DNA from: Nostoc linckia FACHB-104
GTDB taxonomy: Bacteria; Cyanobacteriota; Cyanobacteriia; Cyanobacteriales; Nostocaceae
NCBI RefSeq assembly: GCF_014696615.1
Contig: NZ_JACJQJ010000024.1
Span: forward strand, 1-64,000
Direction: 5' to 3'
DNA: 64,000 bases
Part shown: positions 1-64,000 of the stretch, piece after piece
Layout: each line of letters opens with the position of its first letter
Numbering within the stretch: position 1 is the stretch's first letter
Notes under the pieces: generated by a model
The model's input: only the letters and a program-made list of their open reading frames with translations
The model's database searches: none
Told to the model about the DNA's origin: nothing
Program-made: the position numbers and the translations under genes

Positions 1-179
1 GCCTATTTTATTAAACCAGATTTTCGCCAAGCTTACTGCTTTAGGACGTATTCATAACGTTTCTACAGGCGTTGAACCCTCGTAAATTGGCAGAGGTATT
101 GTTAGTTTTAACCTATTTTTATCCAATTACTCGTGAAATGCACGCTGAAATCATGCTGAAACTCAAACAACGGCAATAG
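1..179 (+). pseudogene. C-terminal remnant of an MFS/GPH-type sugar transporter (partial, frameshifted)
   Basis: The last 33 codons (81-179) read RKLAEVLLVLTYFYPITREM and end HAEIMLKLKQRQ. A hydrophobic final helix followed by YP(I/L)TRxxHAEI is what I know from the C-terminus of glycoside/pentoside/hexuronide-type MFS permeases. The sequence before 81 is open in another frame (codons from base 2, stopping at about 84-86), so the junction near base 80 looks like a frameshift. The gene begins outside the window, so I cannot tell whether the upstream part is intact. The family call rests on a short tail. Confidence 0.35.
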
Positions 180-217
180 AAGGTTGAGTAATTGATGAAA
201 TGATCAATCCTTTTACT

Positions 218-1225
218 TTATTCCACAACTGGAAAGCGCTGCATCATCTCCCCAACTTCCACCGCATTGCCATCGGATGTATAAACCACCCCACCAGACA
301 TCGCTAGTATAATCCTCTGCTTCCTCGCCCACTCAAACCAAGCGCTCACATCCGATGTTACCGTATTTTTCGCCTTAGCCCCACTCTTGCAGCTATTGAT
401 AAATAATCCAGTGGGATTATCGCACCATTCCTCGTGAATTGCTTCTTTCACACGAGCGATCGCACCTTGCACATTCGTCCAATATTTCTTCACCACCCCC
501 AAACAAGGTTCAGGGTTAATCCGCAGTCGCCGCAACTCAGTGCAGACTTCTGCAATCTCGTGCTTGCTGGGCTTATTCATACTTGAATCGACTTCAACTT
601 CTGGCGCGGAAAATATGTCTTCATCAGGATCTATCTCGTCAGTTGAGTCATCTTGTTCTAATTCATCAGCCAAGTGAGTAATTTGGGTTTGCTGTGGTTG
701 TGGAGTTTGACGAACTGACTCCTGGGCGTAATCACAAATATCAGTTTGGGGTGATAGAACCTCTTCTTCCACTTCTTCATACTTTTTTTCCTCAACAGCA
801 TGTTGTTGTGGTTTAGAAGTTTCAGGATCTGATCTCAGATGTGATTCTACAGTGAATTTGGAAGGTTCAGTTTTGCCCTTGCGATGTTCCAATAGCTGAT
901 TGAGTACATCATGGTGTAATTTATACTGCCAAGTTTTATCCTGCCCATTACCTGGATTTTTCTGCTTTTCGATAATACCCATCTCCTCCAGTAAGGCGAT
1001 CGCACTCCGAATAACATGTAAGCTGTGTTCACCCATGAGGTCAGCATAAATTTTCTTGAGTGGTTGATAAACCCAAGGAGTGCGATGATTTTTCAGCTTC
1101 CACTTTGTCCAATGTCTGAAATACTCAATCAACTTTGCAGCACAGAAGTTACCAGTAATTTCTAGATACTCTCGTCGTAATATCACCAGCACAGATATTT
1201 TGTTCGATGAGACAATAGCACTCAT
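218..1225 (-). CDS. Winged-helix replication-initiator-like protein, cyanobacterial accessory type
   Basis: 335 aa. The first ~110 residues form a helix-rich winged-helix-like domain (segments LIEYFRHWTKWKL, WVYQPLKKIYADLMG, VIRSAIALLEEMGIIEKQ), followed by an acidic low-complexity linker at about residues 120-215 and a C-terminal helical part (about 220-335). This architecture is common in Nostoc-type plasmid and element proteins annotated as helix-turn-helix or replication proteins; I know no assigned reaction. The start at 1225 has a purine-rich AAGGAGGTAAAGG upstream, a strong ribosome binding site. It is the first of three minus-strand accessory genes located where nifS would be expected after fdxN. 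It could be a regulator rather than a replication protein. Confidence 0.6.
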   Translation of the reverse strand: MSAIVSSNKISVLVILRREYLEITGNFCAAKLIEYFRHWTKWKLKNHRTPWVYQPLKKIYADLMGEHSLHVIRSAIALLEEMGIIEKQKNPGNGQDKTWQYKLHHDVLNQLLEHRKGKTEPSKFTVESHLRSDPETSKPQQHAVEEKKYEEVEEEVLSPQTDICDYAQESVRQTPQPQQTQITHLADELEQDDSTDEIDPDEDIFSAPEVEVDSSMNKPSKHEIAEVCTELRRLRINPEPCLGVVKKYWTNVQGAIARVKEAIHEEWCDNPTGLFINSCKSGAKAKNTVTSDVSAWFEWARKQRIILAMSGGVVYTSDGNAVEVGEMMQRFPVVE

Positions 1226-1473
1226 CCTTTACCTCCTTGCCAACTTGAAACTTCGTTGACGCAATATCACTTTTGAAAAAATGCATGTAGGATTGAGCAG
1301 CAATTTCTATTACTGCTCACAGTTAGTTTTAGACTGTTACCAATTACTGAACTTGCGCCTCATCCGAAAGAAGCGATCGCTATTCTCTTGGGGTAAGAGT
1401 TCAAGTATTGCAGATATGTATCAGTCGTAGGTAAAAAGTTGCTATTTGATAGCAAATGTTTTTCTAAGCCTAA

Positions 1474-2145
1474 CTACTCTTGTAATGGGAGTTGACCTTG
1501 CTGGTACATTTGTTTAATGTAACTGTGACATCTGGCTGGGCTAATGTCTCGAAAAATCTCTTTGGCGTTAATTATCACCCGCCAGTATAGATTCTCGTAA
1601 TTTCCATAGTCGTAGATAACCCTAGCTATTAGTTGCTCACCAACAAATGCTTCTTGCTCGTAAAAAGAAATTTTCATAATTGTCGGGACTACTGGGACTT
1701 CAGCCAGTTCAACTTGGTCGAATGGGTTGAGTGTGCCATCCTGGTAATGCCATTGAATGTAGCGTAGGTATTTGGCAGATGTAGTGGCGCGGAAAATCTC
1801 CTTGCCATTAACCATAACCAACCAAGGTTGCATAACAAATTCGTCATTATCGTAGACCATGTAAGCTATGAGTTTGTTACCCACGTAGACTTCATGGTGG
1901 TAGAAGTTGATTGCTACTGTTATCAGTTGCGAGGCAATAGCTTCGGCTGTAGCTTGTTCGTCAAGGGTAGTATCAACCACTGTCTGAACCCTGCTGACTT
2001 GATACTCAGCTATGGCATTAATCCAAGCATCCTTGCACCGCTTGTCAAGTACCTCAACGGTGCAGATGATGTCATTGTAGATTTGCTTGAGTCGAGCTAT
2101 GGATTTGTATTGCAGCTGTTGATAGCTATAGATGGTTTGAGTCAT
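1474..2145 (-). CDS. Hypothetical protein with two tandem copies of a ~65-residue domain
   Basis: About 223 aa. I placed the start at 2145 (MTQTIYSYQQLQ) because an AGGA lies just upstream; the longer frame to 2217 runs through a GCGATCGC-containing spacer. The N-terminal ~75 residues are helical. Two homologous blocks follow: INFYHHEVYVGNKLIAYMVYD ... VNGKEIFRATT and ISFYEQEAFVGEQLIARVIYD ... INAKEIFRDIS, each ending with a tyrosine-rich helix and YQ(D/Q)G. The duplication is clear in the sequence; I do not recognise the family and assign no function. It sits between the replication-like protein and the XRE regulator on the same strand. Confidence 0.6.
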   Translation of the reverse strand: MTQTIYSYQQLQYKSIARLKQIYNDIICTVEVLDKRCKDAWINAIAEYQVSRVQTVVDTTLDEQATAEAIASQLITVAINFYHHEVYVGNKLIAYMVYDNDEFVMQPWLVMVNGKEIFRATTSAKYLRYIQWHYQDGTLNPFDQVELAEVPVVPTIMKISFYEQEAFVGEQLIARVIYDYGNYENLYWRVIINAKEIFRDISPARCHSYIKQMYQQGQLPLQE

Positions 2146-2255
2146 AATGGTATTTCCTGTTAAAGGATTAAAAGGCGATCGCACAAGTTTTCCAGGCTCT
2201 GAGCGATCGCCTTTCACTTTGACATTATCTAAAATAACAACTCAGAGTACAAAAA

Positions 2256-2540
2256 TCAACTCTTAGTACAAACTATTGTTGTGACTTCAACACGCAAGTC
2301 ATAAATTATCTCAATCAATTCAACATCAAGGGTTTTAGCAATTGTAGTGATAATTTTCGTGGAAACAGAGGCGGCTTCACCGTTTTCCAGTTTTCTGATG
2401 TACTCTTGTGAGCATTCAACACCTTGCTGAGAAACAGCATCTGCAATTTCGCGTCTAGACCTTTTACCGCGCAATAATTTTAGAGTTTCGCCACACTCTT
2501 TGTTCCACGCCAGCATGACAACCCATTCCAGCGGAACCAT
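2256..2540 (-). CDS. XRE-family helix-turn-helix transcriptional regulator
   Basis: 94 aa with one Cro/C1-type helix-turn-helix: LKLLRGKRSRREIADAVSQQ as helices 1-2 and QEYIRKLENGEAASVSTKII as the recognition helix and helix 4. The start at 2540 (MVPLEWVVM) is preferred to 2591 because AGAGGT lies at good distance before it. Such small single-domain repressors are typical of mobile or plasmid-derived DNA, which fits its two accessory neighbours. Target genes cannot be inferred from the sequence. Confidence 0.8.
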   Translation of the reverse strand: MVPLEWVVMLAWNKECGETLKLLRGKRSRREIADAVSQQGVECSQEYIRKLENGEAASVSTKIITTIAKTLDVELIEIIYDLRVEVTTIVCTKS

Positions 2541-2789
2541 AATTACCTCTTTGAAATTCCTAGTTCTTATATTTGTACTTTCAGTTGTCATGTAGCAAGA
2601 TATTTTTGTACCGTGAGTGTCAGCTAACCAGTTTAGTTATACAAGAATTTATAGGCGGCATGAGTATTCAAGTCGTCATTTTGGCGTTAACTTCATTTTC
2701 TTGTAAGTACTTGTAAGTAATAGTTACAATTTTCATTTATTGTTGAGTAGCCATTTCGTTTATAGTGGGCTGTCCTCAACGCATCTTTA

Positions 2790-3107
2790 TTAGTTTGATA
2801 GTGTAAACTTCTGAGAATAACAGTTAAACCAACGTTCCCAATAATCTTCTTTATTAGTTAACTTCGCTAAAACGCGGTTGTAATTGGCAAACCAACCTTC
2901 CCAATAATCTGTGGGTTGTTTAACGCAACCATCACAAGTGGGGCAACCGGCTTGACATTGAGGTACTGTATGAATACTACCGACGCAGTTTGTGCAAAGT
3001 TCGGGGTCTATCCAGCGATTACCATCAACTATTTTGATTGCACCAGTAGGGCATACAGACAGACACAAATCACAGGAAATGCATTGGCCAGTAATTTTGT
3101 AAGCCAT
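2790..3107 (-). CDS. fdxN: FdxN, 2[4Fe-4S] ferredoxin of the nif operon (3' end possibly altered)
   Basis: 105 aa from MAYKITGQC at 3107, with AAGGAG just upstream. A first cluster motif CxxCxxCxxxCP (CISCDLCLSVCP) is followed by CTNC and a cysteine-rich segment (CQAGCPTCDGC), as in the bacterial-type ferredoxin of the cyanobacterial nifB-fdxN-nifS-nifU operon. Family role: electron carrier for nitrogenase cofactor biosynthesis. The tail YWERWFNCYSQ is conserved in FdxN as I know it, then ends FTLSN-stop. nifS does not follow; an XRE gene does. A TATTC lies at 2815-2819 (minus strand), the same five bases as the recombination core of the Anabaena PCC 7120 fdxN element, so the 3' end may be the edge of an inserted element. 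Confidence 0.9.
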   Translation of the reverse strand: MAYKITGQCISCDLCLSVCPTGAIKIVDGNRWIDPELCTNCVGSIHTVPQCQAGCPTCDGCVKQPTDYWEGWFANYNRVLAKLTNKEDYWERWFNCYSQKFTLSN

Positions 3108-3120
3108 GACTAAGCTCCTT

Positions 3121-3191
3121 TTGGGGATTGGGCATTGGGGATTGGGCATTGGGGATTGGGCATTGGGTACTGGGGGATTGGGTACTGGGTA
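3121..3191. repeat. 14-bp (double-heptamer) tandem repeat between nifB and fdxN
   Basis: Three near-perfect copies of GGGGATTGGGCATT followed by degenerate GGGATTGGGTACTG copies, then CCAGTCCCTAGTCCCTAATC-like heptamers up to 3234. These are the short tandemly repeated repetitive sequences (STRR) of Nostocales. The run occupies most of the 127-bp spacer between nifB and fdxN. Confidence 0.85.
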
Positions 3192-3234
3192 AACTCTTCC
3201 CAGTCCCTAGTCCCTAATCCTTAATCCCTAGTCC

Positions 3235-4683
3235 CTATTTGCCTAGTCCTTCGACATATTGCTCGTAATATTCCAAAGCAACTTTCTCAATTACGTCGTA
3301 AGCTTCAACAGTCTGTATACCAGCTTTGTGCAATTCTTCTTTGGGACAGTTCCCAATCTTGGAGACCAAAACCGCTTGGCAATCTGCGATCGCTTTAATA
3401 ATGTTGTCTAGAGTGGCTTCTTCTCCAAACCCACCTTGGCAATAGTGGTCGATTTTGCGGTGACTGATAAAGCGTACTTCACTACCATCCACTTCGTAAA
3501 TCTGGAATTCTTTCGCATGACCGAAGTGTTGGTTAACTAATCCACTACCTTTGGTTGCAACTGCAACTAGAATTTTCGGTTTGTTAGCAAAATTCTTGCC
3601 AGCTAGCGCCTTTTCTTTGGCTGCTTTAATTTCTTGTTTAAATTTCTCAATACCTTCGTGAACTTCTTGGCGTTGTTCCAAGTTATATTCGGGAGCCATT
3701 TCCAAGAATTTATCTTTGGTAAATTCTTGGCTGCGGTCTTCTCCTAACAATCCTACAGCATCGGCTCGGCATTGACGACAGTGACGCATCATTTTCATGT
3801 TGCCGGCACAGTTGTCTTGAACTTCTTTGAGTTCTTTGGTTGTGGGGCCGCGCTGACCGGTTAAACCGAAGTGTGTGCCGTGTTCTGGTGCAGAAATCAA
3901 CGGCATGATGTTGTGGAGGAATGCGCCATTTTCACGAATGAATTTATTTACTTCTACCAAGTGCTGGTCATTGATTCCCGGAATCATTACCGAGTTGACT
4001 TTACACAAGATATCGGCTTCTTTGAGGGCTTGCAATCCTTCCATCTGCTTTTCTAGCAGAATTCTCGCTCCCTCAACACCTTTATAACGCTTACGCTTGT
4101 AGTGAACCCAAGAATAAATCTGTGCGCCGATTTCTGGGTCAATAGTGTTAAGGGTAATAGTAACGTGATCTATATTGAGTTGTTTAATGCGATCGACATA
4201 TTCGGTCAGCATCAAACCATTGGTTGATAAGCACAACTTAATATCTGGTGCTTTATCTGCAATTAACTCAAAGGTGCGGAAAGTTTTTTCTGGATTCGCC
4301 AACGGATCACCAGGGCCAGCAATTCCCAAGACTGTCATTTGGGGAATCTTACCTGCAATCACCAATACTTTGTGGGCTGCTTCTTCTGGGGTGAGTAACT
4401 CGCTAACCACACCAGGACGGCTTTCGTTAGCACAGTCATATTTTCGATTGCAATAGTTGCATTGAATGTTACAGGCGGGTGCAACTGCAACGTGCATTCT
4501 AGCGTAGTGGTGGTGTGCGTCTTCGCTATAGCAGGGATGTTTGGCAATGCGTTCCTTGAGTTTTTCGTCCATTTCCACGGTGGTGCTGCTTTTGCTGTCG
4601 CATCCGCAACCACCTGATTTGGCTTGGGTAGTGGTGGGTTCCTGATTGGAGGAGGTGAGGAGTCCTGTAGACGGTGGTGTCAT
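3235..4683 (-). CDS. nifB: NifB, radical-SAM FeMo-cofactor biosynthesis protein
   Basis: 482 aa from MTPPSTGLL (ATG 4683; the longer frame needs a TTG). NifB builds NifB-co, the 8Fe-9S-carbide core of the FeMo cofactor. The radical-SAM CxxxCxxC motif is C71, C75, C78 (CNIQCNYC); [12 protein letters not shown] and the C-terminal [10 protein letters not shown] motif are present. Residues from about 370 form the NifX/NafY-like domain ([20 protein letters not shown]). A cysteine-rich N-terminal GGCGC precedes the core. First gene of a minus-strand nif operon with fdxN. The ~400-bp leader and the upstream box array at 5084-5290 are listed separately. Length and motifs are complete, so it should be functional. 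Confidence 0.98.
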
Positions 4684-5069
4684 TGAATTTCGCAAGGGTC
4701 GGTGGACTGGCTTGCCACTGTGAGAGATGCCGTTGCTACTCTTTACTGCCTAGGAATCGAAGTCGCGGATTCTACTCGTTATTCGCAAGAATTTACTCTT
4801 TTGCGAAGTGATACTGATGAGAATCATCAAATATTAGAGTAAAGCAGGCTTACAATCCTTGATTTTCGGCTGGTGTGTCAACGTTTGGGTCGTGGGTAGA
4901 ATTTGTGTGTACAGCCCTTACAGCCGCGACTTCTATTCACAGAGGCATGGTGCTATCTCATCCCTCCACTCACTTTTCGCTTTTGTTTAGAAGCGTTAAG
5001 TGATTGGCGATATATGATTTATAGCAGCCATTTTTCACGTCTGCTGGCTTGTAACTAGGATAGAATTTA

Positions 5070-5290
5070 TTGGATTTATTAAGTTTGTACTCAAATTTTT
5101 TCAGCCAGATTTTTCAGGCGTTACAAGAATTAAAAATTTTTTTTTCGGGTAGAGGTTCTAGTATTTTTAGATTGGGGTACAAGTATTTATAGAGTGGGGT
5201 ACAGGATTTCTTTGTACTCAGCCAAAACCCTTCACCCACAAGGGTTAGAACTTGATTTTAGATTGTTTTCAGACATTTATGTCTGTACTC
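5070..5290 (-). promoter_or_regulatory. nifB upstream activating region (candidate CnfR/PatB target)
   Basis: Read on the minus strand: GAGTAC at 5290; AAGGGTTTTG at 5232-5223; GAGTACAAA at 5219-5211; then three boxes exactly 22 bp apart, GTACCCC (from 5202), GTACCCC (from 5180) and degenerate GAACCTC (from 5158); then GAGTACAAACTTAAT with ATCCAATAA (5092-5070). The same ordered set occurs upstream of cysE at 19871-20090. In cyanobacteria nifB and nifP promoters are known targets of the activator CnfR (PatB); assigning these boxes to CnfR is inference, their conservation is directly visible. Confidence 0.7.
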
Positions 5291-5348
5291 AACCATCTCC
5301 CGAACCTCGCCCAAAGCTAGTAGTGATAGGGGATTGAGGGGGGAAAAA

Positions 5349-5377
5349 CTGGAGTAGTCTACGTCGTTCTACTCCAG
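5349..5377. other. 9-bp inverted repeat in the nifB-oxidoreductase intergenic region
   Basis: CTGGAGTAG (5349-5357) and CTACTCCAG (5369-5377) form a perfect 9-bp stem with an 11-nt loop. No T-run follows on either strand, so it is not a clear terminator. It lies 60 bp beyond the nifB box array. The rest of 5378-5729 is AT-rich (poly-T at 5409-5420) with a TTGGTGTT-type repeat at 5610-5650 and no gene that I can support. Confidence 0.4.
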
Positions 5378-5729
5378 ATACGTGCGAAATTCAATTCTGT
5401 ATCCAACATATCATTTTTTTTTTGGTAAAAATGTAATTCATATTGTTTTAATCTTTCATTAAAAATAATATGCAATAACGTCAATAATCCTTGCTATATA
5501 AAGCTTATATAAAGGTCTATGTATCTACATTAATGCATATTATTGTCAAAAACTTAATTTTTTATCCTAAATTTTTCTTTTTCTAAAGAAGTCAAAACAA
5601 GCATTTTTACTTGGTTTGGTGTTGGGCGTTGGGTGTTTGGTGTTTGTTTCCCCTTTCACCTTGTCCCCCAATCTCTAATCCCAACTACACTGTATTCATA
5701 GGCAAAAACAGGGTAGCAGGAGGAATGGG

Positions 5730-6674
5730 ATGAAAGCTGTTGTTATCCGCCGCTATGGGTCTGCTGAGGTGTTGCAGTATGAGGATGTGGAGCAACCGAC
5801 GATTAAGGCTGACCAATTACTCGTGAAGATTCACGCTAGTAGTGTTAATCCTGTTGATTGGAAAATTCGCCAGGGAATGTTGCGATCGCTCATCTGGAAA
5901 AAATTCCCGATGATTTTGGGCTTTGATTTGGCTGGGGAAGTTGTAGAGGTTGGTTCTGCGGTTAAAGGTTTTCAGCCTGGAGACGCTATTTATGGGAGTA
6001 CTGCTTTACCTGGAGGCGCTTATGCAGAGTTTGCGGCTGTCTCTGCAAATTTAGTGGCTCCCAAACCGACGAACTTGAGCTATGAACAAGCAGCCGTTGT
6101 TCCTTTAGCTGCACTCACAGCTTTGCAAGCGCTGCGAGACCAGGGTAATATTCAGGCAGGACAAAGTGTTTTGATTAATGGTGCTGCTGGTGGTGTGGGG
6201 ATTTTTGCAGTGCAAATAGCCAAGGCTTTGGGTACTGAGGTAACGGGAGTTTGCAGTACGAAGAACTTGGATATGGTGAAATCTTTGGGAGCAGATAGGG
6301 TAATTGACTATACACAACAGGACTTTACTAAAGACACAAGCTCCTATGACATTATTTTCGATGTTGTAGGTAAGCGATCGCCTGCTGATTGCCAACGAGT
6401 ACTTAAACCTAATGGTGTATACATCACAACCCTACCCAACGCTGAAAGTTTTGTGCAGAGTATTTTAACGACCTTCTTACCTGGTAAAAAGGTCAAATTT
6501 ATCATAGAAAAACCCAATACTAAAGACTTACTTTATCTAAAAGATTTGATTGAAGTGGGTAAAATTTATGTTGTGATTCACCGCACATATCCCTTACAAG
6601 AATTAGCAGCGGCGCATACAGAAAGTGAAACAGAACGTGCTGTGGGGAAAATAGCTATTACAGTTACTCTTTGA
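5730..6674 (+). CDS. Medium-chain NAD(P)-dependent oxidoreductase (quinone oxidoreductase / zinc-free ADH type)
   Basis: 314 aa. The N-terminal GroES-like domain (MKAVVIRRYGSAEVLQYEDV, then VKIHASSVNPVDWKIRQGM) and a Rossmann domain with VLINGAAGGVGIFAVQIAKA at about residues 145-165 are the signature of the MDR quinone oxidoreductase-like group; zinc-ligand cysteines are absent. Such enzymes reduce quinones or enones with NADPH; the substrate here is unknown. The start is supported by AGGAGG 6-8 bp upstream. It is transcribed away from nifB and has no obvious nif role. AP(K)PTNLSYEQAA and the C-terminal AHTESETERAVGKIAI segment complete a full-length protein. Confidence 0.88.
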   Translation: MKAVVIRRYGSAEVLQYEDVEQPTIKADQLLVKIHASSVNPVDWKIRQGMLRSLIWKKFPMILGFDLAGEVVEVGSAVKGFQPGDAIYGSTALPGGAYAEFAAVSANLVAPKPTNLSYEQAAVVPLAALTALQALRDQGNIQAGQSVLINGAAGGVGIFAVQIAKALGTEVTGVCSTKNLDMVKSLGADRVIDYTQQDFTKDTSSYDIIFDVVGKRSPADCQRVLKPNGVYITTLPNAESFVQSILTTFLPGKKVKFIIEKPNTKDLLYLKDLIEVGKIYVVIHRTYPLQELAAAHTESETERAVGKIAITVTL

Positions 6675-7032
6675 GCCAGATTTACTAATTTGATACATAT
6701 GATACATATCTATTCTGTGCGAGTAGTCAAGAGTCCAAAGCCTAAGTTCGTTAATTCATATGACAAATAAACTGAGAAGATTTAAACTTTTTACACCATT
6801 TCCAGAAAATTTTGATAGAATTCACTCTTCCATCTTCTTTATCCTGGTTTGCAAAATGTATCAATTTTACAGGAAAACGGTATTTAACCCCTGCATACTC
6901 AGACCCTACACCACTTATTAATCAAGCATTTTGTCGATTTTTACCGATAATTAGGCAATCAATCGAGAAATTGCTATATTGTAGCAATATAGTGTATATA
7001 CTTATATCCAAATATCTAGTAATACTAAACCT
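6675..7032. other. 358-bp intergenic region, no gene seen
   Basis: AT-rich spacer between the oxidoreductase and the NACHT gene. A 75-codon open frame (6812-7039) has no family features and overlaps the NACHT start, so I treat it as chance. Direct tandem TGATACATA(T) copies occur at about 6692-6710. No terminator hairpin is obvious. Confidence 0.5.
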
Positions 7033-10000
7033 ATGCTGAACTGGTTAACTGTTTGGGGAGCAATTCAGGCTGTCGGGTTGATTTTTAAGGTCATTTTGGA
7101 AGATATTGCCAAAGAAGTTGCTACAGATGGGACAAAGAATTTATTGCATGGTATCCCGAATAAAGTTTTAAATCAATTACCAAAAGAAGAGCTAGGAATT
7201 ACTGCTGGTAAGGCATTAAAAGAATTTTTACAGCTAGTACAACAGCAGTTAAAAGTGCGTTGCAAACTTTCTGACGATGAAATTAAAAGCTACACCGAAG
7301 ATGTCAGGAAATTTATTAAAGATAAGTCTGTCAGAGAAGTTCTAGGTCAGGCTTTTGATATTCATTGTGAACATTTAAATGCTAAATCATTAGAAGAAGC
7401 TTGGCAAAGACTACGCCTACAATCTCTACCTTATAGATTTAACTGGCAAATTTTAATAGATCAGTATCTGATACAAGTTCAAGAATTGCTTTTGGAGTCA
7501 GATACATTACGCTTTTTCTTAACATCGGAACAATCAGCGAATTTGGCTGAAAATGCTGGAGTAAAAATCGATCAGATTGTGAACTTTAACCTAGCTAAAT
7601 ATCAGGAAGCTATTCGGGAAATCTATGGTGACATCAAGCTAGATAGTTTAGATACTAGCGGTTATGCTTACAGGAATCTGAATTTATGGCGAATGTTTAT
7701 CCCTCAAAATGTGCGAGAAACTCATCAATTTCTACCACAACTTCATGAACTCCCAAAAGAACATTTTAGGCGATTGCGAGAAAGTGATGAATTAGCAGGA
7801 GAGAAACTTCTTTATTTGGAACAGCCAATACGCTCAGTATTAGACATAATCCACGATCAGCATATTTACAAATATGTTGTAATCTTGGGATATCCTGGTT
7901 CGGGTAAATCTACATTGTTGCAATATTTAGCCTTAAACTGGGCAGAATCTTCTCAAGAGAATTTAATGTTATTCCCAATTCCCTTGCTAATTGAATTACG
8001 TAATTATATGCGGCTCCGAGAAACTGGAGAATGTGAAAATTTTATAGATTTTTGTACCCAATGTAGGAATACAATTGCCCAATTAAATCAAGTTAAATTG
8101 CATGAGCAGTTAAAAGCTGGTAATGCGTTGGTAATGTTTGATGGTTTAGATGAAGTATTTGACCTCAGACTACGCGATGAGATAATTAATGATATTCATA
8201 GCTTTATTAATGATTATCCTTATGTGCAGGTGATAGTTACTTCTCGGATTATTGGATATGAACCACAACGATTCAGTAATGCTAATTTTTATCACTTTAT
8301 TTTACAAGATTTAGAACCAGAACAGATTCATGATTTTATTGATCGTTGGCATGAGCTAACTTTTAATGATGTAGAAGATAAAGTGAGAAAAAGAGAACGT
8401 CTGCAAGAAGCAATTAATACAGTCAAATCGATTGCAGAATTAGCAGGAAATCCCCTGTTATTAACGATGATGGCAATTTTAAATCGTAATCAAGAACTGC
8501 CACGAGATAGAAACGAACTTTATAATCAAGCATCCAAGGTATTACTACATCAATGGGATGTAGAACGCGCTTTAGTCGCAGGTAATCGTGTAGACAAAAA
8601 AACTATTGATTATAAAGATAAACAAGCCATACTCCGTCAAGTTGCTTATTATATGCAAAATAGCCATCCCGGATTGGCAGGTAATTTAATTAAAGAAAAT
8701 CAGTTAGAAAGAATTTTAATTGATTATTTAACAACTAGAGAATTTGAGCGACCTAGAGAAGTAGCACAGTTGATGATTAATCAAATGCGGACTCGTAACT
8801 TTATGTTATCTTTTCTAGGTGCAGACTATTATGCTTTTGTACATCGGACATTTTTGGAATATTTCTGCGCTTGGGAGTTTGTTTGGCAGTTTAAAGAAAC
8901 ACAAACTCTGACTATAGAGCAGCTGAAATATGAAGTGTTTGGTCAACACTGGCAAGATGAAATTTGGCATGAATTATTGCTGCTAATATCGGCAATGATT
9001 GAGCCAAAATTTGTAGGTGAAATTTTAGTGTATTTAATGGCACAGAATGGTGAAGAGTTTGAATTTAGAAACTTATTTTTAGCAGCTAAATGTCTAGCAG
9101 AAGTCAGAAATCGTTCAGGGATTATCTCAATAGCCAATCAATTATTTGAGCATTTAAATGCTTTAACTCAATATGACCTCTCATACTATTATGTACCTTA
9201 TCAAGATGAAGAAGCAACAAAGTTAGTTCATGAAATTCGCACTCAAGCAGTTGCAGCAATCGCTATGACTTGGGCAGAATCTTCTGATACTAAAATCTGG
9301 CTGCAACAATATGCTGCTAGTAATGATGATAGTGATGTGCGCTGTGCAGCAGTGGAAGGATTTGCTCACAGTTTCAAAGATGATCCTAATACTAAAACTT
9401 GGCTACAAGAACGCGCCATTAATGACGCTCATTGGGCTGTCAGACGTGCAGCGGTGCAAGAATTCGCCCGTGGGGTTAAAGATGATCCGGACAACAAAAC
9501 TTGGCTACAACAACGGGCTGTTCATGACGATCATTGGGCTGTGCGTGTTGTCGCAATACAAGAATTGGCTCGCAGTTTTCCTAACGATCCGGACAACAAA
9601 ACTTGGCTACAACAACGGGCTGTTCATGATGATCACTGGGCTGTGCGTGTTGTCGCAGTGCAAGAATTCGTCCGCAGTTTCCCCAACGATCGCAATACTA
9701 AAACCTGCTTGCAGCAACAGGCTAGCAATGATGATGACGAAGGGTTAGGCTGCAGCTTTCAATACGATCCCGACACAAAAATCTGGCTGCAACAACGTGC
9801 TATTCAAGATAATCATTGGGCTGTGCGAGTTGTAGCAGTGCAAGAATTAGCTCACATTTTCCCAGAGGAATCCGATACCAAAAATTGGTTACAACAACGC
9901 GCTATCAACGATGATGATAGTGATGTGAGACGTGTAGCACTGGAAGGATTAGCCCGCAGCTTTCCAGATCATAGTGACATCAAATTGATTCTTAAACAAA

Positions 10001-10602
10001 GTGGTACGTATGATGATGATAGTAATGTGCGAATTGTAGCAGTACAAGAATTAGCTCGTAGCTTTTCAGATGACCCAGATACTAAAATTTTGCTGCAAGA
10101 ACGCACTATTTATGATGAGAGTGCAGGTGTACGATGTGCAGCTATGGAAGAATTAGTCCGCAGTTTTAAAGATGATCCCCACACCAAATCTATTCTCAAG
10201 CAACGGGCTATCCAAGATGATAATAAATATGTGCGACGTGTGGCAGTAGAAGAATTAGTCCGCAGTTTCAAAGATGATCCCGATACGAAATCTCTCCTCA
10301 AACACCATGCTACTCAGGATAATAGTGCAAGTGTGCGTGGTGCAGCTTTAGAAGAATTAGCCCGTAGTTTTCAAGATGATCGGGATTTGTTTGAAATTTA
10401 CTACAACTGTGCTGTCAACGATCCTTTTGAAATTCAACCAGACTATGAAGGTAATCCCCGACGAATAGCACTGCAGATTTTAGTCAAACATTTTCCGCAG
10501 CATCCCTACACCTTACCATTACTACGCGATAGAGCGGCAAATGACCCAGATGAGCAACTGAGGGACTTTGCTCAGAATCAGTTGCAGCAATGGCAAGAAT
10601 AG
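7033..10602 (+). CDS. NACHT-domain STAND NTPase with C-terminal HEAT-like repeats (candidate defence/signalling protein)
   Basis: 1189 aa. An N-terminal helical region of ~280 residues (MLNWLTVWGAIQAVGLIFKV start, common in cyanobacterial NACHT proteins) precedes the NACHT module: Walker A GYPGSGKST at residues 286-294, Walker B VMFDGLDE near 368-375, sensor VIVTSR, and the GNPLLLTMMA helix of the winged-helix part. From about residue 740 there are about 13 HEAT-like units, mostly 34 aa, with consensus TKxWLQQRAxxDDxxxVRxxAVQELARSF. Units at 9490 and 9592 are almost identical at DNA level (102-bp period) and the unit at about 9697-9774 has lost ~8 residues. Bacterial NACHT proteins include antiphage sensors; that role here is inference. 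No separate effector gene is adjacent, so any effector would be the N-terminal region. Confidence 0.9.
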   Translation: MLNWLTVWGAIQAVGLIFKVILEDIAKEVATDGTKNLLHGIPNKVLNQLPKEELGITAGKALKEFLQLVQQQLKVRCKLSDDEIKSYTEDVRKFIKDKSVREVLGQAFDIHCEHLNAKSLEEAWQRLRLQSLPYRFNWQILIDQYLIQVQELLLESDTLRFFLTSEQSANLAENAGVKIDQIVNFNLAKYQEAIREIYGDIKLDSLDTSGYAYRNLNLWRMFIPQNVRETHQFLPQLHELPKEHFRRLRESDELAGEKLLYLEQPIRSVLDIIHDQHIYKYVVILGYPGSGKSTLLQYLALNWAESSQENLMLFPIPLLIELRNYMRLRETGECENFIDFCTQCRNTIAQLNQVKLHEQLKAGNALVMFDGLDEVFDLRLRDEIINDIHSFINDYPYVQVIVTSRIIGYEPQRFSNANFYHFILQDLEPEQIHDFIDRWHELTFNDVEDKVRKRERLQEAINTVKSIAELAGNPLLLTMMAILNRNQELPRDRNELYNQASKVLLHQWDVERALVAGNRVDKKTIDYKDKQAILRQVAYYMQNSHPGLAGNLIKENQLERILIDYLTTREFERPREVAQLMINQMRTRNFMLSFLGADYYAFVHRTFLEYFCAWEFVWQFKETQTLTIEQLKYEVFGQHWQDEIWHELLLLISAMIEPKFVGEILVYLMAQNGEEFEFRNLFLAAKCLAEVRNRSGIISIANQLFEHLNALTQYDLSYYYVPYQDEEATKLVHEIRTQAVAAIAMTWAESSDTKIWLQQYAASNDDSDVRCAAVEGFAHSFKDDPNTKTWLQERAINDAHWAVRRAAVQEFARGVKDDPDNKTWLQQRAVHDDHWAVRVVAIQELARSFPNDPDNKTWLQQRAVHDDHWAVRVVAVQEFVRSFPNDRNTKTCLQQQASNDDDEGLGCSFQYDPDTKIWLQQRAIQDNHWAVRVVAVQELAHIFPEESDTKNWLQQRAINDDDSDVRRVALEGLARSFPDHSDIKLILKQSGTYDDDSNVRIVAVQELARSFSDDPDTKILLQERTIYDESAGVRCAAMEELVRSFKDDPHTKSILKQRAIQDDNKYVRRVAVEELVRSFKDDPDTKSLLKHHATQDNSASVRGAALEELARSFQDDRDLFEIYYNCAVNDPFEIQPDYEGNPRRIALQILVKHFPQHPYTLPLLRDRAANDPDEQLRDFAQNQLQQWQE
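9286..10380 (+). repeat. In-frame ~102-bp tandem repeats encoding HEAT-like units
   Basis: About eleven successive ~102-bp units inside the NACHT gene. The pair 9490-9591 and 9592-9693 differs at only a small number of positions, implying recent duplication or gene conversion; one following unit is internally deleted in frame. Copy number is likely variable between strains. Confidence 0.8.
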
Positions 10603-10682
10603 AATTCATCCCTATAATTTGGATGCGATCGCACTAGCTGCATTAGCAGTAATTACAAATTATCTGTGTCCCTTCCCTTGGC

Positions 10683-10745
10683 TTAGAGTTTAGCTAACAA
10701 TTCTTGATAGCGATCGCGCTCTTGTTGTAAGGTTTTTTCTTGCCC
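10683..10745 (-). pseudogene. Short remnant resembling a Uma2-type C-terminal tail
   Basis: On the minus strand about 20 codons read GQEKTLQQERDRYQELLAKL followed by stop. This coiled-coil, Arg/Glu/Gln-rich ending resembles the C-terminal tails of cyanobacterial Uma2 (DUF820) proteins. Nothing upstream extends it. The call rests on a very short match and could be coincidence. Confidence 0.25.
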
Positions 10746-10811
10746 CTTTTCCCCTTCCCCTTTTACCCTTAACCGACAAGTATTGAGGTTTTGCTGTTAT
10801 TTATATATTGA

Positions 10812-13337
10812 CTAATTTGTAGAACAGCTAGCTGTATTGAGTCCAGAACTATGAGGCGTGAGGACTGTTGCTTGTGCTGTTAATAATATTTCTCCTTGAG
10901 GAGTAATGATCAGTCCCTGAGCTTCTACAATCTCATTGGCCGTCTGGGATGGTAGATTTATCGAACTAGCAGTTACCAAAGAGCGATCGCTCTTTGTAGG
11001 AATCGGAACTGTTTGCATATCTTCTAAAACTGTGTCGCTCCCCAAAACTACATCTGGATTTTGGGGTAAACCACCTCGTCCAGTTACAATGAAGTGGTTA
11101 GATTCACTAGGTTGATTTTGTCCACAACCTTGAGTAATTAATGATGATGCATCTTTTGGCTGTACGGGTAATGCCACAATTCCTTTGCTAGGATCAACTG
11201 CTAGAGTTTTAATTTCTACAGCACCATTTAGCCCAAACTGAGAACTCGCTGTAATATCGCTTTTAGCAGTTAATTGCGAACTGAATTCGAGACCAAAGAT
11301 ACCTTGAGTGGTAATTTGAACTTTCCCACCTTGACCTTGAACTGCATTGGCGATGATGTCGCTGTTTTCTAAACCAACAATCACCGATGCATTAATTGAG
11401 AGGTTACCACCATTACCTTTACCCGCAGCAGTGGCGGTAATGAGGCTATCGTGACGCATTAGCAAATTATCTTGCAAGTTTAATTTGACATTCCCCCCAT
11501 TGCCAGAGATGGTTGATGCGGTGATGGTACCTTGGTTGTCGAGAAAAATAGAGTTGGCATTAATCTGCAAATCTCCTGCACTACCAGGCCCGTCGTTTTT
11601 TACGGTCACAAACGCCCCATTTGTAATACGTAACAAAGGTGTATTAATCGTGAGCGAACCTGCATTACCGCTGGGAATGGGAGGTAATCCATAAACTGCT
11701 TGAGTGACTTGATCGACAATCTCAGCAGTTGAAGTGATGCGGCTAGGTGTAATTGAACCAGTGCCTTTACCATTGATATCTACAGACTCTGACGCATTAA
11801 TGATCACACTACCAGATGAACCGATAGCCAAGCTGCTAGACCCTAGCGCTCCACCGTCTCGAATTACTAATCTCGATGTGTTGACGAACGTGTTATTGGC
11901 ATTTCCAGAACTGAGAGTTGTTGAACTCATTAGACTCGGTAACAATGTAATTGAGTTGTTACCAGCAATTTCAATTAAGTCTTTGGCATTAACCCTTAAC
12001 GTTCCAGCCTGTCCAGAGGCTAAGGTTGTAGAGAAAAAAGCAGCACCATTGAGAAGCCTCAGGTTGGTAGTTGAGACTGTAATATTGCCTGCATTGGTGA
12101 AGTTACCTGTACCTGTTATGAGGGCAGACAACTGCGTTGGATTGCTAGGGGCAAAACCACTGATATCGATGGAGTTTGCAACATTAGCTGTAATATTGCC
12201 ACCAGATCCTTGGGTAAACAGCCCAGTTTTAATTAGTCCACCATCTTGGATAGATAGCTGCCTAGCAGAGATGTTAATATCACCTGTTTGACCGATTCCT
12301 AAATTATCAATTTGAATGGAACTTCCAATAATGCCATCAGGTGAGTTCCCTGTGAGGTTAAGGGACTTGGTGGCATTGATTGTAATTCCTTTTGAGGATT
12401 GTGCCCCCAGGTTTTGGATGAGAACAGCAGAACCTGCGGTCAAATTGATATTCAGTCCTTGAATTTGGATCGAGCCGTTAGTGCCACTGGCATCGAGTAG
12501 CGATCGCTCATCGAGATTGATATCCTTGAATTGTTGCACCTTTGAGTAATCGCCCACCCAATTTTGTCCAGTGCTATTGAGTGCAACCTGCCCATTGCTG
12601 ACACTGCCTATTTCTATATGTCCCCCCCCATTAACGGTTGCAATCCCACCGACAAACTTCACATCACCGCCAATCAATGCCAATGTATTACCTGCCTTGA
12701 CCTGTAAGCCAATGGGATTCTGGCTACGATCTGTAGGGATGTATAATCCGCTAATCAGGCGATGTCCATTTCCTTGCACAGTAATTCCTCGGGAATTTGG
12801 CCCCAACTGTAAGCCAATGGGCAGAGTTATTGTCAACAAGGGCGGCGCAGCAGGATTAACTGCACTAAATTCCACGCCATCAGCAAACTTAATACTATTC
12901 GCTGTGGTTCCCACAAATGAGCCACCAATATTCAACGAGGCATTTTGGCCAAACACAATCCCCGCAGGATTCATCAACAACAAACTCACAGGATGATTAC
13001 CGTTGAGAGTTTGAATTAACCCGTTAATATCGGAAATCTTTCCACCTGTAATTCGACTAAATATAGTTGTAATATTGGGCGTATGAATTAAATCAAATGT
13101 CGCTGAACCATTCTGAGGAATAGAGAAGTTACTAAAACTGTGAAATAAATTATTACCTTTTTCACTACCATTAAGAATATTAAAATTATTCCCACTTTGC
13201 TTGACTATGGTGTCAGTAGTTCCGTCAGATATCACCTGAGCGTTGGCGCAGCCACTCCACAGGAGTATCACTGATAGGATGATCCCTAGAGTGAATAACT
13301 CACTTGTGAATTTCAAGAGAAACAGTACTACTTTCAT
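10812..13337 (-). CDS. Filamentous-haemagglutinin N-terminal domain secreted protein (TpsA-like)
   Basis: 841 aa from ATG 13337 (a GTG codon directly precedes it; GAGGA lies upstream). A signal peptide (residues ~1-35, hydrophobic core LGIILSVILLWSGCANAQV) is followed by the TPS/FHA secretion domain: DGTTDTIVKQSG, LFHSFSNFSIPQNGSATF, ITGGKISDINGLIQ, and NPAGIVFGQNASLNIGGSFV. A long beta-helix of short Gly/Asn repeats (GNAGSLTINT, GNGGNVKLNL, GQGGKVQITT) follows. The C-terminal part has CGQNQPSESNHFIVTGRGGLP, conserved in cyanobacterial members. Expected exported through an Omp85-type TpsB to the surface. No TpsB gene is next to it, so the partner must be elsewhere. Substrate or host role unknown. 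Confidence 0.92.
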   Translation of the reverse strand: MKVVLFLLKFTSELFTLGIILSVILLWSGCANAQVISDGTTDTIVKQSGNNFNILNGSEKGNNLFHSFSNFSIPQNGSATFDLIHTPNITTIFSRITGGKISDINGLIQTLNGNHPVSLLLMNPAGIVFGQNASLNIGGSFVGTTANSIKFADGVEFSAVNPAAPPLLTITLPIGLQLGPNSRGITVQGNGHRLISGLYIPTDRSQNPIGLQVKAGNTLALIGGDVKFVGGIATVNGGGHIEIGSVSNGQVALNSTGQNWVGDYSKVQQFKDINLDERSLLDASGTNGSIQIQGLNINLTAGSAVLIQNLGAQSSKGITINATKSLNLTGNSPDGIIGSSIQIDNLGIGQTGDINISARQLSIQDGGLIKTGLFTQGSGGNITANVANSIDISGFAPSNPTQLSALITGTGNFTNAGNITVSTTNLRLLNGAAFFSTTLASGQAGTLRVNAKDLIEIAGNNSITLLPSLMSSTTLSSGNANNTFVNTSRLVIRDGGALGSSSLAIGSSGSVIINASESVDINGKGTGSITPSRITSTAEIVDQVTQAVYGLPPIPSGNAGSLTINTPLLRITNGAFVTVKNDGPGSAGDLQINANSIFLDNQGTITASTISGNGGNVKLNLQDNLLMRHDSLITATAAGKGNGGNLSINASVIVGLENSDIIANAVQGQGGKVQITTQGIFGLEFSSQLTAKSDITASSQFGLNGAVEIKTLAVDPSKGIVALPVQPKDASSLITQGCGQNQPSESNHFIVTGRGGLPQNPDVVLGSDTVLEDMQTVPIPTKSDRSLVTASSINLPSQTANEIVEAQGLIITPQGEILLTAQATVLTPHSSGLNTASCSTN

Positions 13338-13499
13338 CACCCATGACTTCCTCGTCCTGATTTAAAGCTAGTGTTCCCGTTCTAGGCACAATTCTCTAGC
13401 TGCTTGATCAACTCTTGTTTGCTTCAATTTACTTAAACGAAAAAAATGTGACACTTGCGTAAGTCCCAAATCCTTTCATAGCCGTAACACAATGCCACT

Positions 13500-13545
13500 T
13501 GCTATAACGCGGGGAACCCGCGCAACGCAGTGGCTCCCCTACTTA
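13500..13545. repeat. Dispersed GC-rich palindromic repeat
   Basis: GCGGGGAACCCGCGCAACGC and GTGGCTCCCCTAC belong to a dispersed family; related copies occur at about 17862-17990 (GCGTGGGCGGGTTTCCCGAC) and 33765-33835 (TGCGGGGGTTCCCCCC, GGCGGGTTCCCCGACTTG). These GC-rich inverted elements in AT-rich spacers are common in Nostocales genomes. Confidence 0.7.
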
Positions 13546-13582
13546 AGATTTACTTTATAAATACTTTCTAACAATACCTGCA

Positions 13583-13800
13583 TTACATATAATCCTGGAA
13601 TTCTTCTAATGGCGCATCAAAGTCATCTGAGATTTTAATCAAATCTTTAGCGCTACCAAATAAAGGAGAACGTTTTTTTGTGGAATCACTGGAGTCAGTT
13701 TAACCACTGGCTGCTCATCTTTGGTAATAATAATTTCCTCGCCATTGATTGCAGCTGCGATTAGTTCGTGTAAATTTTGTGATGCTGCGTCAGAAGACAT
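13583..13800 (-). pseudogene. Phd/YefM-type antitoxin, frameshifted
   Basis: Starts MSSDAASQNLHELIAAAING EE, then IIITKDEQPVVKLTPV, typical of Phd-like antitoxins. At the run of seven A (plus-strand T, 13673-13679) the frame shifts: as written it stops shortly after IPQKNVLLYLVALKI, but one extra A restores PLFGSAKDLIKISDDFDAPL and the ending EEFQDYM. The total length, 218 nt, is one short of a whole number of codons. Either a genuine one-base loss or a read error in a homopolymer. No PIN toxin follows, so it is orphaned. Confidence 0.75.
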
Positions 13801-13837
13801 AAGTTAAACCATAGTGTGGTTTGTTTCTATCATAAAA
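13792..13837 (-). repeat. 46-bp leader repeat, copy 1 (upstream of broken antitoxin)
   Basis: Matches 15525-15570 with two mismatches. It spans the first codons and the ~37 bp before the start codon (TTTTATGATAGAAACAA... on the minus strand). See the Uma2 gene for copy 2. Confidence 0.85.
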
Positions 13838-13909
13838 GCATTATATATTCCCAATTGGCAATGATATAATTAGCAGTAAATAAATCTGGTTTTTAAGAGG
13901 AATACTAAA

Positions 13910-14131
13910 ATGAGCAATTTACCCGTGAAGACGTTATTAAAAGAAATTGATAATTTAAGCAGAGAAGAAAAGATACAATTAATCCATTATTTGACTAGAC
14001 AAATAGAAAATAAAGAACTCAAAACAGAATCAGAAAATTTAGTTGAATTATTTCAAAGTTCTCCTCTAGTTGGTGTGGATATAGATTTAGAACGTCAAAG
14101 AGAACTTGACAACCGCCAACTAGAATTATGA
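13910..14131 (+). CDS. Antitoxin of a VapBC-type pair
   Basis: 73 aa, MSNLPVKTLLKEIDNLSREE. The N-terminal half is helical and resembles cyanobacterial antitoxins paired with PIN toxins; the C-terminal part (LVELFQSSPLVGVDIDLERQ) has the toxin-binding look of such proteins. Its last four bases overlap the toxin start (ATGA at 14128-14131), implying translational coupling. A GAGGA lies about 10 bp upstream of the ATG. By family logic it neutralises the toxin and represses the operon. Confidence 0.82.
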   Translation: MSNLPVKTLLKEIDNLSREEKIQLIHYLTRQIENKELKTESENLVELFQSSPLVGVDIDLERQRELDNRQLEL

Positions 14132-14553
14132 ATTATATTTTAGATACAAATATTATTTCTGAATTGATATCTACCCAGCCTAATCAAAAGGTAATCGGGT
14201 GGCTGAAAGGTGTAGATGCAAAACAAACTTTTCTAAGTGTGATCACCATTGGTGAAATTAGAAAGGGAATTGAAAAAATACCTGAATCATTGCGAAAAAA
14301 GAATATTCAAGATTGGTTTGAGAATGAATTACTTGTGCAGTTCGAGGAGAGAATTTTACCCTTAGATTTATCTGTAATATTGTTATGGGGTGAGTTGGTA
14401 GGAGAGTTAGAGAAAAAGGGGCGAAAGTTACCTCCTTTAGATTCTCTTATTGCTGCTACAACAAAATATTACAACTATACTTTGGTTACTCGTAATGAAA
14501 AAGATTTTGATGGGATAGAGATTGTGGTTTTTAATCCTTTTGAAGAAACATAA
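14128..14553 (+). CDS. vapC: VapC-like PIN-domain ribonuclease toxin
   Basis: 141 aa with the PIN acidic residues: D6 in YILDTNIISEL, E43 in TIGEIRKGIEK, D104 in PPLDSLIAAT and D125 in VTRNEKDFDGI. Length and order are those of a complete VapC endoribonuclease. Translation is coupled to the upstream antitoxin by a 4-bp overlap. This is the only toxin-antitoxin pair in the window that looks intact; it is flanked by two inactivated antitoxins. Confidence 0.92.
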   Translation: MNYILDTNIISELISTQPNQKVIGWLKGVDAKQTFLSVITIGEIRKGIEKIPESLRKKNIQDWFENELLVQFEERILPLDLSVILLWGELVGELEKKGRKLPPLDSLIAATTKYYNYTLVTRNEKDFDGIEIVVFNPFEET

Positions 14554-14573
14554 AATTAAAACATTGTCAATTG

Positions 14574-14825
14574 CTAATCGCTACATCGTGTAGGAGTCTC
14601 TAAAATGTAATTTTCTTCAGCACAGAGTTGACGTAATTCTGCAAAAGCATTGGCGAGGGAAGAGGCTTTTTGTTGCTGATGCCAAGCAAGGAACTCTTGA
14701 AAAAGTTTTGGTTCTACAATTGCAGCAACTAATTTGTCTTGATTGAAGATTAACTGAGGTTCTGACGTAATAGTATCAATTATCTCTGGCAGTTTTTGTT
14801 GTGCTTAGTCAAGTTTCCAGTTCAT
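14574..14825 (-). pseudogene. Phd-type antitoxin with an early nonsense codon
   Basis: 84 codons: MNWKLD-stop-AQQKLPEIIDTITSEPQL, then IFNQDKLVAAIVEP and KLFQEFLAWHQQQKASSLAN to a terminal stop at 14574. The product fits an antitoxin of the Phd family except for a TAA at codon 7. It is convergent with vapC and has no toxin of its own. Translation could conceivably restart downstream, but no good start or ribosome binding site is seen. Confidence 0.7.
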
Positions 14826-14939
14826 TTGTTTTAAATGTTGGACTGCTGATTATAACTTAACGTAACTTTAGACATCGCTTGGCATAGATGCAGATATTCT
14901 TGATTAAGTTTATTTTGTGATTATTCAATTCCTGAATTA

Positions 14940-15533
14940 CTATTCCTTAGCGATTATCTGACTATATTCAGTCACAGCATCATATTGGTCAGCCCTTAGC
15001 GCATATTTCGCTAATATATCCAAATCTAAATCAGGCAATAAAGTACTTTTAGAGACTTTTATATAGCTGTCACCTTGCAAACAATAAACTGATAATAAAC
15101 CATCTTCCCAAAACCAAACTTCAGGTACTCCCAGCCGCCGATAAATTTCTAGCTTATTAATTCCGCCACTCGTGACAGTTATTTCCACAATTAAATCAGG
15201 AATAGATTTTTTTGTGCCTAAATTATAAGACTCATCTGGTTCTCGTCGAGTTTTGTCTTCCTGTTTACCTATAGTTGCACTTCCCCGTCCATAAAAGCGA
15301 ATATTCTTTGCCCGCATATAGACTTCCAGCAACATCGCCAGAGTTTTTTTGTTATCTTCATGGTCGTCAGAAAGTGGGGACATAATTTCGAGAATCCCAT
15401 CTAAATAAGTTAGTCGTGCGCTTGTTCCTGCAAGGGCGACATCAAGCTGTTCTAACTGTTCCCAACTGACATTGTACAGAAGAACGTAGGAAGTCTCAGA
15501 GGTCGAAGGTTTTTCCAGGACAGGAGAAGACAT
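14940..15533 (-). CDS. Uma2-family (DUF820) restriction-endonuclease-like protein
   Basis: 197 aa. The PD-(D/E)XK core is visible: GILEIMSPLSDDHE, then IPDLIVEITVTSGGINKLEIYRRLGVPEVW with D, E and K in the usual order. These proteins are amplified in cyanobacteria and their physiological role is unsettled. The 46 bp around and upstream of its start are nearly identical to the leader of the broken antitoxin at 13.8 kb. Complete length; nothing indicates inactivation. Confidence 0.9.
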   Translation of the reverse strand: MSSPVLEKPSTSETSYVLLYNVSWEQLEQLDVALAGTSARLTYLDGILEIMSPLSDDHEDNKKTLAMLLEVYMRAKNIRFYGRGSATIGKQEDKTRREPDESYNLGTKKSIPDLIVEITVTSGGINKLEIYRRLGVPEVWFWEDGLLSVYCLQGDSYIKVSKSTLLPDLDLDILAKYALRADQYDAVTEYSQIIAKE

Positions 15534-15570
15534 AAGTTAAACCATAGAGTGGCTTGTTTCTATCATAAAA
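15525..15570 (-). repeat. 46-bp leader repeat, copy 2 (upstream of Uma2 gene)
   Basis: Aligns without gaps to 13792-13837 with two mismatches, covering the start codon region and ~37 bp upstream. Two unrelated accessory genes thus share one leader/promoter sequence. Confidence 0.85.
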
Positions 15571-15641
15571 CTGAGATGCCATAGATCCAGACTATCTTGA
15601 TTAATCTGCTATAGTACTCAAAACTGCGGATTCAGCACTCA

Positions 15642-17705
15642 CTACTTTAACCGCCAAATTTTGATGGTCTTGTCAAAACTACTACTGACAAGGGTTTTGC
15701 TACCCGGATTAAAGGCGACAGACCTAACAGTTGCGGTATGCCCGGTAAGGGTGCGGATTTCTTCTCCTGTTGCCAGATTCCAGAGTTTAATAGTGTTGTC
15801 ATCACTACCACTAGCAAGGGTTTTGCCATCTGGGCTAATGGCGACGGAATTAACCGAGTCAGAATGCCCTGTGAGAGTGCGGATTTCCTTTCCGGTTGCC
15901 AGATTCCAGAGTTTGATGGTTTTGTCACTACTACCACTAGCAAGGGTTTTGCCATCTGGGCTGATGGCGACCGAACGAACAAAGCCAGAATGCCCAGTGA
16001 GATTGCGAATTTCTTTTCCGGTTGCCAGATTCCACAGTTTGATGGTTTTGTCACTACTACCACTGACAAGGGTGTTGCCATCTCGGCTGATGGCGACCGA
16101 ACTAACCTGATTAGAATGCTCACTGAGAGTGCCGATTAGTTCTCCGGTTGCCAGATTCCACAGTTTGATGGTTTTGTCACTACTACCACTGACAAGGGTG
16201 TTGCCATCTGGGCTAATGGCGACGGAATTAACAAAGTCAGAATGCCCAGTGAGAGTGCGGATTTGCTCTCCGGTTGCGAGATTCCATAGTTGGATGGTGG
16301 TTTCCCAACCGCCACTGGCAAGGGTTTTACCATCTGGGCTGATGGCGATGGAAAAAACAAAGCCAGAATTTGTAAAGGTGCGGATTTGCTTTCCCGTTGC
16401 GATATTCCACAGTTGAATATTCCACAGTTCGATAGTTTCGTCATAACTACCACTAGCAAGGGTTTTACCATCTGGGCTGATGGCGATAGAAATCACCGAG
16501 TTAGAATAACCTGTGAGGATTCTTTCTAGGAAAAAACTACTGGGAAAGCTTTCAACTAAAAATATCGGATTAGTTGGAAACAAGCCATATCGAACAGAAC
16601 CATAGATTTGAGTTCCAACTATTGTAATAGCAGCACCTACCAAGAATCTTGTTCTCCAATTAGTATTTTGTCTAGATGCCTTTTGTATCGATACTTTTGG
16701 CCTTACTAGTGCTGGTGATATTCCAGGTTGAGGCTGATGGGGTAATGTAGCAGGGAATGATGATGGTGGTTGAGTTACAACTACTGCCTCAGTTGGCTGT
16801 ACTGGTGAAGGTGATGGTAACGGTGAACTAAAATCCTGTAAAACTTCCTCAGCAGATTGGTAACGTTGCTGATAATCTTTTTGCAGTAACTTATCAAGAA
16901 TCTTCTCTAATTCGCTGCTTTGTGGTTGTTGCAAATGCTTTCGCCAAGAAGAAACCCACCCATAACCTTGTTGTTCCCACATTATCCAAGGGTGAATTCC
17001 ACTCAGTAAGTGAAAGCAAGTTGCACCAACACTATATAAATCACTTGCTGGATAAGCTTTACCATCCTGCATTTGTTCTAATGGTGCATAACCTGGGGAA
17101 CCAATTATTGTTCCTGGGTTATTGATAACTGTCATGGTGAGTAGCTTGGAAATCCCAAAATCTATCAAGACTAACTTGTTGTCAGTGCTGCGACGAATGA
17201 TATTTTCTGGTTTGATATCGCGGTGAATAACTTTGTGCTGATGAACCGTTTTCAGGATATTTAATAAATCAAGTAAAACTTCCCAGATTTTTTCTTCCTT
17301 GAAAGTTCCCTGTTGTTTTAATTCAGCTAATAAATTCTGCCCGTTGATAAACTGCTGCACTAAATACAGATTATTTTCTTCTTCAAAATACGCCAACAGG
17401 GTGGGAATCTGCGGATGTTCTCCTAGTTGTTGCAGTCGCCTTGCTTCTTGCTCAAATAGTTCTGTGGCTTTATTTATTGCCGCAGTTCCCTGTACTCGCG
17501 GCGCAAATTGCTTGATAACACAATATTCATTCAGCTTGTCTAAATCTTCTGCTAAATAGGTTTTCCCGAATCCCCCGTTTCCTAGTAATTGAATTGGGCG
17601 ATAGCGATTTCTCAGCACTATCAAAGGAAATCGGCAGTTAGAGCAATAGGTTGTGGATTCAGAATGGGGTGGGTTGTGGCAAGCTGGATTTAGGCAGCAA
17701 GTCAT
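15642..17705 (-). CDS. Ser/Thr protein kinase with C-terminal WD40 propeller (Pkn/Hanks type)
   Basis: 687 aa. An N-terminal four-cysteine zinc-ribbon-like segment (CCLNPACHN...CSNC) precedes the kinase: glycine loop GNGGFGKTY, VIK lysine, catalytic HRDIKPENII, DFG in LIDFGISK and GSPGYAPLEQ. A Pro/Gln-rich linker and one membrane helix (FLVGAAITIVGTQIYGSV, about residue 350) lead to seven WD40 units of 42 aa with DGKTLASGSxDxTIKLWNLAT. The kinase is thus expected cytoplasmic with the propeller across the membrane. At DNA level the WD units are near-identical 126-bp repeats. The first unit carries a 15-bp duplication giving LWNIQLWNI, and the second lacks the usual GH. Substrates unknown. Confidence 0.95.
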   Translation of the reverse strand: MTCCLNPACHNPPHSESTTYCSNCRFPLIVLRNRYRPIQLLGNGGFGKTYLAEDLDKLNEYCVIKQFAPRVQGTAAINKATELFEQEARRLQQLGEHPQIPTLLAYFEEENNLYLVQQFINGQNLLAELKQQGTFKEEKIWEVLLDLLNILKTVHQHKVIHRDIKPENIIRRSTDNKLVLIDFGISKLLTMTVINNPGTIIGSPGYAPLEQMQDGKAYPASDLYSVGATCFHLLSGIHPWIMWEQQGYGWVSSWRKHLQQPQSSELEKILDKLLQKDYQQRYQSAEEVLQDFSSPLPSPSPVQPTEAVVVTQPPSSFPATLPHQPQPGISPALVRPKVSIQKASRQNTNWRTRFLVGAAITIVGTQIYGSVRYGLFPTNPIFLVESFPSSFFLERILTGYSNSVISIAISPDGKTLASGSYDETIELWNIQLWNIATGKQIRTFTNSGFVFSIAISPDGKTLASGGWETTIQLWNLATGEQIRTLTGHSDFVNSVAISPDGNTLVSGSSDKTIKLWNLATGELIGTLSEHSNQVSSVAISRDGNTLVSGSSDKTIKLWNLATGKEIRNLTGHSGFVRSVAISPDGKTLASGSSDKTIKLWNLATGKEIRTLTGHSDSVNSVAISPDGKTLASGSDDNTIKLWNLATGEEIRTLTGHTATVRSVAFNPGSKTLVSSSFDKTIKIWRLK
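15655..16500 (-). repeat. 126-bp in-frame tandem repeats (WD40 units)
   Basis: About six to seven copies of a 126-bp unit within the kinase gene; central copies differ at only a few positions. A 15-bp direct duplication (16402-16416 and 16417-16431) interrupts the register in the 5'-most unit. Confidence 0.85.
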
Positions 17706-18033
17706 GACTGTGCTTTTATGGGCAAATGCATTTATTATCCCTTAACCACAATCTCATCTTGTTAAAATCCGCAAAATCATTGATAAATTTAGTTTTTTGA
17801 CAACATGGGGTTCTAAGCAGTGAACCTCTGGGGCTGATTATATCTATGTCAAGTTTCAATGTAGGGGAGCCAGTTGCGTGGGCGGGTTTCCCGACTTGAG
17901 CAAACTGGCGTTGTGTTGTCGCGCAGCGCAACGCACCGACCTGTCAACCATCAAAGGTGCGTTAGCCTACGGCGTAACACACCCTACGAACATTAAAATT
18001 AATGTAGTAAATAAAATAAAAATAGATAAACTC
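17706..18033. other. 328-bp spacer rich in dispersed repeats
   Basis: Between the kinase start and the next gene. Bases 17862-17990 contain GC-rich dispersed repeat copies, including GCGTTAGCCTACGGCGTAAC, an element seen again at 54826-54852 in related form. Open frames through this repeat on both strands have no protein character. No promoter element is clear. Confidence 0.5.
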
Positions 18034-18288
18034 GTGACTACATCTGTAAATACAACCAAAGTCTACGATGAAATTATAGATTTTATTGCGGCTGGAACCA
18101 CGCCCCAAAGTGTTGTTAACTTTCAACTTTCGGATTTAGCAAAAGCACGTTTAGAAGAACTTATTTACCGACACAAAACGGGAGAATTAACGCCAGAAGA
18201 CAAGAGAGAGTTAGATCATTTCCTGACGTTAGAGCATATTATGCGGTTAGCAAAAGCCAAAGCTCATCAGTACCTCAATGCGGAGTAA
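18034..18288 (+). CDS. Small hypothetical protein coupled to an HNH nuclease
   Basis: 84 aa from GTG 18034 (MTTSVNTTKVYDEIIDFIAA). An upstream ATG-type frame to 17878 runs through a dispersed repeat and is not trusted. The sequence is helical, with FIAAGTTPQSVVNFQLSDLA and LTPEDKRELDHFLTLEHIMR. This pattern is often found directly before cyanobacterial HNH endonucleases. The next gene starts 3 bp after the stop, so the two are co-transcribed. Function unknown; an antidote or accessory role for the nuclease is only a guess. Confidence 0.7.
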   Translation: MTTSVNTTKVYDEIIDFIAAGTTPQSVVNFQLSDLAKARLEELIYRHKTGELTPEDKRELDHFLTLEHIMRLAKAKAHQYLNAE

Positions 18289-18291
18289 TTT

Positions 18292-18738
18292 TTGAAAGTG
18301 TCTAGCCCTTACATTAGTGTAGAATTGCGGCGTTTGGTTATCGATCGCGCTGATTCTTTGTGTGAGTATTGCTTATTTCCAGAAGCAGACGGCTTAATGT
18401 TTCAAGTTGACCATATAATCAGCGTTAAACATGGCGGTTCCACCACAGCAGATAATCTCTGTTATGCCTGTATTTTTTGTAATCTGCAAAAAGGTAGCGA
18501 TTTAGGTTCAATTAATTGGAAAACTGGAGAACTTGTGCGGTTTTTTAACCCACGTCGAGACTTTTGGGGAGAACATTTTCAACTTAATGAAGCGGTGATT
18601 CAACCAATTACAGATATTGGCGAAGTGACAGTACGCATTTTAGATTTTAACGATGAAGAAAGGATTATTGAACGTCAAGCTTTGATAGCAGCTGGTCAAT
18701 ATCCATCAGCATCTGCACTAAAACGCATAAATAAGTAA
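18292..18738 (+). CDS. HNH endonuclease
   Basis: 148 aa, TTG start at 18292. The HNH motif is complete: CEYC (zinc), QVDHIISVKHGG with the catalytic DH, ADNLCYACIFCNLQKG with the asparagine and second CxxC. Single-domain cyanobacterial HNH proteins of this type are frequent; specificity is unknown. It follows the small helical protein by 3 bp. No methyltransferase or phage genes are adjacent, so restriction or homing roles are not supported. Confidence 0.9.
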   Translation: MKVSSPYISVELRRLVIDRADSLCEYCLFPEADGLMFQVDHIISVKHGGSTTADNLCYACIFCNLQKGSDLGSINWKTGELVRFFNPRRDFWGEHFQLNEAVIQPITDIGEVTVRILDFNDEERIIERQALIAAGQYPSASALKRINK

Positions 18739-18828
18739 AGTAATTTTGTGCGATCGCATCCTTTACTGGGCATTCTATACTTGGCAACTATTGCTACCTA
18801 AACATAGAAATATCCTGGTAATAATACG

Positions 18829-19305
18829 ATGGCTTATCAAAACATCACAGGCTCGCTGTCACCACAAGATATCCAAGAAATTAAAGCCGCGCTACAGACT
18901 ATCCAAAAAAAGCTACCCTTTTTAATCACTCTCAGCAACGATGAACGGCGTAGCTTGTTAAAAATGGGTGATAAAAGCCTGGCATTTGTCAATAATAGCG
19001 TCACTGCTGCTCAGTCGAACCGTGAAATTCTCCCAGCCAGTTTTGATGTTGAGGAACTGGTTCGAGATTATCAATTAGTCACAGCACTTACTGAACTTTT
19101 AACTTCAATGCGCCAACTCACTGAACAGGTAGATGATACTCTACTAGCAGTTGGTAGTGAAGCTATGAGTAGTAGTTTGACGGTTTATGACTATGTAAAA
19201 ACAGCCGCGAAAAAGACTCCCGGCTTAAAAACTGTCGCTGAACAATTAGGTGAACGCTTTAAAGCTATCAAAGGTAGATCAACTAAAGTTACATCTACTT
19301 CGTGA
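18829..19305 (+). CDS. Conserved hypothetical helical protein
   Basis: 158 aa, predominantly alpha-helical: SLSPQDIQEIKAALQTIQKK, SNDERRSLLKMGDKSLAFV, a central LVRDYQLVTALTELLTSMRQ and a basic C-terminus (LGERFKAIKGRSTKVTSTS). No membrane segment or catalytic motif is visible. I recognise it only as a conserved bacterial hypothetical. The last codon and stop overlap the beginning of a frame that runs through the following 21-bp repeat. Confidence 0.7.
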   Translation: MAYQNITGSLSPQDIQEIKAALQTIQKKLPFLITLSNDERRSLLKMGDKSLAFVNNSVTAAQSNREILPASFDVEELVRDYQLVTALTELLTSMRQLTEQVDDTLLAVGSEAMSSSLTVYDYVKTAAKKTPGLKTVAEQLGERFKAIKGRSTKVTSTS

Positions 19306-19312
19306 GTCATAA

Positions 19313-19543
19313 AACCTCATTAATGAGGCTCAGAAGTTCATTAATGAGGCTCAGAAGTTCATTAATGAGGCTCGGAAGTTCGTTAATGAGGCTCAGAAGT
19401 TCATTAATGAGGCTCGGAAGTTCATTAATGAGGCTCGGAAGTTCATTAATGAGGCTCAGAAGTTCATTAATGAGGCTCAGAAGTTCATTAATGAGGCTCA
19501 GAAGTTCGTTAATGAGGCTTGGAAGTTCATTAATGAGGCTCAG
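19313..19543. repeat. Eleven-copy 21-bp tandem repeat
   Basis: Eleven uninterrupted 21-bp units, AAGTTCATTAATGAGGCTCAG, with only A/G and C/T point variants (for example TTCGTTAATG, GGCTTGG). Each unit contains the palindrome TCATTAATGA; in the first unit it extends to CCTCATTAATGAGG. Because 21 is a multiple of three, frames on both strands stay open (heptad SLMRLRS on plus, LINELLS on minus); neither has a convincing start. The unit equals two helical turns, as in iteron-type protein-binding arrays. Confidence 0.95.
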
Positions 19544-19870
19544 AACCTCTTTATGCAATCAAGGAGTGAGTTGATTGTGGCGATAAGTGCGATCGCTTAG
19601 GAATTTACAATTAAAAAAATACCGCAATGCTAGAGGTACGGCATTCAAAAGCTTTCAGTTAAAGAGATTTCTGAGCTACGCTATGCCCTTACTGTGTATT
19701 AGATGCAAATATGAATTAATTGCAAAAGTATAGAGATTTACAGACAGCAATTACTAAAAGAAAATTAAGAAATTAGGTTTTTTACCTAGCAAAAGAATAA
19801 AATAAGAAACGTAACTGAGTATACAGATATAACTTTTGTTGTCCCATTTACCTCATCTTTAATAACTGTT

Positions 19871-20090
19871 GAGTACAACTTAATATATTGCAAAATAAGT
19901 TAGATAAAGAGTTGCAAAGTATTACGGATAAAGGGTTTTGTAGCGAGTACAAAAATTCTTAACCCCCTACCCGATCAATACTAGTACCCCCAATAGAAAA
20001 AACCAGTACCCCTACTCCAAAACAAATTTAAAATATAGTTGCAATGGGGGTTATGGGTTGTGAGTACAACATTAATCAATCCAATAATTT
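19871..20090 (+). promoter_or_regulatory. cysE/nifP upstream activating region, twin of the nifB region
   Basis: GAGTACAACTTAAT at 19871; AAGGGTTTTG at 19931-19940; GAGTACAAA at 19945; TAACCCC at 19960; GTACCCC at 19984 and 20006 (22 bp apart); GAGTACAACATTAAT with ATCCAATAA at 20062-20087. Order and spacing match the nifB region (5290-5070): both copies have 22 bp between boxes, and GAGTAC to GAGTAC is 117 bp here versus 127 bp there, one helical turn different. Candidate binding region for the nif activator CnfR/PatB. Confidence 0.7.
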
Positions 20091-20177
20091 CAATAGGCAT
20101 GGGTTAGACTGTCCTATTTGAAGCTGCCTGATATAAGCAGAAAAATAGCACATGGCTCTTTTAACCAGACAGTACCG

Positions 20178-20951
20178 ATGCAACAGACATTAAATAGTAT
20201 CAGAAATCCTAAAAATGCTACTAAACCGGATTCTGCAAATACCTCCCTGCTCGCTAATCTACTCTCTGGCAAATTTTTTGAGCCATTGTTGAGTGATTTC
20301 CGCATCATTTTTGAGCGCGATCCCGCAGCGCGTAATTGGCTAGAGGTAGTCTTCTGCTACCCTGGGTTGCACGCTATCTGTTTGCATCGTCTTGCTCACT
20401 GGTTACACCGTCGCAAAGTAGTTTTCATTCCCCGGTTCATTTCCCATCTGGGAAGATTCTTAACGGGTATTGAAATTCATCCTGGCGCACAAATTGGCAA
20501 AGGTGTGTTTATCGATCACGGTATGGGTGTTGTCATTGGTGAAACTGCGATCGTTGGCGACTATACGCTAATTTATCAAGGTGTTACCCTTGGCGGTACA
20601 GGCAAAGAAAGCGGTAAGCGCCATCCTACAGTCGGCGAACACGTCGTTGTTGGTGCAGGTGCAAAAGTTTTAGGTAATATTCAAATTGGCGATCGCGTCC
20701 GCATTGGCGCAGGTTCAGTTGTCTTGCGCGATGTCCCATGCGATTCTACTGTCGTCGGGATTCCTGGCCGGATTATTTCTCGCAAGCAAGGCGAACCCCT
20801 AGAACATGGTAAGCTACCCGATGTCGAAGCCAGCGTCATGCGCTCATTGCTCTCTCGCATCGAGCAACTAGAACAACAACTGCAAGAATTAAAAGTCAAA
20901 AGTCCAGAGTCAACAGTCAACAGTCAACAGTCAACAGTCAATCACAAATAA
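20178..20951 (+). CDS. cysE: Serine O-acetyltransferase of the nif cluster (NifP)
   Basis: 257 aa from ATG 20178; a TTG at 20118 would add 20 residues. CysE makes O-acetylserine from serine and acetyl-CoA for cysteine synthesis, here probably sulfur for Fe-S clusters of nitrogenase. The family core is complete: [31 protein letters not shown]-like segment, left-handed beta-helix hexapeptides [39 protein letters not shown] and GVPGRII-type end. The last ~12 residues ([13 protein letters not shown]) come from a 7-bp repeat tract. First gene of the nifP-orf-orf-nifV-nifZ-nifT order known from Anabaena. Confidence 0.95.
20908..20942 (+). repeat. Heptamer repeat (AGTCAAC) inside the 3' end of cysE
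   Basis: Five consecutive 7-bp units AGTCAAC/AGTCAAT lie in the coding region just before the stop at 20951; after it the sequence continues as related AATGACA heptamers. Confidence 0.9.
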
Positions 20952-20981
20952 CCAATGACAAATGACAAAGGACAAAAGACA

Positions 20982-21239
20982 ATGTTGCCATCAAGTAGTT
21001 ATAATTTCCCAGCCGAACAAATATTGCACATTCCCCTAAGCGATCGCTGGCTCATCTACCACCGCTTGCAAGACTTAATGATTGACTGTTCCTGTTTAGC
21101 GGATGGTTCTTTAAGAGTGCAAGTCAACAATCGGCGAGAAGCACTGCTCATCCGTAGCACTGTTATGCAATTTCTCGCTTCTCGCCAAGAATTAGTAGAC
21201 TGGTTAGAACGTTGCTGGCCTGATAGTGCTGAGTTATGA
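20982..21239 (+). CDS. Conserved cyanobacterial nif-cluster hypothetical protein
   Basis: 85 aa from ATG 20982 (MLPSSSYNFPAEQILHIPLS); an upstream ATG at 20955 lies in heptamer repeats. Contains DRWLIYHRLQDLMIDCSCLA, SLRVQVNNRREALLIRSTVM and QFLASRQELVDWLERCW. A small protein sits at this place between nifP and nifV in Anabaena too, so a nif link is plausible from synteny only. No cofactor motif beyond three cysteines is evident. Confidence 0.8.
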   Translation: MLPSSSYNFPAEQILHIPLSDRWLIYHRLQDLMIDCSCLADGSLRVQVNNRREALLIRSTVMQFLASRQELVDWLERCWPDSAEL

Positions 21240-21713
21240 GTGCTGAGTGCTGAGTCCTGAGTGCTGAGTTGTAAGGAGTTGCTAGAATCTAATCCTTGCA
21301 ATTACCAAATCACCAATCCCCAGCAGTCATGGGTTAAGGTTTGTCATCAATCCAAAATCCAAAATCCAAAATTGAATACGCCAAGATAATTGAGAATCTT
21401 TGCAAGTATACGTAATTAACTCATATAGTACTTCCGAATCATTTGTGGGAAATGACAAATGAGAAAGGTCATAATTTCCGTAAAATCTCACAATTTATAG
21501 CGGATCACTAAAGATTTGGATGTAGAAGTTACTGTTCATTAGGAAATTTTATTGCAGACTGATGGGGTAACGCTTCATGTGGGTTTCCTCCTAACTGCTA
21601 CACCTGAAATTTTCTTGATATATCTTGGCAATTAAAGATGTGAAGTTACCAAGTAAAGCTAGGAATTTCACATTTTTAATTCATACCGCCATCTAGAAAT
21701 TAAAAGTCCGATT
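21240..21713. other. 474-bp spacer with short tandem repeats
   Basis: Contains GAGTGCT heptamers (21237-21270), CAATTACCAAATCACCAATC, and three ATCCAAA heptamers (21350-21370). The rest (21375-21713) is AT-rich with no gene that I can support. Confidence 0.6.
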
Positions 21714-21911
21714 ATGGTTGTCCGTAACAGCGATATAGAATTTTTGAATTTTTTGCATCATGAACTGGAACTGTCCACAGCAGATATTTCTGTGGCGCTA
21801 AGACACCGCGAATTTGATAACGGCCCTTTACCTATGCTGCTGTGGCAGTACGGTTTAGTGAATTTAGAACAGCTTGAGCGCATCTTCGATTGGCTTGATG
21901 AGCAAATTTAA
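21714..21911 (+). CDS. DUF2949 family small protein
   Basis: 65 aa, MVVRNSDIEFLNFLHHELEL, then ISVALRHREFDNGPLPMLLW and QYGLVNLEQLERIFDWLDEQ. The pattern and length match the cyanobacterial DUF2949 family, which also lies between nifP and nifV in Anabaena. Acidic, helical, soluble; function unknown. Followed by TGTCATT-type heptamers and a 365-bp gap before nifV. Confidence 0.85.
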   Translation: MVVRNSDIEFLNFLHHELELSTADISVALRHREFDNGPLPMLLWQYGLVNLEQLERIFDWLDEQI

Positions 21912-22276
21912 TTGTCATTGTCATTTGTCATTAGTCATTGGTTATTTGGTGTTTGTTATCTGTCCTTCTTGATCCCTAATATATACTCATCATTTGCTCA
22001 GGAAAATCATACTTATTGCTACTTAGAAAAATCCTGATTTTCAACGGTAAAAACAATTTGTAAATGATACTAAATTTTGGTTCGCTGTCATACAGATATG
22101 CTGGGGGGATTGCCCCATAATGAAGAGTCATGAATCGTGTCTATAAGATTCTTCAGCATTTACCGTTCATCCATTAGAAACTTTATCGGCATTTACCATT
22201 ACTAGCGATTGCAGAGAACCAGGCTAGCAATCAAGAAACAATATTAAGAGTAATTCCCATAGTGAGATGATTGAAA
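21912..22276. other. 365-bp region upstream of nifV
   Basis: Starts with TTGTCATT heptamers (21911-21945), then AT-rich DNA. A GGGGGGATTGCCCC stem-like palindrome lies at about 22103-22116. No box of the nifB/cysE type was found here, so nifV may be read from the cysE promoter or from its own. Confidence 0.45.
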
Positions 22277-23419
22277 ATGTTTGAGATGAATCAACTCCAA
22301 ATTAATGACACTACATTACGTGATGGCGAACAAGCAGCAGGTGTTGCTTTTAACTTAGAAGAAAAAGTTGCGATCGCTAAGTTTCTAGATGCCATCGGTG
22401 TTCATGAGTTAGAAGTCGGTATTCCGGCGATGGGTGAGGAAGAAACACGCGCAATTTCAGCCATTTCTAACTTGGGTTTGCAAGCCAAATTACTCGGCTG
22501 GAACCGCGCTGTGATGTCAGATTTAAAAGCTTCTCTAGTTTGCGGTTTACAGCGAGTACATATCGCTATTCCTGTTTCTGGTATTCAAATTGCCGCTAAA
22601 TTTCATGGACAGTGGCGGGTAAGTCTGCAAAAACTTAAAGATTGTATTAGCTTTGCTGTTGATAATGGTCTTTGGGTAGCAGTCGGCGGCGAAGATTCTT
22701 CTAGAGCTGATGACAACTTCCTTTTAGACGTAGCGCTTTATGCTCAAGAATGGGGTGCATCGCGGTTTCGCTTTTGTGACACTGTCGGAGTTCTTGACCC
22801 ATTTACTACTTATAATAAAGTTAAGCGGCTAGCCTCAGCCTTGATGATTCCGCTAGAAATTCACACCCACAATGATTTTGGTTTAGCTACAGCCAACGCA
22901 CTGGCTGGGATTAAAGCTGGAGCATCTTCAGTTAATACCACCGTCAACGGCTTGGGTGAAAGAGCAGGAAACGCCGCATTAGAAGAAGTTGTGATGGCTG
23001 TTAAACGTATTTACGGCCATAATTTAGGTATTGACACTCCCAGATTATTAGAACTATCTCAACTAGTTGCATCTGCATCCGGTAGCAGTGTTCCACCTTG
23101 GAAAGCAATTGTTGGCGAAAATACCTTCGCCCATGAATCTGGAATCCATGCTCATGGCGTATTGCAAAACCCCGATACCTACGAACCATTTGCACCGGAA
23201 GAAGTAGGTTGGGAACGCCGTTTAGTAGTTGGTAAACATTCTGGTCGGCACTTAATATCTAGCGTTTTAGAACAGCACGGTATCTTTCTCAACTCACAAG
23301 AAACCCAAACTGTTTTAGATGCAGTACGCCAACAATCAATCCAGAAAAAACGTAGCTTAACTACAGAAGAAGTGTTGAATTTAGCTAGAGAACAGAGGTA
23401 TTCTCATGCCACCCGATGA
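22277..23419 (+). CDS. nifV: Homocitrate synthase NifV
   Basis: 380 aa from ATG 22277 ([20 protein letters not shown]). Condenses acetyl-CoA and 2-oxoglutarate to homocitrate, the organic ligand of FeMo-co. The DRE-TIM metallolyase signatures are clear: [15 protein letters not shown], metal-binding [19 protein letters not shown] (HTHND), [19 protein letters not shown] and GIHAHGVL. Length is normal. Its 3' end overlaps nifZ by 14 bp. Distinguished from 2-isopropylmalate synthase by the short C-terminus lacking the leucine regulatory domain and by the nif context. Confidence 0.96.
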
Positions 23420-23693
23420 AATTGAACTTGACGCACCACCGACTTTTGAAATCGGCCAAAAAGTCAGATTGCGTAAGCTGATCAAAAACGATGGTACATT
23501 TCCCGGTCAAGACATCGGGGTAGTTTTAGCCAAAAAGGGAGAAGTCGGCTATATCGCGAGTATCGGCACATATTTGCAGAGATCGTATATCTATGCCGTG
23601 CATTTCTTAGATACAGGGTTCGTCATCGGTTGTCTCAAAAAAGAACTAGAATCTGTCGAGGAAATTAATGAAAGTAATGCTACGGGTGAATGA
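23406..23693 (+). CDS. nifZ: NifZ, nitrogenase maturation protein
   Basis: 95 aa. [40 protein letters not shown] and [20 protein letters not shown] are the NifZ family core. NifZ acts in maturation of the MoFe protein P-cluster. It begins inside nifV (14-bp overlap) and its last 26 bases overlap nifT, so the three genes are translationally packed. No defect is visible. Confidence 0.94.
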
Positions 23694-23871
23694 TGCAGGT
23701 CATTTGGTTGTCTACGTTGCTAAAAAAGATTTAGAAGAAATCGTAGTCAAACAAACAGACGGCGCAGAGGGGAAGATTCTCACTTTAGCTAATGGTTGGG
23801 AATTAGAATTTCGCGATATGCCAGACGAAAAGAGTTTACCTCTAACAGTAGAAGCTAGACGACTTGCCTAA
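23668..23871 (+). CDS. nifT: NifT/FixU family protein
   Basis: 67 aa, [40 protein letters not shown] and ANGWELEFRDMPDEKSLPLT. The start ATG lies within nifZ in a different frame. NifT is a small conserved protein of nif clusters with no essential role established. Its stop at 23871 ends the tightly packed part of the cluster; the next gene begins 311 bp later. Confidence 0.94.
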   Translation: MKVMLRVNDAGHLVVYVAKKDLEEIVVKQTDGAEGKILTLANGWELEFRDMPDEKSLPLTVEARRLA

Positions 23872-24182
23872 AATAAATTATGGGGGAGATAGTAATTGGG
23901 GAAGCATCTATCTCTTATATCATGTTCAACTAATTACTTGATTGTCATTTGTCATTTGGCATTAGTCATTTGTCATTGGTCATTTGTCACTTGGCGTTGA
24001 TAATCAAGAATTAGCGAATATCATGTACATTTAAATATACATAATTTAGACTCATGCAGCAACGCAAATAGTTTTAATTATTGTTAATTTCAGGACATGA
24101 TACAAGTATTTGATTGGACATGATAGCACCCGGTTAGATTCAGTTTGAACTACGTTTAATTTTGAATTGTGAGTTGCTGAAC
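23872..24182. other. 311-bp spacer with TTGTCATT heptamers
   Basis: A run of about eight TCATTTG/TCATTAG/TCATTGG heptamers occupies 23940-23996. The remainder is AT-rich; no second promoter box set was recognised. Confidence 0.6.
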
Positions 24183-24719
24183 ATGGGTGAAAAATATCAA
24201 ACATTATCGGAATTAAACCTTGAGGGTAGATTCCTTGGTTTTGTTGGTGATGAAGTAAAATTTAAATACTTGCGATTAGCAATTCCCGCCGGGAATTTGC
24301 AAGTAAAAGTTCCTAAAGATTTACGCAGTGCGTTGCGTTCCTCTTTAGTCCCCGGCGAACAAATTCGCGTTGATGGTATTAGCCAATTAAATCAACGCAC
24401 AGGTAAAATAAAATTCAAAGCATTCCGGGTAAAATCAACTGGTATTTGCCCAATCGAAAATCTCCCATCTCAAACCAAAGCCAAAATCATGGTTTGCCAG
24501 AAATCTGGCTGTATGAAGCGGGGTGGTAAAGGTTTAGTATCAGAATTAGAAAAAACTTTGTGCGATCGCGGTTTAATCGACAAAGTCACAATAGAACATA
24601 CAGGCTGTCAAAAACGCTGTAGCAGCGCGCCTAACTGCGTAGTCCGCATTGGTAAAAAGCAATACAAGAAACTTCATCCAGAAGCGATCGCATCTCTCTT
24701 GGAGAATCACTTAACTTAA
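24183..24719 (+). CDS. Thioredoxin-like [2Fe-2S] ferredoxin domain protein
   Basis: 178 aa from ATG 24183 (MGEKYQTLSELNLEGRFLGF); a TTG start 21 bp upstream is less likely. The N-terminal ~90 residues form an OB-fold-like beta domain (FVGDEVKFKYLRLAIPAGNL, VPGEQIRVDGISQLNQRTGK). The C-terminal part has CQKSGCMKRGG and HTGCQKRCSSAPNCVV, the cysteine set of thioredoxin-like 2Fe-2S ferredoxins (NuoE-related). Position after nifT suggests redox service to nitrogen fixation but synteny alone does not prove it. The last ~40 bp are duplicated 128 bp downstream. Confidence 0.85.
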   Translation: MGEKYQTLSELNLEGRFLGFVGDEVKFKYLRLAIPAGNLQVKVPKDLRSALRSSLVPGEQIRVDGISQLNQRTGKIKFKAFRVKSTGICPIENLPSQTKAKIMVCQKSGCMKRGGKGLVSELEKTLCDRGLIDKVTIEHTGCQKRCSSAPNCVVRIGKKQYKKLHPEAIASLLENHLT

Positions 24720-24810
24720 TTTACAAACATATCGAGTAATGAAATTTTACAGGTGGAAAGGGTAGACTCCCAGTCCGCCTATTTTCCGTATATAAAGTGT
24801 AATACCAAGC

Positions 24811-24854
24811 AGCGATCGCATCTCTGTTACAGAATCACTTAACTTAATTACAAG
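24811..24854 (+). repeat. Partial duplicate of the 3' end of the 2Fe-2S gene
   Basis: AGCGATCGCATCTCTGTTAC and AGAATCACTTAACTTAATTA repeat bases 24683-24727, which encode the end of the preceding gene, with about four differences. The truncated vapC-like frame ends inside this copy. Confidence 0.85.
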
Positions 24855-25045
24855 CTTGTTTTTAAATATATACATTTATTGTTAAAGGGTAAGATTTTTA
24901 CCCTTGATTTGTTGTGGGTATTGTCATGATTTATTGTTGTGGTAAATAGATTCGTTAAAGATTGTTGAGCAGCCCAATTCCGAACTATTTCAGACTTTTG
25001 AGGCTTCATTAATTCTGACACTACGTTTGTATCAAGAATAATCAT
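24848..25045 (-). pseudogene. VapC/FitB-type PIN toxin, truncated
   Basis: Only the first ~39 residues are toxin-like: MIILDTNVVSELMKPQKSEI followed by VRNWAAQQSLTNLFTTTI, matching the PIN N-terminus with its first catalytic aspartate (D5). After that the frame reads unrelated sequence to a stop at residue 66, against ~140 aa normally, so the remaining acidic residues are missing. Overlaps its antitoxin gene by 4 bp (ATGA). The truncation abuts the duplicated 3' end of the upstream 2Fe-2S gene. Confidence 0.85.
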
Positions 25046-25290
25046 TCTTCAAATATTGATACATTTCGTATTGGTTCTCTAGTAATTTCAGGTAATTCAA
25101 AATCTACTAGTTTAGCAAAGCGCTGCTCTATTTTAGTAACTATGTTTACCGGAATTTTCTGATTTTCTGTAAGAGCAAGAAGAAGAATTTCTCTAGCGTC
25201 CTCTTCCAGAGAATGACCATGTTGTTCATCTCGTTTTTGCAGACGAGATTTCATGTCATCATCAAGGTTAGATATAGTAATTTTGTTCAT
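25042..25290 (-). CDS. FitA/VapB-type ribbon-helix-helix antitoxin
   Basis: 82 aa from MNKITISNLDDDMKSRLQKR (ATG 25290; an alternative in-frame ATG is 6 bp upstream). The RHH motif is ITISNLDDDMKSRLQKRDEQ HGHSLEEDAREILLLAL, and the C-terminal FELPEITREPIRNVSIFEE is a toxin-binding tail. It should bind its own promoter. Its toxin partner is truncated, so it is now an orphan antitoxin. Confidence 0.85.
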   Translation of the reverse strand: MNKITISNLDDDMKSRLQKRDEQHGHSLEEDAREILLLALTENQKIPVNIVTKIEQRFAKLVDFELPEITREPIRNVSIFEE

Positions 25291-25314
25291 ATACAAAATT
25301 CTGCTATTCCTTTA

Positions 25315-26118
25315 CTATTCATTCGGTGGTGTTTGCTGTGCTATTTGCTGCACTTGTGTAACATCTAAATCTAACGCCTGTGCTATTTGTTCAACAGTTA
25401 ATCCCAATGCTAAAAGTCTAGGTACAGCTTCTAATTTGGCTTTACGTTTACCAGCTTGTTCTCCCTCTTCTATAGCTTCTTGATAAACTCGCGTTTGTTT
25501 CAACTCATTTAAGCCAAACATTGCTTCTATCTCCTCTCGACTCATTTGGGGAAATTTATAAACCAAGATTGTCTCTATCAATTCTAATAACTGCTGCTGT
25601 GGCAATTGTAAGTCTACAGCTTGCTTAGTGCGGTTGATTAACTCTCTGGCAGTGGTAATTGCTGTATCTTCATTCTCAATGATTAATTTTATCGTAGCAA
25701 TACCTATGGGTAGTAAGGCTACATCACCTAATTCATCCAAATAAATTCTTGTTACACGCTGACTGGTAAAGAATTCGTGACAATCTTTGATATCTCCTAT
25801 ATCAATACTCCTATTGGCATAAATAATTACTCCTCGCCAAGTATGTTGAGGTTTATTCTGCCGCAAATATAAAAATATTTCGGAAATTAGACGCGAGTAA
25901 ATATCTGCGTCTGGTTGGAATTGGACTTCGACAAAATAAATGGGATTGTTTGTAGGTTGAGTAGGAAGAAATACACCATCAATTCTAAAAGCTGTTTGCT
26001 TAACTTCAACTTAAGAAAATTGATAGATATTAGCAGTCTCAGGTGGGTTACCAATAAGTTCAAAGAAAATACTGAGAACCTCTTGAAATAGTCGATAAAA
26101 AATACTGTCGGTTTTCAC
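25315..26118 (-). pseudogene. Rpn/DUF2887-type PD-(D/E)XK nuclease with internal stop
   Basis: Reading from GTG 26118: VKTDSIFYRLFQEVLSIFFE ... ETANIYQFS, then TAA at 26013-26011, then VEVKQTAFRIDGVFLP, IYFVEVQFQPDADIYSRLIS and a further 183-codon open part (RQNKPQHTWRGVIIYANRSI). This is the cyanobacterial DUF2887/Rpn-like nuclease-transposase family. Codon 36 is stop where serine is expected. The D...EVQ core is downstream of the stop. The C-terminal half has repeat-like EQIAQALDLDVTQVQQIAQ. One base change from intact, so a recent loss or a sequence error. Confidence 0.85.
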
Positions 26119-26166
26119 TCTGAGCTTATATGGACAATTTTTAGAATGTAATGATGTAGTTTATCC

Positions 26167-27573
26167 TTATCCTTCCTTCGCAATCAAACTTTCCATTACT
26201 TGTTGTAAATCATTAGTAAAATCTGTCACAGCTTGCTTTGCACCCACACGATTAGCCTTATATTTTGGGTATCGCTCAGAGATAGATATTGGTTCACCTA
26301 TAGTAATTTTGACTTTTTGCTTACCCAATTGTGGACGACGCAAGGGGTCATTAGTACTTTGAATTTTCTTCACCATATCTCTTAACAATAAAGTTGTTTC
26401 AGCAAACCTTTCTACTGAGGGTTTGTCTTTAATATAGTTACCCGAAACAGCAACAAAACTTTCCACTAATCGCATATGCCACATTCTGCGATTTGCTTCT
26501 TCGGCAACGCGATCGCCTAAGGCGCGTTCTATGGGAGATAATGATTTCAAATCCTTAAAGTCTTCTCTAAAAATATAATTCCAGCCAGCTTGTTCTAGTC
26601 GCCGACACCGATCATTCCAAGCACCCTTAGGCGGTAAGTCAAAATACTGCTCTGATATTTGTAGTGCTACGTGCATCAATGCTTCTAACCTAGCTTTTAA
26701 GGCTTCATTGCGATCGCCTCCTTCATGAGATGCAACCATTGCTTCTGGGAGTTTTTGATGATAGAAGCGCTTATAAAAGTCTTCCATCAGCGTTAATAAA
26801 TGTTCTGCCAGTGTCAACAATCGCGGATAAAGGGACTCAATTGTGGCACTATTGCCATTTTCTGAGGGATTTATGGGTAACCCGCTAGCTGCTTCTAATT
26901 CGCTGAGAAGTTGTGCGATCGCATTCCAAGGAGCAGCAACGTAACTATATTTAAGTCCAACTGGTACAATGTAAACCTGCTCAGAGCGTCCAGCTTTGTG
27001 CAAATCTTCAGCACACCAAAAGCCTAATTGAGCAATACCTGGTTCTAAGGGACTGATAATCTCCGATAAACCGTTGGTTGCTCCTTCTGGCGCAGCCGCC
27101 ATTGGTAATTTGCCATTGGCGAATAAATCCCGCGCCGAACGTAACCCATTCCAGTCGGCTTTACCCCGTTGGATGGGAGTACCGCCTAAATGCGAAGCCA
27201 GCCAGCCAATGTGTTCACCTGCCCACAGAGGAATACCGCGATCGTAGATAAAATGAGCATGAATTGGAGTTTGGATTTTTATATCTTTTTCTCGTGCTAC
27301 CTGCGGTACGAGTTGCGAAAGTAAGTAGCCTAAACAAAGTGGATCTTCCGTTTTTGGGTGGCGAAATGCTAACAAAAACCGAATCTTACCTTCCTGAAAC
27401 TGACGATAGAGATCCGCTAAAATTTCTACGTTGTCTGCTTCAATTTGGGTAATCGCTGTTTTCCAGTTAATTATGCTGGGTAATAACAGGTGCGCCGCTT
27501 GGAGAAGTAAAGGGTTGAGTTTCGGCGGGATAAATTCTAAAGGTGGTTGTGCTTGGTAAATTCCGGTAGTCAA
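26167..27573 (-). CDS. 1-acyl-sn-glycerol-3-phosphate acyltransferase-like protein (PlsC family)
   Basis: 468 aa, larger than classical PlsC. Motif I is FRHPKTEDPL (H-x4-D), followed by LWAGEHIGWLASHLGGTPIQ RG, and the PEG motif AAPEGATNG near residue 160, which bind the glycerol phosphate acceptor. The C-terminal ~200 residues are helical (RRMWHMRLVESFVAVSGNYI). Likely acylates lysophosphatidate or a related acceptor at the membrane. Many cyanobacteria carry this longer form. Divergent from proS across a repeat-filled 255-bp spacer. Confidence 0.85.
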   Translation of the reverse strand: MTTGIYQAQPPLEFIPPKLNPLLLQAAHLLLPSIINWKTAITQIEADNVEILADLYRQFQEGKIRFLLAFRHPKTEDPLCLGYLLSQLVPQVAREKDIKIQTPIHAHFIYDRGIPLWAGEHIGWLASHLGGTPIQRGKADWNGLRSARDLFANGKLPMAAAPEGATNGLSEIISPLEPGIAQLGFWCAEDLHKAGRSEQVYIVPVGLKYSYVAAPWNAIAQLLSELEAASGLPINPSENGNSATIESLYPRLLTLAEHLLTLMEDFYKRFYHQKLPEAMVASHEGGDRNEALKARLEALMHVALQISEQYFDLPPKGAWNDRCRRLEQAGWNYIFREDFKDLKSLSPIERALGDRVAEEANRRMWHMRLVESFVAVSGNYIKDKPSVERFAETTLLLRDMVKKIQSTNDPLRRPQLGKQKVKITIGEPISISERYPKYKANRVGAKQAVTDFTNDLQQVMESLIAKEG

Positions 27574-27828
27574 GATATTTTCTCCTATAAATGGGGGATT
27601 AGGGACTGGGGATTGGGGATTGGAGACTGGGATTGTAACTCAGCACTCAGCACTCAGCACTCAGAACTTAGAACTCAGCACTCACAAAGATAACGGATGA
27701 AACTTGATACTTTATACTTCATACCTAATAAAGTGAGTGAACAAATTGTAGTAATTACAGCTTTATATTTCATACTTCATACTTCATCCTTCATAATTCA
27801 TTAAGTGTTTTGGGAAAAGGAATAAACG
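27574..27828. repeat. Intergenic heptamer repeats before proS
   Basis: GGGGATTGGGGATTGGAGAC-like units (27592-27628), then CAGCACT heptamers (27640-27685) and TTCATACTTCATACTTCATCC (27770-27795). No gene. Confidence 0.8.
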
Positions 27829-29634
27829 ATGCGACTGTCACAAATGTTATTCGTTACACTGCGGGACGATCCAGCTGATGCGGAAATTCCCAGTCATAAA
27901 TTATTACTACGTGCAGGTTATATTCGTCGCATCGGTAGCGGAGTTTATGCTTATTTACCACTGATGTGGCGGGTATTGCAAAAGGTTTCCCAGATTGTGC
28001 GCCAAGAAATGAACGCCACAGGCGCACAAGAATGTTTGTTACCACAATTACAACCTGCTGAGTTGTGGAAAGAATCGGAACGCTGGGATACTTATACCAA
28101 AGCTGAGGGTATTATGTTTTCCCTCATTGATCGTCGAGAGCAACAATTGGGATTAGGCCCTACCCACGAAGAAGTAATCACGACGATCGCGCGTGATATG
28201 ATTCGCTCTTACCGTCAGCTACCCCTGCATCTCTACCAAATTCAAACGAAATTCCGCGATGAAATTCGTCCCCGCTTTGGTTTGATGCGCGGACGAGAAT
28301 TTATCATGAAGGACGGCTATTCTTTCCATGTCGATGAAGAAAGCCTCAAAGCCACCTACCAAGATATGTACCAGGCTTACAGCAATATGCTGCGGCGTTC
28401 TGGTTTGGCTTTCCGTGCAGTTGAAGCTGATTCTGGCGCAATTGGTGGTTCTGGTTCCACAGAATTTATGGTGCTGGCGGATGCGGGAGAAGATGAGGTT
28501 CTCTACACCGAAGATGGGAAATACGCCGCCAATGTGGAAAAAGCTGTTTCATTAAGCGCTGATGCTGTCACCTCACAGTTTATCGCCCATGAGAAACGCG
28601 AGACACCAGGAACAGATACGATTGAAACAGTTTGTAAATTCCTCAACTGTTCTCCTACTCAAGTGGTGAAGAATGTTCTTTACCAAACAGTTTATGACAA
28701 TGGCAAAACAGTTTTAGTTTTAGTCAGCATTAGAGGCGATCAAGAAGTTAACGAAGTTAAATTGCAAAATGAATTAACCAAGTTAGCTGCTAATTATGAT
28801 GCAAAAACTATAATTTCTTTAACTGTACCCAGTGCCGAAACCCAACAAACATGGGCAGCAAAATCTCTACCTTTAGGCTATATTGCCCCTGATATTGCTG
28901 ATGATTATATTAAAGGCAATCAACAGGTACATTCCAGCTTTTTACGCTTTGTCGATAAAACAGCCGTTGATTTAAAAAACTTTGTGACAGGAGCCAACCA
29001 GAGTGGCTATCACGTAGTTGGCGCGAATTGGGGTGAGCAATTTAAATTACCAGAATTAGTAGTAGATATTCGTAAAGCCAGACCAGGCGATCGCGCACTC
29101 CATAACCCAGAGCAAACCTTAAAAAGTGCTAGAGGAATTGAGGTAGGACACATCTTCCAATTGGGTACAAAGTACTCTGTAGCGATGGGTGCAACTTATA
29201 CCAACGAACAAGGGGAAGAAAAACCTTTAGTCATGGGTTGTTATGGCGTAGGTGTATCGCGATTAGCACAATCAGCCGTCGAGCAATCCTACGATAAAGA
29301 TGGAATTATTTGGCCAGTAGCGATCGCACCCTATCATGCCATTGTCACAATTCCTAACATCAAAGATGCTCAACAAATAGAAATTGCCGAAAAACTCTAC
29401 AAAGAACTCAATCAAGCCGGAATTGAAACCTTACTCGATGACCGCGATGAACGGGCAGGAGTAAAATTCAAAGATGCCGATTTAATCGGTATACCCTACA
29501 GAATAGTCACAGGTAGAGCGATCGCCAACGGCAAAGTAGAAGTTGTAGAAAGAGCTACTCGTAAATCTCAAGAAATTGACATTAACGAAGTGACCAGTAC
29601 AATCAAACAGTGGATTACCGAGGCTATAAGCTAA
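27829..29634 (+). CDS. proS: Prolyl-tRNA synthetase
   Basis: 601 aa, bacterial-type ProRS. Class II motifs are present: motif 1 region [20 protein letters not shown], motif 2 [21 protein letters not shown], motif 3 [20 protein letters not shown]. An INS editing domain occupies about residues 230-390 ([20 protein letters not shown]), and the anticodon-binding domain is at the end ([20 protein letters not shown]). Charges tRNA-Pro with proline. AAAAGGA precedes the start. Monocistronic by context. Confidence 0.98.
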
Positions 29635-29935
29635 AGGCTAGGGACTAGGGACTGGGGACTAGGGACTAGGTTTAAAAAACTTCTTCCAATTACCAATTAC
29701 CAATTACCAATTACCCAACCCCCATTCCCCATTCCCCATTCCCCAGATAGGTGACGTAATAGAAGTGCGAATCTAAAATTAAGGTAGTTACTGCGGAAAG
29801 AGATATGGCGGCATTGTTGATATAAATAGCCATACTCTAAGTGTTTGGAAACTCCCCATTTATTAAGTACCGACTTTAATCAGGCTGCTCTTCCCACATA
29901 AACCATCTCAGCCCTCAGTCAAGCAGGTTTTGAAT
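29635..29935. repeat. 301-bp spacer with heptamer repeats
   Basis: GGGACTA/GGGACTG units (29641-29668), four CAATTAC units (29688-29715) and CCCATTC units (29720-29745). These belong to the dispersed Nostocales heptamer families. No gene. Confidence 0.8.
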
Positions 29936-30541
29936 ATGAAAGACCAATCTAATCGTAATTCTTCCGGTGTAATAGCTGCTGTGTCCGCAGCTGTGGTAGC
30001 AGTCAGTGGCGGCGTTGCTTGGCTTACTTTACACTCCCAAAATCCGCCCACACCTTCCCCATCGTCACAATCACTAACTCAGCCAGGAAAGAACTCAACA
30101 GTACAGCCTGGACAAGAGCAAAGTGCTAATGTCTATTGGCTGAAAGATAATGGCAAAAATTTAGAATTAGCTCCCCAACCAGTCAAAATAGCTGCTGCTC
30201 AACCTAACCAAGTTGTAGAACAGGCCATCCAAAACCTATTAGCAGGGCCAACTGAAGGAGCAGAATCTACCACAATTCCCAAAGGAACCAAATTACTAGG
30301 TGTGAAAGTTAACAATGATGAGGTTCATGTTAATTTATCTGAAGAATTTACCAGTGGTGGTGGTAGCAGCTCGATGATGGGCCGTGTAGGACAAGTAGTT
30401 TACACTGCTACAACTGTAAATCCCAACGCCAAGGTTTACATTGAAGTCAATGGCAAAGAGTTGGACGTTCTAGGTGGTGAAGGCGTAGAGTTACAACAGC
30501 CACTAACACGTGACCAATTTAAAAATAATTATCCACTTTAA
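29936..30541 (+). CDS. GerMN-domain membrane-anchored protein
   Basis: 201 aa from ATG 29936. One N-terminal membrane anchor (VIAAVSAAVVAVSGGVAWLT), a Pro/Ser/Gln linker (residues ~38-65), then a GerMN domain: VYWLKDNGKNLELAPQPVKI, VVEQAIQNLLAGPTEGAEST, VHVNLSEEF and GQVVYTATTVNPNAKVYIEV. GerMN proteins in non-sporulating bacteria are envelope proteins of unclear function, probably periplasmic here. Not operonic: flanked by repeats and a convergent arsR-type gene. Confidence 0.88.
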   Translation: MKDQSNRNSSGVIAAVSAAVVAVSGGVAWLTLHSQNPPTPSPSSQSLTQPGKNSTVQPGQEQSANVYWLKDNGKNLELAPQPVKIAAAQPNQVVEQAIQNLLAGPTEGAESTTIPKGTKLLGVKVNNDEVHVNLSEEFTSGGGSSSMMGRVGQVVYTATTVNPNAKVYIEVNGKELDVLGGEGVELQQPLTRDQFKNNYPL

Positions 30542-30605
30542 TGTCAGTTGTCATTAGTCATTGGTCATTGGACAAATAACAAATGACAAATGACAAACTA
30601 CTGAC

Positions 30606-30953
30606 TTATCGCTTACCATTCAATAAACGAAAATTATGGGCTTGCTGTTCTAACCTAGTAGCTAGGCGATCGCAAACCCGATTACATAATTCAAAAATCA
30701 TTTCGTCTTCCACCCGGTAGTAGGCGCAAGTTCCTTCACTGCGGCGGCTAAGAATACCTGCTTGCCACATTACCTTCAGGTGTTTTGAGACGTTGGCCTG
30801 CGAAGTCTGTGTTGCCTCTACCAACTCTTGCACGCATTTTTCTTCATCCCGTAATAAGTGCAACAGCCGAAGGCGCATCGGTTCACTTAACAGACTGAAG
30901 TATTCTGCTACTTGTTGCATTACTTCTGGTGGTACAGGCAACACTTGTTTCAT
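30606..30953 (-). CDS. ArsR/SmtB-family transcriptional regulator
   Basis: 115 aa. Winged helix with FSLLSEPMRLRLLHLLRDEE and the recognition region TSQANVSKHLKVMWQAGILS. A cysteine pair EKCVQEL near residue 39 matches the ELCVCD-like metal site position only partly; a C-terminal ELCNRVCD may supply further thiols. May sense metal or thiol state; the ligand is not decidable. Lies downstream of accB on the same strand with a 65-bp gap and may have its own promoter. Confidence 0.9.
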   Translation of the reverse strand: MKQVLPVPPEVMQQVAEYFSLLSEPMRLRLLHLLRDEEKCVQELVEATQTSQANVSKHLKVMWQAGILSRRSEGTCAYYRVEDEMIFELCNRVCDRLATRLEQQAHNFRLLNGKR

Positions 30954-31018
30954 CAGGATTAACCCGCAAGGACTGAAAATGAGAGAAAAATGACTTGCGT
31001 CATAATATAGATTAATAC

Positions 31019-31567
31019 TTAATCAGGGTTAATTCTCATCAAAGGTTGGCCATATTCTACAGGTTCGCCATTTTGCACCAAAATTTCCATGACCTGACCG
31101 GATACTTCAGCCTCAATTTCGTTCATCAGCTTCATGGCTTCGATGATGCAAACCGTTTGACCACTGCGGACGCGATCGCCCACTTCCACAAATGGGGCTT
31201 CACCTGGTGCAGGCGCACGATAAAATGTTCCTACCATTGGCGAAGGAACTTCTACTAATCTTTTATCAATTGCTGAGGGAGAATTGCCAGACAACTGCAC
31301 ACCAGAACCAGTGGCATTATTATCTAAGACGCGATTTGTTACCGTCTCCACTGTCGATACAGTCTGGGGTGCAGCAGAAACCGAAGTTAATCCCAAACCA
31401 ACCACACCGCCTGATGCTGCTTGGCTGACTGACACCATTTGATTGCTAAAACTCACAGCTTTACGTACTGTAAGCTCAAAGTCTTCGCTTTTCAGCGTGA
31501 CTTCGGCAATATCTGTTTGTGCAATAGTTGCTAGCAGTTGGCGAATTTCATTAAAGTCCAATGGCAC
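31019..31567 (-). CDS. accB: Biotin carboxyl carrier protein of acetyl-CoA carboxylase
   Basis: 182 aa. N-terminal domain [20 protein letters not shown], a linker of ~65 residues rich in Ser/Thr/Val, and a C-terminal biotinyl domain with [28 protein letters not shown], where the lysine of EAMKLM is biotinylated. Carries carboxybiotin for malonyl-CoA synthesis, first step of fatty acid synthesis. Downstream of efp with a 107-bp gap, the usual cyanobacterial efp-accB order. Confidence 0.97.
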
Positions 31568-31674
31568 AGTTTTTATTACCTCGACCTGTACGTAAAGAAT
31601 AATGTTAAGTGTGGCAGGGATTTAATCCCTAAAATAGGGATTGAAATCGGGATTTCTCTCAAAAGAGATGATAA

Positions 31675-32232
31675 TTATTCCCTGCCTAAATATTTATCGT
31701 CACGGGTATCTATCTTGATGCGTTCGCCTTGAGCGATAAACAAGGGAACCATGATAGTTGCACCAGTTTCTAAAGTTGCTGGTTTGGTACCACCTGTAGC
31801 AGTGTCACCTTTAACACCTGGGTCTGTTTGCACAACTTCTAAAACCACAGAGTTAGGCAATTCCACTTCTAGGACTTGCTCTCCCCAACGAATGACGTTA
31901 ACCTCCATACCTTCTTTGAGGTATTTTACGCGATCGCCAATTTGGACGGCGGTTAATCTGCCTTCTTCGTAGCTTTCCATATCCATAAAGACGAATTCAT
32001 CACCTTCTTTATAGGTATGTTGCATTGTGACTTTTTCTAGAGTTGCTTGCGGTACAGTTTCCCCAGCGCGGAAAGTTCTTTCTAGAACCTTGCCACTCTG
32101 GACATTTTTCAGCGTTGTCCGCACAAAGGCTGAGCCTTTACCTGGCTTAACGTGAAGGAAATCAATTACCCGCCATACAGACCCATCTAAAACAATTGAG
32201 ACACCGGGTCGAAAGTCGTTACTGGAGATCAT
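31675..32232 (-). CDS. efp: Elongation factor P
   Basis: 185 aa, three-domain EF-P: KOW-like N-terminal domain with the tip loop [15 protein letters not shown], central OB domain ([20 protein letters not shown]) and C-terminal OB domain ending [14 protein letters not shown]. The tip residue is the lysine of PGKGSA. Relieves ribosome stalling at polyproline. Start [15 protein letters not shown]. Precedes accB on the minus strand. Confidence 0.98.
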
Positions 32233-32541
32233 GAAGCTTTCAAATTTTGGAAGACAATCGGCATTTATTGTACCCCTCTAGGGTCGTCATTGGTTATTAG
32301 TCATGGGAATTGGGCCTGGGGCAAGTAGTAAGCAGAGGGAGAAGAGAGGCAGAGGAGCAGAGGGAGAGAATTGATGTAGTTTTCCTCCTCTGTACCCCTG
32401 CTTCCGCTGCTTCCTCCGCTTCCTCATCCCCCTCATCTCCCTCATCTCCCCTAATCCCTAATCCGTAGTCCCTAATACTGTGGGAAGATAATTTATGGGT
32501 TATGTCCAGTCAACAATTTGATGCTGCATTTAAGCCATACC
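32233..32541. repeat. 309-bp spacer with purine/pyrimidine-rich repeat
   Basis: AGAGGGAGAAGAGAGGCAGA-type purine stretch (32333-32370) faces a TCCTCCTCTG...CTTCCTC pyrimidine stretch (32385-32450), which could pair into a long imperfect hairpin; CCTCATC/CCCTAATC heptamers follow. Similar CT-rich DNA recurs at 55790-55830. Divergent promoter region for efp and the cyclophilin gene; no clear box. Confidence 0.55.
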
Positions 32542-33648
32542 ATGTTTAACTTATTAAAATCCTGGCTGAAGAACAGCCTCATGGCAATACTGCTGGTAAC
32601 AATATTTTTAGGCATAAGTACAGCTGCGTGGACTCCCTCCAGTAGCGCCGCCCTACCAGCTGGGAATGCAATCACTGACGGCAGATCTCTGTTGCGGTAT
32701 GCACTCCCGATAGATAATGAACCTGTGAGGCAACTGCAAGCCAGTTTAGAAGATATTTCCAACCAACTGCGGGCAAATCGGCGGTGGAGTGCTATCTCTA
32801 AAGACTTAAGCAAAGCATCACGGTCTCTCGATCAATCCTCCAAAATCCTAGCAAGCGTTCCCGAAGAACGCCAACCCCAAGCCGAAGCTTGGATTAAGAA
32901 ATTACAATCAGGCGTGAATAATTTACAGGAATTAGTCAAAGTCAAGGATAAAGAAAAAATCCAAGCTGAACGCAATAAACTCCTGAACATCGTGAATCTT
33001 CTAGAAGAGTCAATGGTGAAGGAATTTCCTTTTGAAGTACCTCAGGAGTACAGTAACCTACCTCAACTCAAAGGTAGAGCTACTGTAGATATCAAAACCA
33101 ACAAAGGAAACCTTACCGTTGTGGTAGATGGTTATAGCGCCCCTGTAACTGCTGGTAACTTTGTGGATTTGGTACAACGTGGTTTTTATAATGGTTTAGA
33201 ATTTACCCGTTCCGAAGAATCTTACTTTTTGCAAACTGGTGATCCACCAGGAAAAGATGTAGGTTTTATTGATACCAAAACGGGAAAATACCGTGCTATT
33301 CCTTTAGAAATATTGGTACAAGGCGATAAAGCTCCCACATACGGCATCACTTTGGAAGATGCTGGACGTTACCTCGATATGCCTGTTCTGCCATTTTCTT
33401 CTTTTGGTGCAGTAGTCATGGCCCGTCCGGAAACTCAGGTAAATGGTGCTTCCTCACAATTTTTCTTCTTCCTGTTTGAACCAGAACTCACCCCAGCCGG
33501 ACGTAATCTCTTAGATGGTCGTTACGCCGTTTTTGGCTATTTGACTGAGGGTAAAGAAATTTTGGACACACTCAAAGCGGGTGACAAAATTGAGTCTGCT
33601 ACTGTCGTTCAAGGAATAGAAAATTTAGTTCAGCCAGAAGCAGCATGA
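32542..33648 (+). CDS. Thylakoid-lumen-type cyclophilin peptidyl-prolyl isomerase (TLP40-like)
   Basis: 368 aa from ATG 32542. A signal peptide (residues ~1-35, NSLMAILLVTIFLGISTAAW then ALPAGNA) directs export. Residues ~45-165 form a helical bundle (LQASLEDISNQLRANRRWSA ...), and from ~175 a cyclophilin domain with VDIKTNKGNLTVVVDGYSAP VTAGNFVDLVQRGFYNGLEF and an SSQFFFFLFEPELTPAGRN segment. This is the TLP40/CYP38 arrangement, implicated in photosystem II assembly in plants. Catalytic residues of canonical cyclophilins are only partly kept, so enzyme activity is uncertain. Confidence 0.9.
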   Translation: MFNLLKSWLKNSLMAILLVTIFLGISTAAWTPSSSAALPAGNAITDGRSLLRYALPIDNEPVRQLQASLEDISNQLRANRRWSAISKDLSKASRSLDQSSKILASVPEERQPQAEAWIKKLQSGVNNLQELVKVKDKEKIQAERNKLLNIVNLLEESMVKEFPFEVPQEYSNLPQLKGRATVDIKTNKGNLTVVVDGYSAPVTAGNFVDLVQRGFYNGLEFTRSEESYFLQTGDPPGKDVGFIDTKTGKYRAIPLEILVQGDKAPTYGITLEDAGRYLDMPVLPFSSFGAVVMARPETQVNGASSQFFFFLFEPELTPAGRNLLDGRYAVFGYLTEGKEILDTLKAGDKIESATVVQGIENLVQPEAA

Positions 33649-33884
33649 ATCAAGGATGAAGTCTGAAGGATGAAGTCTGAAGTAATACTATTTCAGCCTT
33701 CAGCTTTCATACTTGTTAAGGCTCAAAAGTCAAATGGATATCTCTATTTTGAATTTTGCGGAAAGTTGCGTGCGGGGGTTCCCCCCGTTGAGGAGGCAGT
33801 GCGTTGGGCGGGTTCCCCGACTTGTAGCAACTGCCATCAAACTTTACAAGACGAATTTTGAATTGTTTGTCCCCAAGCCCCACT

Positions 33885-34922
33885 GTGAACAATGAGTCAT
33901 CTTCCTTGCAAGTAAAAGATATTGGCGAACAAGGTCTGTTAGCCATATTGCAGCGCTTTTGCCCTCAAGAAATTATTGGCGATGATGCAGCCGTGCTTGT
34001 CACTACACCAGAACAATCTTTGGTAGTGACAACAGATGTCTTAGTTGATAATGTGCATTTTAGTCATGTCACTACCTCGCCAGAAGATGCCGGCTGGCGG
34101 GCGGCGGCGGCTAATTTATCAGATTTAGCAGCAATGGGTGCCACACCTCTGGGGATCACTGTAGGATTGGCGCTTCCAGGCGATATCAGCGTCAGTTGGG
34201 TTGAGCGTCTGTACCAAGGAATGACAGAATGCTTACAAAAGTACAAGACGCCAATTGTGGGTGGTGATATTGTGCGATCGCCTGTGACGACTCTGTCAAT
34301 TACCGCTTTTGGTCAAGTGTACCCCCATCAAATTATCCGTCGCTCTGCTGCAAAAGTAGGAGATGCGATCGCAATTACAGGTATACATGGGGCCTCCCGT
34401 GCAGGCTTAGAACTGCTTTTACATCCCAAAATAGGACAAAACCTCAAAGATGCAGACAAGGCGGCTTTAATCACCGCACACCAGCGTCCCCAGCCACGAT
34501 TAGATGTCTTACCAATACTCTGGAATATCTTAAATTCCCAATCCAAAATCCAAAATCTAAAATCTAAAATTGCTGTTGCTGGGATGGATAGCAGCGATGG
34601 TTTGGCTGATGCAGTTTTACAAATCTGCCGTGCTAGTAATGTTGGTGCTATTCTCGAAGCCAAGCAAATTCCTTTACCACCAGCATTTACTAACTGGCTC
34701 ACCCCAGAACAAGCTATAAATTACGCCTTATACGGCGGTGAAGATTTTGAATTAGTGCTGTGTTTACCAGAAGATGCGGCATCAGCCTTAGTCGCACAAA
34801 TAGGCCAAGATGCAGCAATTATTGGCAAAATTACATCAGGAACAAAAGTACTATTACACCATGAAAATACAGAAATCCCTGACCAAACTTTAAATTTTAG
34901 TCAGGGATTTCAACATTTTTAG
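33885..34922 (+). CDS. thiL: Thiamine-monophosphate kinase
   Basis: 345 aa from GTG 33885; an in-frame TTG at 33858 would add nine residues, but these abut a dispersed repeat. Phosphorylates thiamine phosphate to thiamine diphosphate. Motifs: VKDIGEQGLLAILQRFCPQE, IGDDAAVL, VTTDVLVDNVHF, AAANLSDLAAMGATPLGITV, VGGDIVRSP, AVAGMDSSDGLADAV and YGGEDFELVL. A segment of ~12 residues (SQSKIQNLKSKI) before AVAGMDSSDG is encoded by four ATCCAAA/ATCTAAA heptamers (34541-34570), a repeat otherwise intergenic. Confidence 0.94.
   Translation: MNNESSSLQVKDIGEQGLLAILQRFCPQEIIGDDAAVLVTTPEQSLVVTTDVLVDNVHFSHVTTSPEDAGWRAAAANLSDLAAMGATPLGITVGLALPGDISVSWVERLYQGMTECLQKYKTPIVGGDIVRSPVTTLSITAFGQVYPHQIIRRSAAKVGDAIAITGIHGASRAGLELLLHPKIGQNLKDADKAALITAHQRPQPRLDVLPILWNILNSQSKIQNLKSKIAVAGMDSSDGLADAVLQICRASNVGAILEAKQIPLPPAFTNWLTPEQAINYALYGGEDFELVLCLPEDAASALVAQIGQDAAIIGKITSGTKVLLHHENTEIPDQTLNFSQGFQHF
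34541..34570 (+). repeat. ATCCAAA heptamer repeat within thiL
   Basis: Four 7-bp units ATCCAAA, ATCCAAA, ATCTAAA, ATCTAAA. The same heptamer occurs in three copies in the spacer at 21350-21370. Confidence 0.9.
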
Positions 34923-34978
34923 TCAGTTGTCATTATGTTTAATTACCAATGACTAATGACACATAACCAATTGACAAA

Positions 34979-35992
34979 TTATTGCCATTTTACAGCTACT
35001 AGTTCTGCCAAATCCAGAACTCGTTGGCTGTAACCCCACTCGTTATCGTACCAAGCCATGACTTTTACTAAGTCATTACCCATCACCATAGTCAGGCTTG
35101 CATCAATAATTGAAGACGCATCAGTACCTTGGTAATCAGATGATACTAGCTGTAATTCGCTGTAATCCAAAATCCCTTTGAGTGGCCCTTCGGAAGCATC
35201 TTTAAGGGCTTGATTAACTTCTTCAGTAATAGTACGCTTCTCAACCTGAACTACGAAATCTACCATTGAGACGTTTGGGGTAGGTACACGTAAGGCAACG
35301 CCATTGAGCTTGCCTTTCAGGTCTGGGAGAACTAAAGCTACTGCCTTTGCTGCACCAGTAGAGGTCGGTACAATGTTGATGGCGGCTGCCCTAGCACGGC
35401 GGACATCGCGGTGAGAAGCGTCTAGCAAGCGCTGGTCACCTGTGTAGCTGTGAGTAGTAGTCATCGTACCTTTGATGATGCCAAATTTTTCATTCAAAAC
35501 TTTGGCGATCGGGGCCAAGCAATTTGTGGTACAGCTAGCGTTACTGATGATGTGGTGTTTGTTGTGGTCATAATCGTGATGATTCACACCAACCACAAAA
35601 GTACCATCTTCATTTTTTCCAGGAGCAGTGATCAAAACTTTTTTGGCTCCAGCATTGACGTGCTTGAGTGCTCCTTCTTTGCTGGTAAAAACACCTGTTG
35701 CTTCGATAATTAGGTCAATTCCCCAATCTCTCCAGGGCAAGTTTTCTGGATTGCGATCGGATACACATTTAATAGTTTTACCGTTAACGGTGATAGAGTT
35801 ATCATCAGCTGAAATGTCAACATCCTTTAACTTTCCTAACATCGAGTCATACTTCAGCAGGTGAGCGTTAGTTCTCGGGTCTGATGTGTCATTGATAGCG
35901 ACAAGGTCGATGTTGCTATTCTGTCTACCCACCCAGCAGCGTGCAAAGTTCCGCCCAATTCGCCCGAAACCATTGATTGCGACTCTAATCAC
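34979..35992 (-). CDS. gap2: Glyceraldehyde-3-phosphate dehydrogenase, photosynthetic type (Gap2)
   Basis: 337 aa. NAD(P)-binding [15 protein letters not shown], catalytic [12 protein letters not shown] with the active cysteine and [21 protein letters not shown] motif. [20 protein letters not shown] is the cyanobacterial/chloroplast Gap2 form that uses NADPH in the Calvin cycle; glycolytic Gap1 differs here. Gap2 lies near murC-murB in Anabaena as well. The 127-bp gap to nadD upstream may hold its promoter. Confidence 0.95.
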
Positions 35993-36119
35993 AGTGTCTT
36001 GCCCTCTGTATTTATGCCTATAAGTTTATATCGTTGACCCCAATCATATCGCAAAGGGGGGGAGCATTAATAACCACAAAGTGTTAGATCCAGAAAAAAA
36101 ACACATAATTTATTCAGAT

Positions 36120-36737
36120 TTATTTTGAGTAAAGGTTGTGAGTGGCAATGTACAACCGGACTGGCTCTGTAACTAAATATCTAATAGCTTGGCGTTCGCG
36201 AATTAATTGGCGAATTAGACTTGACGAAACTCCCACTAAAGGTATATGCAGTAGTTGCCAGTGAATAGTGATTGATTGATTTCTGAGTTCGTGCTCGACT
36301 TGCTTGCAGATTAACTCACTTTGAGCTATATTCTCACCACCAAGGAGTCTGGGTGCAATCAACCAATCACACATTTGTGTGAGTTCATGTCTACGGTGCC
36401 AACGAGGTAGGGTTTGGAAAGTATCTAAACCCACAATCCAGTACCAGTGAGTATTAGGGTAGTCAGCAACTAAATTGATCAGGGTGTTGATGGCGTAGGA
36501 TGTTTCAGGGGTATTTACTTCAATTAGTGAAACTGTAAAAGCTGGGTTGTCTTTTGTGGCTAACTTCAGCATTTCTAAGCGATGCTTAAAAGCAACCGCT
36601 TGTTTATGAGGAGGATTGAGTGATGGTACCCAAATTATCTGTTGTACAGGTACTTGATGCAAAGCTGTTTCGGCTATGAGCAAGTGTCCCCAATGAACAG
36701 GATCAAATGTGCCACCAAAAATTGCTAGTTGCTGCAT
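36120..36737 (-). CDS. nadD: Nicotinate-nucleotide adenylyltransferase
   Basis: 205 aa. Nucleotidyltransferase motif AIFGGTFDPVHWGHLLIAE (GGTFDPxHxGH), VPSLNPPHKQ and the C-terminal VGVSSSLIRQLIRERQAIRY (SSSxIR). Makes deamido-NAD from nicotinate mononucleotide. Length is typical. Same strand as gap2 and upstream of it. Confidence 0.95.
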   Translation of the reverse strand: MQQLAIFGGTFDPVHWGHLLIAETALHQVPVQQIIWVPSLNPPHKQAVAFKHRLEMLKLATKDNPAFTVSLIEVNTPETSYAINTLINLVADYPNTHWYWIVGLDTFQTLPRWHRRHELTQMCDWLIAPRLLGGENIAQSELICKQVEHELRNQSITIHWQLLHIPLVGVSSSLIRQLIRERQAIRYLVTEPVRLYIATHNLYSK

Positions 36738-37141
36738 CCACTTAAGTTCGTAATTCTATTCAATTTCAGAAAAGTTTCATTATCAATGTACTATTGTAGT
36801 CAACTCAAGCCTAAGGTTTATGTCATTTAAAAGCGACTTAACCAAAAATGTACTATTGTAGCCAATTCTAGTAAGGACAAGAAAAATATGTATTTCTCAT
36901 TACAAGAATTTCTTTCCCGATGTGGCGGAAAATTTCCGAATAATCATAAGATAAACTTCAGAAATTGCAAAAACCTCTAACGAAGGTAAAATCATTCTCA
37001 ACAAAAAAAGCAGAGGGGAAAAATTTACGAAAACTCAAAAATTAAATACATACAGGAGTAGTTACAGTAAAAATCAAATTCCTGTTATGATACGCGTGTC
37101 ATTTGTGATTATGGTGTGGTGTGGTGTAAGAGGAGTAATCA
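36738..37141. promoter_or_regulatory. 404-bp divergent region nadD/murC with a 15-bp direct repeat
   Basis: AATGTACTATTGTAG occurs at 36785-36799 and again at 36847-36861 (62 bp apart), each followed by YCAA. The rest is AT-rich. A ribosome binding site GAGGAG lies just upstream of murC. Operator function of the repeat is a guess. Confidence 0.45.
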
Positions 37142-38605
37142 ATGAGTAATAATTCTGTAGATTTTAGCGGTAGACCATTTCATTTCATTGGGATCGGCGG
37201 TATAGGAATGTCTGCTCTGGCATACGTTCTTGCTAAACGTCAATTACCAGTATCTGGTTCAGATTTACGCCCTAATCATATAACGCGAAAATTAGAATCT
37301 ATCGGCACACATATTTTTAGTAGACAAGAGGCAAGTAATCTCGAATTCTTTCGACCTCTAGTATCTTCAGGAGTAGGATTAAACTCTCGCTTAGAATCAC
37401 ATGGCAATACCAACACAATACTGCCGCAAGTAATTTGTTCAACAGCAATTAACACTACTAATTTAGAATACAAAGCAGCCCTAGAATTGGGATGCCCAAT
37501 TTTACATCGTTCAGATGTACTAGCTGCTTTAATAGCCGATTACCACAGCATTGCTGTAGCTGGAACCCACGGTAAAACTACAACCAGTAGTATGATTGGC
37601 TATATGCTGCTGCAAGCTGGTTTAGATCCAACTATTTTAGTGGGTGGCGAAGTCAATGCTTGGGAAGGCAATGCCAGATTGGGAGAAAGCCAGTATTTAG
37701 TAGCAGAAGCAGATGAATCAGATGGTTCTTTAGTAAAACACGCTCCAGCAATTGGCGTGATTACTAATATTGAACTGGATCATCCTGATCATTATGAAAC
37801 ATTAGAGGAAGTTGTTGATATTTTTCAAAAGTTTGCCCAAGGATGCCAAACCTTAGTAGGTAGCATTGATTGTGCAACAGTACGCGATCGCCTAAAACCA
37901 ACGATCACCTACAGCCTACACACTGATACCAACGCTGACTATACTGTCACTAATATTGACTATCGTGCTGATGGCACCACTGCCTTAGTTTGGGAACGCG
38001 GCAAAGCTTTAGGGATGTTGAATTTGCGACTGCTCGGTCGGCATAACCTTAGCAACGCTTTAGCATCTGTAGCTGTCGGTCGATTTGTAGGTCTAGAATT
38101 TGGGGAAATTGCTAAAGGTATTGCCACCTTTGAAGGCGCAAGACGGCGCTTTGAGTTTCGCGGTGAAGTTGATGGTATCACCTTTATCGATGACTACGCT
38201 CATCACCCCAGCGAAATTCGTGCTACTCTAGCTGCGGCCCGCTTGCAAGCCAGACCAGGACAAAGAGTTGTGGCGATTTTTCAACCCCATCGCTATAGCC
38301 GCACACTGACATTTTTAGAAGAATTTGCAGAATCCTTTACTCATGCTGATTTGGTAGTGCTAACTGATATTTACAGTGCTGGAGAACCGAATTTAGGGCA
38401 AATCAGCGGTGAAATATTGGCAGCAGCAATTGCAAAACAGCATCCACAGGTTGTATATCAACCAACCTTGAGTTTAGTATGTGAATACCTACTTAAAGGC
38501 TTGCGACCAGGGGATTTAGCGCTGTTTCTCGGTGCTGGAAACTTGAATCAGGCAATTCCTGATGTCATTGCTACACTGCGCGAACCAGCAACAGCCACAT
38601 CTTAA
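37142..38605 (+). CDS. murC: UDP-N-acetylmuramate--L-alanine ligase
   Basis: 487 aa. N-terminal HFIGIGGIGMSALAYVLAKR, ATP-binding AGTHGKTTTSSMIGYML, EADESDGSL and ITNIELDHPDHYETLEEV, C-terminal GRHNLSNALASVAVG, DDYAHHPSEIRATLAA and FQPHRYSRT. Adds L-alanine to UDP-MurNAc in peptidoglycan synthesis. Followed by murB after 131 bp on the same strand. Confidence 0.98.
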   Translation: MSNNSVDFSGRPFHFIGIGGIGMSALAYVLAKRQLPVSGSDLRPNHITRKLESIGTHIFSRQEASNLEFFRPLVSSGVGLNSRLESHGNTNTILPQVICSTAINTTNLEYKAALELGCPILHRSDVLAALIADYHSIAVAGTHGKTTTSSMIGYMLLQAGLDPTILVGGEVNAWEGNARLGESQYLVAEADESDGSLVKHAPAIGVITNIELDHPDHYETLEEVVDIFQKFAQGCQTLVGSIDCATVRDRLKPTITYSLHTDTNADYTVTNIDYRADGTTALVWERGKALGMLNLRLLGRHNLSNALASVAVGRFVGLEFGEIAKGIATFEGARRRFEFRGEVDGITFIDDYAHHPSEIRATLAAARLQARPGQRVVAIFQPHRYSRTLTFLEEFAESFTHADLVVLTDIYSAGEPNLGQISGEILAAAIAKQHPQVVYQPTLSLVCEYLLKGLRPGDLALFLGAGNLNQAIPDVIATLREPATATS

Positions 38606-38736
38606 TTGTTGACACTGGCTAGGTTTCATTTGGGAAACAACTGTCTTGTTACCCTGCAATCTTTTCTCAAAATTTAATAGTACAGCCGTACTATTACGGC
38701 GGAAAAATGTAAAAATTTCACTTAATCGACCGAAAG

Positions 38737-39735
38737 ATGACAATCTCCCAGGCAGCTGGCAGCGTCTGCACAGTTTCTACTTTAACTTCAGAGAAACAGG
38801 AAACAGCTAATTCCGTCAAAAATCAGGTAATTTGCTTGCCTGATACTGATTGTGCAATCAAATCCCAAGCTTCCTTGTCAGCGTTTACTTCCTATAGAGT
38901 GGGTGGGGCTGCTGAATGGTATGTTGCCCCCCGCAACTTAGAAGCACTGCAAGCAAGCATGAAGTATGCAAAAGAACATGAGATTCCAGTGACGATACTG
39001 GGTGCAGGTTCTAATTTATTAGTAAGCGATCGCGGTTTACCAGGCTTAGTGATTGCTACTCGTCATTTAAGATATAGTCACTTTGACCCAGCAACAGGGC
39101 AATTAACCGTTGCCGCAGGGGAATCAATTCCCAGCTTGGCATGGCAAGCCGCAGATTTAGGCTGGGAAGGTCTAGAGTGGGCAGTGGGCATCCCTGGAAC
39201 CGTTGGGGGCGCTGTAGTCATGAATGCTGGGGCACACAATAGCTGTACCGCAGATATGTTAATCAGCGCTCAGGTATTGTCACCCGATGGCACAATCGAA
39301 ACTCTGACTCCAGAGGAGTTAGGTTACAGCTACCGCACTTCATTATTGCAAGGTAGCAATCGCATAGTCACTCAAGCTACCTTCCAACTACGCCCTGGTG
39401 CCGACCCCACAAAAGTTATTGCCATTACCAAGGAACATAAACAGCACCGACTTAGCACCCAACCCTACAACTATCCTAGTTGTGGGAGCGTTTTCCGCAA
39501 TCCCAAACCTTACTCAGCAGGCTGGTTAATAGAACAAACAGGGTTAAAAGGCTTCCAAATTGGAGGAGCACAAGTTGCATTACTCCATGCTAATTTTATC
39601 GTCAACCGTGGTGGGGCAAAAGCTAGCGATATCTTCTCCCTGATCCGTCATATTCAGCACAAAGTACAAGACCAGTGGTCAATTTGGTTAGAGCCAGAAG
39701 TCAAAATGCTCGGCGAGTTTCAGGCGGCTTGTTGA
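38737..39735 (+). CDS. murB: UDP-N-acetylenolpyruvoylglucosamine reductase
   Basis: 332 aa. FAD-binding [60 protein letters not shown] and the C-terminal [20 protein letters not shown], where the serine of GSVFRNP is catalytic, then [18 protein letters not shown]. An N-terminal extension of ~45 residues precedes the core. Reduces UDP-GlcNAc-enolpyruvate to UDP-MurNAc. Confidence 0.97.
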
Positions 39736-39959
39736 TCGGGAGAAATCCAGACTAGAGGCTAGTAGCGCTATGCGGAAGTCAACGCTTTTTCCTAGTTGTG
39801 TGGACAAGATCATCTTGAATTGCTAGCCCCTAGCTCCTTAATCTCTAGCCCCTCATCCTAGTCCGTAGCATTAATTATGAGTAAAAAAAGAGGCAATTTG
39901 CCTACCGCATCTATAATTGAATTTGATTTGTTATTGAACGCACACGCGGACTATTTATT

Positions 39960-40307
39960 ATGACAGGAAAAGGACAGGGTTTTGGCTTTGGCTTGGGAAA
40001 AATGAAAGAACTGGCCGAAGCTTTCAAAAAAGCGCAGCAAGTTCAAGAAGGCGCAAAGCGGCTCCAAGAAGAATTGGAGCAAATGGAGATTCAAGGAGAG
40101 TCTGGCGGTGGTCTAATCAAGGTAATTGTCAGCGGCAACCAAGAACCCAAGCGAGTGGAAATTTCTCCAGAAGCTTTGGGAGAAGGTGCAGAAGTACTGT
40201 CCGATTTGGTGACAGTAGCCATGAAAGATGCCTACAACAAGTCCACAGCTACAATGCGGGAACGCATGGAAGATTTAACCAGTGGACTGGAACTACCTGG
40301 ATTTTAG
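39960..40307 (+). CDS. YbaB/EbfC nucleoid-associated protein
   Basis: 115 aa. [61 protein letters not shown] is the YbaB pattern of a coiled helix and beta hairpin. Dimeric DNA-binding nucleoid protein. Follows murB, as in Anabaena. Confidence 0.94.
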
Positions 40308-40398
40308 TCACTAGTCATTAGTCATTAGTCATTAGTCCTAAATCATAATAGTTGTGGACAAATGACAAATGACTAAGGACAAAGGACAAAAGATATTT

Positions 40399-40884
40399 AT
40401 GCCCTACAAGCTACTGTTTGTCTGCCTGGGGAATATCTGTCGCTCACCATCGGCAGAAAATATTATGAATCATCTCATCGAACAGGCAGACTTGAACGAT
40501 GAGATAATTTGCGATTCTGCTGGCACCTCTAGCTATCACATTGGTAGCCCACCTGACCGTCGCATGAGTGCTGCGGCTGCGAAAAAATTAGGGATTAAAC
40601 TGCGCGGTCATGCTCGCCAGTTTCGTAAATCTGACTTTCAAGATTTTGACTTAATTTTGGCGATGGATCAGGAAAACTACGACAATATCTTGGCTTTGGC
40701 GGCAACACAGCAAGACCGCGATCGCGTCCATTTAATGTGTGAGTTTTGTTCTCGCTATACCCTAAAAGAAGTCCCTGACCCTTATTACGGTGGTAGTGAT
40801 GGATTCGAGCAAGTAATTGATTTACTGGTTGATGCTTGTGAAGGTCTGCTCAAATATGTTTTAAGTCAGCAAGCACGCGCTTAG
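40399..40884 (+). CDS. Low-molecular-weight protein-tyrosine phosphatase
   Basis: 161 aa from MPYKLLFVCLGNICRSPSAE (ATG 40399). The P-loop is CLGNICRS (Cx5RS) and the acid loop is VPDPYYGG with the catalytic aspartate. Dephosphorylates tyrosine residues; a Wzc-type kinase is encoded 12 kb away, but no direct link is shown. Upstream heptamers (GTCATTA, 40307-40336) separate it from ybaB. Confidence 0.95.
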   Translation: MPYKLLFVCLGNICRSPSAENIMNHLIEQADLNDEIICDSAGTSSYHIGSPPDRRMSAAAAKKLGIKLRGHARQFRKSDFQDFDLILAMDQENYDNILALAATQQDRDRVHLMCEFCSRYTLKEVPDPYYGGSDGFEQVIDLLVDACEGLLKYVLSQQARA

Positions 40885-41049
40885 ATATGCCTACAAAATC
40901 GGAGATTGATTTAAGGCAATTTTTTCCTGCTTACTAGCTAAAAATTAGCTTAATACTGATGACTGAAGTCAGAGACCTGGGATATTTCTTTACGGAGCGT
41001 AATATTGGTCTATCTGACTCAGCACTTCCTCAGTAATCTACTCAATCTT

Positions 41050-41829
41050 TTATTCTACTAGACCATGCTTCATTGCAAACCGTACTAGTTCGGCACGGTT
41101 ACTAGTTGCTGTTTTCCTCAATAAACTACTCACGTACTTTTCTACAGTCCGCGCACTCAGATGTAATTGATGACCCATTTCGGCATTTGAAAGCCCATGA
41201 GTTAAAAGTTCTAACACTTCTTGTTCTCTAGGTGTTAGATCTGAGAGCATTGGGGATTTCTGAACTTGAGTCATTTGAGATGGTTGGGCTGTCATCGGTT
41301 TTGTTGACTGAGAATTGCCAAAATTTTCTTGTTCAGAAAAACGGTACTCTGATTGAATAATTTGCGATCGCTCTAACAAGTTGCGAATAGCAGCGGCTAA
41401 CTCTTCCAGCTCAAAAGGTTTGGGTAAGTACAAATCACACCCCGACTGATAGCCCAGAATCCTTTCTTGAGTCTTTGTCCGCGCTGTTAATAAAATTACA
41501 GGTAATAAACGGAACTTTGGTTGTTGACGTACTCGGCGCACCAACTCATAGCCATTCATTCGTGGCATGACAATATCGGTGACAATTAGATCGGGATGAT
41601 ACTCCTCCACCATCAATAAAGCCTCTTGACCGTCATTAGCGGTGATTACTGAATAGCCAGAGAGTTCAAGATAATCACTAATAGACAGACGAGTGCCCAG
41701 ATCATCATCCACTACAAGGATCATCAAGGGCATGGACAGTACACCCCTAGCATTGGTTTGACTTGGCAATTGACTTTTATGAGCACTATTAGTGAACACA
41801 GGCGATAATAGTGTGTTCTTATGTTTCAT
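41050..41829 (-). CDS. NarL/LuxR-type response regulator
   Basis: 259 aa as read from 41829; a start at 41733 (MPLMILVVDDDLGTRLSISD) is also likely because receivers begin close to the DDD. Receiver domain: VDDD, phospho-aspartate D in DLIVTDIVMPRMNGYELVRR, T in ILLTARTK, K in YLPKPFELEEL. C-terminal LuxR helix-turn-helix LTPREQEVLELLTHGLSNAE and HLSARTVEKYVSSLLRKT. Orphan: no kinase adjacent. The inducing signal is unknown. Confidence 0.94.
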   Translation of the reverse strand: MKHKNTLLSPVFTNSAHKSQLPSQTNARGVLSMPLMILVVDDDLGTRLSISDYLELSGYSVITANDGQEALLMVEEYHPDLIVTDIVMPRMNGYELVRRVRQQPKFRLLPVILLTARTKTQERILGYQSGCDLYLPKPFELEELAAAIRNLLERSQIIQSEYRFSEQENFGNSQSTKPMTAQPSQMTQVQKSPMLSDLTPREQEVLELLTHGLSNAEMGHQLHLSARTVEKYVSSLLRKTATSNRAELVRFAMKHGLVE

Positions 41830-42288
41830 ACTATGACAGGTTTAACAATTAATTACTGCCTCAGGACTGATTTATTAAGAAAAACTTAAATCTTTAGAAA
41901 TTGTTAAAGAAATGTAACGCGCCCTGAAATTTTATTAATGGAAAACTGTAGAAAATTTTGTACTTCATCACAAATAACCAATACGTTAGAGTAATCTTTT
42001 ACCTTACTGTAAATTACAATCTACTAAATCAACAGTCTGGTTGAGGTAAAAGTTAGCAGAAAATTCTAGCTTGAAAATAGGGTTGACTGTTGACTGGGAA
42101 GAGTGGTTTTTATCTTTAGTTGTGGTTTTTTCCTCCCAAGGGCTAGCTTGAGAACAGAAAAAAGCTAAATTAATAGGATGAGTCTGATATCCATAGTCAC
42201 CAGATATAGTGGTTTAATATAGCCCTGATAAATTTCTCAGCTAGTTCAAACGATTATTTAGATAAATTTTACTACCGTATAATTTTCA
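41830..42288. other. 459-bp divergent spacer, no gene seen
   Basis: AT-rich region between the response regulator and smpB. GTTGACTGTTGACTGGGAAGA at about 42082-42102 recurs at 58211-58231 with one difference. No promoter motif is clear. Confidence 0.5.
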
Positions 42289-42756
42289 ATGAGCGACAAG
42301 AGCGAAGGTTACAAAGTAATTAGCGACAATCGTCAAGCCCGTTATTTGTATGAAATCCTAGAAACCTACGAAGCTGGAATTCAGCTGACGGGAACCGAGG
42401 TGAAGTCCATTCGTGCAGGTAAGGTTAATCTTCAAGATGGCTATGCTTTAATTCGCAATGGCGAAGCATGGTTAATCAACGTGCATATTTCTCCTTACGT
42501 TGCTAGTGGACAATATTTTAATCATGAACCACGCCGTACACGCAAACTATTACTACATCGTCAAGAACTCCGCAAGCTAATTGGCAAAGTTGAACAGCAA
42601 GGTTTAACTTTAGTTCCCTTAAAAATGTACTTCAAACGTGGCTGGGTAAAAGTCAGTATAGCTCTTGGCAAAGGTAAAAAGCTGCACGATAAGCGCGACG
42701 ACCTCAAACGGCGACAAGACCAACGCGACATTCAACGCGCAATCAAAAATTATTAG
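42289..42756 (+). CDS. smpB: SsrA-binding protein SmpB
   Basis: 155 aa. ISDNRQARYLYEILETYEAG IQLTGTEVKSIRAGKVNLQD GYA and VHISPYVASGQYFNHEPRRT RKLLLHRQEL are canonical SmpB; basic tail DKRDDLKRRQDQRDIQRAIK. Delivers tmRNA to stalled ribosomes. No ssrA gene was recognised beside it. Confidence 0.97.
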   Translation: MSDKSEGYKVISDNRQARYLYEILETYEAGIQLTGTEVKSIRAGKVNLQDGYALIRNGEAWLINVHISPYVASGQYFNHEPRRTRKLLLHRQELRKLIGKVEQQGLTLVPLKMYFKRGWVKVSIALGKGKKLHDKRDDLKRRQDQRDIQRAIKNY

Positions 42757-43139
42757 CAGGATTGAGAGGGAACAGGGAAATTTTCATAATTAAAATGAGG
42801 AAGCTATCTGTGGGAGTAGGTTTCCTATTTTGAGCCTTAGCGATGGAGGTGCTTTACTGGCGTTGATTTGTACAAGGTCGCATTTCTTCTCTCTGTAAAA
42901 CGCTATGCTAACGTACTTTGTGTTAGCTTAAAAAATATTTTTATTTTTTCATAAGTAAATTTAGTTGAGCTTTTCGCAATATTTAAGGGAAGATTTTAAA
43001 TCTGTTCCCTTTTCCCGGCTATTGTATATCCTGAGTGTGAGTTCTAAAACAGCTGAGTTTATCGCCGCAGATTGATTTTCTTGATGCTGAGACTCGATAC
43101 AGTGGTGAGTAACTTTGGAAGGGATGAGGAACTTACAAC
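42757..43139. other. 383-bp spacer, no gene seen
   Basis: AT-rich leader DNA between smpB and the WGxxGxxG gene. GAAGGGATGAGGAAC lies shortly before the next start and may be its ribosome binding site. Confidence 0.4.
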
Positions 43140-43430
43140 ATGAAACGGAATTTAACTAAAGTAATTGGTACTGGTGTTCTCACATTAAGCATGGGCATTT
43201 TGACCTTAACTTCACCTGTGAAAGCCCAAACTGGTGACTCTGGAACTAGCACTGGAACAACCACAACAGCCCCGACTACAACAACTTACGAGCGCAATGA
43301 TTTTGATTGGGGTTGGTTGGGTTTACTTGGCTTGTTAGGTTTAGCAGGTTTGACAGGTAAAAAACGTGATGACGAACCAACCCGTTATCGCGATCCCAGT
43401 ACTCCGGGTGCTAGTACCTATAGAGATTAA
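43140..43430 (+). CDS. Small secreted WGxxGxxG protein
   Basis: 96 aa. Signal peptide MKRNLTKVIGTGVLTLSMGI ending near VKA-QTG, a Ser/Thr/Gly linker (TGDSGTSTGTTTTAPTTTT), then FDWGWLGLLGLLGLAGLTGK KR and a charged end. This is the WGxxGxxG(-CTERM) layout: hydrophobic glycine segment followed by basic residues, as in protein-sorting tails. Whether a sortase-like or rhomboid enzyme cuts it is not known to me. Isolated gene, oriented away from smpB. Confidence 0.85.
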   Translation: MKRNLTKVIGTGVLTLSMGILTLTSPVKAQTGDSGTSTGTTTTAPTTTTYERNDFDWGWLGLLGLLGLAGLTGKKRDDEPTRYRDPSTPGASTYRD

Positions 43431-43455
43431 GCAATTGCTAGTTGGAATTTAAATA

Positions 43456-43550
43456 AGGTTCGGTTAAGAGGGACAAAATAAAGGGATGAATTCAAAGATG
43501 CACCCCTTTTCCCGAATAATCAGCGATATGAAAAATGCTTAACCGAACCT
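43456..43550. mobile_element. 95-bp MITE-like element with 13-bp perfect terminal inverted repeats
   Basis: AGGTTCGGTTAAG (43456-43468) and CTTAACCGAACCT (43538-43550) are perfect inverted repeats flanking 69 bp without coding potential. It sits between convergent genes. No target-site duplication is evident. It could instead be part of a long-loop terminator. Confidence 0.5.
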
Positions 43551-43584
43551 GATTGCTAGTAGTTTGGCTGACAATTAATTATTT

Positions 43585-45012
43585 TTAGCTGGCCGCAGGT
43601 TCAGAGTTAGTCGAATTGAACTCAGAAGTCCTATTTTTAGCTAAAGGTGTCCAGTAGCTAGCAACCAAGGCTACCAATAGCCACCAAATACTATTCACCT
43701 CGGGACGGAACCAGACTGTATCAAAAGTACCATGAGCCAGCATACCAACCATTGAGGCGATCGCCCCAATTAACCAAAATCCTTCAACACTTCCTATTTG
43801 TCGCCAGCGTTTGATTTGTAAGTAGCCTGTATTGAAAGTCACAATCAGGAGCCAAATAAAACAGCCTAAACCAACAAAGCCTGTTTCTACAGCAATTTCT
43901 AACAAAATGGAATAAGCACTCAAAGCGCTATAACGAGGCTGTTGGTAAAGGGGATAAATTTTATTAAAAGCATTATGGCCCGGGCCAATACCTAAAATTG
44001 GGCGATCGCCAATCATCTTAAAGACAGCATCCCAAACATTGCGACGGAAGTTGTTACTACTATCTTGACGGTCAGCAAAAATGCTGAAAATCCGCAGGCG
44101 TAAGGGCTCAATAAATATTACTGCTAACAGTAATATTCCTAATAAACCGCCAAGAAGAATCGGCAATGACCAAGTTCGCCAGAAAGCGGGCATTTGCCAA
44201 CTCCACCAATAGATTAGCAATGCCGTCGTTGCTAATACTGCGGCTACTAAACCAATCCAACCACCACGACTAAAAGTCAGTACTAAACAGGAACCGTTAA
44301 CAATTAACGCTGTCAATGCTAGTGCTTTCTTACACCAGCCTTGCCAGGCAAAAATTGCTACCAAGCTAAAAACTACTGCGGGCAAAAGATACCCAGCCAA
44401 TAAATTGGGATTGCCTAAATAACTGTAGACTCTGGTAGTTTTGGACAAAGGTGATTCTGGATCTGTCCAAGTTGCTAATGCAGGTGCGCCAAAAAACCAT
44501 TGCTGCATTCCATATACACTCACAATTAGCGACACGTGTATATAGAGAGCAATTAACCAAGAGCGTAGGCGAGATGACCTCAATACCCTTGCACAAAGGG
44601 CAAATAGCAGCAAATATAGGGTTAAAGTAACCAAATCGTTCAATGCCGCTTTTTTGACTGGTGAGAATGCTGTAGCTATTACCGCAATTGCCCAGTAAAG
44701 CAATACCAGTAGGTGAATAGGGGTAAATGATGAGGAATTTGTTGGTGTTGCTTCATCCGATAAAGTTAGCAATAACCAAAATACTCCACAAGCTGCCAAC
44801 AACAATCCAAGTAAGGTAGTTGAAACAAAGGGAGCCAGACAATATATAACGCTCAGTAAGGCAGCGGCGATTGTGTCTCCCCACTGTAGCAATATACTAC
44901 TTTGCCGCCACGAAGATAACAGACCTACTATAGATCTGTATAGGTAGCTAGTAGCAAAATATTCTTTGACCGTTAAAGACGATAGAGTGAATTGTTGCCA
45001 GACTAAATTCAT
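43585..45012 (-). CDS. ictB: IctB-like / O-antigen ligase-family membrane protein
   Basis: 475 aa from MNLVWQQFTLSS (ATG 45012). About ten or more membrane segments (LLGLLLAACGVFWLLLTLSD, PIHLLVLLYWAIAVIATAFS, LPILLGGLLGILLLAVIFIE) and the Wzy/WaaL-like signature GNPNLLAGYLLPAVVFS, TFSRGGWIGLV and GIGPGHNAFNKIYPLY. Cyanobacterial members are annotated IctB, once proposed as a bicarbonate transporter; the superfamily otherwise ligates O-antigen. The transport role is not settled. Confidence 0.88.
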   Translation of the reverse strand: MNLVWQQFTLSSLTVKEYFATSYLYRSIVGLLSSWRQSSILLQWGDTIAAALLSVIYCLAPFVSTTLLGLLLAACGVFWLLLTLSDEATPTNSSSFTPIHLLVLLYWAIAVIATAFSPVKKAALNDLVTLTLYLLLFALCARVLRSSRLRSWLIALYIHVSLIVSVYGMQQWFFGAPALATWTDPESPLSKTTRVYSYLGNPNLLAGYLLPAVVFSLVAIFAWQGWCKKALALTALIVNGSCLVLTFSRGGWIGLVAAVLATTALLIYWWSWQMPAFWRTWSLPILLGGLLGILLLAVIFIEPLRLRIFSIFADRQDSSNNFRRNVWDAVFKMIGDRPILGIGPGHNAFNKIYPLYQQPRYSALSAYSILLEIAVETGFVGLGCFIWLLIVTFNTGYLQIKRWRQIGSVEGFWLIGAIASMVGMLAHGTFDTVWFRPEVNSIWWLLVALVASYWTPLAKNRTSEFNSTNSEPAAS

Positions 45013-45652
45013 AAAAAACGCTGTGACCAATTAGCACGCCCGCGTAGGACTTGGACTTAATCATAATGCGGGTAGAAATAAAATGGTAATCAAGCAAATT
45101 GTCAATGGGGGAATTTGATTAACAGTCCATCATCATTATTCAGTATTGATGACTTATAACCAGGGACTATTGACCATAATTTGACAAATTGGCTTGCGTG
45201 CTAGTTTTCACAGCTATTTAGTCATTGAGGAAATATAATGCTGATTGTTGAGTAAAAGAAAATTTATGTTCATTCCCTATATTTTAGATACCAGCTTCTT
45301 AATGGAGGAGCTATGCGATCGCCCGCACGGGTTGAGATTAAAAATAGGGGCTAGGGAATAAAGATTTTCTATTTGGTTTTTGCTTGTTCCTATGATGAGT
45401 TTGGGAAAAGGGTGTAAGGATTTAGGGAATATTCCTTTTTTATGCTGATTTATGACATTTTTTTGGGAATTGCTGATTGGAAAAAGTGCGATATTACTGA
45501 ACTATAAATTTTAGTCTCTAGTACTACTACGTTGAATGCGTAATCACATGATCTACAAGGGTTGCAGTTGTTGGGAAGCCGTTATCTGTTTACGCTGTGC
45601 TGTACTAGTCCCTTTTTCATAATTCCAGATATAAACAGTTTGTGACGTTTAC
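45013..45652. other. 640-bp spacer, no supported gene
   Basis: AT-rich DNA. A 31-codon frame at 45267 (MFIPYILDTSFLMEEL) faintly resembles a PIN toxin start but ends at once. A heptamer-like GGGGCTAGGGAATAA occurs at 45350. No promoter box is clear. Confidence 0.45.
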
Positions 45653-47209
45653 TTACATATCATTAACTGTCTCTGCAGATGTCACCACTTGCAATGGCAA
45701 AGAAAGTACATAGCGGTATCCTGATTCTGGCGAACCTTGAATGGAAATTTGTCCCCCATGTAATTCTGCTAACTGACAGCTAAGTAATAAGCCTAAGCTT
45801 TCGCGAGACAAACCATTTTGACGTTGAGCCACATCTACTCCTGAATTCATAGTCAGGACATCGGCGTGGGAATCATTCAAGTGCTTGGCATCCATGATTA
45901 ATGGTAAGTTTCCAGCTGGCTCATGATTGTCTAGATGCAGATTGTAGGGTGATGACTCACCAGTCAATTCCAGCAGAGTTAAGGGGCTAAGACGAAAATA
46001 GGGATCGACTTCAGTGATTCCATCTCCTAACCAGGGATGGGAAACCCAAACCGTAATGTTCAACATGTTTTCTTTATAGGAAACATGAATCCGCACCACA
46101 CTACCAGTAGCAGACATTTGAATCACGCTAAAAATTAGGTGATACAGCATTTGTCTGACTTTATCTTTATCTAAAGGACAAATGCGGCTGTGTCCAGGTT
46201 CTATAGATAGACGAATATCTTGCTCGCGGCGGTTAGCAGCTTCTTCTAGAGTATTAATGGCTTGTTGACATACCATTTCAATATCTACAGGCGCTAGATT
46301 CAAATCACTGGAGTTTTCATTCATTGCTCCCAGTTCAGTAATTTCATTGACTAGGGACAGTAAATATCGACCACTATGTTGAATAATATCGAGATATTCT
46401 CTTTGCTTAGTTGTTAACGGCCCGTAAATCTCACGCCCTAGAACACTAGCCATACCCAGTACAGATGTCAGTGGTGTGCGTAATTCCTGAGTTAGCTGTC
46501 CTAAAAGTTCTAATTTGAGTTCTTTTGTCGAAAAAGAGTCTTTTTCTAAAGCAGATGGACTGAGTTTAATCTCACTGTTACTATCATTATTAAATGCCAA
46601 ACTCAGAGGTGCTTTAGGAGCGCTGATTTCTGATTTACTCTGTAAAAGTCGATTGCGCTCAAACTCACTCATGCTCCAACGAGCGATGATTTGTAAAAAC
46701 TCAACATCTCGTGGTGTAAAGTTGCGCGGTACTAAATCCATTACCTCTAATGCACCCAGACAATGACCGGAAGCATCAATTAATGGTACTCCCAAGTAAG
46801 CCCGGATGCCATATTCCTGGATCAACTTGCTACCGGCAAGTACTGGATCGGTAATTTTATGTGTATCATTAATCTTTAAAAATTGAAAACTATCAACAAC
46901 TTGGCTGGAAAAAGATTCTCTGCGTAATAGTTGACGGCTTTGTGCCAAATGATTCATCAGTCCTAGCCGAGATAAGCCAACTGCTGACTTGAACCAATGA
47001 CGTTCTTGATCTACAAATCCCAAAATGGAAATAGGTGCTTCCAGAAAATGAGCAGCAGTTTGAGTTGCTTCCTCAAAGACAGGAATTGTTTCTGACTGCC
47101 GCAAACCCAATTCTGACAATGCTTCTAGGCGTTGTTTTTCTTTTGGTTCCTGGGAAGCCCAACCATCTTTTAGGGCTAATAATTTGTTTTCCGGCTCTAC
47201 CATTAGCAT
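45653..47209 (-). CDS. GAF-domain histidine-kinase-like protein lacking the phospho-histidine
   Basis: 518 aa. GAF domain at about residues 40-185 (ISILGFVDQERHWFKSAVGL, AYLGVPLIDASGHCLGALEV). The dimerisation H-box reads LTQELRTPLTSVLG: Q241 stands where the phospho-acceptor histidine of HELRTPL should be. The catalytic-domain N-box (MLYHLIFSVIQM) lacks the asparagine, and the G1 box is WVSHPWLGDGI rather than DxGxG. Only the end, QLAELHGGQISIQGSPESGY RYVLSLPL, looks canonical. A catalytically dead kinase, perhaps a scaffold or ligand-sensing partner. Transcribed divergently from the exopolysaccharide cluster. Confidence 0.9.
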   Translation of the reverse strand: MLMVEPENKLLALKDGWASQEPKEKQRLEALSELGLRQSETIPVFEEATQTAAHFLEAPISILGFVDQERHWFKSAVGLSRLGLMNHLAQSRQLLRRESFSSQVVDSFQFLKINDTHKITDPVLAGSKLIQEYGIRAYLGVPLIDASGHCLGALEVMDLVPRNFTPRDVEFLQIIARWSMSEFERNRLLQSKSEISAPKAPLSLAFNNDSNSEIKLSPSALEKDSFSTKELKLELLGQLTQELRTPLTSVLGMASVLGREIYGPLTTKQREYLDIIQHSGRYLLSLVNEITELGAMNENSSDLNLAPVDIEMVCQQAINTLEEAANRREQDIRLSIEPGHSRICPLDKDKVRQMLYHLIFSVIQMSATGSVVRIHVSYKENMLNITVWVSHPWLGDGITEVDPYFRLSPLTLLELTGESSPYNLHLDNHEPAGNLPLIMDAKHLNDSHADVLTMNSGVDVAQRQNGLSRESLGLLLSCQLAELHGGQISIQGSPESGYRYVLSLPLQVVTSAETVNDM

Positions 47210-47884
47210 TACTACCTTGATAATTGCTCGATACTGTAGTTTATATAACCACTGTTTGTGGATTATTATTTGCTATTTTTAAGCATTCCCCAATTTAACC
47301 TCCGATCAACAATCTCAGGACAAAAATTTTACCTGATGGCATTAACCTAGAAAGCAATCGTCTCTTACTTAGTAATTACCGATAGTCAAAATTCTCTTCA
47401 AAGTTGTGGCAATGATATTGCTTTATCTTTTACTGCTAGACAGCGTTAGTTAGACTTTTGGACTGGGTAATATAACACTAAGCAAGGATGGGACATAAAA
47501 TTTGTACCATTCTTACATATATTAGGTAAATTTCTAGTGCTTAAACTGAATTTCTTTTTACCTACAATAGCCGGATGCTAGATTTTCCAAGTGCAATCGC
47601 TGGAAGAGTGGATAGTAATGTGCAAAAATTCTGCCTTATTTACTCAGCCTAATATTAGATATGTCAAAGCTGTTGATGATTGTAGGCGACATATAGTTGA
47701 AGCAATGATATCTGCTTTGGCAAAAAGTATCATTACAGCCAAATTTAAGCATATTTATGATTAAAATATCGCAATTTTTCCTAATAATGAAGTTTTAGCA
47801 AAAAACCGCCAATAACTGCGCCTAAGCTTGTGGAATCATTCATCAGTCACATAAATAAAACCTGAGTATTCAAATTAAAGTAAT
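47210..47884. other. 675-bp divergent spacer
   Basis: AT-rich, contains a 48-codon plus-strand frame (47618-47764, MCKNSALFTQPNIRYVKAVD) with weak GGAAGAG upstream; insufficient to call. Likely holds promoters for the pseudo-kinase and the aminotransferase operon. Confidence 0.45.
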
Positions 47885-49057
47885 ATGCCAATAAATTCAA
47901 CTAGTAATAAAATTCCTTTTGTAGAGCTTAAGTTACAACATCAACCGATTCAACGTCAACTCGAAGAAGCAATTGAGGCTGTATTAAACCAAGGAGATTT
48001 TGTTTTAGGAAAAGCACTTGCGGATTTTGAGACTGCATTTGCCGCCGCGTCTGGGACAAAATATGGTGTGGGTGTAGCATCTGGGACTGATGCGATCGCT
48101 CTGGGTCTGCAAGCTTGTAATATTGGTAACGGTGATGAAGTTTTGTTACCAGTAAATACTTTTGTCGCCACCTTGATTGGAGTTTTACGTGCTGGGGCCA
48201 AGCCAATTTTTGTAGATTGTGATCCCCATACCGCTTTAATTGACTTAGAAGCAGCAGCTAAGGTAGTTACACCTCAGACTAAAGCAATTATTCCGGTACA
48301 TCTTTATGGGCAGATGGTATCACCCCGACAGTTGTTAGACTTTGCTGATACTTATGGCTTGCTAATTTTTGAAGATGCAGCCCAAGCACACCTAGCAGAA
48401 CGGGAAGGATATCGTGCTGGTTCAGTGGGAATTGGGGCTGCTTATAGTTTCTACCCCAGCAAGAATTTGGGATCATTTGGGGATGGTGGGATGCTATTGA
48501 CGAGAGAACCGGAAATAGCGCAAACAATGGTGCGGTTGCGGAATTACGGTGCTGCGAAAAAGTATTTTCATACAGATTTTGGGACGAACAGCCGTCTAGA
48601 TACTTTACAAGCCGCAGTATTGCTAACCAAACTACCACATTTGCAAAATTGGAATTGCGATCGCAACAGTATTGCTCAACAGTACGATCAAGAACTATTA
48701 CCCTTAGCATCTGCTGGCATTCTACCGATAAAAAATGATAGCGATATAGGGCATGTATATCATCTTTATGTAATTAAAGTAGATGATTCTTGCCCCCTCT
48801 CACGCGAGCAAATTCAAGAACAACTAGCAGCACATGGCATTCAAACAGGTATTCATTACCCAATTCCCTGTCACCTCCAGCCAGCATTTACTAATTTAGG
48901 CTATCAAGAGGGTGACTTCCCCCAAGCAGAAAAACTGGCGAAGCAAATATTATCCTTACCTATGTATCCAGGTTTAAGCAGTAGCCAAATTAAAGAAGTT
49001 GTGGCAGTAATTAGCTCAATTATTAGCGGTCAACAACAGTTAATGTACATTTCGTAG
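47885..49057 (+). CDS. DegT/DnrJ/EryC1/StrS sugar aminotransferase
   Basis: 390 aa. PLP-dependent fold type I: GVGVASGTDAIALGLQACNI, LPVNTFVATLIGVLRAGAKP IFVDCD, EDAAQAHLA and the lysine in SFYPSKNLGSFGDGGML, RLRNYGAAKKY and FGTNSRLDTLQAAVL. Transfers amino groups to keto-sugar nucleotides for surface polysaccharide. First gene of the exopolysaccharide/exosortase run, 87 bp before the exosortase. Confidence 0.95.
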   Translation: MPINSTSNKIPFVELKLQHQPIQRQLEEAIEAVLNQGDFVLGKALADFETAFAAASGTKYGVGVASGTDAIALGLQACNIGNGDEVLLPVNTFVATLIGVLRAGAKPIFVDCDPHTALIDLEAAAKVVTPQTKAIIPVHLYGQMVSPRQLLDFADTYGLLIFEDAAQAHLAEREGYRAGSVGIGAAYSFYPSKNLGSFGDGGMLLTREPEIAQTMVRLRNYGAAKKYFHTDFGTNSRLDTLQAAVLLTKLPHLQNWNCDRNSIAQQYDQELLPLASAGILPIKNDSDIGHVYHLYVIKVDDSCPLSREQIQEQLAAHGIQTGIHYPIPCHLQPAFTNLGYQEGDFPQAEKLAKQILSLPMYPGLSSSQIKEVVAVISSIISGQQQLMYIS

Positions 49058-49143
49058 TTGGGAATTTATTCCTGTCAATTTAAGCACTCAAGTGCTGACT
49101 ACGAAAGCATTAACTATTAATAAATTTTGCAGTGCTTAACATT

Positions 49144-50037
49144 ATGGCAATTCCACAACAACTAAAAAATACAAATACTGCACAATTGCTAAGTTTGGCA
49201 ATTTTTGGCGTTTTAATCCTACTTTATGCGCCTATATTATTGCACTGGTTAGATGGTTGGCTGCATAAGAATATTAGTACAGAGCATGAATATTTCAGCC
49301 ACGGGATGATTGGTTTACCCTTTGCAGCTTACCTAGTTTGGTTAGGAAGAAAACAATGGCAAAGACTACCAGATAATATCCATCCTCTAGGTGCTATTTT
49401 ACTTTTAGTCGGGGGAGTTTTTTATTTAAGTGGTGTAACAGAATGGGTTAATCTTTCCTTACCCACTATCTTAGCGGGATTATGTTTATGGTTTAAGGGT
49501 ATACCTGGGTTACGATTACAAGGATTCCCTTTATTATTAATATTTTTAGCCACTCCCACCGCAGTACCTTACCTGATTACTCCTTACACTTTACCTCTAC
49601 AAAGTTTTATTGCTGGGACGGCTGGTTTCATTTTGAATCAGTTTGGTATGGCAGTAACAGTAGATGGGGTAAATCTTTATGTAGGCGGAAGAATTGTGGA
49701 AGTCGCCCCTTATTGTGCAGGGCTAAAAATGTTGTTTACAACTATATATGTCAGCTTAATGCTGCTTTATTGGACAGATTCTTTATCTTCACGTCGGACA
49801 ACTAGTTGGTTTTTAATGGTTGCTGTTGTTATTAGTATTACTGCTAATATTATTCGGAATACTGCACTCACATTTTTTCATGGCACAGGTCAAGAAGCAG
49901 CTTTTAAATGGTTGCATGACAGTTGGGGTGGTGACCTTTATTCTGCTTGTATGCTGCTCTTATTAGTGCCTTTATTAAATCGTATGAATAGCTATTTCTC
50001 TGCAGTTGAAGATAGCGAAGTGGAAGCAGACAATTAA
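49144..50037 (+). CDS. Cyanoexosortase (probably type B)
   Basis: 297 aa from ATG 49144. Eight or so membrane helices with the exosortase catalytic triad: cysteine in VEVAPYCAGLKMLFTTIYV, arginine in ITANIIRNTALTFFHG and histidine in KWLHDSWGGDLYS. Exosortases process PEP-CTERM-type sorted proteins. The neighbour fits the cyanoexosortase B partner, hence type B by context. EYFSHGMIGLPFAAYLVWLG is an N-terminal conserved helix. No PEP-CTERM substrate was seen in the window. Confidence 0.9.
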   Translation: MAIPQQLKNTNTAQLLSLAIFGVLILLYAPILLHWLDGWLHKNISTEHEYFSHGMIGLPFAAYLVWLGRKQWQRLPDNIHPLGAILLLVGGVFYLSGVTEWVNLSLPTILAGLCLWFKGIPGLRLQGFPLLLIFLATPTAVPYLITPYTLPLQSFIAGTAGFILNQFGMAVTVDGVNLYVGGRIVEVAPYCAGLKMLFTTIYVSLMLLYWTDSLSSRRTTSWFLMVAVVISITANIIRNTALTFFHGTGQEAAFKWLHDSWGGDLYSACMLLLLVPLLNRMNSYFSAVEDSEVEADN

Positions 50038-50143
50038 ATCAGTAATTGAAATAGCTATGATTGCGGGATGACTGTTAATTTTACTGAACTCATTACATTA
50101 TGTACCGAAGTAAAATTTTGCTTAAGTATTGCAAAATTTATAA

Positions 50144-50848
50144 ATGATTTCCTTATCAAAACTTGTTAAAGACAGCCAATGGACTCAAGTAGTAGTGCTT
50201 TTATTATTACTACTATTATTCGCTATTGGCAGTGTTCCTGGATATTTGACAGGAAAATGGCAATGGCAACAGCTAGCACCTGTGATTCAGCTCAAAGAAT
50301 TGAAACAGATACGCAACTCAGGGTTAATTATTCCTGGTTGGCAAAATGTGGAGCAGACACAACAAGAAGTTGGCGAACATAAATGGTCACTACAACTAAT
50401 TAAAAAACAAGACTCCGACACCCAGGCCATAGTGCTGTTGTTACCGCAAAATGGGCCGATGGATAAACCGGAAGTGGAGTGGACAGAAGTTAACGGTTGG
50501 GGAAGGTCGCGTTGGGGAAAGTGGGATGTAGCGCAATATCGCTCAGCGCAATTGACTGTGAAACAGCCTAGTGAAACTAAAGTGGAAGCTAGATTCTTTC
50601 GTGCTTCTACACCACAAGCAACTTTTGGGGTGTTGCAATGGTACGCTCTCCCAAATGGCGGAAATCCATCACCTTTAAATTGGTTTTTAGCGGATCAATT
50701 AGCACAGTGGCGTAAGCAGCGAGTTCCTTGGGTTGCTGTGAGTATTCTCATTCCTATGGAACCTTTAGGTCAGGTGGAAAAAATTTGGCCTTTAGCTGAG
50801 TCTCTTGGTGAGACTGTACAAGCTGCATTAATGACGCGCCTGCTTTAG
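50144..50848 (+). CDS. Cyanoexosortase system-associated protein
   Basis: 234 aa, one N-terminal membrane helix (VVVLLLLLLLFAIGSVPGYL) and an extracytoplasmic domain: GKWQWQQLAPVIQLKELKQI, GLIIPGWQNVEQTQQEVGEH KWSLQLI, VEWTEVNGWGRSRWGKWDVA. Proteins of this size and pattern always follow cyanoexosortases. A hairpin terminator lies 11 bp after the stop. Precise function unknown. Confidence 0.85.
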   Translation: MISLSKLVKDSQWTQVVVLLLLLLLFAIGSVPGYLTGKWQWQQLAPVIQLKELKQIRNSGLIIPGWQNVEQTQQEVGEHKWSLQLIKKQDSDTQAIVLLLPQNGPMDKPEVEWTEVNGWGRSRWGKWDVAQYRSAQLTVKQPSETKVEARFFRASTPQATFGVLQWYALPNGGNPSPLNWFLADQLAQWRKQRVPWVAVSILIPMEPLGQVEKIWPLAESLGETVQAALMTRLL

Positions 50849-50858
50849 GAAAAAATGT

Positions 50859-50879
50859 GGACACAGTAATGCTGTGTCC
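50859..50879 (+). terminator. Hairpin terminator after the exosortase pair
   Basis: GGACACAG (50859-50866) and CTGTGTCC (50872-50879) form a perfect 8-bp stem with a 5-nt loop, followed by TTGTATAT; A-run precedes it. Ends the aminotransferase-exosortase unit before the Wza-like gene. Confidence 0.75.
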
Positions 50880-51137
50880 TTGTATATCTGCATAAATAGA
50901 AATTTGAATCTGAAATATTAACGGTAATGCGATCGCTCTTTCAAAAACAAATATACTTAGTTTTATTTTGATAATTTATACGAAATTCACCAAAATTTTA
51001 CATTTAAGAATATAGTAATTTCTCGGAGACAGACGAGACATTTTAGGTATTTGCAGAGTAAAATAGCGACTCAAATAGACTCAAACTTGGGTCTAGCTTG
51101 CTCATAAAAAAATTGCTTATAGTTTTTATTTATCAAT

Positions 51138-52475
51138 ATGCGTGTATTTAGCGCCTTGTGTTTGGTCAGTCTCCAGGTAGGCGTTTTCTTGACCACAGCA
51201 GTTGAGGTATTTGCTCAACCTGTAACATCTCCAGAACAACCATCAGACCCTGCTCCGGCTCTCCCCTTTCCATCATCTACTGAAACTGTACCAGGGAATT
51301 TTAATAACGAAGTTTCTCCCCAACTCAACCGCTACCTTTTAGGCCCAGGAGATGGAATTAGCGTTGTTATTCAGCGTCCGCCTGGCCCCTATCGCCTAGG
51401 CCCACAAGATAGTATTAGCGTTGCGGTGCAACGCTTTCCAGATTTGAGCTTTCAAGCCACAATTAACCCAGAAGGCAACATCATTGTCCCACTGATCAAT
51501 ACAGTGTCGCTTCAAGGTTTAACTTTACCAGAAGCACAAGAGAAAATCCGTATATTGCTCGACCGCTACGTAGTTAATCCGGTAGTAGTTTTATCATTAG
51601 TAGGGCAACGTCCAGATTTAAGTTTTCAAGCAGCAATTAATCCGGAAGGATACATTGTCGTACCGCAAGTAGGTACAGTATCCCTCCAAGGCTTAAGTGT
51701 GGAAGAAGCACAAGAAAAAATTCGCTTGAGTTTAAGCCGTGTTTTGGTAGATCCGGTTGTGGTTGTTTCATTGGCAGCACCACGACCAGTTCAAGTTACC
51801 ATTAGCGGTGAAGTATTTCGGCCGGGAATTTACTCAATTTCATCCACCATACCCCGGGTTGCGGATGCTTTGCTGACATCTGGTGGTACCACGATGAATG
51901 CAGATTTGCGGCAAGTACAAGTGCGGCGGCGGTTGGTTGATGGTTCTGTGATTTCCCAAAATATTGACCTATATACAGCCTTACAAAATGGTAGTTCTTT
52001 ACCTAATACCCGCCTCCAAGATGGTGATGCCATCATTGTGCCACGTCGAGAAATCGGTAGCGATGACGGTTATGACCGTAATTTGATTGCTCGTTCTACT
52101 TTAGCGGTACCACAAATCAGAGTTAGGATTTTAAACTATGCTGCGGGAGGCATTGCCAATCAAGTGTTGCCTAATGGTAGTACCTTTGTCGATGCTTTGG
52201 GAGGCATAAACTTAGATACTGCCAACCTCCGGGATATTGCTTTAGTACGCTTCGATCCAGAAAGAGGTCAAGCAGTTACCCAAAAACTAGATGCTAAAAA
52301 AGCACTCGGTGGTGATGGCTCTCAAAACGTGCCGCTTCAAGATAATGATGTTATTGTGGTTGGTCGAAACCTCATCGGTAGAATTACCAACGCCTTGACT
52401 ACAATTACTCAACCATTTTTTAACGTTCAAAGCTTTATTCGCTTCTTTGACTTCTTTACTGGCGGGTCGAAGTAG
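51138..52475 (+). CDS. Wza-like polysaccharide export protein with duplicated export domain
   Basis: 445 aa. Signal peptide (MRVFSALCLVSLQVGVFLTT ... VFAQ). Two ~70-residue poly-export domains in tandem: RLGPQDSISVAVQRFPDLSF QATINPEGNIIVPLINTVSLQ GLTLPEAQEKIR and PDLSFQAAINPEGYIVVPQV GTVSLQGLSVEEAQEKIR. SLBB-type domains follow (VQVTISGEVFRPGIYSIS..., RVRILNYAAGGIANQVLPNG). Forms the outer-membrane polysaccharide channel with the Wzc-like partner. The unusual feature is the clear repeat of the export domain. Confidence 0.93.
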   Translation: MRVFSALCLVSLQVGVFLTTAVEVFAQPVTSPEQPSDPAPALPFPSSTETVPGNFNNEVSPQLNRYLLGPGDGISVVIQRPPGPYRLGPQDSISVAVQRFPDLSFQATINPEGNIIVPLINTVSLQGLTLPEAQEKIRILLDRYVVNPVVVLSLVGQRPDLSFQAAINPEGYIVVPQVGTVSLQGLSVEEAQEKIRLSLSRVLVDPVVVVSLAAPRPVQVTISGEVFRPGIYSISSTIPRVADALLTSGGTTMNADLRQVQVRRRLVDGSVISQNIDLYTALQNGSSLPNTRLQDGDAIIVPRREIGSDDGYDRNLIARSTLAVPQIRVRILNYAAGGIANQVLPNGSTFVDALGGINLDTANLRDIALVRFDPERGQAVTQKLDAKKALGGDGSQNVPLQDNDVIVVGRNLIGRITNALTTITQPFFNVQSFIRFFDFFTGGSK

Positions 52476-52615
52476 TTGAGGGGGTTGGGGATGAGGGGGG
52501 AAAAGGGGAAAGGGGAAAGGGAAAAAGGGAAAGTGGAAATTATTATTACCCATTACCAACGACCAATTACCAATTACCCAATGACAAATGCCCTATAAAA
52601 AATGCCTAAGTTGCT

Positions 52616-54790
52616 ATGACTCCACCTATTGTTAAACGTTATATTATTGCTTTTGAAAAGTATAAGTGGATTGGATTAGCCAGTTTTGCTTTAGTTGTAG
52701 CTGGGTCAACGGTGGTGGCTATACAACCAGACCCACCAGTTAGCTATGTAGCAAATTCTGCGCTGACTTACAATCGTCCACCAGTTTCGTTCTCGACAAC
52801 TGGTACTGAGATTCAACAACAAGGGCAGGAATTAAATGCACAAGTTTTGCTATCTAATGAACTTATAGAATCTGTAGCAGCAAAAGTTAATGTTAAACCA
52901 AAAACTCTTGGCAACAATGTTGAACTGACTCTACCGAAAAAAAATGCTAGAAGCGGGCAATTAGAATCTACTATTCTGGAGCTGAAATATAAAGATAATA
53001 ACCCTAAGCGGGCTGTAGAGGTTTTGAGTGCCTTAATGCAGGCAATGGTCAAGCTGAGTGGTGATATTAATACAGGGCGATTAAAATCTATTATTAAAAA
53101 AATTGATGAGCGTTTACCAGCGGCTAAGGTCGAACTACAGTTAGCGGAGAAAAAGCTAGAACAATACGATCGCAGAGAGCGACCAGCAATATTAGCATCT
53201 GAGAATGGTAGTTTACTAACTGCGGTGACTACCAGTCAAAATCAGCAACGTCAGCTGCAATTCACGATAGCTGGAGTTGATGCCCAAATTCGCAGTTTAC
53301 AAGAAAAGTTGGGATTAAATGTTAACCAAGCTTATGTTTCCTCAGCTTTGAGTGCCGATCCCATTATTGGTAGCTTGCGATCGCAAATTTATCAAGTTGA
53401 GTCACAAATTGCGGTTCTCCGTAAGGATTTGCGACCTGAACATCCAAATATGATTCAGTTGCAACGTCAGAAAGATGCGGCGGAGGAATTACTCAAACAG
53501 CGCGCTGCTGAAGTAGTAGGTGGTGGAGGTACAGCAGCGCCGCTGAGTGGTGAAGCTTTGAATATTCGCACTCAAAGTAATTTAGATCCAGCGCGCCAAG
53601 AACTAGCAAACCAGATGGTGGCTTTACAAACCCAAAGGGAAACGCTGCAACAACAATTAGCGCAACAAATTAAAGAAGAAGCGCGATTACGGCAGGTATA
53701 TTCTCTCATCCCTAATAAACAATTAGAGCGATCGCGTTTGGAACAAGAAGTAGCACTGAAAAAAGCTGTCTATGACAAAATGCAGGCTAAGCTAGCTGAT
53801 GCTAAAACCGCCGAAGCAGAAACTGTTACCAGTCTGAGTCTTGCTAGACAACCCATCGCCATTGCTGATGCTGTTAAACCAAAGAGTATGCCAATGACAT
53901 TGGCTGTTGGTGGCTTGATGGGGTTGGTAATTGGTGGTGGTGTGATATTCTTGTTGGGTTCGCTGGAAGGTGTTTTCAAAACCAGAGAAGATATTCGCGA
54001 AAGCCTCAAGCAACGGGAAGTTGCACTGCTGGGAGAATTGCCATTAATGCCAGTGGATGATTTAGATAAAGAAACTATACCTGTTTTACTTTCCCCAGAT
54101 TCTCCTTATTTAGAGTTCTATGAAAAATTCCGCAGTAATGTCCGTCGTCTTGGCGGTAAAACTTTAAAAGTACTTTTAATTACTAGCGTTGGTAAAACTG
54201 AGGGTAAGACTACAAGTGCTTATAACTTAGGTATAGCTTCTGCTCGTGCTGGTAAAAGAACCTTAATTATTGAAACAGATTTGCGATCGCCTTCTAGCTG
54301 CACATCTCTTAAAGTTACTCCTGACCCAGATGCTAACATTGAACCCCTGCGCTATTACGGCAGCTTGAGCGAATGTATTCACATAGTTCCTGATATTGAA
54401 AATTTATACATTATTCCTAGCCCCGGCCCTTTGCGTCAGTCTGCCGCTATTTTGGAATCTAGCGAAATGCGTCGGCTGATGGAAGATGTACGCGAACGCT
54501 ATGATTTAGTAATTTTAGATACTAATCCTCTAAGTTTATCTAATGATGCTTTGTTAATTCAACCCTACAGTGACGCGATGGTAATTGTAGCGCGACCAAA
54601 CTATACACAAGAAAACTTATTAGGTGAAGCAATCGATCAATTAGTTGAATCTGAATTAGGTTTGTTGGGAGGTATTATTAATGGTGCTGATATCAACGTT
54701 GCTTGGTCTGAGCCAGTTGAACCATCACCAAACTTTTCAGCATCAGAAGAAGCAGGAGCAGAAATATCAGTAGGCGCTAATAATAATTGA
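52616..54790 (+). CDS. Wzc-like polysaccharide co-polymerase with BY-kinase-type ATPase domain
   Basis: 724 aa. Wzz domain with an N-terminal membrane helix (WIGLASFALVVAGSTVVAIQ), long coiled coil at about 150-400 (RQQLAQQIKEEARLRQVYSL), and a second helix (LAVGGLMGLVIGGGVIFLLG). The cytoplasmic ATPase has SVGKTEGKTTSAYNLGIASA (Walker A 524-533), IIETDLRSPS (Walker A') and VILDTNPLSLS (Walker B). The C-terminus (FSASEEAGAEISVGANNN) has no tyrosine cluster, so classical autophosphorylation is doubtful. Controls chain length and export with the Wza-like protein. Confidence 0.94.
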   Translation: MTPPIVKRYIIAFEKYKWIGLASFALVVAGSTVVAIQPDPPVSYVANSALTYNRPPVSFSTTGTEIQQQGQELNAQVLLSNELIESVAAKVNVKPKTLGNNVELTLPKKNARSGQLESTILELKYKDNNPKRAVEVLSALMQAMVKLSGDINTGRLKSIIKKIDERLPAAKVELQLAEKKLEQYDRRERPAILASENGSLLTAVTTSQNQQRQLQFTIAGVDAQIRSLQEKLGLNVNQAYVSSALSADPIIGSLRSQIYQVESQIAVLRKDLRPEHPNMIQLQRQKDAAEELLKQRAAEVVGGGGTAAPLSGEALNIRTQSNLDPARQELANQMVALQTQRETLQQQLAQQIKEEARLRQVYSLIPNKQLERSRLEQEVALKKAVYDKMQAKLADAKTAEAETVTSLSLARQPIAIADAVKPKSMPMTLAVGGLMGLVIGGGVIFLLGSLEGVFKTREDIRESLKQREVALLGELPLMPVDDLDKETIPVLLSPDSPYLEFYEKFRSNVRRLGGKTLKVLLITSVGKTEGKTTSAYNLGIASARAGKRTLIIETDLRSPSSCTSLKVTPDPDANIEPLRYYGSLSECIHIVPDIENLYIIPSPGPLRQSAAILESSEMRRLMEDVRERYDLVILDTNPLSLSNDALLIQPYSDAMVIVARPNYTQENLLGEAIDQLVESELGLLGGIINGADINVAWSEPVEPSPNFSASEEAGAEISVGANNN

Positions 54791-54825
54791 TATCAATTCA
54801 AAATTCAAAATTCAGTTCACGTAGG

Positions 54826-54852
54826 ATGCGTTAGCGATAGCGTAACGCATCA
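54826..54852. repeat. Dispersed palindromic repeat
   Basis: GATGCGTTAGCGATAGCGTAACGCATC is an inverted repeat (GATGCGTTA / TAACGCATC) related to the element at 17951-17976. Confidence 0.75.
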
Positions 54853-54912
54853 GCACCAAAGCTGAGATTTTTTCAGAAATCAAATCGGATTCCTATATGA
54901 AGGATAAAATTA

Positions 54913-54945
54913 ACCCTTCCACAATATCATCAAGTGTGGAAGGGT
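54913..54945. terminator. Bidirectional terminator between Wzc-like and rhomboid genes
   Basis: ACCCTTCCACA (54913-54923) and TGTGGAAGGGT (54935-54945) form an 11-bp perfect stem with an 11-nt loop; AT-rich flanks on both sides. Placed between two convergent genes. Confidence 0.8.
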
Positions 54946-54993
54946 GATAAATTCTATCGTGTTTTAGCAGTGGGAATAGTTACAAAAAACAAA

Positions 54994-55668
54994 CTAATAC
55001 TCTTGCTTAAATAATCCCAATAAGGGAGCGAGAATTATGCCAAATACAAAGCCTCCGATGTGTGCCCAGTAAGCAACTCCGCCTGTCTCAACACTCATAT
55101 TAGCTGCTGTTTGTAGGCTAACAAAACCAGAAAGTAGATTCTGGACAATGAACAGCCCTATCAGTATCATTGCTGGAACTCTAATAGTGGTGACGAAAAA
55201 TCCTAAAAAGGCTAAAGTCATGACCCTAGCGTGTGGGAAACGGATAATATACGCACCTAAAACTCCAGAGATGGCACCACTTGCACCCAAAGAAGGAATC
55301 CCAGAATTCATGCCAATAAACCATTGACATAAAGCAGCTAAAGCACCGCAAGTTAAATAAAAAATTAGATATTTGACATGACCTAGACGGTCTTCGATAT
55401 TGTTACCAAATATCCAAAGAAACACCATATTCGAGATTAAATGCCACCAACCACCGTGTAAGAATTGCGATGTAAAAAGCGTTGTCCACTCTGAAGAAAA
55501 GTTGGTGGTTAATTCTCGTGGTACTACTGCATATAGTTGAAAAAATTGCTCTAGTTGTGCATTAGATAAACTCACTTCATGAAGAAAAACTAAAACGTTC
55601 ATCCCAATCAGCCCATAAGTTAAGTATGGGGTGATGCGCGTCGGATTTTCGTCGTAAAGGGGAAACAC
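54994..55668 (-). CDS. Rhomboid-family intramembrane serine protease (copy 1)
   Basis: 224 aa, GTG start at 55668. Six or so membrane helices. Catalytic serine in GASGAISGVLGAY (S130) and histidine in YWAHIGGFVFG (H203); HxxxN-type HLISNMVFLWIFGNN in TM2 (H76, N80) stabilises the oxyanion hole. Cleaves membrane proteins within the bilayer; substrate unknown. A tandem paralogue lies 216 bp upstream on the same strand. Confidence 0.94.
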   Translation of the reverse strand: MFPLYDENPTRITPYLTYGLIGMNVLVFLHEVSLSNAQLEQFFQLYAVVPRELTTNFSSEWTTLFTSQFLHGGWWHLISNMVFLWIFGNNIEDRLGHVKYLIFYLTCGALAALCQWFIGMNSGIPSLGASGAISGVLGAYIIRFPHARVMTLAFLGFFVTTIRVPAMILIGLFIVQNLLSGFVSLQTAANMSVETGGVAYWAHIGGFVFGIILAPLLGLFKQEY

Positions 55669-55884
55669 AGGTGTTTTTCCTAACTATTATTATCTGAAAT
55701 ATAGCTTGAGTGACGGTTCGTTGCGAAGTTTAGGTATTTGCACCTGTTTTTGTCATTTGTCATTTGGTAATGGGTAATTGGTAATTGCTCCCCTCATCTC
55801 CCTTATCTCCCTCATCCTCCTCATCCCCCCAGTCCCCAGGAGTTCTGTAATTTTGAATTTTGAATTGATTTGTCCCCATCCTCC
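55669..55884. repeat. Spacer between rhomboid genes with heptamer repeats
   Basis: TTTGTCATTTGTCATTTGG and GGTAATTGGTAATTG (55750-55787), then CT-rich CTCATC/CTCCTC units (55790-55830). Same families as elsewhere in the window. Confidence 0.75.
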
Positions 55885-56607
55885 TCATCCCCAATTCTTA
55901 TAGGGTGTTCGGGGTTTGTCGCTAAATAATCCTAAGATGGGGCCGAGAATTGCGCCAAATAGGAAACCACCAGCGTGCGCCCAGTACGCTATACCACCGT
56001 TTTCCATACCGATGTTGGTGGGTGTTTCGAGGCTAGCAACGCCGTAAAAAGCTTGTTGAATGAACCAGAACCCTAAAAAGAAGTATGCTGGGACTCGGAA
56101 AGTGGGGAAGAAAAACCCTAAAGGTATAACACCGAGAATTTCGGCTGTGGGAAAGCGAAGAATATATGCTCCCATCACACCTGCGATCGCACCACTCGCC
56201 CCTAAAGATGGAATATTAGAATTTTGTGAAAAGTACCACTGGCTTAATGATGCCAAAATTCCGCAAGATAAATAAAATAGCAGATATTTAAAATGACCTA
56301 ATTTATCTTCGACATTGTTTCCAAAAATCCAGAGGAATAACATATTACCCGCGAGGTGTAATAAACCACCGTGCAAAAATTGTGAGGTAATTAAAGTAGC
56401 CCACTCTGGTACAGGTTGATGTACAGATATCCCAGCAAAACTTAAAGTCAGTTCTTTTGGAACTACCGCAGCCAAGTGTAAAAACCCATCTAAGGCTTGG
56501 GGAGGAAGACTAGCTTCATAAAGAAAAGCTAGGACATTGGCAGCAATTAGCCCAAAGGTAACATAAGGTGTAATTTCTGTAGGATTATTATCTCTAATTG
56601 GAACCAC
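55885..56607 (-). CDS. Rhomboid-family intramembrane serine protease (copy 2)
   Basis: 240 aa, GTG start at 56607 with GAGGA upstream. GASGAIAGVMGAY gives S138, YWAHAGGFLFG gives H211, HLAGNMLFLWIFGNNVEDKL G the TM2 motif. Clearly homologous to the next gene along its length, with a somewhat longer loop 1 (SFAGISVHQPVPEW). Both copies keep all catalytic residues, so this is not a decayed duplicate. Confidence 0.94.
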   Translation of the reverse strand: MVPIRDNNPTEITPYVTFGLIAANVLAFLYEASLPPQALDGFLHLAAVVPKELTLSFAGISVHQPVPEWATLITSQFLHGGLLHLAGNMLFLWIFGNNVEDKLGHFKYLLFYLSCGILASLSQWYFSQNSNIPSLGASGAIAGVMGAYILRFPTAEILGVIPLGFFFPTFRVPAYFFLGFWFIQQAFYGVASLETPTNIGMENGGIAYWAHAGGFLFGAILGPILGLFSDKPRTPYKNWG

Positions 56608-56805
56608 GGGCGTTTATTCCTCATCTATAAGCAACTAGCCTCACAATACTGAATTTCGCTAGTATTCGCTTCTACCTCATGGATGGATATCAACCTAGCC
56701 TTAGTTGCAAATTGCATCTTTTCAACAGGAAATCCCGAGGTCAAGGCAGTGCCTTGCCCCTACAATCTGTCGCATGATTTTTTCAAATTGGTATAATTTC
56801 TCTAC

Positions 56806-58149
56806 TCACATAATTTTCCCAGCTTTGTTTAATTCCCGCTTGATAGCGTCAAGTATATCCTCATGATGAATTACTACATCGCCTCGCTGGAGTGCCTGTA
56901 AACAGCAATGCTGTACTATATTCAAGATATCAGAGCCAGTTAATTCATAAGCAGCTGAAAGCTTTGGTAAATCTACAGATTCAGCTAGCTTAATTTGGGA
57001 TGGAAAAGCCATTTGCCAAAGTTGAGATCGCTCTTTGATATTGGGCATAGGAAATTGAATAATCGATTGAAAACGACGAATAAAAGCTTCGTCAATATTG
57101 CTTTTTAAGTTGGAAGACAATATAACTAATCCATCGTAGTTTTCTATCCGTTGCAGTAAGTAACTTACCTCTTGGTTAGCATATTTATCATGTGCATCAC
57201 GCACATTAGTACGTTTACCAAATAACGCATCAGCTTCATCAAAAAACAAAATCCAATCTTTACTTTCAGCGCGCGCGAACAAGTTAGCTAGGTTCTTTTC
57301 TGTTTCACCGATAAATTTTGATACCACCATAGAAATGTCTATCTTATAGACATCTTTACCTGTGTATTTTCCTAAAAGACTGGCTGTGAGGGTTTTACCT
57401 GTACCAGGGGGGCCATAGAAAAGCGCTCGGTAGCCGAGTTTGAGCTTCTTTTTCATGTTCCAGTCATAAAGAATGGTTCGGCTATGAGTAATCCAAGCTT
57501 CTAGCTCATGAATCTGTTGTAAGGTTTGAGCATTTAGAACTAAATCTTCCCATTCCATTTCAGTAGTGATGCGTTGAGCCGGAAAGTTAATACTGAAATG
57601 AGGACGAGAAAAGCGCCCTTGGGTGAATAATTCGACGTAATCTTGAAGCATAACTAGCTTACCACTCATCAGAGGTTCGCCTTCAGCAGGTGAATCGAGA
57701 TAGATGACGCGATCGCGTGCAAAGGGATGCTCTTCGCTGAAAATTTGCTGTAAATGCAGCCGTTCCGCAAAGCGATCGCCTCCCAGCATGAACAGTACTG
57801 TTTCACCTGTAGGTAAAAAACCCCGATGCGCCTTACCCCGCCAGCCACCAATTTGAGGATAATCCCCAGCTTGGGGTAAGTTAGCTGTAATCAGCCGATC
57901 AAAAAAATCGGGTTGCAAATGCGGTGCGATCGCCATCAGTAAGGTTAATTGCTCCGCAGTATCTAATTTATGTTTGCGAATAAAGATAGTTAAGGGCGTT
58001 TCATTACTTAGCCATTCATCTGGCAAATTAGGCATTGGTGCTTTTACTGGCTCATTACTGCTGAAGTGGTAGTCCATGCGCCACTGGATTACCTTAGCCA
58101 GGTGATTAAGGCCATTTTCTAGGGTTTGAACATTAAGCAACTGCGTCAT
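56806..58149 (-). CDS. eCIS-associated AAA+ ATPase (Afp15-like)
   Basis: 447 aa. N-terminal region of the contractile-injection ATPase type: LTLLMAIAPHLQPDFFDRLI, YPQIGGWRGKAHRGFLPTGE TVLFMLGGD, and FSINFPAQRITTEMEWEDLV. AAA+ core: Walker A GPPGTGKT (246-253), Walker B ILFFDEAD (300-307), SSNLKSNIDEAFIRRFQSII with arginine finger. In eCIS loci (Afp, PVC, tCIS) this ATPase helps assembly or cargo loading. It is the strongest evidence, with the DUF4157 protein, for an eCIS island. The N-terminal domain distinguishes it from general AAA proteases. Confidence 0.92.
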   Translation of the reverse strand: MTQLLNVQTLENGLNHLAKVIQWRMDYHFSSNEPVKAPMPNLPDEWLSNETPLTIFIRKHKLDTAEQLTLLMAIAPHLQPDFFDRLITANLPQAGDYPQIGGWRGKAHRGFLPTGETVLFMLGGDRFAERLHLQQIFSEEHPFARDRVIYLDSPAEGEPLMSGKLVMLQDYVELFTQGRFSRPHFSINFPAQRITTEMEWEDLVLNAQTLQQIHELEAWITHSRTILYDWNMKKKLKLGYRALFYGPPGTGKTLTASLLGKYTGKDVYKIDISMVVSKFIGETEKNLANLFARAESKDWILFFDEADALFGKRTNVRDAHDKYANQEVSYLLQRIENYDGLVILSSNLKSNIDEAFIRRFQSIIQFPMPNIKERSQLWQMAFPSQIKLAESVDLPKLSAAYELTGSDILNIVQHCCLQALQRGDVVIHHEDILDAIKRELNKAGKIM

Positions 58150-58689
58150 ACTGTACAGATTAGAGAACTACCCTATCGCGATCGCGAGGGGTTAGGAGCA
58201 TAAAAATATTGTTGACTGTTGACCGGGAAGAGATTTCCCCGCCATTACTGTGTAATTTATGAAATAAATTTCTTGATTGATATTTGGAGATGGATGCAGA
58301 AGATTGCTGGATTGAGACGAGCACGGTATGAGTAAATCCACTTAGCCTTCTTTCACATTAGACGTATTTTGGCACTTGCGGAGGTAAAGATTCTTAAAAA
58401 GACTTGCTCAGATATTGAGTTTTTAATTTATATATCAATTTTATTTCTGAGAATGTCATCCCATAATAAATTAGACATGATTGCAAAATAAAAGGCAAAA
58501 TCACTCAAACTTTAGCTCGTCGTAGTACAATTTCAGCTTCAGAGTTTACAAAACTAGACATAATTCTCTTTAAATTAGCTGCAAACATTAGTTTTTCCTG
58601 ATGCTGCCAACCAAGCATATCTATTTTTGCTAATCAATCGAAACGTACATTGAGTTTAGTGCTATTAAACTAAGAGGTTGACTAAATTT
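58150..58689. other. 540-bp divergent spacer upstream of the AAA+ gene
   Basis: AT-rich; carries GTTGACTGTTGACCGGGAAGA (58211-58231), also at 42082. CTAAGAGG just before 58690 is the ribosome binding site of the next gene. No conserved operator seen. Confidence 0.45.
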
Positions 58690-59205
58690 ATGCCAGAAAC
58701 AGAAATTCAACAAATTCAAACACCATTGAGTAGCCTTCCAGTTTTATATACAAGAGATGCTGCTCAACCTATACAGTACAATCCTTTTCAAGAAATCACC
58801 CAATTATTCCAAACTCTTTTTGAAGAAGATACTTCATCTGTTTACCAAAAAGCCGGGGAAAAAACCTGGAAGATTTTTAAGCAAATAATTACTGTTGTTA
58901 CCTTTTTATTTCTTTTACTATGTGCCCTAATTGTTTGGGTATGGGGTATTGGGTTTAAAAGTGGTGTTCATTTTCGGACTTGGATAGAAACGAAAAACCC
59001 GACAATTGATGAACTCATAGTTGCGATTCTGAAAATTATTTTATGGCCTTTAGAGCGGACATTTGAGTGGGCTAATTCATTCATTAAAGACTTATTTGGC
59101 TGGGAAATTAAATTCGACGAGTTGAAAACAGAACCAACTTCTACTCCAGCAGCAGGTGAAGCAACTCCCTCATCTGCATCATCCCAGAGTTCACAACCCA
59201 GTTAG
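58690..59205 (+). CDS. Membrane protein of the eCIS island (unknown family)
   Basis: 171 aa from ATG 58690 (MPETEIQQIQTPLSSLPVLY), AGAGG 12 bp upstream. One strong membrane helix, IITVVTFLFLLLCALIVWVW, and an amphipathic segment ILKIILWPLERTFEWANSFI, then a Ser/Pro/Thr-rich tail (EPTSTPAAGEATPSSASSQS). The only plus-strand gene in the island. I do not recognise the family. Cyanobacterial CIS are known to be thylakoid-anchored, so an anchor role is a possible but unproven reading. Confidence 0.75.
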   Translation: MPETEIQQIQTPLSSLPVLYTRDAAQPIQYNPFQEITQLFQTLFEEDTSSVYQKAGEKTWKIFKQIITVVTFLFLLLCALIVWVWGIGFKSGVHFRTWIETKNPTIDELIVAILKIILWPLERTFEWANSFIKDLFGWEIKFDELKTEPTSTPAAGEATPSSASSQSSQPS

Positions 59206-59367
59206 AGGTTATTTATTAATGTAGTTTCCCAACTTGGAAAAACTGGCGTTATGTTACGGCTATGAAACATTGGAAGGTTAGAGACAATAGGAATTAGCCG
59301 TAACAAGAATTCGCCAAAACAAAACAACAGATTCAATTTCGTAATTATAAATTACCAATCTTTTTAC

Positions 59368-59508
59368 TCATGATGAAACTGGATTGGCATCTTTTTCTGA
59401 TTTTTTATTAGCAGAATTAGTAATCTCACCAATACCATAGCTCATGAATCCGATAATGAATGCTAAAAAGAAGGGAAAAGCGAGAAACCAAAACAATGAT
59501 TCCAACAT
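59368..59508 (-). CDS. 46-residue single-membrane-helix peptide
   Basis: MLESLFWFLAFPFFLAFIIG then FMSYGIGEITNSANKKSEKD and ANPVSS-stop. GTGAGGT lies 6-7 bp before the ATG, a good ribosome binding site. A short helix-rich hydrophobic N-terminus with a charged tail is typical of small membrane proteins. It lies in a gap left by larger gene calls, between the membrane protein and the Q-rich peptide. Family unknown. Confidence 0.6.
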   Translation of the reverse strand: MLESLFWFLAFPFFLAFIIGFMSYGIGEITNSANKKSEKDANPVSS

Positions 59509-59635
59509 AAAATACCTCACCGAAGTATATATAATTTCAAATTGGATATTATTTAAACTCTAAAATTTGTTGCTTGACTAAATTATCTGCATAGTCCCTC
59601 TAAAGATATTTTAATTGTGAATTAATTAAATTTGT

Positions 59636-59839
59636 TTACACTTCCTCTTTTTGAGGTTCTTCCTGTCTTTGAATTTGGGAGTTTAGCGTATCTTCTTGGC
59701 GCTGCGCGATCGCCTGCGACGAAGTAGCCTGAGTGCTAGAGAAAAAATGACTTCCATGACTTCCTTGTTGTTTAAAGAAAGATTCATGGTTTTCTTGAGA
59801 AGGTGCTTTATGGGGGCGTTGGAATTGGAAGGCTGCCAT
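59636..59839 (-). CDS. Small Gln-rich protein before the YbjN gene
   Basis: 67 aa, MAAFQFQRPHKAPSQENHES, ... SSQAIAQRQEDTLNSQIQRQ EEPQKEEV. Disordered, Gln/Ser/His rich. QRQEE stretches are also common in the disordered N-terminal segments of DUF4157 proteins, suggesting a relation to this island. No motif or family. Downstream of the YbjN gene by 90 bp, same strand. Confidence 0.5.
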   Translation of the reverse strand: MAAFQFQRPHKAPSQENHESFFKQQGSHGSHFFSSTQATSSQAIAQRQEDTLNSQIQRQEEPQKEEV

Positions 59840-59929
59840 AATTAGGATGATTTTATTTAAGGTAAATGAGAATGTTTCAGTAGAGCGAAGTCTAGTTGAG
59901 CCTGATGCTACACCTGAATATACTTCTTA

Positions 59930-61030
59930 TTAATCGCTTTTTTCGGTTTCTTCATCAGAATTATTTTCCACAAGCGCGATCGCATCCGTGGGCGATAGTT
60001 TCCCTTCAATCACAGCCATAATACCTGGTAAATATTGATCTATGGTGACGACATTGGCATACACTAGGCGTTTAATCAAAGTTGAGGTAATGCGATCACC
60101 TTCAACATCAATGCTAGTTTTGTACATAATTTCACCGCTGCTAAAGTTGAGTTCAAAGTTACCAATGACGATACCGTTGTTGGCGTGGGTAATGAATTCT
60201 GCGATCGCCAATCTTTGCGACTCTGGGGCGACAGTCGGACAAATAGAATAAAAAGCGAACTGTTGGGGCGATTCATTAGCTCTAGCGTAACAAAGCCATT
60301 GTCCGTTTTGCCCTTGGTAACCCATTTGCAGAATTGGTTTACCCTGGATTTTGGTAAATGTCCAATCATCGTTGGTGAAAAACGCGATCATGGCGTTGGT
60401 GATTGGATGTTCATCAATTGGATTGCGATCGCCTGGTTGAAATAAGTTCGTGAAATCGCTGAAAATTTCTTGAAAAAAATTGTCCGAGGCTTTAGTAAGT
60501 TCGGTTTCTGTAAGATTGGTGAGGAATTGACTTAGAGATTGGGTAAGTTCCTCTTCATTGATAGTTCCAGCCGCCAGTTTGCTGGGATTCAGGGTTGCCC
60601 ACAGAGTAGTGTAGCCTACTTCACCTTGAAAAGCAGAAAGCGCAAACCAGTTATCTAGGTTCACAAGGGGATGTTCGGGTTGGGTTTCGCTGAGTTCTTT
60701 TAGATACTGAAGCGCAGTTTCCGGAGTTGTATTTTCCGGGATATCAGGAAAGCGATCAGGGTGCAGGGTAGCTTTCAAGGTAATCTCAGAGTTGGGCGAG
60801 AAAGTGACAGATTGATTGCACAACTCTGCTTTGAGATTCAAGAGACTGTTTTTCTCTATTGTTTGATAAATTTCTAGAGGTAGTTGGCAAGTTAAACAGC
60901 ACTCAGTCAACTTGCTGTCTTGGTGGGTAAGTGAAAGAATAGCTTGCTTGAAAATAGAAGGTGCGATCGCTACTGATGTTAAAGCCTCTTGTTCAAGGTG
61001 AGTTTGATCCTGCATTTGTTGGCTTTTCAC
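59930..61030 (-). CDS. YbjN-domain protein (TY-chaperone-like) of the eCIS island
   Basis: 366 aa from GTG 61030; ATG at 61015 is an alternative. N-terminal ~200 residues: unfamiliar acidic domain (IFKQAILSLTHQDSKLTECC LTC...; FALSAFQGEVGYTTLWATLN). From about 215 the YbjN pattern: DDWTFTKIQGKPILQMGYQG QNGQWLCYARANESPQQFAF YSICP, ANNGIVIGNFELNFSSGEIM YKTSIDVEGDRI and VYANVVTIDQYLPGIMAVIE. YbjN has the fold of type III secretion chaperones (Tir/YbjN group). Its position directly after the DUF4157 gene suggests a chaperone or immunity partner; inference. Confidence 0.8.
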   Translation of the reverse strand: MKSQQMQDQTHLEQEALTSVAIAPSIFKQAILSLTHQDSKLTECCLTCQLPLEIYQTIEKNSLLNLKAELCNQSVTFSPNSEITLKATLHPDRFPDIPENTTPETALQYLKELSETQPEHPLVNLDNWFALSAFQGEVGYTTLWATLNPSKLAAGTINEEELTQSLSQFLTNLTETELTKASDNFFQEIFSDFTNLFQPGDRNPIDEHPITNAMIAFFTNDDWTFTKIQGKPILQMGYQGQNGQWLCYARANESPQQFAFYSICPTVAPESQRLAIAEFITHANNGIVIGNFELNFSSGEIMYKTSIDVEGDRITSTLIKRLVYANVVTIDQYLPGIMAVIEGKLSPTDAIALVENNSDEETEKSD

Positions 61031-61138
61031 AAATTTAGTGAGATTACAGATTTTTTTATAACTATGCTTATTCGGATTCGAGCCATAGGTATTTTTAAGC
61101 TCAATTATTTCTTCTTTAAATCCATAATAGACCGTTAA

Positions 61139-64000
61139 TCAAATACCTGGACTTCCGGCTCGTCTCACTGCTCCTACTAATAAAGCTCTGATCTGTTGTA
61201 GAGTATTTTTACCCTGATTAATCTGTCCTGCCATTTCGGGTTTTTCTTTAAGCATTTGTGTCACAGCATCTGGATCAATAGCAGAATCAGTCCATTTTCC
61301 AATAATTAATTGAAGATGCAAGGAGGTTGTGCCTAAAATTCTATCTGCTTGTTCTATTTCATCTTTTGTTCTTGCATCTCGCCTAAACTTAATGGCCAAA
61401 ATAAATTGCCTTAGTGTATATAGAAGTTCCTGTTTAGTACTGCCATGAATACGAGAGTTCTGATCCCCATTAGGAGATGGAGAATCTTTATCTTTGTCTA
61501 CGGTCAGCTCAAACACAGGATTGGATAGTAAATTCTTTAAAGAGCTAACAGATACAATTAAAACTCGTCCTTCAGATAAATTACTAATTTCTTCTATCTC
61601 TGATAACCAGTCAGATACTGATTGCTTAATACTATTATTGAAGACATGATCTTTTCTCTTAAATCCTGATGATTTACTAGCGCTACCCTTATGTTTACCG
61701 CTGCTAGCAATATATTGATATTCCCAATTATTTCCTCCATCTACTACTGTTATTGATTTAAAGATAGGATGTTTTGATTTGATAGTTGTTGCGACTTTTT
61801 CTGCATCTTGTCGTTCTATTTTCCCATCTTTTAAATATTTTTGCTCTTCTTGATCAATTTCATCTAAACCTGCTTCAACCTTCTTGTCGTGCTCTGGATC
61901 GGTTACTCCTGCTTCACCTTCTTTATCTTTGCCAATTCCAAATAGACTCTTGACTTTATCTACAATAAAATTCGCTAGCTTGGTAATCGCGTTCCAAACT
62001 TTATCTTGGATGCTCTTAATTGTCTTTTGGATGGGTTCAGCAACGTTACCTAAACCAATGAAGCGCGCCAAGAAACCGAGCATTACTGGAATTGCCCTTG
62101 CCATTGATTGTTCTACAAAGTTGGCAGCAGTACCGATCGCACCTGCGGCGATGCTACCAATTGATTTAGTCACGGCTGTTACCAGCATGGCAATTTGCTG
62201 CGCCCGTTCCATGAAGAAGGCGACGGTGTTGTAGACAGAAATAATTGCCTGAATTACGGCTCCCGCTGGGTTGAACATACTGATCAACTTGGTAATGGCG
62301 GCTGTGACAATTCTGCTCTTCACCCAATCTTGAATTGCCCCAATTACCATATCTTTGAGAGAACCGATGAATTCCACTAGTTTCTCCCAAGCTGCTGCTA
62401 GCCCTTTAGTAGCAATGGTTACTAAGAAATCAAAGACTTTCTCAATTCTGGCTACTGCTTTTTCACCAATCAAACCTACCAGTACGCCACGCAAACGGGT
62501 ATAAGTTGCACCCAATACTTGTAGTACTAGAGAGACAATGCTTTCCATGTCAAATTTTTGGGGTAAAGCAATTCCCGCACTGGCTAACGCTCCAAATAGC
62601 CAGCCCATTAACCCCGCTTTTAAGTGTGTTGTAATATTGCTAGAAAACTGCTGGAATCCTTGCTTGACTGATTTAATCAGGTTACCTGCAAAAGCAATGG
62701 GATTCTGAATAATTTGAGAAAAGACATTACCCGCTTGCTTGACTGCGCCCACGATCGCACCAGCAAAGGGCCCGGCAAGTCTGAGTACGCCTTCAAACAC
62801 GAATTCTAGTACTTTCTTGCCAACTGCGATCGCAAATTCTCCAATGCGTTTAATTGGCGGCCCGAAGATGTTCTGAATCTTCTCAAAAGCTTTCAACGGG
62901 CTAGTAATATCGTTAATTGACAGCGCATTCCAGATTTGGCTAAATAGTGCTTTAATTCCTTCCCAAGTAAGGTTGAGGCGTTTAATTTCTTGTTCTAGCC
63001 AAGTAGTGGCGCGATCAATAGCACCGGATTCCTGTAAGTTCTTAAAGGTTTCTTTGCCACCGGGAACTAGTTCTAGAAAACCACCAATAAAGTTGGTTGC
63101 ATTGCGTTCTACCGCATCGCCTGTAACTGGGTCTTTACCCAGAATCACTGTCAACAGTTTATAACCTGGAACTTTTTCTTTGACGAATTGACCAACAGGT
63201 TTAATAATTGCTTCTTTAATGAATTCTATGACTTTGCTAACCACAGACGCGGCAAAGTTCATAATCCGCTGCACAGTTGGGCCAAAGATACCGCGAATTT
63301 TGGCAAAAGCTCCCTCAAATCCATCCCAAACACTGACTTCATCCCAAGCGCGGCTAAACAGAGCTTTGATGCCATCCCAGGTAATGTTAAGTTGTTGTAC
63401 TTGGGCATTTAACCAAGCAAAAGCGCGATCGAGAACACCTGTTTCTTGTAGGGTTTTAAATATCAAATCTCCGCCGGGAACTAGTCCCATCAAACCACGC
63501 ACGAGATTGACAGCACTGCGTTCAACTGGTCTGTTACTAATGGGGTTACGTCCCAATAGCACCGTTAATAGTGTAAAGCCGGGAATATTGGCGGCTTTAT
63601 CTGCCACCCAATTGAGAATCGTATCCAGTCCCAACTTCTGCACTTGGGGAGGCACAGTACTAATGGCTAATGGTTTACGCTGGGCGTAACTTGGCTCAGT
63701 AGTTAAAGACACTCCCGATTTAGCATTGAATGTATTTTCCTGCGCTACAGTTTGGTGTGGCTGTACTGTGGTGGGAGATGCAGTAGGCGGTGGTTGTTGC
63801 TGAACTGTATGAGTTAATTCATGAGCTAATAGCCATTTACCCTGACTACTTTGGGGGTCATAGCGTCCGGCATTAAAGAAGATATCTTTTTTAATGGTGA
63901 AAGCCTCAGCATTCAATTCTCTGGCAGCTTTGTTAGCACTGGCATCTTTGTGAATGCGTACATCCCCTAAGTTGTAGCCAAAACGTGACTCGAAGAATCC
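61139..64000 (-). CDS. Giant DUF4157 (eCIS-core) protein, N-terminus beyond window
   Basis: At least 953 residues, open to the window edge. At the edge: GFFESRFGYNLGDVRIHKDA, LNAEAFTIKKDIFFNAGRYD and the zinc-protease-like LLAHELTHTVQQ (near 63815), the eCIS-core/DUF4157 signature. A Thr/Pro/Gln linker follows. Two homologous ~110-residue blocks: PGFTLLTVLLGRNP...LNIT WDGIKALFSRAW and PGYKLLTVILGKDP...LNLT WEGIKALFSQIW. A long amphipathic helical stretch ends at about 61950, then a soluble C-terminal part (KYLKDGKIERQDAEKVATTI ... VVDGGNNWEYQYIASSGKHK). Likely an injected or structural cargo; the C-terminal domain is not recognised as a known toxin. Confidence 0.9.
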   Translation of the reverse strand, partial: GFFESRFGYNLGDVRIHKDASANKAARELNAEAFTIKKDIFFNAGRYDPQSSQGKWLLAHELTHTVQQQPPPTASPTTVQPHQTVAQENTFNAKSGVSLTTEPSYAQRKPLAISTVPPQVQKLGLDTILNWVADKAANIPGFTLLTVLLGRNPISNRPVERSAVNLVRGLMGLVPGGDLIFKTLQETGVLDRAFAWLNAQVQQLNITWDGIKALFSRAWDEVSVWDGFEGAFAKIRGIFGPTVQRIMNFAASVVSKVIEFIKEAIIKPVGQFVKEKVPGYKLLTVILGKDPVTGDAVERNATNFIGGFLELVPGGKETFKNLQESGAIDRATTWLEQEIKRLNLTWEGIKALFSQIWNALSINDITSPLKAFEKIQNIFGPPIKRIGEFAIAVGKKVLEFVFEGVLRLAGPFAGAIVGAVKQAGNVFSQIIQNPIAFAGNLIKSVKQGFQQFSSNITTHLKAGLMGWLFGALASAGIALPQKFDMESIVSLVLQVLGATYTRLRGVLVGLIGEKAVARIEKVFDFLVTIATKGLAAAWEKLVEFIGSLKDMVIGAIQDWVKSRIVTAAITKLISMFNPAGAVIQAIISVYNTVAFFMERAQQIAMLVTAVTKSIGSIAAGAIGTAANFVEQSMARAIPVMLGFLARFIGLGNVAEPIQKTIKSIQDKVWNAITKLANFIVDKVKSLFGIGKDKEGEAGVTDPEHDKKVEAGLDEIDQEEQKYLKDGKIERQDAEKVATTIKSKHPIFKSITVVDGGNNWEYQYIASSGKHKGSASKSSGFKRKDHVFNNSIKQSVSDWLSEIEEISNLSEGRVLIVSVSSLKNLLSNPVFELTVDKDKDSPSPNGDQNSRIHGSTKQELLYTLRQFILAIKFRRDARTKDEIEQADRILGTTSLHLQLIIGKWTDSAIDPDAVTQMLKEKPEMAGQINQGKNTLQQIRALLVGAVRRAGSPGI

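What the first reader, a model, noticed from the sequence alone, without database searches (positions are those of the whole stretch)
56806..64000. Edge of a cyanobacterial contractile-injection (eCIS) island with unusual accessory genes
An Afp15-like AAA+ ATPase and a very large DUF4157 eCIS-core protein bracket a membrane protein, a 46-aa membrane peptide, a Q-rich peptide and a YbjN-domain protein. Cyanobacterial CIS of this kind are known to be thylakoid-anchored. None of the small proteins has a recognised function, so the accessory set may be undescribed. Tube, sheath and baseplate genes are not in the window.
Basis: partly seen in the sequence, partly recalled or inferred. Interest (0 to 1): 0.75.

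Follow-up and report, generated by a model that had tools for sequence, protein, structure and literature searches.

The report
Accessory genes of thylakoid injection machine
The window ends inside a complete gene cluster for a phage-tail-like injection machine of the thylakoid-anchored type, and its unexplained small genes look like a chaperone for the injected proteins plus a membrane-protein pair that may dock the machine to the membrane, which can be tested.

Summary
Confirmed and extended. Past position 64000 the contig carries a full contractile injection system (CIS), by its parts the thylakoid type: Cis13 with its membrane helix, Cis12 and crown Cis19 match Anabaena All3316, All3315 and All3314. 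The flagged stretch is its effector and accessory end. (1) The AAA+ protein is a short, single-AAA Cis15. (2) The YbjN protein is a two-domain family whose predicted model matches type III secretion chaperones; DUF4157 or CIS genes lie nearby in 31 of 43 fetched loci, against 0 of 20 control stretches. (3) The Q-rich peptide is the leader remnant of a small DUF4157 protein. (4) The membrane protein (TM175) matches no known family: its close form occurs in exactly the 15 of 217 genomes that have the membrane-anchored Cis13; 11 of 12 distant forms lie in other CIS loci; one relative whose Cis13 is a fibre without a membrane helix lacks it. (5) The 46-aa peptide is its conserved neighbour in many of these loci. 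The roles of 2, 4 and 5 are inferred; I found no description of them in the library searched.

The parts
56806..58149 (-). Short Cis15-type AAA+ ATPase, 447 aa: weak N-terminal winged-helix match plus one AAA domain; probable effector loader (inferred)
   Evidence: Pfam AAA E 2.3e-27, WHD 21.6 bits under its cut-off of 27, one AAA stretch; orthologues of at least 76% identity in 14 of 217 family genomes
58690..59205 (+). TM175: single-helix membrane protein (171 aa from the ATG), candidate membrane-docking factor (inferred)
   Evidence: Close form in the same 15 of 217 genomes as TM-Cis13; 11 of 12 distant forms in other CIS loci; no Pfam or PHROGs family at a credible E-value
59368..59508 (-). 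TM46: 46-aa single-helix peptide, convergent neighbour of TM175
   Evidence: Profile hits only in CIS loci that carry TM175: 14 hits in 119 stretches, 0 in 20 control and 52 YbjN stretches; dN/dS 0.10 from 12 changes
59636..59839 (-). Q-rich 67-aa peptide: leader remnant of a small DUF4157 protein
   Evidence: Orthologue in same-genus genome G216 is the N-terminal part of a 282-aa DUF4157 protein, 0 of 2000 shuffles as good
59930..61030 (-). Two-domain YbjN protein, probable effector chaperone (inferred)
   Evidence: Pfam YbjN; gene context; predicted model and fold search
61139..64000 (-). 3' part of the 1186-aa DUF4157/eCIS_core protein, effector-type; the gene starts at contig position 64699
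   Evidence: Pfam eCIS_core; full ORF; dN/dS 0.44, the highest of 13 genes compared

Best explanation
This is the effector-loading and membrane end of a complete thylakoid-type CIS. Shown by sequence: the structural genes, the membrane-helix Cis13, Cis12 and Cis19, and the conserved linkage of the accessory genes. Inferred mechanism: the two DUF4157 proteins are cargo with hydrophilic N-terminal leaders. The two-domain YbjN protein binds the giant cargo as a dedicated chaperone, as class I type III secretion chaperones do. The short AAA+ Cis15 recognises the leader and threads the cargo into the tube. TM175, in some lineages with TM46, sits in the membrane and docks or licenses the particle there, working together with the Cis13 membrane helix and the Cis12 extension, much as CisA is proposed to do in Streptomyces. 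The Q-rich peptide is what is left of a third, small DUF4157 protein.
For: tCIS identity: Cis13 62% identical to All3316 over 151 residues including the helix, Cis12 matched 1-1347 to 1-1335 of All3315 in one stretch, Cis19, sheath. TM175: close form in 15 of 217 genomes, the identical set to TM-Cis13; beside Cis15 in 14 of 14 genomes that have the close Cis15, 13 divergent and 1 tandem; a 16th TM-Cis13 genome (RU_5_1) holds two distant copies on other contigs; FACHB-63, whose Cis13 domain is part of a 736-aa open frame without a membrane helix, has no TM175 at E<=1; G309, with related Cis11/12/19/14 but no Cis13 match, has none above noise. 11 of 12 distant TM175 in the family lie in other CIS loci; 0 of 20 control stretches hold a CIS structural gene or DUF4157. 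TM46: 14 profile hits in 119 scanned stretches, all in TM175-bearing CIS loci. YbjN: DUF4157 upstream on the same strand in 26 of 43, DUF4157 or a CIS structural gene in 31 of 43, 35 of 43 if four effector bodies cut at the stretch edge, 1.5-7.4 kb away, are counted; fold search hits YbjN proteins and chaperone-effector complexes at probability 0.99-1.00.
Against: No experiment. Genes of one cluster co-occur by shared inheritance, and 7 of the 15 genomes are one genus, so co-occurrence does not prove a joint function. TM175 relatives without CIS genes in the fetched stretch: 10 of 10 loci from family f10 and G173 (some stretches short) and G300, so the family is not confined to CIS. TM46 was not found in the stretches fetched of ten other tCIS loci. 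Weiss et al. explain anchoring by Cis13 and Cis12, and the passages that I read name neither an ATPase nor such a membrane protein in their 15-gene cluster. Many DUF4157 genes have no YbjN neighbour: of 14 stretches L232-L251 with DUF4157 only 3 had a YbjN match. Short YbjN proteins are mostly not by CIS (2 of 9). Best Foldseek E-value is only 9.4e-4 and the model's pTM is 0.49. That Cis15 loads cargo rests on Pvc15, which has a different domain make-up.
Confidence: 0.55

Rival explanations
1. TM175 and TM46 are a holin-like or lysis pair that permeabilises a membrane so that particles or ghost cells become exposed.
For: Small proteins with mostly one helix, usually a convergent pair; Weiss et al. 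[quoted passage not shown] one weak i-spanin hit for a relative, E 0.024.
Against: No lysis family at a credible E-value; no endolysin recognised by eye among the larger ORFs around the cluster (not searched by profile); TM175 is absent in FACHB-63, which keeps the injector genes but not the Cis13 membrane helix.
Confidence: 0.17
2. TM175 tethers the Cis15 loader or protects the producer from its own effector, and has nothing to do with docking.
For: TM175 lies beside Cis15 in 14 of 14 close genomes.
Against: FACHB-63 keeps a 76% identical Cis15 and DUF4157 genes without TM175; in the distant loci TM175 is kept although it is not next to the AAA gene and the DUF4157 proteins differ.
Confidence: 0.15
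3. The two-domain YbjN protein is a stress regulator or stabiliser of other proteins, as proposed for AmyR, and sits in CIS loci by chance or as a regulator of them.
For: YbjN proteins elsewhere act on stress and virulence genes (AmyR passages); 12 of 43 two-domain loci showed no DUF4157 or CIS gene in the stretch at first count, 8 of 43; many DUF4157 genes lack it.
Against: DUF4157 is upstream on the same strand in 26 of 43 against 0 of 20 control stretches with DUF4157; no DNA-binding domain found by Pfam.
Confidence: 0.2
4. Ordinary extracellular CIS whose accessory genes are lineage-specific passengers.
For: Accessory content varies between loci; TM46 and the Q-rich peptide were seen in few of the tCIS loci.
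Against: TM-Cis13, Cis12 and Cis19 as in the thylakoid type; purifying selection; recurrence of TM175 and TM46 in other CIS loci.
Confidence: 0.08

Closest known systems
Thylakoid-anchored CIS of Anabaena sp. PCC 7120 (all3313-all3327; PDB 7B5H)
   Same: Cis13 with C-terminal membrane helix, Cis12 along its full length, Cis19 crown, sheath
   Different: The published cluster is 15 genes plus two DUF4157 genes; the passages read mention no ATPase, YbjN, TM175 or TM46 gene. Cis19 here is 1975 aa against 1476.
Pvc15/Afp15 ATPase
   Same: AAA+ protein of a CIS locus, next to effector-type genes
   Different: Pvc15 has N, D1 and D2 domains, 698 residues (PMC11495950 passages); here one AAA domain and 447 aa
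YbjN family (E. coli YbjN, AmyR, DR1245) and class I type III secretion chaperones
   Same: YbjN Pfam match in 35 of 38 aligned members; C-terminal fold
   Different: Extra ~200-aa N-terminal domain without a consistent Pfam match; beside CIS effector genes, whereas the AmyR authors found no effector genes beside ybjN
CisA of Streptomyces coelicolor
   Same: Membrane protein encoded with a CIS, not shown to be part of the particle, candidate adaptor to the membrane (PMC12237407 passages)
   Different: TM175 is 171 aa without CisA's large cytosolic part and C-terminal domain; gene beside Cis15, not beside the baseplate genes; no sequence comparison was made

Membership tests
Thylakoid-type CIS (tCIS) | Complete CIS structural set | tested here: met
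   By Pfam or PDB: cap, sheath, tube, CIS_tube/LysM, spike, PAAR, gp25, Cis12, Cis13, Cis19, tape measure. By place or resemblance only: second tube, 399-aa, 62-aa and Cis11 proteins
Thylakoid-type CIS (tCIS) | Cis13 with C-terminal membrane helix | tested here: met
   62% identity to All3316 including the helix; hydropathy 2.08 at 135-153
Thylakoid-type CIS (tCIS) | Cis12 extension (aa 610-1100 of All3315) | tested here: met
   One match stretch 1-1347 to 1-1335; not read residue by residue
Thylakoid-type CIS (tCIS) | Cis19 crown protein | tested here: met
   Match to All3314, E 0
Thylakoid-type CIS (tCIS) | Particles anchored in thylakoid membranes | not testable with these tools
   Needs cryo-tomography
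[quoted passage not shown]
   One AAA stretch, 447 aa; Pvc15 layout read
DUF4157 (eCIS_core) effector | eCIS_core domain behind a hydrophilic leader, near the 3' end of a CIS cluster | tested here: met
   Pfam eCIS_core in both proteins; leaders and position; loading or toxicity not tested
YbjN (PF10722) | Profile match above the curated cut-off | tested here: met
   24.8 bits against 22; 35 of 38 members at E<=0.01
[quoted passage not shown]
   Foldseek probability 1.00 to HopA1-SchA, ExsC-ExsE, SicP-SptP and VecA-VepA, TMt 0.53-0.77, E 2.0e-3 to 2.6e-2; predicted model only
[quoted passage not shown]
   The neighbours are CIS genes; binding needs an experiment. So: works like, not a member.
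CisA membrane adaptor | Large cytosolic N-terminus, one helix, periplasmic C-terminal domain, gene beside baseplate genes | tested here: not met
   171 aa, gene beside Cis15; CisA description from passages
Holin/lysis pair | Match to a lysis family | tested here: not met
   only an i-spanin hit at E 0.024 for one relative

The most novel reading that the evidence does not exclude
TM175 is the unidentified membrane protein through which cyanobacterial CIS dock, with TM46 as its partner in several lineages. The same docking module is kept in CIS loci that lack the thylakoid Cis13, so membrane-docked CIS would be common in cyanobacteria rather than an Anabaena speciality. In the same group of organisms, two-domain YbjN proteins are the first dedicated chaperones of CIS effectors, which would give YbjN proteins the secretion role suspected from their fold.
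Probability: 0.33. Interest if true: 0.8.

Novelty: new variant of a known kind. Interest (0 to 1): 0.66.

Why it matters
Weiss et al. [quoted passage not shown] TM175 is a conserved candidate that tracks the membrane-anchored Cis13 genome by genome, so that question becomes a gene deletion. The YbjN result gives a second test: the fold looks like a secretion chaperone, but the AmyR authors saw no effector gene beside ybjN genes; here effector-type genes are beside it. Both bear on how these injectors are loaded and where they fire.

Tried and rejected
Rejected: 'orphan toxin without a CIS' (structural genes found). Rejected: Q-rich peptide as an independent gene family (it is the leader of a DUF4157 protein in G216; its similarity to the leaders of the two neighbouring effectors is weak, 200 and 25 of 2000 shuffles scored as well). 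Rejected: finding Q-rich or TM46 relatives by single-sequence genome search (beyond the own genome best E 0.013 and 0.003). Rejected: TM175 as strictly CIS-bound (10 of 10 fetched f10 and G173 loci and G300 show no CIS genes). No plasmid hit for TM175 or Cis13. A PDB profile search with the YbjN alignment found only one designed protein at E 0.028; Foldseek with the model found the fold.

Led nowhere: the TM175 structure job never entered the queue; the VIA-align library was absent. Supplementary tables of Weiss et al. and of the eCIS surveys could not be read. I did not recognise Anabaena PCC 7120 among the genomes, so whether it has TM175 and Cis15 is open.

Limits of the counts: the YbjN stretches are 52 of the places listed (mostly the best-scoring ones), each up to 19.5 kb, some cut by contig ends. 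The comparison of DUF4157 proteins with a YbjN gene downstream (21 of 35 share the helical body of the 1186-aa protein) and without (4 of 31) was sampled through YbjN and TM175 loci and is biased. TM46 relatives were first picked by eye from hydrophobic ORFs beside TM175, then seven were made into a profile; of the 14 hits, those that are neither a seed nor a near copy of one are L299 (E 1.5e-9) and L239 (E 5e-4, about 2 kb from TM175). The 20 control stretches were taken at round coordinates of long contigs. Genomes reached by G handles are not all independent of the named loci (G215 and G196, for example, have the same coordinates); the 16 TM-Cis13 genomes are the 15 plus RU_5_1.
Full report
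WHAT IS THERE. The window is the first 64000 bases of a 113,953-base contig of a 9.39 Mb genome. By Cis13 its nearest named relatives are Calothrix membranacea FACHB-236 (99%) and Nostoc carneum NIES-2107 (96%). All six features of the finding are present. Past 64000 the contig holds on the same strand, in order of transcription: a Pvc16_N cap protein, a 399-aa protein, sheath, two tube proteins, a 62-aa Cis6-like protein, a CIS_tube/LysM protein, spike, PAAR, gp25, Cis11 (1230 aa), Cis13 (162 aa), Cis12 (1349 aa), Cis19 (1975 aa), the CIS tape-measure protein (687 aa), a 261-aa DUF4157 protein and the 1186-aa DUF4157 protein that reaches into the window. That is 15 structural genes, of which the second tube, 399-aa, 62-aa and Cis11 proteins are named by place and resemblance only, then two effector-type genes.

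WHICH KIND. Weiss et al. (PMC8894136; outline and passages read) describe thylakoid-anchored CIS with a Cis13 that has a membrane helix, an extended Cis12 and the Cis19 crown. Here Cis13 matches All3316 including the helix (E 1.7e-59, 62% identity), Cis12 matches All3315 from end to end, Cis19 matches All3314 and the sheath matches All3325. It is a thylakoid-type CIS by parts; the location was not tested. In 217 genomes of the family, Cis13 of this kind is found in 15; in a draw of 195 genomes of the order only the own genome matched a single-sequence search.

THE MEMBRANE PROTEIN (TM175). In 19 of 24 aligned relatives hydropathy shows one helix; the other five show one or two further weaker segments. 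No Pfam or PHROGs family claims it at a credible E-value. A profile of five orthologues finds it in 27 of 217 family genomes. Fifteen matches are strong (E 4.8e-54 or better), and these 15 genomes are exactly the 15 with TM-Cis13. The short Cis15 (76% identity or more) is in 14 of them and TM175 lies beside it each time, 13 times divergent and once in tandem; in the 15th, G232, no such Cis15 was found and TM175 lies near a contig end. The twelve weaker matches (E 3.5e-25 to 1.7e-5) were all fetched: 11 lie in other CIS loci with DUF4157; ten of these also show sheath, tube, spike or gp25 genes (not L243) and eight a longer AAA protein; one (G300, L237) shows nothing of a CIS. None of 20 control stretches held a CIS structural gene or DUF4157; two held other AAA proteins. 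In the order, a 24-sequence profile matched 13 of 195 genomes. Apart from the own genome all 12 contexts were fetched: G048 and G024 are in CIS loci; the nine f10 genomes and G173 show no CIS genes in the stretches (10 of 10; L118 is only 3.6 kb).

A NATURAL EXPERIMENT. 'Cyanobacteria bacterium FACHB-63' has the same kind of Cis15 (76% identity), Cis11, Cis12 and Cis19, but its Cis13 N-terminal domain continues into a 736-aa open frame without a membrane helix that ends with a Peptidase_S74 fibre domain. Its genome has no TM175 match even at E<=1. G309, whose Cis11/12/19/14 are related but which has no Cis13 match, and G214, a same-genus genome without this system, have only noise. The Leptolyngbyaceae MAG RU_5_1 has a TM-Cis13 and distant TM175 copies (E 2.4e-20 and 1.5e-15). 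So in these genomes TM175 follows the membrane-anchored Cis13 rather than Cis15 or the effectors. This rests on one genome with a fibre-type Cis13; shared inheritance of one cluster explains part of the rest, and seven of the 15 genomes are one genus.

THE 46-AA PEPTIDE (TM46). In eight of the eleven distant CIS loci with TM175, and in G048, an ORF of 30-61 aa with one helix lies 30-134 bp from the 3' end of TM175 on the other strand, sharing AFxxG inside the helix; in the own, G220 and N. carneum tCIS loci the distances are 167, 170 and 822 bp. A profile from seven of these finds 14 hits among 119 stretches, all in CIS loci with TM175, none in the 20 control or 52 YbjN stretches. One hit (L299, E 1.5e-9) is from another family and was not used to build the profile; there the pair is in tandem. 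In tCIS loci TM46 was seen in four (own, N. carneum, G216, G220) and not in the stretches of ten others; the FACHB-236 contig ends too early to tell.

THE YBJN PROTEIN. It has a ~200-aa N-terminal domain and a C-terminal YbjN domain. Members occur in 51 of 195 genomes of the order. I fetched 52 stretches around places from that list. Of 43 with an ORF of at least 330 aa, 26 have a DUF4157 gene upstream on the same strand (3 of these stretches also one downstream), and 31 have DUF4157 or a CIS structural gene. Four more hold, 1.5-7.4 kb away and cut at the stretch edge, a protein alike to the body of the 1186-aa effector (L133, L134, L169, L170), making 35 of 43. Of nine short ones, 2 do. Against this, of 14 TM175/AAA stretches (L232-L251) with DUF4157 only 3 had a YbjN match. 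A named example is Oscillatoria nigro-viridis PCC 7112 plasmid pOSC7112.04, with DUF4157, YbjN, gp25 and baseplate genes within 12 kb, four other genes lying between the DUF4157 and YbjN genes. The predicted model (38 sequences, mean pLDDT 81.3, pTM 0.49) matches DR1245, E. coli YbjN, AmyR and many type III secretion chaperones, several solved with their effectors, at Foldseek probability 0.97-1.00 (best E 9.4e-4). The AmyR authors (PMC5398634; passages) saw the chaperone fold but argued against a secretion role, in part because ybjN genes do not lie beside effector genes. In these CIS loci they do. A dedicated effector chaperone is my reading; binding is not shown.

THE AAA PROTEIN AND THE Q-RICH PEPTIDE. 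Pvc15 loads cargo by its N-terminal signal peptide and has N, D1 and D2 domains (PMC11495950; passages); effector leaders are hydrophilic and disordered (PMC11297309; passages). The protein here is shorter, with one AAA domain, while the 667- and 682-aa AAA proteins of two other loci of the same genome keep a clear winged-helix domain and a long middle part. The Q-rich peptide matches the first part of a 282-aa DUF4157 protein in same-genus genome G216, lacking an internal stretch and the core; in FACHB-63 a 262-aa DUF4157 protein sits at the same place between YbjN and Cis15. Its dN/dS of 0.22 rests on 12 changes, so a leader-only role cannot be excluded. The 1186-aa effector has the highest dN/dS (0.44) of the 13 genes compared.

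IN PRINT. Searches of the held library found no paper with both 'YbjN' and 'contractile injection'. 'Membrane adaptor' with 'contractile injection' gives only the CisA paper. The tCIS and cyanobacteria searches and the DUF4157 search were seen as listings; a five-term search listed ten papers, none with 'contractile injection'; the ten of 37 papers listed by a chaperone search likewise. Passages read in four CIS papers do not mention these proteins; supplementary tables could not be read. Preprints and most subscription journals are not held, so absence from print is not shown.

VERDICT. A new member of a known machine with accessory parts for which I found no description. The machine identity is near certain; the chaperone role is likely; the docking role of TM175/TM46 is the bolder and directly testable part.

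Noticed in passing
G000:C120 (L309) and G000:C106 (L310): Two further loci with CIS-type AAA proteins (682 and 667 aa); L309 also has a Tail_P2_I protein and, by eye, leader-type proteins, so the genome probably holds at least one more CIS.
   Followed up: partly
L002:7904-13831: Cis19 is 1975 aa against 1476 aa in Anabaena; the extra length looks by eye like tandem Ig-like repeats.
   Followed up: no
L091:9920-12127 (FACHB-63): Cis13 N-terminal domain in one open frame with a long fibre ending in Peptidase_S74 instead of a membrane helix: anchor and fibre appear exchangeable.
   Followed up: yes
window 54994-55668 and 55885-56607: Two tandem rhomboid-family membrane proteins directly downstream of the AAA gene (Pfam Rhomboid); link with the CIS unknown.
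   Followed up: partly
L115, L116, L118-L122, L300-L302: TM175 relatives in nine f10 genomes and G173 without CIS genes in the fetched stretches; function unknown.
   Followed up: partly
genome G101: Fifteen YbjN-family matches in one 6.6 Mb genome; open frames of 600-980 aa around some matches in this and other genomes suggest fusions.
   Followed up: no
L003:17784-18291: Overlapping ORFs made of PHYPFPITHSPLP-like repeats, probably a short tandem DNA repeat rather than a gene.
   Followed up: no
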